A model generated the notes under the pieces. It saw only the letters and a program-made list of their open reading frames with translations. It had not been told where the DNA came from and made no database searches. A program made the position numbers and the translations under genes. This document shows, one piece after another, positions 1-11,529 of a DNA stretch of 11,529 bases (the first letter of the stretch is position 1; each line of letters begins with the position of its first letter). The DNA is from Spirochaeta sp. (lineage in GTDB: Bacteria; Spirochaetota; Spirochaetia; DSM-2461): positions 1 to 11,529 of the forward strand of contig JAUVIY010000056.1 in assembly GCA_030592625.1 (NCBI GenBank), given 5' to 3'.

Positions 1-827
1 ACATAACCAGCAACGATGAACTCCTCAACCTCTGCAAGAGCCTCACGGACCGCAACGTGCACATCATAGCCATGGATTTCGAGGGAGAGTTCAACCTTCA
101 CGTATACGGGGAGAAGCTCTGTCTTATTCAGGTCTACGACGGCAGTGAGTTTTACCTCATCGATCCTTTTCGCATCGGCGAAGAAATCATCGCCAGGTTC
201 CTCACCCTGAAGAACATGCTCTACATGTTCTACGCCGCCGACTCCGACACGAGCCTCGTTTTCAAGCAATACAAGGTGAAGATGAACGCGGTCTAAGACC
301 TCCAACACCTTGTGGAAGTCCTCGATTTACCCGGCAAAGGACTTGATGCCGTACTGATGTCGGAACTTGGTGTCACAGTTGAAAACAAGAAGAAATATCA
401 GCGTCAGAACTGGACCAAAAGGCCCATCAACGAGGGTGCGAAGCAGTACGCCGTCAACGATGTAGCCTATCTCTTCGACCTGCACGAAAGTCTGGTGGAA
501 AAAATCAAAGATCAGGACAAGGTGGAGGAGCTCATCTTCAAACTTGCCGGTACCTTCAAGGACTTCGACAAGAAATTCGTTCCCGGGATCTTCAAGACCA
601 CGGCCTACCGTAAGATGTCCCGGGCGAAGAGAACGAAATACGAGAAAATCGTGGATATCCGAGAGGCCTGTGCGAAAGAACTCAACGTGCCGGCCAATAC
701 GGTGCTCACCAAGCAGGACCTGGTTCTCGTTACCGAGGATACGGAAAAGATCCGCCGCATCCGCTTTCATCCGAAAGTTCCCCGGGGCATACGGGAACGG
801 CTTATTGACGAGGTTTTGAAGCTTTAA
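1..827 (+). pseudogene. Ribonuclease D-like 3'-5' exonuclease, 5'-truncated by window edge and interrupted by a nonsense codon
   Basis: The frame is open from the left edge (first full codon at 3), so the true start lies outside the window. It encodes a DEDDy exonuclease of the RNase D type, a family that trims 3' ends of structured RNAs such as tRNA precursors. Exo I is the D-F-E at 75-83. Exo II is in YAADSDTSLVF, with the likely catalytic Asp at 246-248. Exo III is YAVND, with Tyr at 447 and Asp at 459. An HRDC-like helical segment (YRKMSRAKRTKYEKIVDIRE, about 606-665) follows. A single TAA at 294-296 splits the frame where relatives, as I recall them, have an aromatic residue before D-L-Q. 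The same frame continues with full family similarity on both sides, so this looks like a point nonsense mutation (TAC or TAT to TAA) rather than a frameshift. A product ending there would lack Exo III and should be inactive. A sequencing error is the main alternative. Confidence 0.8.
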
Positions 828-839
828 GGAAAGGTCAAA

Positions 840-902
840 TTGGATAAAGACGGATTCAGTTTTTATGAGTATCTTACAGACAAGGAGACTGAATATGAGT
901 GA
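840..902 (+). CDS. Possible 20-residue small ORF or truncated gene start upstream of the DUF438 gene
   Basis: A TTG codon at 840 follows a purine-rich AAGGAAAGG (826-834) with a 5-nt gap, a good ribosome binding site. The frame reads LDKDGFSFYEYLTDKETEYE and ends at TGA 900-902, overlapping the ATG of the DUF438 gene at 895. It begins 12 nt after the RNase D stop, as an operon partner would. I do not recognise the peptide. It could be a translationally coupled leader, the surviving start of a gene displaced when the DUF438 gene arrived, or chance. The composition is protein-like, but 20 codons is too short to prove coding. Confidence 0.3.
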   Translation: MDKDGFSFYEYLTDKETEYE

Positions 903-2169
903 AATGATAAGAAATAATGAGGAAAAGCAGAAGATATTAAAGGAAATTGTGACCAAGCTTCATGCGGGGTCCGATATCAAAAGTGTACAGAAGCAGTTTA
1001 AAGAGATCATTAAGAATGTCAGCCCGGAAGAAATTGCCGCTATGGAGCAATCTCTCATAGACGAGGGTGTTCCTGTGGAACATGTACAGTCACTCTGTGA
1101 TGTTCATGTGAAGGTATTTGAAGATACACTCGAGAAGCAGAAAACTGGAAAGGCAATACCGGGACATCCTGTTCATACCTATAAGGCCGAAAATAAACAT
1201 CTCAGGGTTTTGATTAAGGGGATTAAAAGGGAAGTAAAAAAAGTTGTAAAGGGGAAAGACAGGAAATCATTTGAAACTATTTTAACTGAATTAAAGGATG
1301 TGGAGATTCACTATCAGAGAAAGGAAAATCAGCTGTTTCCCTTCCTGGAAGCTGTCAACTTTACCGGACCCTCCAGGGTTATGTGGGGTAAGCAGGATGA
1401 AATCCGGCTACTGTTTAAGGAAATAGACGCAGCTTATTCATCAGATGATATGAGTGCTTTAAAAAGCCATATTGCCAGGCTGGTTAAGGCTCTTTCCGGA
1501 ATGATTTTTATGGAGGAAAAAATCCTCTTTCCCACGGCGATGAGGAAGCTTCCTGAGACATCCTGGAAACAGATACGAAGAGGTGAAGGTGAAATAGGTT
1601 ATGCCTGGGTAAAACCGGGTAATCTTTGGGATCCGAATGTTGTTAAAACCGGTATCCCGGATTTTGAAAAGATCGCTGCAGAGGCTGAGAAGGCAAGGAG
1701 AGAGAAGCCTGTATCCGAACCGAGCGAGGGATCGACTCCATTAGCCGGCGACAGAGAAGAAGCTGGCCAGATACCCTTGGATGTTGGTAGTTTGACCGGC
1801 AAACAAATCAACATGATGCTGAAAGTTCTACCCCTGGATATAAGTTATGTTGATGAAAATGACAGAGTGCTCTATTACTCTCAGGGGAAAGAAAGAATGT
1901 TTCCCAGGAGCCCCGGAATAATAGGTAGAACTGTACAGAATTGTCATCCCCCCAAGAGTGCTCATATAGTACAGAAAATTATCGACAGTTTTCGAATTAA
2001 AGAAAAAGATGAAGCCGAATTCTATTTTACAATGAATGACCGGTTTCTCCATATAAGATATTTTCCAATCTACGATGAGAATGGTGAGTACAAAGGTGTG
2101 ATCGAAGCGGGGCAGGATTTAACAGAGATCAGAGCTTTGGAAGGCGAGCAGAAACTGCTTGATTGGTAG
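895..2169 (+). CDS. DUF438 / hemerythrin-like / PAS domain protein
   Basis: This 424-residue soluble protein has the three-part layout of DUF438 proteins. An N-terminal helical DUF438 segment spans about residues 10-80. A hemerythrin-like four-helix segment spans about 88-225, with H91, H94, H139 and E144 in HPVHTYKAEN and HYQRKENQLFPFLE, and E207/E208 near ILFP. A charged linker covers about 260-295. A C-terminal PAS domain spans about 300-415 (LDISYVDENDRVLYYSQGKE, then RSPGIIGRTVQNCHPP). Hemerythrin domains bind a di-iron centre and PAS domains often bind ligands or haem, so a role in sensing oxygen, nitric oxide or redox state is plausible but unproven. ATG 895 is chosen because AAGGAG at 882-887 lies 7 nt upstream. 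The in-frame ATG at 865 lacks such a site and would add ten unlikely residues. The VMWGKQDEIR segment has Gln167 where I expect a His ligand. Codon use looks more AT-rich than in the iol genes, suggesting separate acquisition. Confidence 0.85.
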   Translation: MSEMIRNNEEKQKILKEIVTKLHAGSDIKSVQKQFKEIIKNVSPEEIAAMEQSLIDEGVPVEHVQSLCDVHVKVFEDTLEKQKTGKAIPGHPVHTYKAENKHLRVLIKGIKREVKKVVKGKDRKSFETILTELKDVEIHYQRKENQLFPFLEAVNFTGPSRVMWGKQDEIRLLFKEIDAAYSSDDMSALKSHIARLVKALSGMIFMEEKILFPTAMRKLPETSWKQIRRGEGEIGYAWVKPGNLWDPNVVKTGIPDFEKIAAEAEKARREKPVSEPSEGSTPLAGDREEAGQIPLDVGSLTGKQINMMLKVLPLDISYVDENDRVLYYSQGKERMFPRSPGIIGRTVQNCHPPKSAHIVQKIIDSFRIKEKDEAEFYFTMNDRFLHIRYFPIYDENGEYKGVIEAGQDLTEIRALEGEQKLLDW

Positions 2170-2362
2170 GAGGCCTTAAGGAAGAGAATCTGTAGACCAC
2201 GGAATTGTATCCCAATTCCACTGAGACATATCAATGCACGGGCAAATGTATGTCCAAATCGTTCCAGGCATAATACCGGGACCATAACAGTGGCCAGTAT
2301 TGTTAAAATAGTTGTTACTGATAAAGCGGTAACCACACCAATCAAAGGCATTTAAAAGAGCT
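2170..2362. other. Intergenic stretch between the DUF438 gene and the LacI-type regulator
   Basis: About 190 nt without a convincing gene. I see no clear hairpin plus T-run after the DUF438 stop. The minus strand is open from 2351 back into the DUF438 gene and begins with a hydrophobic stretch (PLIGVVTALSVTTILTILAT) that resembles a membrane segment. It has no ribosome binding site and its remainder is the antisense of the DUF438 gene. It could be a worn gene fragment but is not annotated as coding. Confidence 0.4.
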
Positions 2363-2391
2363 TTGACGATTCATCCTTAAACGTTTACGAT
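2363..2391 (+). promoter_or_regulatory. Predicted sigma-70-type promoter of the LacI-family regulator gene
   Basis: The -35 element is TTGACG (2363-2368, five of six to consensus). A 17-nt spacer leads to a weak -10 TACGAT (2386-2391, four of six). Transcription would begin about 6-7 nt later, at or beside the A of the ATG at 2398, implying a leaderless or nearly leaderless mRNA. No Shine-Dalgarno sequence precedes that ATG, which agrees with this. The prediction comes from motif reading only. Confidence 0.5.
2377..2390. promoter_or_regulatory. LacI-type operator 1 (autoregulatory site)
   Basis: TAAACGTTTA at 2378-2387 is a perfect 10-bp palindrome with the central CG typical of LacI/GalR operators. 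It lies in the spacer and -10 region of the predicted promoter, where a bound repressor would block RNA polymerase. The core TAAACGTTT recurs exactly before iolB, so the same protein probably binds both. The regulator gene starts 8 nt downstream, which points to autoregulation. Confidence 0.65.
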
Positions 2392-2397
2392 ACTTCT

Positions 2398-3396
2398 ATG
2401 ACTCCGACGATTAAGGACATCGCCGCCCGGGCGGGTATTTCCTACGCAACGGTTTCCCGGGCACTGAACGAGAAGTACGGAGTCAGCCGGGAAACCCGGG
2501 AGAAGGTAAAGGCTCTTGCCGAAGAGATGGGATACCGTCCCAATGCCATTGCTCAGGGCCTGGTAAACCGTACCACCATGACCGTCGGACTCATCATCCC
2601 CGATATCACCAATCCATTTTACCCCAGGCTGGCCCTGGGTATCGAAGACCGGCTATTGAAAGCCGGATACAACGTTTTTCTCTGCAATACCAGCTGGAAT
2701 CCGGATCGCGAACGGGATTATCTGAATAATCTGGTTCAGAAGCAGGTGGATGGGATCATCATTTCTTCCATTGCACATCATGCTGATGACATCGAATCAA
2801 TCATTCCCTCCGATATGCCGTTGGTCTATGTATCCAGTTATCCTGAAGACACTGAACGCAGCTATGTTCTGATTGATAACATCAAGGGTGCGGATATGGC
2901 GGTTTCCCATCTTCTCTTCCGGAAGCGTCGGAGAATCGCTTTCATCGGCAGCCAACAGGAATACCATTCCCTTGAAGACCGTCTCTCCGGATATCGCAAG
3001 GCGTTGAAACGTGCCGGTATCGAAGTCTCTGAAGATATGGTGGTTCTCGACAAATTTCAGGAGCAGAGCGGTTATAAAATTATCCGGGAACTTCTGGAGA
3101 AGGGTACCATCCCCGACGGTGTATTCGCCGAGAATGACATTATTGCCATGGGAGTGGTGCAGGGAGTACAGGATTCGGGATACCGGGTGCCTGAAGATGT
3201 AGCGGTCATAGGATTCGACGACATCCCCATTGCCTCTCATCCGGACATCCAGCTCTCCACTATCCACCAGCCGAAATACCGGATCGGTTCATATGCCGCA
3301 GAGATACTCCTGAATCAGCTAATCCAGGATCCTTCTGAAAGGAGAACTGAACGAATGACCCTCCAACCGGAACTTATCGTTCGTCGATCAAGTTGA
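2398..3396 (+). CDS. LacI/GalR-family transcriptional regulator, probable inositol-operon repressor
   Basis: A 332-residue protein of full family length. The N-terminal helix-turn-helix is at residues 3-23 (TIKDIAARAGISYATVSRAL), followed by the hinge helix around YRPNAIAQGLV (47-56). A periplasmic-binding-protein-like effector domain runs from about 62 to 330, with the usual GLIIPDITNPFY start, the VFAENDIIAMGV segment (242-253) and GFDDIPIASHP (272-282). It should act as a cytoplasmic dimer that leaves DNA when an inducer binds. Inositol or an early pathway intermediate is the likely effector by context, but I cannot read specificity from the sequence. It is encoded just upstream of iolB on the same strand, and matching operators lie before both genes. 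No Shine-Dalgarno precedes the ATG. Known iol regulators include DeoR-, RpiR- and GntR-type proteins, so a LacI-type local regulator is a different arrangement from the Bacillus one. Confidence 0.93.
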   Translation: MTPTIKDIAARAGISYATVSRALNEKYGVSRETREKVKALAEEMGYRPNAIAQGLVNRTTMTVGLIIPDITNPFYPRLALGIEDRLLKAGYNVFLCNTSWNPDRERDYLNNLVQKQVDGIIISSIAHHADDIESIIPSDMPLVYVSSYPEDTERSYVLIDNIKGADMAVSHLLFRKRRRIAFIGSQQEYHSLEDRLSGYRKALKRAGIEVSEDMVVLDKFQEQSGYKIIRELLEKGTIPDGVFAENDIIAMGVVQGVQDSGYRVPEDVAVIGFDDIPIASHPDIQLSTIHQPKYRIGSYAAEILLNQLIQDPSERRTERMTLQPELIVRRSS

Positions 3397-3441
3397 TACA
3401 TTTCAATCTTTGTTATTATCTGTTTTTCTGACAATTGACTC

Positions 3442-3470
3442 TTTACGGTCGGATCAGTTGGGTGTAAAGT
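3442..3470 (+). promoter_or_regulatory. Predicted promoter of the iolBDEG operon
   Basis: TTTACG (3442-3447) and TAAAGT (3465-3470), each four of six to the sigma-70 consensus, are separated by 17 nt. Transcription would start near 3477, inside the operator, giving a leader of about 20 nt before the iolB ATG. The better -35 hexamer TTGACT (3435-3440) is spaced too far (24 nt) from the same -10. The gap after the regulator stop shows no clear terminator, so read-through from the regulator gene is possible. Confidence 0.5.
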
Positions 3471-3485
3471 CGTAAACGTTTGCAA
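3470..3485. promoter_or_regulatory. LacI-type operator 2, upstream of iolB
   Basis: TCGTAAACGTTTGCAA is an imperfect dyad centred between 3477 and 3478. The inner arms AAAC/GTTT match perfectly, and the outer G/C (3472/3483) and T/A (3470/3485) pairs also match. It shares TAAACGTTT with operator 1. It covers the predicted transcription start and ends 13 nt before the iolB start codon, a classic repressor position. Confidence 0.7.
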
Positions 3486-3497
3486 AATGGAGTGGAA

Positions 3498-4313
3498 ATG
3501 GTAATACATCAGGAAAAACCATACGTAAACGGTATGAACATGGTTGTCCGGGACGCGGGCAATGCCGAGGGCATGCTGTTGGATTTCGGAATACTAAAAT
3601 TAGCTGAAGGCGAAATCTGGGAAGACTCGACAGATAAAGAGCGGGCCCTTATGCTCATCGGCGGCAGCGTGAGTTTCAGTTGGGACGGGGAAACACGGGG
3701 GGCCGTCCGTGCATCCTGTTTTGATGAGAATCCCGAAGCTCTCCATGTCCCCGGGGGTATGCCTATCAGACTCACCGGAGGCTCCGGCGGCGCCGAGCTC
3801 TGTTTTGAAGCCTGCATTAACGGCCGGGATTTCCCGTCGGTCTATTACGGCAAAGACGACATCCGGAACGATGTGTTCGGCGCCGGATCTCTGAATGAAA
3901 CCTCAATCAGAACGGTTCGTACCGTCTTTGACGGTGAGAATGCCGAGTTCTCGAATATGGTTCTGGGAGAAGTCATCAACCATCCCGGGAAATGGTCAAG
4001 CTATCCTCCCCATGATCATCCCCATCCCGAGATTTATCACTATCGAATGTTTCCCCAACAGGGATTTGGAGTGTCGCTTCTGGATTATGACGCCCAAACC
4101 GTCAGGGACAGAAGTACCAGTATCATCAGCCCCGATAAGACCCATTCCCAGGTGGCTGGAGCGGGATACGCCATGTACTACATCTGGATGATCCCCCATC
4201 TGCCCGGCGACCGCTGGCTGCCTACAACCCGGTATTTCCGGGAGGAACATAAATGGCTTCTGGAGAAAAATGTGAAGATTTGGCCTGAAAGGCCCTATGA
4301 GGAAGCAAAATGA
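3498..4313 (+). CDS. iolB: 5-deoxy-glucuronate isomerase
   Basis: IolB converts 5-deoxy-D-glucuronate to 2-deoxy-5-keto-D-gluconate, the fourth step of myo-inositol breakdown in the cytoplasm. The 271-residue length is typical of this bicupin family. The diagnostic block is at residues 163-191: PGKWSSYPPHDHPHPEIYHY followed by PQQGFG. H172, H174 and E178, with H216 in SPDKTHSQVAGAGY, are the probable metal ligands of the C-terminal cupin. ATG 3498 is preferred because GGAG (3489-3492) lies 5 nt upstream. The frame also opens at TTG 3480 and GTG 3492, but those lie in the operator and in the ribosome binding site. It is the first gene of the operon, and its stop overlaps the iolD start as ATGA, so the two are probably translationally coupled. 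Confidence 0.95.
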   Translation: MVIHQEKPYVNGMNMVVRDAGNAEGMLLDFGILKLAEGEIWEDSTDKERALMLIGGSVSFSWDGETRGAVRASCFDENPEALHVPGGMPIRLTGGSGGAELCFEACINGRDFPSVYYGKDDIRNDVFGAGSLNETSIRTVRTVFDGENAEFSNMVLGEVINHPGKWSSYPPHDHPHPEIYHYRMFPQQGFGVSLLDYDAQTVRDRSTSIISPDKTHSQVAGAGYAMYYIWMIPHLPGDRWLPTTRYFREEHKWLLEKNVKIWPERPYEEAK

Positions 4314-6178
4314 GCACTCTGCGATTAACCATGTCCCAGGCACTGGTGAAGTTCCTGGACAATCAGTACCTCGAGTCGGACGGCGAAGAAATCAAATTCG
4401 TCGAAGGTGTGTTCGGCATCTTCGGACACGGTTGTGTCGTCGGCATAGGGGAGGCGCTTCAGGAATCCGATCACAGCCTGAAATTCTACCAGGGCCACAG
4501 TGAACAGGGCATGGGACATGCCGCTATCGCCTTTGCCAAGCAGAATAAGCGGAAGAAAATCATGGCCGTTACCAGTTCCATCGGCCCCGGAGCCTTGAAC
4601 ATGGTGACCGCCGCCGGAACCGCAACGGCAAACCGCATTCCGGTTCTCTTCCTTCCCGGCGACGCCTTCGCCTGTCGACAGCCCGATCCTGTGCTCCAGC
4701 AGATCGAGATTCCTCATGATTACACCAATACAGCGAATGACGCGTTCCGCGCCGTCTGCAAATACTGGGACCGGATTGTCCGGCCCGAACAGCTCATGAC
4801 TGCCGCGTTGAATGCCATGCGCGTCCTCACCGATCCGGCGGAGACCGGCGCGGTCTGTCTGGCCCTGCCTCAGGATGTCCAGGCCGAAGCCTGGGATTAC
4901 CCCGAGGAATTCTTTGCCAAACGGATCCATCGCCCCGGCCGCCGGCCCCTCTCTCCCGGTGATGCACTGCGGGCTGCCAAACTTATCAAGGGCAAGAAAA
5001 GGCCCATGATTATCTGCGGCGGCGGCGTACGTTATTCCGGCGCCGGCGAGGAGCTGGCGAAGTTCGCTGCGGACTTCGACATCCCCTTTGCCGAGACTCA
5101 GGCCGGAAAGGGCGTCCTTGTCTGGGATAATCCCTTGTACCTCGGAGGCCTCGGTGTTACCGGTACCAGTTCGGCCAATGAAATTGCCCATGATACCGAT
5201 CTGATTATCGCCGTCGGGACCCGGCTCAACGACTTCACCACCGCTTCGAAATGGGACTTCCACAATCCGGAGGTGGAACTTCTGTCGCTTAATATCAGTG
5301 CTTTTGATGCCTACAAGATGAACGGGATTCCTCTTCTCGGAGATGCGAGACTCGCCCTGGCTGATATCTATCAGGAACTCAAGAGCCTTGGTTACAAGGC
5401 CGGTTGGGGCAGTCAGGTGAAAGACGCCATAGACACCTGGACGGCCGAAAATACCCGTCTCTTTTCGCTGGACGACGCCGAATCCGGATTCGCCCAGACT
5501 AAGGTGATGGGCCTGATGAACGAAGGCGGTATTCCCGAAGATGCCATCGTTGTTGCGGCTTCCGGATCCCTCCCTTCGGACATGGAGAGAATCTGGCGGA
5601 CCCGGGTTCCGGATACCTACCACCTGGAGTACGGATTCAGCTGCATGGGTTACGAGATTGCCGGTGCCCTGGGGGCGAAAATCGCCTGTCCCGATCGGGA
5701 AGTCTACTGTCTTCTGGGGGATGGTAGTTTCTGGATGCTCAACTCTGAGATGTTTACCGCTGTGCAGGAGGGTTTGAAGATCAACATTATTCTGATCGAC
5801 AACAACGGTTTCCACTGTATCGACAACCTCCAGGTCTCCCAGGGCATTCCTCATTTCGGTTGTGAGTTCCGGTACCGGAATCCTGAAACCGACCGGCTGG
5901 ACGGTGACTACATTCCTGTTGACTATGCGACCATCGCCCGGGGTGTCGGCTACGACAGCTACAGGGCCGAATCCAGCGACGAGTTCGTCAAGGCACTCAA
6001 AGCGGCCCGGGCAAGCGACAAGCCGGCACTGATCGATTGCAAGACGGCCCGGAAATCCATGACCGGCGATTACGGTGCCTGGTGGCGGGTTGGTACTCCC
6101 GAGGTTTCCAAAAAGAGTGCGGTTGTGGAGGCCGGCAGGAGTATCAGGAAAGAAGCCGCGAAGGCGAAACAGTTCTAA
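4310..6178 (+). CDS. iolD: 3D-(3,5/4)-trihydroxycyclohexane-1,2-dione hydrolase (ThDP-dependent)
   Basis: IolD hydrolytically opens the ring of the diketone made by IolE, giving 5-deoxy-glucuronate. At 622 residues it has the usual family length and the three-domain fold of the acetolactate-synthase superfamily. The N-terminal Pyr domain carries the cofactor-activating Glu (E65 in YQGHSEQGMGHAA). The central domain lies around residues 220-350. The C-terminal PP domain has the thiamine diphosphate/Mg motif GDGS (470-473) ending in DNNGF (497-501). The start overlaps the iolB stop by 4 nt. The overlap means no free leader, and the site most like a Shine-Dalgarno is GAGGAAG within the iolB end (about 4299-4305). 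The gene is full length with no visible damage. Other ThDP enzymes are less likely because the neighbours are all inositol enzymes and the GIFGHGCVVGIGEAL start is typical of IolD. Confidence 0.96.
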   Translation: MSTLRLTMSQALVKFLDNQYLESDGEEIKFVEGVFGIFGHGCVVGIGEALQESDHSLKFYQGHSEQGMGHAAIAFAKQNKRKKIMAVTSSIGPGALNMVTAAGTATANRIPVLFLPGDAFACRQPDPVLQQIEIPHDYTNTANDAFRAVCKYWDRIVRPEQLMTAALNAMRVLTDPAETGAVCLALPQDVQAEAWDYPEEFFAKRIHRPGRRPLSPGDALRAAKLIKGKKRPMIICGGGVRYSGAGEELAKFAADFDIPFAETQAGKGVLVWDNPLYLGGLGVTGTSSANEIAHDTDLIIAVGTRLNDFTTASKWDFHNPEVELLSLNISAFDAYKMNGIPLLGDARLALADIYQELKSLGYKAGWGSQVKDAIDTWTAENTRLFSLDDAESGFAQTKVMGLMNEGGIPEDAIVVAASGSLPSDMERIWRTRVPDTYHLEYGFSCMGYEIAGALGAKIACPDREVYCLLGDGSFWMLNSEMFTAVQEGLKINIILIDNNGFHCIDNLQVSQGIPHFGCEFRYRNPETDRLDGDYIPVDYATIARGVGYDSYRAESSDEFVKALKAARASDKPALIDCKTARKSMTGDYGAWWRVGTPEVSKKSAVVEAGRSIRKEAAKAKQF

Positions 6179-6191
6179 CGGAGGGTGGATG

Positions 6192-7088
6192 ATGCTGAAT
6201 AAAGATAAAATCAAGCTGGGTATCGCGCCTATCGGATGGACCAACGACGATATTCCGGAACTGGGTGCGGAAAACACATTCCAGCAGTGTATCAGTGAAA
6301 TGGCCCTGGCCGGCTTTGTCGGCAGTGAGGTAGGGGGAAAGTACCCCGATGATGCCCGGGAACTTAAAAAAGCACTGGATCTGCGGGGCCTTGTAATCTG
6401 CAACCAGTGGTTCAGCGCTTTTACCGTTTCCAGACCGTTTTCCGATGTGGAGAGGGAGTTCCGGAAGCAGCTGGATTTCCTTCGTATTGTCGGAGCCGAT
6501 ATCATCGGACCTTCAGAGCAGACCCGTTCCTGCCAGGGTAATCTCAACCTCGGGGTCCGGGCCGGTAAGGCCGAATTCTCCGGTGATGAATGGAAGACCC
6601 TGGTGGACGGTTTCAATCGGCTTGGTCGGATCGCGAAGGATGAAGGCTTCAAACTCTGTTTCCACCATCACATGGGCACCGGGGTCCAAACTCCCGAAGA
6701 GACAGAACGATTCCTGAACGATACGAATCCGGATACGGTTTTTTTAACCTATGATTCGGGACATTTTTCCTACAATGGTTCGGACCCCGTCGAGCAACTG
6801 AAGAAATTCGTATCCCGGGTGGGTCACGTTCACCTCAAAGATTTACGTGCGGACATACACGCCGTGGGCATGAGGGAAGATTGGCCCTTCATGAAAGCCG
6901 TCAGGGAAGGTGTTTTCACGGTTCCCGGCGACGGATCGGTGGATTTCCCCTCCATCTTCAAGATACTCAGGAGTGCCGGTTATGAAGGATGGATGGTGGT
7001 GGAAGCCGAACAGGATCCGGCCAAGGCCAATCCTTTCGAATATGCCCTTAAGGCCCGGAACTATATCCGGGAACAGACCGGACTTTGA
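6192..7088 (+). CDS. iolE: 2-keto-myo-inositol (inosose) dehydratase
   Basis: IolE removes water from 2-keto-myo-inositol to give the trihydroxycyclohexane-dione used by IolD. The 298-residue TIM-barrel protein belongs to the xylose-isomerase-like superfamily. It opens with LGIAPIGWTNDDIPELGAEN (residues 9-28) and EMALAGFVGSEVG, which are diagnostic of the family. Likely metal and substrate residues lie in HHHMGTG (158-164), YDSGHFSYNG (187-196), GHVHLKDLR (211-219) and VVEAEQDP (269-276). Two ATG codons stand in tandem at 6189 and 6192. The GGAGGG at 6180-6185 is better spaced for the second, which is chosen here, so the difference is one residue. It begins 13 nt after iolD stops. Confidence 0.95.
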   Translation: MLNKDKIKLGIAPIGWTNDDIPELGAENTFQQCISEMALAGFVGSEVGGKYPDDARELKKALDLRGLVICNQWFSAFTVSRPFSDVEREFRKQLDFLRIVGADIIGPSEQTRSCQGNLNLGVRAGKAEFSGDEWKTLVDGFNRLGRIAKDEGFKLCFHHHMGTGVQTPEETERFLNDTNPDTVFLTYDSGHFSYNGSDPVEQLKKFVSRVGHVHLKDLRADIHAVGMREDWPFMKAVREGVFTVPGDGSVDFPSIFKILRSAGYEGWMVVEAEQDPAKANPFEYALKARNYIREQTGL

Positions 7089-7114
7089 TCTGAGAAAACT
7101 ATGCGGAGAAAAAT

Positions 7115-8128
7115 ATGAGTAAAAACCTGAGAATAGGAATCATCGGCGGCGGACGTATCGGAAAAGTCCATGCCGCAAATCTGACCACCCGGGTGGCCGG
7201 AGTCGAAGTGACGGTTATGGCCGATCCATTCGCAAATGAAGAACTGGAAGCTTTGGCCGCCGATTATGGCATCACCAGGGTGATAAAGGACTACAAGGAA
7301 ATATTGGACGACCCGGACATCGATGCCGTCCTGATCTGTTCTCCCACCGATACCCATGCGGCCATCACCAGGGAAGCCGCAATAGCCGGCAAGCATGTGT
7401 TCTGCGAGAAACCTCTGGATCAGGACCCGGATGTCATCAGAGAAACCCTTGATGTAGTGAAGCAGGCCGGGGTTGTGTTCCAGATCGGTTTCAACCGCCG
7501 CTTCGATCACAATTTCCGGGCCCTTCGACAGGCCGTCATCGATGGTTCGGTAGGTGACGTTCACCTGCTGCGCATCACATCCCGGGATCCCGAGCCGCCA
7601 CCGGCAGAATACGTTCGGGTCTCCGGTGGTCTGTTCCTGGACATGGCCATCCATGATTTCGACATGGCCCGGTATCTTACGGGAAGCGAAGTGGTGAAAG
7701 TCCATGCGGCAGGAGCGGTTCTGGTTGACCCGGCTATCGGCCGGGAAGGGGACATCGATACGGCCATTACTACACTCTGGTTCGAAAACGGAGCTCTTGG
7801 CGTCATCGATAATTCCCGGAAAGCCACTTACGGTTACGATCAGCGGGCCGAAGTGTTCGGCAGCAAAGGTTGTGCCGAGAGTACAAACGACGCGGCATCC
7901 ACGGTTGCCTTCAGCGATGCCGACGGGGTTCGGTCGGAGAAACCCTTGTTTTTCTTCCTGGAACGGTATGCCGAGTCTTTCGCCGAAGAGCTCCGGGATT
8001 TCGTCAAGGCTGTTAATGACGGTACTGAGGTTCCGGGCCGCAAAGCCGCGTTGAATTCGGTGCTTATCGCCCTCGCGGCCAAAAAATCACTGGAGACGGG
8101 ACTTCCTGTCGAAGTGGAGCGTGAGTAA
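7115..8128 (+). CDS. iolG: Inositol 2-dehydrogenase (Gfo/Idh/MocA family)
   Basis: IolG performs the first step, NAD-dependent oxidation of myo-inositol to 2-keto-myo-inositol. The 337-residue protein has a Rossmann nucleotide-binding start (GIIGGGRIGKVHA, residues 8-20). The family's catalytic lysine is K99 in CEKPLDQDP. The substrate-domain block GGLFLDMAIHDFDMARYLTG (171-190) contains the expected Asp176 and His180. GFNRRFDHNF at 125-134 is typical of inositol dehydrogenases. CGGAG at 7104-7108 serves as ribosome binding site. It is the last intact gene of the operon, 26 nt after iolE. Gfo/Idh/MocA proteins vary in substrate and some act on scyllo-inositol, but the operon makes myo-inositol the best guess. 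Confidence 0.92.
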   Translation: MSKNLRIGIIGGGRIGKVHAANLTTRVAGVEVTVMADPFANEELEALAADYGITRVIKDYKEILDDPDIDAVLICSPTDTHAAITREAAIAGKHVFCEKPLDQDPDVIRETLDVVKQAGVVFQIGFNRRFDHNFRALRQAVIDGSVGDVHLLRITSRDPEPPPAEYVRVSGGLFLDMAIHDFDMARYLTGSEVVKVHAAGAVLVDPAIGREGDIDTAITTLWFENGALGVIDNSRKATYGYDQRAEVFGSKGCAESTNDAASTVAFSDADGVRSEKPLFFFLERYAESFAEELRDFVKAVNDGTEVPGRKAALNSVLIALAAKKSLETGLPVEVERE

Positions 8129-8149
8129 TCGGAATATAGAGTCAGCAAT

Positions 8150-8596
8150 ATGAAATCTGTGAAAATCGGGATCGTCGGTCTTGACCTGGGCCGAAAAAAA
8201 ACTTGGTATCACTGAAACTTACAAAGACTACGATGAGATGCTGGTAAAGGCCGATCTGGATGCCGTTTCTTTCGTGACCTCATCATCGATGCGCTTGAAA
8301 AAGGGCTCCACGTTTTCACCGAGAAACCCATGAGAATCAACCTTGAAGAAAGCAGGAAGGTTGAGGAAGTAGTTTCCCGGCACGGCAATCTGGTTTTCTT
8401 TGTCGGATTTGTCTGCCGATTCGATCCGAGTTACGCCTATGCCAGGAAGCTCATCGATGAGGGGGCTATCGGTGAATCGTTCCTGGTCCGGTGGTTCCTG
8501 GGATCGGAGATCAAGACCGTATATTCCAGGGGCGGAAGCTATGTCCACAAGGTTTTCGAGGAAGTGAATGATGCGTGTCGGCAAGAGATGGAATGA
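8150..8596 (+). pseudogene. Decayed second inositol 2-dehydrogenase-like gene (Gfo/Idh/MocA family)
   Basis: The fragments read as one dehydrogenase in three frames. MKSVKIGIVGLDLGRKK (8150-8200) holds the start of the Rossmann fold, then reaches a stop at 8213. LGITETYKDYDEMLVKADLD with following residues runs from 8202 in a second frame. ALEKGLHVFTEKP (catalytic EKP), then GFVCRFDPSYAYARKLIDEG and FLGSEIKTVYSRGG, continue to 8596 in a third frame. Compared with the intact IolG, about 30 residues of the nucleotide fold are missing at the A8 run (8194-8201). A short piece is lost at CTCATCATC (8279-8287). The whole GG-xx-DMAxHDxD substrate block is lost near 8489-8492. The C-terminal third is absent. 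It follows iolG by 21 nt and was probably once the operon's fifth gene. It cannot encode a working enzyme. Confidence 0.88.
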
Positions 8597-8674
8597 AAGC
8601 TACGGAAGTGGGTTTTACGATGACCGATTCATTTCGGCAGGGTTGTGAAATCGTTCTTTCGTAACTCACTGCTT

Positions 8675-9403
8675 CTAAGGTTGATTTTCCCTCTGCATGG
8701 TGTCCCGTACGAAGTCGGCGGTTTCCCTGAAATGAAGCTTGATGGCGCCGGCTGCGAGTTCGGGGTTGCCGGACTTGATGGCCGTCAGCAGGCGCTGGTG
8801 ATTATCGGCCTGCTGGGGCAGGGCATCCACTGAGAGATGGGCTTTCTTGATTTCTTCATAAAGGAATGATTTCAGGGTTTCATAGATGGAAATGATGATT
8901 CTGTTTCCGACTTCTTCAAGTACCAGCTTGTGGAAGTTGTAATCCAGTCTGACGAGAGTTCTCCGGTCTTCGGATTCCTCGGCGGCCCGCATTTTTACGA
9001 TGATCTCTTCCAGCTTGTGAATCAAGTTATCATGAGTATCGGGCTTTTCACTTATTCCCCTGGCCAGAGCCATGAAACACCAGAGCTCAATTGCACCCCG
9101 GAACTCAATGAGGTCGAATAAGTCGTCATTCCCAAGAAGAATGGACCAGGTGAGGGCTTCGCTTGTAATGTTGGATCGGTCGCAGACGAAAGTGCCGCGA
9201 GCCGTTCGGGACTCAAGAACCCCTATATAGTTGAATACCTTAATAGCTTCCCTGATTGAGGATCGGCCGATACCGAAACGTTCAGCTAATTCCTGTTCGG
9301 TAGGAATCTTGTCCCCGCTCTTGTACTGACCGGATGCAATCAGATCCCGGATTTTTTCCATTACCTGACCAACAACGGTCTGTTGACGGATTTTCTCGGA
9401 CAA
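8675..9403 (-). CDS. GntR-family transcriptional regulator, FadR (FCD) subfamily
   Basis: A 242-residue regulator with a winged helix at residues 8-75 (IPTEQELAERFGIGRSSIRE, then ESRTARGTFV). An all-helical FCD effector domain covers about 95-232. D154 and H158 (DYNFH), H202 (DNHQRLL) and H224 (KLHF) match the metal-binding set of that domain, which usually accepts small carboxylates or sugar acids. The start is TTG 9403, supported by a perfect AGGAGG (9410-9415 on the plus strand as CCTCCT) with a 6-nt gap. The gene is convergent with the iol operon and divergent from the transaldolase gene, which it probably controls. Two near-identical repeats upstream look like its binding sites. Its effector cannot be read from the sequence; a sugar acid or an aldehyde-derived acid would suit the context. 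Confidence 0.93.
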   Translation of the reverse strand: MSEKIRQQTVVGQVMEKIRDLIASGQYKSGDKIPTEQELAERFGIGRSSIREAIKVFNYIGVLESRTARGTFVCDRSNITSEALTWSILLGNDDLFDLIEFRGAIELWCFMALARGISEKPDTHDNLIHKLEEIIVKMRAAEESEDRRTLVRLDYNFHKLVLEEVGNRIIISIYETLKSFLYEEIKKAHLSVDALPQQADNHQRLLTAIKSGNPELAAGAIKLHFRETADFVRDTMQRENQP

Positions 9404-9426
9404 CAGAATCCTCCTAGTATTATCCT

Positions 9427-9460
9427 ATAATCATACAATAGATCAATAATCCATACAATT
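9427..9460. repeat. Tandem 13-15 bp direct repeats, probable GntR-regulator operator
   Basis: ATAATCATACAAT (9427-9439) recurs as ATAATCCATACAATT (9446-9460). The shared CATACAAT elements are 20 bp apart, about two helical turns, so two dimers could bind the same DNA face. They cover the predicted -10 and -35 of the regulator's own promoter. On the minus strand the element reads TTGTATG-ATTAT, loosely like the GT-N-AC half sites of FadR-type operators. Confidence 0.5.
9430..9458 (-). promoter_or_regulatory. Predicted promoter of the GntR-family regulator gene
   Basis: Read on the minus strand, TTGTAT (9453-9458) and TATGAT (9430-9435, five of six to consensus) are separated by 17 nt. Transcription would start near 9424, about 20 nt before the TTG start, with the AGGAGG between. 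Both hexamers are embedded in the direct repeats, implying autorepression. Confidence 0.4.
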
Positions 9461-9495
9461 GGAATGTCGGCGGGATATCGTTTTCCTTTCAATAG

Positions 9496-9510
9496 TTTTG
9501 CAAACATTGC
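9496..9510. promoter_or_regulatory. Candidate third LacI-type operator upstream of the transaldolase gene
   Basis: TTTTGCAAACATTGC matches the reverse complement of the iolB operator (TTTTGCAAACGTTTA) in its first ten bases and in the next TT. GCAA/TTGC also forms a small dyad. The centre is CA instead of CG, so the palindrome is imperfect and binding may be weak. It lies about 77 nt before the predicted transcription start of the transaldolase gene. Confidence 0.3.
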
Positions 9511-9522
9511 TAATAAACCATT

Positions 9523-9537
9523 CAAGAAGATTTCTTG
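9523..9537. promoter_or_regulatory. 15-bp dyad CAAGAAGATTTCTTG upstream of the transaldolase promoter
   Basis: Six-base arms CAAGAA and TTCTTG flank a 3-nt centre, and no T-run follows. Its centre is about 57 nt before the predicted transcription start, a position used by activators. The sequence differs from both the LacI-type sites and the GntR repeats, so a third regulator is possible. Chance cannot be excluded in AT-rich DNA. Confidence 0.35.
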
Positions 9538-9551
9538 CGGTTTTTGATAAA

Positions 9552-9580
9552 TTTACTTTACGAAATAACGAATATATAAT
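9552..9580 (+). promoter_or_regulatory. Predicted promoter of the transaldolase-aldehyde dehydrogenase unit
   Basis: TTTACT (9552-9557, four of six) and a perfect TATAAT (9575-9580) are spaced by 17 nt in an A/T-rich setting. Transcription would start near 9587, giving a leader of about 35 nt that contains a dyad and the ribosome binding site. Confidence 0.65.
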
Positions 9581-9594
9581 ATCATAATGTCAGA

Positions 9595-9610
9595 CAATAT
9601 GAATATATTG
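9595..9610 (+). promoter_or_regulatory. Inverted repeat next to the transaldolase ribosome binding site
   Basis: CAATAT-GAAT-ATATTG has six-base perfect arms and a 4-nt centre. It lies in the 5' leader just after the predicted start of transcription, and its last base is the first G of the GAGGAG ribosome binding site (9610-9615). It could be a roadblock operator or a weak hairpin that affects ribosome access. The arms are all A/T except the outer pair, so an RNA stem would be unstable. Confidence 0.4.
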
Positions 9611-9621
9611 AGGAGACTTTC

Positions 9622-10704
9622 ATGGCTTCTACGAATCCCAAGCTGAAAATTATGACGGAGACCACGGATACCGATTACTGGAACGATTCCTGTTCCATTC
9701 AGGAACTGGAATACGCAATCCCGAACGGCGCTGTGGGGGCCACTACGAATCCTGTCATTGTTTACAATGTTTTAACCAAGGAATTGGACCTCTGGCGGGA
9801 CCGGATTCTCGAAATTGCGGCTCAGAACCCCACCGCCGACGAAGATGCAGTGGCCTGGCAGCTCATCGAGGAAATGGCCGTTAAGGGTGCCGAAATCCTG
9901 AAACCCGTTTTTGATAAGGAAAAAGGGCTCAAGGGCCGCATCTCCATTCAGACTAATGCCAAGTTCCACCGGAATGCCAAGGCTATGGTGGAACAGGCTC
10001 TCAAGTTCGATAAACTGGCGCCGAATATGCAGGTGAAAATGCCTGTTACCACAGCCGGTGTCGAGGCCATTGAGGAATCTACCTATCATGGCGTGAACAT
10101 CAATGCCACAGTGAGTTTCAGCGTTCCTCAGGCCATCGCCGTTGCCGAAGCCGTCGAACGGGGGTTAGTGCGCCGGGAAAAAGAGGGGAAGGATACATCC
10201 TCTATGACTCCGGTCTGCACAATCATGATCGGCCGTGTTGATGATTGGCTCAAAGTTGTCGCCAACAACAGGAACATCCTGGTGAATCCCGCCTATCTCG
10301 AGTTGGCCGGCGTCGCCGTGATGAAAAACGCCGCCAGGATTTTCAAAGAGAGGGGGTTTCGGACCCGGGTGTTGGGTGCCGCTTACCGGAACTGGAATCA
10401 TGTCGCCGAACTTATCGGCGGCAATGTTATTCATACCATCCCCTACAAATGGCAGCTTCGCTACAACGGCTCGGATATGCTCATCACCGAGACCACGACC
10501 GTCGCTCCGAATCCGGAGATGATTAAGGTTCTCAAGGATAACTTCGAGGATTTTACGAAGGCCTATGAGCCTGACGGCATGAAACCTGATGAGTTTGAAA
10601 ATTTCGGCCCGACCCGTCGTACACTGCGTCAATTCATCGGTGGATACGAGTCACTGCTGGCCATCATCCGGGATCTCATGATCCCGAATCCGGACATCGA
10701 GTAA
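9622..10704 (+). CDS. Transaldolase-family (Schiff-base aldolase) protein
   Basis: A 360-residue TIM-barrel protein of the transaldolase superfamily, which transfers or releases three-carbon ketol units through a lysine Schiff base. VGATTNPVIVYNVL (residues 38-51) matches the TTNP strand. The likely catalytic lysine is K139 in MQVKMPVTTAG (equivalent to K-x-P-A-T in transaldolases), followed by GVNINATVSFSVPQAI (157-172). The VLGAAYRNWNHV segment (250-261) matches the family's GAS-x-RN strand. D22 may be the N-terminal catalytic Asp. It is longer than fructose-6-phosphate aldolase types and has about 40 extra C-terminal residues, so it is not an ordinary housekeeping transaldolase. GAGGAG (9610-9615) precedes the ATG by 6 nt. 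It is divergent from the GntR regulator and 4 nt upstream of an acylating aldehyde dehydrogenase, suggesting that its cleavage yields an aldehyde. The substrate is unknown; inositol-derived deoxyketogluconate or a sulfo-sugar are possibilities. Confidence 0.85.
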   Translation: MASTNPKLKIMTETTDTDYWNDSCSIQELEYAIPNGAVGATTNPVIVYNVLTKELDLWRDRILEIAAQNPTADEDAVAWQLIEEMAVKGAEILKPVFDKEKGLKGRISIQTNAKFHRNAKAMVEQALKFDKLAPNMQVKMPVTTAGVEAIEESTYHGVNINATVSFSVPQAIAVAEAVERGLVRREKEGKDTSSMTPVCTIMIGRVDDWLKVVANNRNILVNPAYLELAGVAVMKNAARIFKERGFRTRVLGAAYRNWNHVAELIGGNVIHTIPYKWQLRYNGSDMLITETTTVAPNPEMIKVLKDNFEDFTKAYEPDGMKPDEFENFGPTRRTLRQFIGGYESLLAIIRDLMIPNPDIE

Positions 10705-10708
10705 CGTC

Positions 10709-11529
10709 ATGAGTTCAGATCCCAAGACTTACATCAGCGACATGGTTGCCCGAGCCCGGGCGGCCCAGAAGAAGATCGAGTTTGCCGACCAGAAAACCAT
10801 CGACGATATTGTTGCCCGGATCGCCCGGGCGGGAACCACCGAAGCCTTTGCGAAGAAGATTGCCGAACTGGCGGTCGAGGAATCCCGAATGGGCCGGGTG
10901 GACAGTAAGATCGGCAAAATGATGGTGAAGGTGAAGGGCGTGTACCGGGACCTGAAAGATGCCAGGACCGTGGGTATCATCGAGCGGGATGAGAAGAAGG
11001 GCCTGGTGAAGATTGCCAAGCCCATCGGCGTCATCGGCGGCCTGATTCCCGTCACCAACTGCGAAGCCACCCCCTTCGGCAAGGCCATCAGCGCCATCAA
11101 GACCCGGAACGCCATCATCATGGCTCCCCATCCCCGGGCGGTGAAAACCGGCAAGCTGGCCGTCGATCGGATGCGCATGGTCCTCAAACGCCACGGCTGG
11201 CCTGAAGACCTGGTCCAGACCATCGAAGAGGTTTCGGTGGAAACCTCAGGAGAGCTGATGGCCCAGTGCGACCTGATTCTGGCCACCGGCGGCACCCCCA
11301 TGGTTAGGGCCGCCTACTCCAGTGGCAAGCCCACCCTGGGCGTCGGCGCCGGCAACGCGGTCACCATCGTGGATACCACAGCCGACACCGATGAGGTGGC
11401 CGACAAAATCATGCGGTCGAACACCTTCGATCATGCCACCAGCTGTTCCACCGAGAACTCCTGCCTGGTGCCTGAATCCATGGTGGATCAGATGAAGGTG
11501 AGTTTCGAGAAGGCCGGCGCCTATCTGGT
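10709..11529 (+). CDS. Aldehyde dehydrogenase, CoA-acylating type, 3'-truncated by window edge
   Basis: The frame opens at ATG 10709, 4 nt after the transaldolase stop, and stays open for 273 codons to the edge, so about half to two thirds of the protein is seen. KPIGVIGGLIPVTNCEATPF (about residues 105-124), then KTRNAIIMAPHPRAVKT and LATGGTPMVRAAYSSGKP, with GVGAGNAVTIVDTT, are the signature blocks of acylating aldehyde dehydrogenases. The catalytic Cys is C246 in FDHATSCSTENS. This block looks closer to the sulfoacetaldehyde-dehydrogenase (SauS)-like branch than to the AdhE N-terminal domain, from memory of the families only. Such enzymes oxidise a short aldehyde with CoA and NAD(P) to an acyl-CoA, or run in reverse. 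Substrate candidates are malonate semialdehyde, acetaldehyde or sulfoacetaldehyde. No separate ribosome binding site is obvious, so it is probably coupled to the transaldolase gene. Confidence 0.88.
   Translation, partial: MSSDPKTYISDMVARARAAQKKIEFADQKTIDDIVARIARAGTTEAFAKKIAELAVEESRMGRVDSKIGKMMVKVKGVYRDLKDARTVGIIERDEKKGLVKIAKPIGVIGGLIPVTNCEATPFGKAISAIKTRNAIIMAPHPRAVKTGKLAVDRMRMVLKRHGWPEDLVQTIEEVSVETSGELMAQCDLILATGGTPMVRAAYSSGKPTLGVGAGNAVTIVDTTADTDEVADKIMRSNTFDHATSCSTENSCLVPESMVDQMKVSFEKAGAYL

What the first reader, a model, noticed from the sequence alone, without database searches (positions are those of the whole stretch)
9622..11529. Transaldolase-family protein plus CoA-acylating aldehyde dehydrogenase as a candidate lower branch for inositol (or another sugar)
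Seen: iolB, D, E and G are present, but iolC, iolJ and iolA are not in the window. Next to them is a tightly coupled pair: a long Schiff-base transaldolase-family protein and an acylating aldehyde dehydrogenase. Known: IolJ cleaves phosphorylated DKG to DHAP and malonate semialdehyde, and IolA converts the latter to acetyl-CoA. Inference: the pair could cleave DKG or its phosphate and then capture the aldehyde as a CoA ester. The alternative is a separate pathway under the GntR regulator, for example for a sulfo-sugar or deoxy-sugar.
Basis: partly seen in the sequence, partly recalled or inferred. Interest (0 to 1): 0.7.

Follow-up and report, generated by a model that had tools for sequence, protein, structure and literature searches.

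The report
Kinase-free lower branch for inositol breakdown
Next to the upper inositol-degradation genes of an uncultured spirochaete lies a pair of enzymes that probably splits the inositol-derived keto acid without first phosphorylating it and turns the released aldehyde into malonyl-CoA, a variant of a textbook pathway that seems to recur in several bacterial phyla but has not been tested at the bench.

Summary
A 360-aa transaldolase/FSA-family protein (9622-10704) sits 4 nt from a CoA-acylating aldehyde dehydrogenase (10709 to the contig end), beside iolB, D, E, G. IolC, iolJ and iolA are absent from the window; no canonical iolC or iolA turned up in the 73%-complete genome. In six relatives the pair runs on into an mmdA-type carboxyltransferase, in three of them next to iolB, D, E without iolC/iolJ. 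TAL also lies among iol genes in Chloroflexota, Bacteroidota and Bacillota. The active site is invariant over 171 family members: Schiff-base Lys, Gln acid/base as in fructose-6-phosphate aldolase, two Arg at the anion site; unphosphorylated DKG (5-deoxy-fructuronate) would fit. The same ALDH and carboxyltransferase families flank aminotransferase and pyrimidine-degradation genes elsewhere, independently pointing to malonate semialdehyde. Best reading: DKG gives malonate semialdehyde, then malonyl-CoA, then acetyl-CoA. Against: congener G005 carries iolC, iolJ and the pair in one cluster; in 61 relatives, lack of iolC is not tied to TAL; a 50%-identical homologue sits in sulfoquinovose clusters. 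All is comparative inference; nothing was assayed.

The parts
9622..10704 (+). TAL: transaldolase/FSA-family protein, 360 aa; Schiff-base Lys139, Gln110 at the TalB Glu96 position, Arg205 and Arg256 at the anion site; predicted DKG (5-deoxy-fructuronate) aldolase/transaldolase
10709..11529 (+). ALDH: CoA-acylating aldehyde dehydrogenase, first 273 aa, truncated by the contig end; predicted malonate-semialdehyde dehydrogenase forming malonyl-CoA
8675..9403 (-). GntR/FCD-family regulator, divergent from TAL; a homologue lies beside TAL or in the iol cluster in several relatives
2398..3396 (+). LacI-family regulator at the head of the iol genes
3480..4313 (+). IolB-like 5-deoxy-glucuronate isomerase (KduI/IolB Pfam; below the iolB equivalog cut-off), would make DKG
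4310..6178 (+). IolD, trihydroxycyclohexanedione hydrolase (over cut-off)
6192..7088 (+). IolE, inosose dehydratase (over cut-off)
7115..8128 (+). IolG, inositol 2-dehydrogenase (over cut-off)
8181..8661 (+). remnant of a second IolG-like dehydrogenase (full length in several relatives), in pieces here

Best explanation
The pair is the start of a kinase-free lower branch of inositol degradation. IolG, IolE, IolD and IolB turn myo-inositol into 2-deoxy-5-keto-gluconate (DKG). DKG is 5-deoxy-D-fructuronate, i.e. it looks like fructose-6-phosphate with a carboxylate in place of the phosphate. TAL forms a Schiff base with the C5 ketone and breaks the C3-C4 bond. This releases malonate semialdehyde and leaves the C3 ketol unit, which leaves as dihydroxyacetone (aldolase mode, slightly favoured) or is passed to glyceraldehyde-3-phosphate to give fructose-6-phosphate (transaldolase mode). 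The ALDH oxidises malonate semialdehyde with NAD and CoA to malonyl-CoA. A carboxyltransferase, next in line in relatives but beyond this contig, moves the carboxyl group to biotin, perhaps for a Na+-pumping decarboxylase, leaving acetyl-CoA. Shown here: gene content, linkage, conservation, predicted fold. Inferred: all substrates, reaction mode, energy coupling.
For: Linkage. TAL-ALDH-carboxyltransferase beside iolB, D, E (iolG in two) with no iolC/iolJ in the stretch in three genomes (L126, L127, L128). One of them (G024) has a separate iolB-C-J-D-G cluster on another contig (L129); the other two (G016, G021) have no iolC at E<=1e-40. ALDH is the next gene after TAL in 9 genomes (window, L025, L026, L030, L035, L126, L127, L128, L148), and the carboxyltransferase follows in 6 of them (in the other 3 the contig ends). 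Other phyla: TAL-IolB-IolD-IolA-IolE-IolG (Caldilineaceae, L038), IolB-IolA-TAL-IolD (Erysipelothrix urinaevulpis, L064), LacI-IolG2-D-E-G-ABC-TAL-IolB (L059), TAL-IolD-IolA (Bacteroidales, L041). Of 44 TAL loci, 14 hold IolD, E or B in the stretch fetched and 1 holds IolC/IolJ. Of 25 of the 44 locus genomes given to, 17 have iolD and 14 of these lack an iolC over cut-off; the three with it (L031, L065, L066) have no iolD/E/B beside TAL.
Aldehyde. ALDH orthologues at 57-58% stand beside a class-III aminotransferase and near dihydropyrimidine-dehydrogenase genes in G048 and G026 (PreA over cut-off in G048, 597.5/335). In G048 the same stretch has carboxyltransferase, biotin carrier and OAD beta. 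Pyrimidine breakdown yields beta-alanine and from it malonate semialdehyde (recalled). Best solved ALDH relative: acylating succinate-semialdehyde dehydrogenase.
Against: G005, same genus (TAL 77%), has iolC, iolJ and TAL-ALDH-carboxyltransferase in one cluster. Of the 12 TAL+iolD+ genomes among the 61, 5 have a canonical iolC; of the 8 iolD+ genomes without TAL, 6 also lack it, so in this sample lack of iolC is not tied to TAL. Sub-cut-off PfkB kinases are common and could be divergent IolC. The two closest TALs (92%, 86%; L023, L024) are not followed by ALDH, and G004, the genome of the closest, shows no ALDH at E<=1e-60 (77% complete). 17 of 44 TAL genomes show no iolD at E<=1e-80. A 50% homologue is sulfoquinovose-induced and was proposed to be an F6P aldolase (PMC11659671), with the same active-site residues. 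12 of 27 genomes searched lack a Dak1 kinase, so the fate of free dihydroxyacetone is open. G021, one of the three model clusters, shows no OAD beta (80% complete). The TalB F178 position is Met, so the Gln argument is borrowed from a different setting. The iol label needs 14 changes on the TAL tree (shuffled mean 16.3, 54 of 500 shuffles as low). No dihydropyrimidinase or ureidopropionase was identified in L156 or L152, where not every ORF was scanned, and a transposase-like ORF lies between the aminotransferase and PreA in L156.
Confidence: 0.58

Rival explanations
1. The TAL family is a fructose-6-phosphate aldolase (or ordinary transaldolase) that supplies triose phosphate to whatever pathway it sits beside; DKG is cleaved by IolC/IolJ or unrecognised equivalents encoded elsewhere.
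For: The Faecalicatena homologue F2 (same residues D23, Q111, K140, N162, T201) was proposed to be an F6P aldolase. Two Arg at the phosphate site are conserved. iolD+ genomes without TAL and without canonical iolC exist (6 of 8 in the 61), so some other DKG-cleaving solution must exist.
Against: In iol clusters with TAL but no iolC/iolJ, and no iolC over cut-off in the genome, this leaves no known DKG-cleaving step, and F6P cleavage has no obvious role inside clusters such as L064 and L038.
Confidence: 0.17
2. Only the ALDH (and carboxyltransferase) belong to inositol catabolism, replacing IolA after IolC/IolJ; the window's iolC/iolJ lie in the missing quarter of the genome and TAL acts on another inositol isomer or sugar.
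For: G005, G006, G007 and G008 (same genus) have iolC and iolJ; these four and G000 have no iolA at E<=1e-90 and do have ALDH-family matches. Own genome 73% complete. G006 has iolC/iolJ and ALDH-carboxyltransferase but no TAL of this family.
Against: In the window and in G004 the slot after IolG that holds iolC-iolB2-iolJ in G005, G006, G007 and G008 is filled by an IolG2 remnant instead, and neither genome shows an iolC over cut-off. TAL-type iol clusters without iolC recur far outside the genus.
Confidence: 0.17
3. The pair serves a sulfo-sugar: SF transaldolase plus SauS-like sulfoacetaldehyde dehydrogenase.
For: Best NCBIfam hit of the ALDH is SauS; a TAL clade lies in sulfoquinovose-type clusters.
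Against: SauS scores of 521-542 against a cut-off of 600 for four full-length relatives. The SF-TAL Trp and Glu are Arg and Gln here. A carboxyltransferase has no evident use for sulfoacetyl-CoA. No known sulfosugar gene was seen in the window.
Confidence: 0.04

Closest known systems
Canonical myo-inositol pathway (IolG-E-D-B-C-J-A of Bacillus subtilis; recalled)
   Same: Upper steps IolG, IolE, IolD, IolB; malonate semialdehyde as product of the lower branch
   Different: No kinase IolC, no class II aldolase IolJ and no decarboxylating IolA in the window; a class I Schiff-base enzyme and a non-decarboxylating acylating dehydrogenase instead
Sulfo-TAL pathway (SftT/BmSF-TAL; PDB 8bc3) for sulfoquinovose
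   Same: Same superfamily and, if the reading is right, same logic: a 6-anionic ketohexose without phosphate loses its C1-C3 unit by Schiff-base chemistry, leaving a C3 aldehyde with the anion
   Different: 360 aa against about 220; Gln for Glu acid/base; Arg for Trp at the anion site; carboxylate instead of sulfonate
Faecalicatena 'F2' transaldolase candidate (Borusak et al. 2024, PMC11659671)
   Same: Same family: D23, Q111, K140, N162, T201 correspond exactly to window D22, Q110, K139, N161, T200
   Different: About 50% identical, in a sulfoquinovose cluster, proposed as F6P aldolase; not linked to inositol in the parts read
E. coli fructose-6-phosphate aldolase FsaA
   Same: Gln at the acid/base position, Schiff-base Lys; dihydroxyacetone as C3 unit (recalled)
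SauS, acylating sulfoacetaldehyde dehydrogenase, and acylating succinate-semialdehyde dehydrogenase (8cei)
   Same: Acylating aldehyde dehydrogenases acting on small anionic aldehydes
   Different: Below the SauS cut-off; gene context points to malonate semialdehyde

Membership tests
TAL_FSA superfamily (PF00923) | Profile score and Schiff-base Lys with catalytic Asp/Asn/Thr | tested here: met
   148.6 bits against 27; D22, N43, K139, T163 in 171 of 171
Transaldolase equivalogs (TIGR00876, TIGR00874, PRK03343) | Score over curated cut-off | tested here: not met
   78.9/233.75, 61.5/396.2, 109.7/367
Transaldolase (catalytic) | Glu acid/base (TalB Glu96) | tested here: not met
   Gln110 in 171 of 171
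Fructose-6-phosphate aldolase (FSA) | Gln acid/base | tested here: met
   Gln110 aligns with the FsaA Gln
Fructose-6-phosphate aldolase (FSA) | Tyr131 equivalent and the fsa cut-off | tested here: not met
   The position aligned with TalB F178 is Met (its match to FSA Tyr131 is recalled); TIGR00875 51/245.95
Sulfofructose transaldolase (SftT) | Glu acid/base and the W of the WAR sulfonate motif | tested here: not met
   Gln110 and Arg205
SauS (NF047625) | Score over 600 | tested here: not met
   530.7, 541.7, 521.3, 525.8 in four full-length relatives; the window piece is truncated (288)
IolA/MMSDH (TIGR01722) | Score over 448.5 | tested here: not met
   Window ALDH piece has no TIGR01722 match at E<=0.001; none in own genome at E<=1e-90
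Canonical iol operon | IolD, IolE, IolG equivalogs | tested here: met
   All three over cut-off
Canonical iol operon | IolB equivalog | tested here: inconclusive
   KduI/IolB Pfam 155.8 bits but TIGR04378 80.9/205
Canonical iol operon | IolC kinase and IolJ aldolase | tested here: not met
   Neither in the window; iolC not in own genome at E<=1e-40; genome 73% complete, IolJ not searched genome-wide
DKG aldolase / malonyl-CoA-forming dehydrogenase | Activity on DKG; activity on malonate semialdehyde | not testable with these tools
   Needs purified enzymes

The most novel reading that the evidence does not exclude
Inositol breakdown has a kinase-free branch that mirrors sulfoglycolysis: DKG is treated as the carboxylate analogue of sulfofructose and cleaved by a transaldolase-family enzyme (and, in some genomes such as G050, by a split transketolase), and the malonate semialdehyde is oxidised to malonyl-CoA whose decarboxylation pumps Na+, conserving energy that IolA throws away.
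Probability: 0.37. Interest if true: 0.8.

Novelty: new variant of a known kind. Interest (0 to 1): 0.65.

Why it matters
Inositol and phytate are abundant in soil, sediment and gut (recalled). Pathway calls rest on iolC, iolJ and iolA, so organisms with this branch would be scored as incomplete. If true, it gives a function to a widespread family now annotated only as 'transaldolase', explains some iol clusters without kinase and aldolase, and adds a malonyl-CoA route that could save energy in anaerobes. It also links inositol and sulfoquinovose metabolism through one enzyme family, which can be tested with a handful of purified proteins.

Tried and rejected
Reading downstream of 11529: impossible, the window is the whole contig. 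Sulfo-sugar reading: rejected for the window on residues and partners (see rivals). DKG-phosphate as TAL substrate: disfavoured because its phosphate sits on the C3 unit that this superfamily handles as free dihydroxyacetone (recalled chemistry). OAD beta as a marker: uninformative, in 50 of 61 genomes. Dak1 as a test of aldolase against transaldolase mode: inconclusive, 15 of 27 handles (G047 and G203 are one genome, so 15 of 26). Phylum-wide sample of 149 genomes: iolD over cut-off in 5, TAL at E<=1e-50 in 5, G000 in both; too few for statistics. TAL tree: iol-linked rows are not one clade.

Rows dropped: one search left out two sequences with an in-frame stop (L158, L061; L061 came back with its matched range only); searches dropped rows from loci fetched twice and identical sequences. 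The 171 sequences are 54 from loci and 117 of the 120 best of 7987 matches, so they are close family by choice.

Literature (open-access PMC only): searches gave no paper; others listed 13 different papers, none of which by title or start of abstract ties a transaldolase to inositol catabolism; I read passages of two (PMC7736159, PMC12130570), which mention both separately, and saw the other 11 as listing only. One search (malonate-semialdehyde acylating dehydrogenase) gave three papers, seen as listing. PMC11659671: outline with abstract, section 3.3 part 1 of 2, section 3.4, and passages. PMC3962226: passages only.
Full report
WHAT IS THERE. The window is a complete contig (C124) of a 2.84-Mb, 438-contig, 73%-complete genome; the closest named TAL matches come from spirochaete MAGs. 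TAL (9622-10704) is 360 aa; ALDH starts 4 nt after its stop and runs off the contig. IolD, IolE and IolG are over the curated cut-offs; IolB is in the right Pfam but a divergent member. In the own genome there is no iolC match at E<=1e-40 and no iolA match at E<=1e-90. IolJ was looked for only in fetched stretches.

IS THE NEIGHBOURHOOD MEANINGFUL? In 61 genomes (own plus 60 relatives) TAL of this family (over 400 bits; the partial G042 match left out) occurs in 15 and iolD over cut-off in 20, with 12 in common; Fisher p=2e-5, and p=0.001 without the own genus. In 6 of the 12 the two genes lie within 11 kb on one contig. A scan of one genome per species gave 44 TAL loci. Fourteen of the 44 hold IolD, E or B in the fetched stretch, one holds IolC and IolJ; many stretches are short, so 14 is a lower bound. 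27 of the 44 genomes have iolD at E<=1e-80, 24 over cut-off; 17 do not.

THE OPERON IN RELATIVES. In L126 (G016), L127 (G021) and L128 (G024) the cluster holds TAL, ALDH and carboxyltransferase in this order, then LacI, IolB, IolD and IolE, with an ABC transporter and IolG2 in L126 and L127 and IolG in L126 and L128, and no IolC or IolJ in the stretch. G024 carries a second, separate cluster with IolB, IolC, IolJ, IolD, IolG (L129). TAL-ALDH-carboxyltransferase in a row is also in L025, L026 and L035; L030, L148 and the window end within or just after ALDH. The third gene is a PF01039 carboxyltransferase, 770-772 bits to mmdA (cut-off 998.8), nearest solved relatives propionyl-CoA carboxylase beta and an mmdA-type subunit. 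Outside spirochaetes no close ALDH is seen beside TAL (a distant one, 32%, in L043); four iol-linked loci have an IolA-type dehydrogenase instead (L038, over cut-off 533.5/448.5; L064, 409.5, just below; L041 and L052 by similarity), while others (L036, L039, L051, L056, L059) show neither in the stretch. So in these clusters TAL stands where IolC+IolJ would be, and in spirochaetes ALDH+carboxyltransferase where IolA would be. One search looked for iolC in 29 genomes: 25 of the 44 locus genomes and G198, G097, G063, G154; 3 of 29 have it over cut-off. Of the 25, 17 have iolD and 14 of these 17 lack iolC over cut-off. Weaker PfkB-family matches exist in 19 of the 29 in all at E<=1e-30 (the 3 included); the L036 genome has a truncated 174-bit match at a contig edge that may be a real iolC.

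COUNTER-EVIDENCE. G005, in the same genus, has LacI, IolB, D, E, G, C, a second IolB, IolJ, IolG2, ABC transporter, TAL, ALDH and carboxyltransferase in one run of about 19 kb (L124, L125, L026). G007 has IolC/IolJ with TAL on another contig; G008 has them about 32 kb from TAL. Of the 12 TAL+iolD+ genomes, 5 have canonical iolC (G005, G007, G008, G024, G048). Of the 8 iolD+ genomes without TAL, 2 have it (G006, G022) and 6 do not (G001, G012, G028, G034, G050, G054). So within this sample the lack of iolC is not tied to TAL, and other solutions or unrecognised kinases must exist; G050 has a split transketolase in its iol cluster. The two nearest TAL homologues (L023, L024) are not followed by ALDH; in G008 (L024) ALDH and carboxyltransferase lie on another contig (L146), in G004 (L023) no ALDH was found at E<=1e-60. 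The label 'iol-linked' needs 14 changes on the TAL tree against a shuffled mean of 16.3. Linkage is real but not fixed, and TAL can coexist with IolC/IolJ.

WHICH ALDEHYDE? ALDH relatives score 521-542 to SauS, below its cut-off of 600; the closest solved relative is an acylating succinate-semialdehyde dehydrogenase. The telling context is elsewhere: in G048 (L156) an ALDH orthologue (57%) is followed by a class-III aminotransferase; on the other strand lie an NCS2 nucleobase permease, the carboxyltransferase (53%), a biotin carrier and OAD beta, and about 4 kb beyond the aminotransferase, past a symporter and a transposase-like ORF, a dihydropyrimidine dehydrogenase PreA (597.5 bits, cut-off 335). 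G026 (L152) repeats ALDH (58%), aminotransferase, symporter and PreA-like and PreT-like genes. Reductive pyrimidine degradation ends in beta-alanine, which transaminates to malonate semialdehyde (recalled). The aminotransferases have no substrate-specific name (best model a 'hypothetical protein' subfamily, over cut-off), and the two hydrolases of that pathway were not identified in the ORFs scanned. These ALDHs fall in the same shallow radiation as the TAL-linked ones. So two unrelated sources of malonate semialdehyde seem to share ALDH and carboxyltransferase, which points to malonyl-CoA and then acetyl-CoA. OAD beta is in 50 of 61 genomes, two copies in the own one, none found in G021; its presence proves little.

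MODE. Gln110 and the co-induced DHA kinase in the Faecalicatena cluster favour an aldolase with free dihydroxyacetone. Against it, 12 of 27 genomes searched have no Dak1 kinase, so dihydroxyacetone would need a glycerol kinase, or the unit is transferred to G3P. I put aldolase slightly ahead.

CLOSEST PUBLISHED RELATIVE. Faecalicatena protein F2 (Borusak et al. 2024, PMC11659671) has catalytic residues D23, K140, Q111, N162, T201; the L066 protein has exactly these at the aligned positions. The authors found it SQ-induced and suggested F6P aldolase. The parts read do not connect it to inositol. Seven searches of open-access PMC (18, 19, 20, 33, 34, 69, 77) showed no paper tying a transaldolase to inositol breakdown, judged by listings and by passages of two papers; subscription papers and preprints were not covered.

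VERDICT. A real, recurrent gene arrangement, best read as a kinase-free lower branch of inositol catabolism ending in malonyl-CoA; a new variant of a known pathway, at about 0.58 confidence, with TAL's substrate as the least certain point and ALDH's as the better supported.

Noticed in passing
L160 (G050:C1:3188000-3207000) 14283-16099: An iolBDEG+LacI+IolG2 cluster without TAL or IolC holds a split transketolase with the same anion-site residues (R9, A36, D108, R166) as the Faecalicatena-type SF transketolase: a possible transketolase version of the lower inositol branch.
   Followed up: partly
L156 (G048:C22) 1949-16885; L152 (G026:C106) 2227-10882: ALDH orthologue with class-III aminotransferase near PreA-type dihydropyrimidine dehydrogenase; in L156 also carboxyltransferase, biotin carrier and OAD beta: candidate pyrimidine/beta-alanine to malonyl-CoA route.
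   Followed up: partly
window 8181-8661: Second IolG-like gene reduced to pieces between IolG and GntR; it is full length in several relatives and also shortened in G004.
   Followed up: partly
window 3480-4313: IolB scores far below the iolB equivalog cut-off (80.9 against 205); G005 has this divergent IolB and a second one (185.6) next to IolC.
   Followed up: no
L134 (G060:C11) 11476-12057: A partial TAL with an in-frame stop lies between iolD and iolE; two other TAL copies of this genome are on other contigs.
   Followed up: no
L129 1883-7731: A more distant acylating ALDH (48%) with a CoA-transferase-like, an HMG-CoA-lyase-like and split transketolase genes of a different residue type lies upstream of a canonical iolBCJDG cluster; its genome has no iolA at E<=1e-90.
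   Followed up: no
L024 12033-16993, L023 2209-7249: The closest TAL homologues lie near xylulokinase-like, galactitol-1-phosphate dehydrogenase-like, GatZ and aldo-keto reductase-like genes.
   Followed up: partly
window 865-2169: DUF438-hemerythrin-PAS protein upstream of the iol genes.
   Followed up: no
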